Assembly (NCBI RefSeq): GCF_901212495.1
Contig: NZ_CAAKNY010000062.1
Location: forward strand, 1 to 6,203
Origin: Collinsella aerofaciens
GTDB taxonomy: Bacteria > Actinomycetota > Coriobacteriia > Coriobacteriales > Coriobacteriaceae
Reading direction: 5' to 3'
DNA length: 6,203 bases
The notes beneath the pieces are model-generated. The model saw nothing but the letters and a program-made list of their open reading frames with translations, was not told the DNA's origin and did no database searches. Within the stretch, counting starts at the first letter, position 1, and each line of letters begins with the position of its first letter. A program made the translations under genes and the position numbers. Positions 1-6,203 of the stretch are shown one piece after another.

Positions 1-56
1 GCCACAAGATGAGCAAAGAGCGCACCTCGAGACGAATCGACTAAAGGAATTGCGCG

Positions 57-72
57 CCTGCCGGGAGGCAGG
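57..72. repeat. Small GC hairpin
   Basis: CCTGCC (57-62) pairs with GGCAGG (67-72) around a GGGA loop. It lies 12 bases after a possible stop codon (TAA, 42-44) of a + strand frame entering from the left edge, so it could be a terminator for a gene outside the window. There is no T run, so this is weak. Bases 1-120 otherwise hold nothing I recognise. Confidence 0.3.
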
Positions 73-120
73 GCAGCTTGCTCGATCGACGCGGACTACC
101 AATTGATAAACCCCAAAAGC

Positions 121-146
121 CGGAGCGAGCGGCGTCACTCGCTCCG
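121..146 (-). terminator. Intrinsic terminator of the GyrI-like fragment
   Basis: A perfect 9-bp stem (CGGAGCGAG at 121-129 with CTCGCTCCG at 138-146) has an 8-base loop. Read on the - strand it is followed by GCTTTTGGGGTTT, a short U tract. It begins immediately after the stop codon (147-149) of the GyrI-like reading frame, which is the expected place for that gene's terminator. The 3' end of the old gene therefore looks native and undisturbed. Confidence 0.7.
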
Positions 147-335
147 CTACATCGACTTGACGGGATGGCGGACCACGGTCTTGAGCTTCTCCGGCGCGCA
201 CTTGCGCTGGTCGGAGAGATAGATCTCGTGATGGAGGCGGGATTCGGAGAAGTCGGGGGCATATCCCTGTTCCGCCGCAAATGAGCGCATGGCGTCTACG
301 GTCGCCGGCTCGTCGTCGTAAGGCCCGTATAGCAA
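147..335 (-). pseudogene. GyrI-like effector-binding domain protein, C-terminal fragment
   Basis: About 60 residues resemble the C-terminal end of GyrI-like small-molecule-binding proteins (the same fold as the C-terminus of AraC-type multidrug sensors). The recognisable pieces are YGPYDDEPATV near the start, then HHEIYLSDQRK and APEKLKTVVRHPV at the end. Free-standing members usually have about 150 residues or more, so well over half of the protein is missing. The frame starts only at a TTG (333-335) inside the left arm of a strong inverted repeat, with no ribosome binding site seen, and homology stops there. The fragment keeps its stop and terminator. I read it as a gene truncated at the 332-369 repeat, not a functional small protein. 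Family members bind hydrophobic drugs or gyrase, but no function is claimed for this remnant. Confidence 0.72.
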
Positions 336-369
336 TGGGCGCGGCCTCTTCCGAAGCCGCGCCCATTGC
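332..369. repeat. Perfect 14-bp inverted repeat at a gene truncation point
   Basis: GCAATGGGCGCGGC (332-345) and its exact complement (356-369) flank a 10-base loop. The stem is long, GC-rich and perfect. There is no T run on the + side (AGGAAATTATAAC follows), and on the - side it is followed by TATACGGG, so it is not a textbook terminator in either direction. It coincides with the point where similarity to GyrI-like proteins ends, so it may mark the edge of an insertion or a palindromic mobile unit. Confidence 0.75.
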
Positions 370-401
370 AGGAAATTATAACACAGAATCGAACGTCTGT
401 T

Positions 402-800
402 CTATTCCCACTCGGTGGTTATAGTTTTGCCGTCTCGTCACTCCAGTTGCACCCAGTTTTCGGCGGCATCTCGAAGTGAGTGCCGCTGAATGACGCGACG
501 TCGCGTTTCATCGGCTTCGGGGACAAAAGCTGGGACAACTTCAAAAACCATTTTCAAACTCAGAGTATTGAGTTTTTATTTTTGTCCCAAGGGGCACGGA
601 GAGCCGCCTTTGGAGGCTCGATATCGCCGAAAAACGCCCGTTTTGAAACTCAACCGCCTTTGAGCCTGCAAACCACCAGCTTCAACAGTAAGTGAGTCGA
701 CGCGGGTGGCTTACGAGCCGTTCACAAAACCGCAGGCCACAGGTCTTTGTCAACGATAAGCAAAGTGAATAGTCTCAGGTGGCTTGCCCATGAGTTGGCG
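402..800. repeat. Dispersed repeat copy R1 (~400 bp), left of the mef-msr operon
   Basis: This stretch aligns end to end with 5155-5552 in the same orientation. The two lengths differ by about one base, and by eye roughly seven in ten positions match. Blocks identical in both include 505-530 (= 5258-5283), which contains ATCGGCTTCGGGGACAAAAG, and 770-796 (= 5522-5548), which contains CTCAGGTGGCTTGCCCATGA. Reading frames run through both copies (480-695 here), but the substitutions are not concentrated at third positions, and the - strand frames carry stops in one copy and not the other. I therefore call it non-coding. I see no transposase and no clear terminal inverted repeats. It is probably a genome-wide dispersed element; I cannot name the family. 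Confidence 0.8.
520..588. other. Nested hairpin inside R1
   Basis: The outer arms GGGACAAAA (520-528) and TTTTGTCCC (580-588) pair perfectly over 9 bp. An inner stem AAACTCA (556-562) pairs with TGAGTTT (569-575). The same two stems occur at the same spacing in R2, so the fold, not any protein, seems to be what is kept in this part of the repeat. Confidence 0.65.
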
Positions 801-832
801 TAAGCCTGTTTAGCAAAAGGCTAATCGGACAC

Positions 833-897
833 GACAGGCCGCCCGCATGGCGACGGCGTTTCCCGTGCGGGCACAAACAGCCCTGCGTGCCCTGTCG
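833..897 (-). terminator. Stem-loop complex downstream of the AAA ATPase relic
   Basis: An outer stem CGACAGG (833-839) / CCTGTCG (891-897) encloses an inner 10-bp stem, GCCCGCATGG (841-850) / CCGTGCGGGC (863-872), with one G-U pair. It lies about 30 bases beyond the stop of the - strand AAA ATPase relic, and on the - strand a TTTTG stretch follows some 15 bases later after a small TTAGC/GCTAA hairpin (810-824). A terminator role for the relic gene is plausible but the U tract is poor. Confidence 0.45.
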
Positions 898-926
898 CGC
901 GATATCCCAATGCGACGTTCAGAACC

Positions 927-1196
927 CTACCCGCCAAGCAGCCACCTCGCGAAATTCAGCACGAGCACGCCCTCCCGGGTATGGGGCTCATGCCTCGTGC
1001 GAGTGATGAGAATCTTCGGGAATGCATCCCCGATGGATAGAATCGGCGCAATCTCCCTCTCGAGCGTCGAATCGGCGCCGATATCGTCGCTCACATACAC
1101 TTTCCTTCCCGGTTTCGAAACTTGGAAGGCAGTATGCGCAAGGATGCGTCGAGGTGCGATCCCAGTCGTACCATGCCAGCAGAGATGTCGAGGCAC
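927..1196 (-). pseudogene. AAA ATPase (DUF4143 type), C-terminal remnant
   Basis: The last ~60 residues of this - strand frame match the C-terminal end of the COG1373/DUF4143 family of ATP-binding proteins. They show KVYVSDD, then LEREIAPILSIGDAFPKILIT, then EGVLVLNFARWLLGG just before the stop (927-929). In the family this is the end of the nuclease-like C-terminal domain that follows the AAA ATPase module. The full protein is about 400 residues, so the Walker motifs and nearly all of the gene are gone. Upstream of about position 1110 the translation no longer resembles the family in any of the three frames. It is a relic with an intact stop. These ATPases are common accessory genes of gut bacteria with no well-established role. 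Confidence 0.65.
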
Positions 1197-1322
1197 ATTC
1201 GTTCATGCTGCAATGCGGGCATCGGAGATGAAAAACAGCCCGTCGGGTAGTCATGGGCGTGCGGGAGCCCGCATCAGTAACCTGCCTCCTCGGTTGTCCC
1301 TTCTTTGCATGGTCGTCTACAT

Positions 1323-1620
1323 AAAGGAGGAACCAGCCATGCAGATCAGCATGCTTGCCCTTCTTGGGTCACGGACCGGGGAGGCGAGGGCCTCCGTCGG
1401 GACCGCCCCGAGCAACCGGCATATCCAAGGAATGACAAGGCTCGATCGCTGTGCTGGTCAGGATGCCGAAGCGGGCCGTCCGCCAATCGGAATGCGGGTC
1501 AGGATGCTGCAACGTGATTCCAGCTGCAGGATACGGCTCCTTTGCGGTTGCCGCAAAACCTGCTGGCAACATTCTTACTATCCGAATGATGTACGCATCC
1601 CTTGGGATCGTTTCGCCTGA
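1323..1620 (+). CDS. Orphan reading frame behind a perfect ribosome binding site
   Basis: AAAGGAGG (1323-1330) sits 8 bases before ATG 1339, an ideal Shine-Dalgarno and spacing. The frame then runs 93 codons to TGA at 1618-1620. I do not recognise the product. After the opening MQISMLALLGS it is rich in Arg, Cys and Gly and looks like random translation. Its 3' part overlaps antisense to the IS3-type relic (1580-1699), which suggests the frame is accidental beyond its first codons. The likely reading is that a real ribosome binding site and gene start survive here and that the body of the gene has been replaced. The rest of 1197-1580 holds nothing recognisable apart from a short GCGGG/CCCGC hairpin near 1260-1273. 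Confidence 0.25.
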
Positions 1621-1699
1621 CCAGGGCCATCTTCAGCGCCTCATCGGCCAGCTCGGCAGGCGCCTCTTCCACGCGTAATAGCCCTGGCGGGTCACCTAT
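1580..1699 (-). pseudogene. IS3-family transposase (DDE/rve domain) sliver
   Basis: About 40 residues on the - strand read ELADEALKMALVRRN, then GCVHHSD. This is the stretch before and including the second catalytic Asp of the IS3-family OrfB integrase core, normally continued as HHSDxGxQY. Here the similarity ends exactly after HHSD (Asp codon at 1580-1582), and the next residues (SKNVASRF) do not fit in any frame I checked. Upstream of about 1700 it also fades. Both halves of the transposase are missing, so the element is dead. It is a fossil of past insertion next to the resistance operon's promoter. Confidence 0.55.
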
Positions 1700-1762
1700 G
1701 CAACCAAAGATACAAAAGGAATCGAATGGCCAGAGAGGATTGCCCTTACCGATGCTCGATTC

Positions 1763-1792
1763 TTGACAGGCAAACTCAAGCCTCGTTAATAT
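1763..1792 (+). promoter_or_regulatory. Promoter of the mef-msr-like operon
   Basis: A perfect TTGACA -35 box (1763-1768) is followed by TAATAT (1787-1792, 4 of 6 consensus bases, 18-bp spacer) in an AT-rich patch. GTTAAT at 1785-1790 (16-bp spacer) is an alternative -10. Transcription would start near 1799, about 20 bases before the leader ribosome binding site and about 130 before the mef-like start. No operator-like inverted repeat is seen across it, consistent with control by attenuation and not by a repressor. Confidence 0.6.
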
Positions 1793-1832
1793 TACATGGT
1801 TTGCCAGACCGAATTAACAAAGGAGGGGTGTC

Positions 1833-1868
1833 GTGGTTGGTCTTTTCCGCACGTGGATGAGCGCCTAG
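1833..1868 (+). CDS. Candidate regulatory leader peptide upstream of the mef-like gene
   Basis: AAAGGAGG (1819-1826), the best ribosome binding site near the operon, lies 6 bases before GTG 1833. The frame encodes 11 residues, MVGLFRTWMSA, and stops at TAG 1866-1868. No long gene follows this ribosome binding site, so a leader is the simplest explanation. Macrolide-resistance genes (erm, mef, msr) are commonly induced by drug-dependent ribosome stalling on leaders of this size; I do not see the classic Arg-x-Arg stall motif, so the stall site is unknown. An overlapping frame (GTG 1828 or TTG 1837, ending TGA 1858-1860, ...VFSARG) is the alternative. The leader stop is in frame with the mef-like gene and lies inside the attenuator. 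Confidence 0.4.
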   Translation: MVGLFRTWMSA

Positions 1869-1901
1869 AAAGCGGCGCTGTTGTGGCGTCGCGCTGTTTT
1901 T
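1860..1901 (+). promoter_or_regulatory. Transcription attenuator: antiterminator and terminator hairpins
   Basis: Two stems compete for the same bases. Stem A pairs AGCGCC (1860-1865) with GGCGCT (1874-1879), loop 8. Stem B pairs GCGGCGC (1872-1878) with GCGTCGC (1886-1892), 7 bp with one G-U, loop 7; it is followed by GCTG and five T (1897-1901), an intrinsic terminator. An alternative register with a 2-base bulge brings stem B right up to the T run. Stem A and stem B share 1874-1878 and cannot form together. The leader stop codon falls in the loop of stem A. A ribosome held early in the leader would leave stem A free to form and so block the terminator, the logic known for mef(A)/msr(D) and erm attenuators. 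Confidence 0.6.
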
Positions 1902-1931
1902 CTGCACGCCATTTCACGATTGGACATAACC

Positions 1932-3218
1932 ATGATATTTGAAACCTCTCGGGGCAGGTCTGTTCTGCTGTGCCATTCATGGCAATTCAAGCTTTGTTTC
2001 GTATGGGGCGGGGAGCTCGTTTCGACATTGACGAGTTCGATTCTCCAAATGGGTCTTATTTGGCATCTCGCCCTCACGACAGGGTCGTCTTCTCTCCTCT
2101 CCTTAGCATCGCTGGCAGGCTTTCTGCCGATTGCTTTGTTCGGAATCCTTGCGGGCGCCGTTGTCGACAGACTGCCTTTGAAACGTGTCCTCATCGGCGC
2201 CGACCTCTTCATTGCCGCGGTGGGTGCCGCCTTGGCGATTGCCTCGTTGGCCGGCAGCTTACCTGCATGGCTAATTCTCATCGCCCTGTTTCTCCGTGCA
2301 GTTGGTACTTCGTTCTACACGCCAGCCTCCCAATCTCTCACGCCCCATCTCGCCCCGCCAGAGCATCTCGTTCGCCTATCGGGGGTGACTCAGGCGATTC
2401 AGTCCGGCGGATACATTCTTGGCGCCGCGCTTGCAGCAGTGATTTATCCCGTGGCGGGCATTACCGCTATGATTGTCCTCGACGTGCTGGGAGCGCTTTT
2501 CGCTTCTTTAGCCGTCCTCGCCGCACAGATAGACGCAGGGGGCCTCGATGAAGCCGACCGCAGCTTGTCCTTTTCCAATAAGGTTCGAGAGCTCTTCTCT
2601 GAGATTTCGGACGGCTACAAGCTGATTAGGGAGTACAGGGGGCTGTTCGCCCTTCTTTGGTGCGGGTTCGTCTTCGCTTTCGCGTTCTCTCCGCTCGCGG
2701 CATTGTTCCCAATAATGACCTTGGGGCATTTTGGCGGTAGCACGGGGGATGCCGCTTTGGTGGAAATCCTTTTTTCTGCAGGCATGCTGGCTGGGTCCGG
2801 CATTTTGGCGGCCACGGGAGGGTTCCGCAATAGGTCGTTCACCATGGTCGCCGCGATTGCCGGCTTCGGCATTGCCGCAATCGTATCCGGATCGCTCGGC
2901 CCGTCATTGTTCGCTGCTTTCCTGCCGGTGAGCTTTCTTATGGGCGCATGCTCCCCGTTGTACGCGGGAACCCAGACTGCCCTTATGCAGGAGCAGATAC
3001 CTCCTGAGTACCTAGGCCGCGTTTTCGGCCTCTACGGAACCATCATGGCGTGGGCCATGCCCATGGGCCTCGCAGCCCCCTCCGTTTTTGCGGATCTGCT
3101 TGGAGCTCCGTTATGGTTCGTCGGCTCTGGAGCGACCATGGTACTGCTTGCGATGGCTATGCTGCTTGCTCCGAGCGTCCGAAACGCGGGGAAAAGAGAT
3201 ACCGGGCAGATTCAATAG
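1932..3218 (+). CDS. Mef-like macrolide efflux MFS transporter
   Basis: This 428-residue inner-membrane protein is a proton-driven major facilitator like Mef(A)/Mef(E), which exports 14- and 15-membered macrolides. It aligns with Mef throughout: HSWQFKLCFVWGGELVS (residues 15-31) with the Mef N-terminus, SSILQM (35-40), LASLAGFLP (58-66), VLIGADLFIAA (86-96), TPASQSLTP (130-138), PEYLGRVFGL (358-367), and MAWAMPMGL (372-380). A motif-A-like loop GILAGAVVDRLPLKR is at 71-85, and a basic/acidic cytoplasmic loop (about 200-236) separates two bundles of about six membrane segments. ATG 1932 is the first ATG after the attenuator. It gives an N-terminus about 10 residues longer than Mef and has no clear Shine-Dalgarno. 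TTG 1881 and TTG 1920 are in frame, but 1881 lies inside the terminator hairpin. The gene precedes an Msr-like gene, as in mef-msr(D). Substrate is inferred from family and context. Confidence 0.88.
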   Translation: MIFETSRGRSVLLCHSWQFKLCFVWGGELVSTLTSSILQMGLIWHLALTTGSSSLLSLASLAGFLPIALFGILAGAVVDRLPLKRVLIGADLFIAAVGAALAIASLAGSLPAWLILIALFLRAVGTSFYTPASQSLTPHLAPPEHLVRLSGVTQAIQSGGYILGAALAAVIYPVAGITAMIVLDVLGALFASLAVLAAQIDAGGLDEADRSLSFSNKVRELFSEISDGYKLIREYRGLFALLWCGFVFAFAFSPLAALFPIMTLGHFGGSTGDAALVEILFSAGMLAGSGILAATGGFRNRSFTMVAAIAGFGIAAIVSGSLGPSLFAAFLPVSFLMGACSPLYAGTQTALMQEQIPPEYLGRVFGLYGTIMAWAMPMGLAAPSVFADLLGAPLWFVGSGATMVLLAMAMLLAPSVRNAGKRDTGQIQ

Positions 3219-3349
3219 CCCAAGTATTCGAAAAAAAGAGGCAGCAGCCATCGGTTCAAGCGTCAGCCTTCAAGCCCTTGCGACGACGAGGTATTGCACC
3301 GACATTCCGCATCGCGCTCCTTATTCGTCGCCAACTATCATTTTCGGAT

Positions 3350-3388
3350 TTGCCGGCTTGCGCAAGGTCAAAACGCTCGCGCCGGCAA
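3350..3388 (+). repeat. Hairpin in the mef-msr intergenic gap
   Basis: TTGCCGGC (3350-3357) and GCCGGCAA (3381-3388) are perfect complements over 8 bp around a 23-base loop that itself contains the palindrome TTGCGCAA. It lies in the 261-bp gap between the two resistance genes, upstream of a T6 run (3422-3427). No T run follows it directly, so it is more likely a processing or folding element than a terminator. The remainder of the gap, 3219-3349, shows nothing recognisable. Confidence 0.4.
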
Positions 3389-3430
3389 TTGGGCAAAGGC
3401 GAAAAATCGACGTGAGCAATCTTTTTTGGC

Positions 3431-3457
3431 ATGGCTGCGCTTCCAGTAAAACGCTAA
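3431..3457 (+). CDS. Candidate 8-residue leader before the msr-like gene
   Basis: ATG 3431 opens a frame encoding MAALPVKR and stopping at TAA 3455-3457, 22 bases before the msr-like start. Its length, position and basic C-terminal pair recall the 8-residue leaders of macrolide-inducible genes (for example MTASMRLR before mef), and msr(D) itself has a short leader. It has no convincing ribosome binding site, and Lys-Arg is not the established Arg-x-Arg stall motif. A longer overlapping frame from GTG 3412 to TAG 3492, which crosses the msr start, is an alternative coupling leader. Low confidence. Confidence 0.25.
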
Positions 3458-3479
3458 TACACAAAAGGCGGTTCAACCT

Positions 3480-4949
3480 ATGGAACTCATAGTCAAAGCT
3501 AAAGACATCTTTTTGGAATATGCCGGCCGCGATATCCTAGATATCGAAGAGTTGGAAATCTACTCCTACGATCGCATCGGCTTGGTGGGAGACAATGGCG
3601 CAGGCAAAACCAGCCTGCTTAAAATTCTGAGCGGCAATCTTACCATTGCGGACGCCGACGTCAGGCGCTTCGGCAGCATTGCCCTCATCGGCCAACTCGA
3701 TGAACTCGACCTTGATGCGGCTCAGGACAGTGGTGAGATGCTCTCCCGTCTCAACGTCGCCGGAGTGGCGCAGGAGACGATGAGCGGCGGGGAGGAAACA
3801 CGCGCCAAGATTGCCTCTGCACTCTCCCAGCATGCAAGCGCGATCTTCGCCGACGAGCCTACGAGCCACCTCGACCAAGACGGCATCCGCCTTCTCGTCG
3901 GACAACTCAAGGCATTTGATGGGGCTCTGCTCATCGTGAGCCATGACCGTCATTTTCTCGACCAGGTGGTAGACAAGATCTGGGAGCTCAAAGACGGCGG
4001 TATTTCCGAATTCTGGGGTGACTACTCCGACTATCTGCGACAGAAAGAAGAAGAGCGCAAAGCTCAGGCGACTCGATACGAAGAGGCGATGCGCGAGCGC
4101 GATCGCCTCGAAGCCGCCATCGAAAAACAACGGAAAAAAGCACGGCAGGTCGACGCCAAGCGGAAGGCTGCGAAAAAAAGCAACGAGTATGCAGGTCGAT
4201 TGGGGCATCAGAAAGCAACCGGCACCAAACAGAAGAGGATGTACCAGGCGGCTAAGGACATGGAGAAGCGCCTCGAAGCGCTCGAAGGGATTGAGGCCCC
4301 AGATAGCATTCGCGCCGTGCGGTTCCGCCAGAGCAAGGCCCTGGAACTGCATAGTAAATTTCCCATCTCGGCAGACGATTTCAGCTTGAGCTTCGGCAAC
4401 TGCATGCTCTATGACCACGCGAAATTCGAGATACCGCTCGGTGCCAAAGTGGCCATCACCGGTGGCAACGGTACAGGAAAGACCAGCCTGCTGAAGGCAA
4501 TCGCTCGACGCGCCGACGGTATCAACATCTCTCCCAAGGCAGAGATCGGTTACTTCGAGCAAACAGGCTACAAGTTCGACGCCCGTCAGTCTGCGATCTC
4601 GTTCATGCAGGATGGTTGCGAGTACAGCATGACCGAAATTCGAGGCATCCTCGCCTCTATGGGAATCGGACCGCGCGACCTGACAAAGGACGTTGGCGTT
4701 CTCTCGGGAGGCGAAGTCATCAAGCTGCTACTCGCGAAGATGCTGCTGGGCAGATACAACATCTTGCTCATGGACGAGCCTGGAAATTACCTGGACATCA
4801 AGAGCGCCGAAGCCCTCGAGCAGATGATGAGCGCCTATGCCGGAACGATAGTGTTCGTCTCCCACGATAAGAGGCTGGTCGAGAACGTCGCAGACATTGT
4901 CTACGAAATAAAGGACACCAAGCTAGTCAAAATCTTTCAGCGCGAATAG
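3480..4949 (+). CDS. Msr(D)-like ABC-F ribosomal protection ATPase
   Basis: The protein has 489 residues, close to Msr(D) (487), and the same start (MEL-I-KAKDI). It is cytoplasmic, has no membrane segments, and carries two ATP-binding cassettes. Domain 1: Walker A GDNGAGKT (37-44), signature MSGGEE (101-106), Walker B with ADEPTSHLD (124-132, catalytic Glu126), His switch VSHD (153-156). A charged helical linker (about 182-265, [11 protein letters not shown] then a Lys-rich stretch and GRLGHQK) forms the arm that ABC-F proteins insert into the ribosomal E site. Domain 2: Walker A GGNGTGKT (328-335), signature LSGGE (408-412), Walker [10 protein letters not shown] (431-439, Glu433), SHD (461-463). 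Msr-type proteins dislodge macrolides and streptogramin B from the ribosome. AAGGCGG (3465-3471), 8 bases before ATG, supports the start. It probably shares the mef-like promoter. Drug range is inferred. Confidence 0.92.
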
Positions 4950-4978
4950 CCCTAAATGAGCAAGAAATAATCCCCGAA

Positions 4979-5065
4979 CGGAGACAAGGGAGTAAAACGG
5001 CAAAGAAAGAGCCTCCGTCCCAACGCAGGGAACGGAGGCTCTTTAATCGCTTTTACTCATCTCCG
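4979..5065 (+). terminator. Operon terminator inside a nested palindrome
   Basis: The core is a perfect 13-bp stem, AAAGAGCCTCCGT (5006-5018) with ACGGAGGCTCTTT (5032-5044), extended inward by CCC/GGG across a bulged A. A-rich on one side and T-rich on the other, it could terminate in both directions. Around it are two more matched arms: GAGTAAAA (4990-4997) / TTTTACTC (5051-5058) and CGGAG (4979-4983) / CTCCG (5061-5065). It begins 30 bases after the msr-like stop and ends the operon. The outer arms go beyond what a terminator needs. Confidence 0.85.
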
Positions 5066-5154
5066 TCGCTGGTGGCTTTGTCATGACTCTCGTACGAAAC
5101 GAAACTCAGCGGCACAGTGCGGCACTCAAAATCGCAGGTCAGAACCCTATCGGC

Positions 5155-5552
5155 CTACTCCCACTCGATGGCTTCAGTTTTACTGTCCCGACATTCCAGT
5201 TGTCCTCAGTTTTCGATGCCGTCTCAAACCGAGTGCCGCCAAGTAACACTATGTCGTGTTTCATCGGCTTCGGGGACAAAAGCCGGGGCAATCTCAAAAA
5301 CTCATTCCAAACTCGGGGCTTTGAGTTTTCGTTTTTGTCCCAAAGGGCACGGCGGACAGCCTTTAGAGGTTCGATATCGACGAAAACGCCCGCTTTGAAA
5401 CTCAAGTGCCTTTTCGTGTGCGAGCCGCCAGCTGCAATAGGAAGTGAATCAACGCAGGCGCCTTTCAAGCAGTTTGCAAAACTGCAGGTTGCAGGCCTTC
5501 ATTGCTAGTAGGGGAAATGAGTAGTCTCAGGTGGCTTGCCCATGAGTTAGCG
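5155..5552. repeat. Dispersed repeat copy R2 (~400 bp), right of the mef-msr operon
   Basis: This is the direct-orientation partner of 402-800. Both open with a CTAxTCCCACTCG sequence and both end in CCCATGAGTT followed by GCG within a few bases. The divergence (about three in ten positions by eye) shows this is not a recent duplication; each copy has aged separately. An open frame runs through it (5083-5508, + strand) but is probably fortuitous: the same frame in R1 differs by non-synonymous changes and falls out of register after about two thirds. The two copies bracket about 4.35 kb that contains the resistance operon. Bases 5066-5154, between the terminator and R2, show nothing recognisable. 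Confidence 0.8.
5273..5341. other. Nested hairpin inside R2
   Basis: GGGACAAAA (5273-5281) pairs with TTTTGTCCC (5333-5341), and the inner AAACTCG (5309-5315) pairs with TTGAGTTT (5322-5328 for the seven paired bases). Geometry is the same as at 520-588 in R1: the outer span is 69 bases in both. At the inner-stem closing pair R1 has A-T and R2 has G-T, which keeps pairing in RNA. Confidence 0.65.
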
Positions 5553-5624
5553 AGCAGGTTGGGGCTTCGTTGTTGGCGCAATCACTTCGTGCACACTCGA
5601 AAGGTCTGTTTAACTTCAGACAGG

Positions 5625-5692
5625 GCGCCAGTGCCTACGCGCAGTGGCGCAGATGATGGGCAGCAAGAGACAAGCATCTGCTGCCGCCCATC
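5625..5692. repeat. Two adjacent hairpins next to the carbamoyltransferase relic
   Basis: The first pairs GCGCCAGTGC (5625-5634) with GCAGTGGCGC (5641-5650) with one mismatch. The second pairs GATGGGCAGCA (5655-5665) with TGCTGCCGCCCATC (5679-5692) with a 3-base bulge. The second stem abuts the false stop codon of the putrescine carbamoyltransferase middle fragment (5691-5693). Neither has a T run on either side. They may mark a junction or an old terminator. Between R2 and 5625 I see nothing recognisable. Confidence 0.45.
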
Positions 5693-5820
5693 AGAAAGCA
5701 TCGTACAGGCCATACCACACGTCGGTGTAGATGAAGTCGGCGCCCTTGATGCACTCGGTTGTCGTCGGAGACCTTGCAGTTCTCCTCGCCGATGGCCATG
5801 AGGTCGCCCATCTCCTGCGA
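5691..5820 (-). pseudogene. Putrescine carbamoyltransferase, displaced and frameshifted middle fragment
   Basis: On the - strand 5820-5758 reads QEMGDLMAIGEENCKVSDDN. One base further on, the frame shifts and 5756-5697 reads ECIKGADFIYTDVWYGLYDA, the hallmark segment of putrescine/ornithine carbamoyltransferases just before the FYPKYQV motif. Removing one G at 5757-5758 joins the two into DDNECIKGADF, so a single-base insertion broke the frame. Compared with the Enterococcus enzyme, about seven residues between KVS and DD are also missing. Homology stops at YDA, followed at once by a Phe codon and a stop. This segment belongs upstream of the piece at 5858-6151 in a normal gene, yet lies downstream of it here. 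It is clearly non-functional. Confidence 0.75.
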
Positions 5821-5823
5821 AGG

Positions 5824-5845
5824 CGGGCGAGCCGTAGCTCGCCCG
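5824..5845 (-). terminator. Hairpin after the carbamoyltransferase stop codon
   Basis: CGGGCGAGC (5824-5832) and GCTCGCCCG (5837-5845) make a perfect 9-bp stem with a CGTA loop, 12 bases beyond the stop (5858-5860) of the carbamoyltransferase C-terminal piece. This is the position of a native terminator, but no U tract follows on the - strand. The displaced middle fragment starts right after it, so the hairpin is also the junction between the two gene pieces. Confidence 0.5.
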
Positions 5846-5857
5846 ACCTGGTACGTC

Positions 5858-6203
5858 TTACAGACCGTGCTTACCGAGAGCGGCCATGCGCTCATTGATG
5901 GTGGCGCGGTATGCCGCAGCCTTCTGCTCGTCGGGCTCGCTCTGGGGGCACAGAGTGGCCAGGATGGCGCGAATGGAGTGCTTGCGGTTCTCGGCCTCGA
6001 CCCAGCACAGGGAGCGCTCGGGATCGTCCATGACCTCGTCGACGACTTCCTCGCCACGGTTGGCGGGCAGGCAGTGCATGAACATGCTGTTCGGACCGGC
6101 AACGTTCATCATATCCCAGGTCACCTGGTACTTCGGATAGAACACATCCATGTAGCTGGAGCTGGAGACTTCACCTTGATTATCAACTTTATCCGAACAC
6201 CTC
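5858..6203 (-). CDS. Putrescine carbamoyltransferase, C-terminal part (open at window edge)
   Basis: From ATG 6151 the frame gives 97 residues matching the C-terminal third of transcarbamylases: FYPKYQVTWDMM, then MFMHCLPANRGEE with the HCLP substrate-binding motif, then AENRKHSIRAIL. FYPKYQV and the spacing favour putrescine carbamoyltransferase (ptcA, carbamoyl-putrescine to putrescine and carbamoyl phosphate in the agmatine deiminase pathway) over ornithine carbamoyltransferase. A helical tail ends at TAA 5858-5860. The frame stays open to the edge, but its 17 upstream residues (RCSDKVDNQGEVSSSSY) do not resemble the family, where WYGLYxA...EEER is expected. This is therefore probably a broken gene and not merely a clipped one. 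That expected segment is found downstream at 5691-5820. Confidence 0.72.
   Translation of the reverse strand, partial: RCSDKVDNQGEVSSSSYMDVFYPKYQVTWDMMNVAGPNSMFMHCLPANRGEEVVDEVMDDPERSLCWVEAENRKHSIRAILATLCPQSEPDEQKAAAYRATINERMAALGKHGL

What the first reader, a model, noticed from the sequence alone, without database searches (positions are those of the whole stretch)
1819..1901. Complete-looking leader-peptide attenuator ahead of the mef-like gene
A strong ribosome binding site with no gene behind it, an 11-codon frame, and two hairpins sharing bases 1874-1878, the second ending in GCTGTTTTT, form a self-consistent switch. The leader stop sits in the loop of the antiterminator. Known mef(A)/msr(D) control is transcriptional attenuation, but this leader sequence (MVGLFRTWMSA) differs from MTASMRLR, so it may represent a new stall peptide.
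Basis: partly seen in the sequence, partly recalled or inferred. Interest (0 to 1): 0.8.

Follow-up and report, generated by a model that had tools for sequence, protein, structure and literature searches.

The report
Macrolide-sensing leader gating a mobile pump
A mobile macrolide-efflux-type gene shared by bacteria of several genera carries an 11-codon upstream reading frame that likely stalls drug-bound ribosomes, which would free the start of the pump gene that the messenger RNA is otherwise predicted to keep folded shut.

Summary
They travel with a mobile mef-like/Msr-like cassette of Coriobacteriia; nine haplotypes all encode the same peptide. The leader is best read as a variant of the ErmD/MefE class: R6-T7-W8 stands in the register of R6-x7-R8 of MTASMRLR, and +X(W) is a published erythromycin arrest motif. 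A separate Collinsella mef lineage has its own R6-x-W8 leader (MLASMRIWL). The proposed antitermination does not fit a stall there, because that ribosome covers 1860-1865. Folding points to translational control instead: leader and mef start can pair over 27 bp in four helices. Opening the mef start costs 15.9 kcal/mol in free RNA, 6.1 with a ribosome at codon 7, and 13.8 with one at the stop; none of 500 shuffles and none of 281 real gene starts shows such relief at codon 7. In the same calculation ermC behaves alike. No experiment was run. There is no covariation, the contrast with the stop shrinks for some RNA ends and footprints, and a possible terminator in the ON state is unresolved.

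The parts
1763..1792 (+). sigma-70-type promoter-like site TTGACA-18-TAATAT; predicted RNA start near 1799
   Evidence: 10 of 12 matches; start site inferred, not mapped
1819..1828 (+). ribosome binding site of the leader (AAAGGAGGGG)
   Evidence: sequence
1833..1868 (+). leader frame GTG...TAG, MVGLFRTWMSA
   Evidence: same peptide in 9 of 9 haplotypes
1848..1856 (+). codons 6-8, Arg-Thr-Trp: predicted erythromycin arrest motif +X(W), Thr codon in the P site
   Evidence: sequence; motif class from PMC6238534 (passages)
   Evidence: -10.0 kcal/mol; all 6 pairs invariant in 9 haplotypes
1872..1901 (+). competing hairpin 1872-1879:1885-1892 followed by GCTGTTTTT, terminator-like
   Evidence: U-tract shortened in 3 of 9 haplotypes
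1883..1912 (+). alternative hairpin 1883-1889:1906-1912 (G-U to A-U in 3 of 9 haplotypes)
1823..1950 (+). predicted long-range closure of the mef start by the leader: 1823-1829:1944-1950, 1830-1839:1927-1936, 1846-1849:1921-1924, 1852-1857:1913-1918
1932..3218 (+). mef-like MFS pump, 428 aa, 42-44% identical to annotated Mef(A)
3480..4949 (+). Msr-type ABC-F ribosome protection protein, 489 aa, best PDB match 5zlu chain EE (deposited as Macrolide efflux protein)

Best explanation
The 1799-1932 leader is likely a macrolide-sensing translational attenuator: the leader RNA is predicted to pair with the mef ribosome binding site and start codon and hold them closed, and a macrolide-bound ribosome that likely stalls at Arg6-Thr7-(Trp8) would open them. 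In detail: RNA made from the promoter at 1763 carries a strong SD, so the first ribosome loads on the leader as it emerges (inferred). Without drug it reads to TAG 1866, leaves, and the leader strand (1823-1857) closes on the mef start (1913-1950), which has only a weak SD (predicted). With a 14- or 15-membered macrolide the ribosome likely arrests with Thr7 in the P site and Trp8 in the A site and covers about 1836-1866. This removes the leader strand from the duplex and lowers the cost of opening the mef start from 15.9 to 6.1 kcal/mol (computed). Mef would then be translated, and the Msr-like ABC-F gene, if on the same RNA, would follow. The terminator-like hairpin 1872-1901 may add a transcriptional layer, but a stall at codon 7 does not remove it.
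For: Codon scan: opening cost 15.9 (no ribosome), 3.6-7.4 (codons 1-7), 10.3 (codon 8), 11.2 (codon 9), 14.2 (codon 10), 13.8 (codon 11, at the stop). 500 shuffles: closure 7.2 +/- 2.1, none as high; relief at codon 7 none as high; best relief at any codon 12.3 against a shuffle maximum of 9.9; in the first 200 shuffles 1 matched the closure and 0 the relief. 281 real gene starts from L017-L066: none has the codon-7 relief. Five further haplotypes (6 of 9 tested with the window) give 14.4-16.3 free, 5.1-6.5 at codon 7, 12.8-14.9 at the stop. Positive control: pE194 ermC falls from 11.2 to 2.6 at codon 9 (its stall codon, recalled) and is 9.4 at the last codon; relief range codons 8-16. Other control: phi1207.3 mef(A), of a class controlled by transcription, 7.0 free, 4.5 at codon 7, 2.6 at best. 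Arrest motif: +X(W) is among the motifs enriched by erythromycin in vitro (PMC6238534, passages); ErmDL stalls at Arg6-Leu7-(Arg8), and for erythromycin position 8 tolerates almost any residue but Cys (PMC8298421, passages and section 8). A second Coriobacteriia mef lineage has MLASMRIWL (R6-I7-W8) in 6 of 7 loci. Cargo: Mef-like and Msr-type genes.
Against: No expression data. The predicted ON state contains the terminator-like hairpin (0.89-0.95 in longer RNA), which would hurt expression if it terminates well. The contrast with the stop depends on assumptions: with RNA ends at 1945, 2020 and 2060 the cost at the stop is 8.8, 9.2 and 9.2 against 4.9, 7.3 and 7.5 at codon 7; with the footprint 12 upstream/16 downstream the loss of relief already begins at codon 7 (9.5), and with the widest start region almost no contrast is left there (15.1 against 16.5). 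Among 281 real gene starts 119 are as closed, and 2 reach the stop-minus-codon-7 swing, though none both measures. For L092, 4 of 200 shuffles match the closure, 0 the relief. No covariation: 38 of 40 pairs have no mismatch and none changes on both sides; haplotype L011 breaks two pairs. The leader frame is not better conserved than mef in the most distant copy: 1 of 36 against 51 of 1287. Leu4 does not meet the Ser/Ala/Gly need at position 4 of ErmDL. The closed fold also pairs the leader's own SD. The MLASMRIWL lineage shows no such relief in 4 of 4 tested (L063 5.3 free, 5.9 stalled), so this wiring is not shared with it.
Confidence: 0.52

Rival explanations
1. Transcriptional attenuation as the first reader and the streptococcal mef literature suggest: drug stalling lets 1860-1865 pair with 1874-1879, which prevents the terminator 1872-1901, so RNA polymerase reads on into mef.
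For: Both hairpins are present and share 1874-1879. A stall at codon 4 gives the antiterminator 0.97-0.98 pairing once RNA to 1932 or beyond is made. mef(E)/mel is controlled this way in pneumococcus (PMC4335068: abstract, passages, sections 19 and 23).
Against: A stall at the +X(W) site masks 1860-1865 and leaves the terminator-like hairpin intact. At the decision point (RNA to 1901) a stall at codon 4 gives 0.40 against 0.34. The U-tract is only 5 U, 4 nt from the stem, and is shortened in 3 of 9 haplotypes.
Confidence: 0.23
2. Stalling near the stop codon, as in MsrDL, physically blocks the terminator's 5' arm.
For: A ribosome at codons 10-11 reduces the remaining stem from about -14 to about -3 kcal/mol. 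MsrDL works by blocked termination at its stop codon (PMC10314930, passages).
Against: The peptide does not resemble MYLIFM, and I recall no erythromycin motif that ends in M-S-A-stop. At the stop the mef start is mostly closed (13.8; 8.8-9.2 with some RNA ends).
Confidence: 0.08
3. The leader is translated but unregulated; the pairing with mef is incidental.
For: No covariation; leader conservation no better than mef; local fold not above shuffles; an SD-led leader with the motif is missing in 49 of 49 loci of the distant group.
Against: Relief at codon 7 is unmatched in 500 shuffles and 281 genes; strong SD; shared Arg6-x-Trp8 register with a second mef lineage.
Confidence: 0.17

Closest known systems
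erm(C) translational attenuator (pE194, ErmCL)
   Same: Leader stop 59 (ermC) and 63 nt (window) before the gene; gene start closed in free RNA, opened by a ribosome at the stall codon, mostly closed again by one at the stop
   Different: Different peptide and gene; here the leader codons and SD themselves pair with the gene start, and a terminator-like hairpin lies between
ErmDL / MefEL / MsrAL leaders with the +X(+) motif (MTHSMRLR, MTASMRLR)
   Same: Short leader ahead of macrolide resistance genes, Arg at codon 6 and the A-site residue of the motif at codon 8
   Different: Trp instead of Arg/Lys at codon 8; Gly3-Leu4-Phe5 instead of Ala/His3-Ser4-Met5; 11 codons
mef(E)/mel transcriptional attenuator
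   Same: Same gene pair type and a leader peptide with a downstream terminator-like hairpin
   Different: About 133-nt predicted leader instead of 327 nt; the hairpin switch does not fit a stall at codon 7; mef start closed by the leader
MLASMRIWL leader of Collinsella chromosomal mef (L062-L066, L071)
   Same: Same class of bacteria, Arg6-x-Trp8, mef-like gene 63-65 nt after the leader stop in the 4 tested
   Different: Mef only 48-50% identical, no Msr-type gene on the 10-11 kb held for these loci, mef start not closed by the leader

Membership tests
ermC-type translational attenuator | Gene start closed in free RNA and opened by a ribosome at the stall codon, not by one at the stop | tested here: met
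   15.9 / 6.1 / 13.8 kcal/mol; 0 of 500 shuffles; computed only, and the contrast with the stop shrinks to about 2 kcal/mol with RNA ends at 2020 and 2060
ermC-type translational attenuator | Drug-induced increase of translation, not of RNA | not testable with these tools
   needs reporter fusions
Macrolide leader peptide, ErmD/MefE class | Arg/Lys-x-Arg/Lys at codons 6-8 | tested here: not met
   Arg6-Thr7-Trp8: first residue met, third is Trp; filed as a +X(W) variant, not as a member
Macrolide leader peptide, ErmD/MefE class | Drug-dependent ribosome arrest in the leader | not testable with these tools
   toeprinting needed; +X(W) is a reported erythromycin motif
mef(E)/mel transcriptional attenuator | Intrinsic terminator between leader and mef | tested here: inconclusive
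   GC-rich hairpin with UUUUU 4 nt away; U-tract shortened in 3 of 9 haplotypes
mef(E)/mel transcriptional attenuator | Stalled ribosome favours an antiterminator | tested here: not met
   at codon 7 antiterminator 0.00; would be met in longer RNA for a stall at about codon 4
Mef(A) (NCBIfam NF000245) | score above curated cut-off 675 | tested here: not met
   330 bits; 42-44% identity to annotated Mef(A)
Msr family ABC-F (NCBIfam NF000168) | score above curated cut-off 680 | tested here: not met
   672.3 bits, just below; general ribosomal protection ABC-F model met (490.6 against 380)

The most novel reading that the evidence does not exclude
Coriobacteriia have a class of Arg6-x-Trp8 leader peptides that sense cladinose macrolides but not ketolides, and in the mobile mef/msr cassette the leader's own start site base-pairs with the pump's start site, so that each RNA makes a single, self-locking decision: a drug-stalled first ribosome keeps it open, a finished one lets it snap shut and silences both frames.
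Probability: 0.33. Interest if true: 0.65.

Novelty: new variant of a known kind. Interest (0 to 1): 0.5.

Why it matters
If true, the mef/msr gene pair is governed by different logic in streptococci (transcription) and in Coriobacteriia (translation), and +X(W), known to me only as an in vitro erythromycin motif, would have natural regulatory examples in two mef lineages. It predicts that the cassette answers erythromycin but not, or less, ketolides, because Trp at position 8 of ErmDL relieves telithromycin arrest (PMC8298421, passages). The cassette sits in several genera, so a resistance assay without drug induction could miss it.

Tried and rejected
Stem stability as evidence: rejected, local fold z 0.19. 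Covariation: none. Conservation of the leader beyond mef: not shown. A shared structural plan with the MLASMRIWL lineage: by eye I saw a hairpin right after its stop and an alternative pairing before its mef start, but the opening-energy calculation gave no comparable relief in the 4 loci tested (L062, L063, L064, L066) and shuffles matched it freely (L063, L066), so I do not use it. Leader of L067 (the same sequence as L116, under which name searches list it), possibly MPIPMLAF with an uncertain start codon: its mef start is also strongly closed (20.9; 0 of 200 shuffles) with relief 4.5 (2 of 200); suggestive only. Wider search for M-x-x-S-M-R-x-W-type leaders in 396 genomes of the phylum: 5 genomes hit, 2 with the known Collinsella leaders, 3 starting frames of 30-78 codons that overlap other long frames and read as chance. 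Rfam at E up to 1: no family on the leader. DNA similar to 1700-4960 at megablast level in plasmids and phages: none. Literature, all in the held library: no paper holds MVGLFRTWMSA or MLASMRIWL; Coriobacteriia + macrolide resistance + leader peptide gave no paper; Collinsella + macrolide efflux + mobile gave one review, seen only as a listing; some searches were seen as listings except for the four papers cited. The one search count of 16 of 17 close loci is an artefact of a wrong start for L077; one search gives 17 of 17. The group of 49 includes one 30-residue fragment (L075, 77%) and 2 loci with under 150 nt upstream.

Full report
What is in the window. The window looks like Coriobacteriia DNA: its mef-like gene (1932-3218) is 94-100% identical at 16 of the 76 loci returned, from Collinsella, Enorma, Slackia, Olsenella, Atopobium, Olegusella, Thermophilibacter, Adlercreutzia, unnamed Coriobacteriales and Eggerthellaceae and one Actinomyces, and at one IMG/VR contig. 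No whole genome is held for the window itself. It is followed by an Msr-type ABC-F gene (3480-4949) that scores 672.3 bits against the Msr model's cut-off of 680 and matches the solved chain 5zlu_EE over its whole length. The Mef-like protein is 42-44% identical to annotated Mef(A) and stays below the Mef(A) model's cut-off. Among 17 close loci the ABC-F gene is present in 15; L006 and L008 share only 1698-3331 and lack it on the DNA held. Alignment to the relatives shows a mobile core from 1698 to about 4960-4990, and in nine loci a longer unit from about 402 to 5169. In class samples, 14 of 392 genomes had the ABC-F gene at E 1e-80, and 18 of 396 had a match to the leader DNA, 15 of them long matches of at least 86% identity and 3 only short chance matches.

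The observation. All elements described are present: promoter-like TTGACA-18-TAATAT, SD AAAGGAGGGG, GTG MVGLFRTWMSA TAG, a 6-bp hairpin of -10.0 kcal/mol with the stop codon in its loop, and a competing hairpin of -14.0 kcal/mol followed by GCTGTTTTT. The local fold is not more stable than shuffled sequence. 33 sequence entries (window included, some the same genome twice) give 9 haplotypes; all encode the same peptide, and three use TAA instead of TAG and have a shorter U-tract. In the most distant copy, L092, the stretch 1698-1818 differs at 27 of 121 positions, the leader frame at 1 of 36 and mef at 51 of 1287; this shows retention, not exceptional constraint.

The peptide. Known mef/msr/ermD-type leaders carry Arg/Lys-x-Arg/Lys at codons 6-8 (Chancey 2015, PMC4335068, Table 3, passages). 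The window's leader has Arg6-Thr7-Trp8. Inverse toeprinting reports +X(W), with Trp in the A site, among the motifs enriched by erythromycin (PMC6238534, passages). In ErmDL, erythromycin arrest tolerates almost any residue at position 8, whereas Trp there relieves telithromycin arrest (PMC8298421, passages and section 8). A separate case in the same class of bacteria: a Collinsella mef lineage 48-50% identical to the window's has a leader MLASMRIWL, again Arg6-x-Trp8, in 6 of 7 loci, and keeps it in loci whose Mef proteins are 73% identical. Of 49 loci in the distant group (53-66% identical, one 77% fragment) none has an SD-led leader with the motif, and none of 4 at 25-45%. So the leader is a +X(W) variant of the ErmD/MefE class by register. 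Against this, its residue 4 (Leu) does not match the ErmDL requirement.

The switch. A ribosome with codon 7 in the P site ends at about 1865/1866. I therefore asked what a stalled ribosome would change downstream. In the free RNA the leader strand pairs with the mef start: 1823-1829:1944-1950, 1830-1839:1927-1936 (which contains the mef ATG), 1846-1849:1921-1924 (the weak SD) and 1852-1857:1913-1918. The cost of opening -16..+12 of mef is 15.9 kcal/mol; with a ribosome at codons 1-7 it is 3.6-7.4, at codon 8 10.3, at codon 9 11.2, at codon 10 14.2, at the stop 13.8. Other choices shift the picture: depending on the footprint the relief ends between codon 6 and codon 9; with RNA ends at 1945, 2020 or 2060 the cost at the stop falls to 8.8-9.2 against 4.9-7.5 at codon 7; with the widest start region and the footprint shortest upstream the contrast at codon 7 almost vanishes (15.1 against 16.5). 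Closure of free RNA and relief at codons 3-6 hold in every setting of the codon scan. In 500 shuffles of the leader the closure is 7.2 +/- 2.1 and none reaches the window's closure, codon-7 relief or stop-minus-codon-7 swing; an earlier set of 200 had 1 for closure and 0 for relief. In 281 real gene starts none reaches the relief, 119 are as closed, and 2 reach the swing. Five further haplotypes behave alike.

Calibration. The same calculation on pE194 ermC, recalled as the textbook translational attenuator, gives 11.2 free, 2.6 at codon 9 (its stall codon, recalled) and 9.4 at the last codon; a longer 5' end gives 10.7, 2.9 and 10.6 (RNA start assumed). On phi1207.3 mef(A), of the class shown to be controlled by transcription, it gives 7.0 free, 4.5 at codon 7 and 2.6 at best. 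The MLASMRIWL lineage gives no such relief. So the window's leader behaves like ermC in this test and unlike the other two.

What stays open. Every step of function is inferred: start site, drug arrest, and the effect on translation. The predicted ON state keeps the terminator-like hairpin, which is a real tension unless it terminates poorly; a U-tract 4 nt from the stem and its shortening in 3 of 9 haplotypes point that way but do not prove it. The pairs are almost invariant, so there is no covariation. A mixed transcriptional and translational mechanism is possible.

Verdict. New variant of a known kind; interest 0.5.

Noticed in passing
window 1218-1317: An azaaromatic (yjdF) riboswitch aptamer, 48.4 bits against a cut-off of 45, lies in the left part of the mobile unit; also in L005 and L092. 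The frame after it (1339-1620) has no Pfam match at E 0.1.
   Followed up: partly
window 402-800 and 5155-5552: About 399 bp direct repeats (about 77% identical) flank the 4.77 kb unit, whose end near 5169 is shared by several relatives; possibly its target or attachment sequence.
   Followed up: partly
L062-L066, L071, upstream of mef: Leader MLASMRIWL with a GUGA-loop hairpin right after the stop, and a CTCACG near the predicted RNA start that is complementary to the hairpin's CGTGAG; kept while the surrounding 5' region has diverged (by eye).
   Followed up: partly
L067 / L116, upstream of mef: A different leader (possibly MPIPMLAF, with an XP(X) motif) followed by a terminator-like CGGTCGC-TCA-GCGACCGCCTGTTTTTG; its mef start is predicted to be closed by the leader.
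   Followed up: partly
L006 and L008: The leader and mef occur without the ABC-F gene: similarity to the window ends at 3331 (the L006 contig ends soon after).
   Followed up: partly
window 5858-6151, minus strand: C-terminal part of a putrescine/ornithine carbamoyltransferase gene beside the unit.
   Followed up: no
L012: The cassette in a record named Actinomyces sp. with a 99.4% identical leader region: transfer outside Coriobacteriia, if the record is sound.
   Followed up: no
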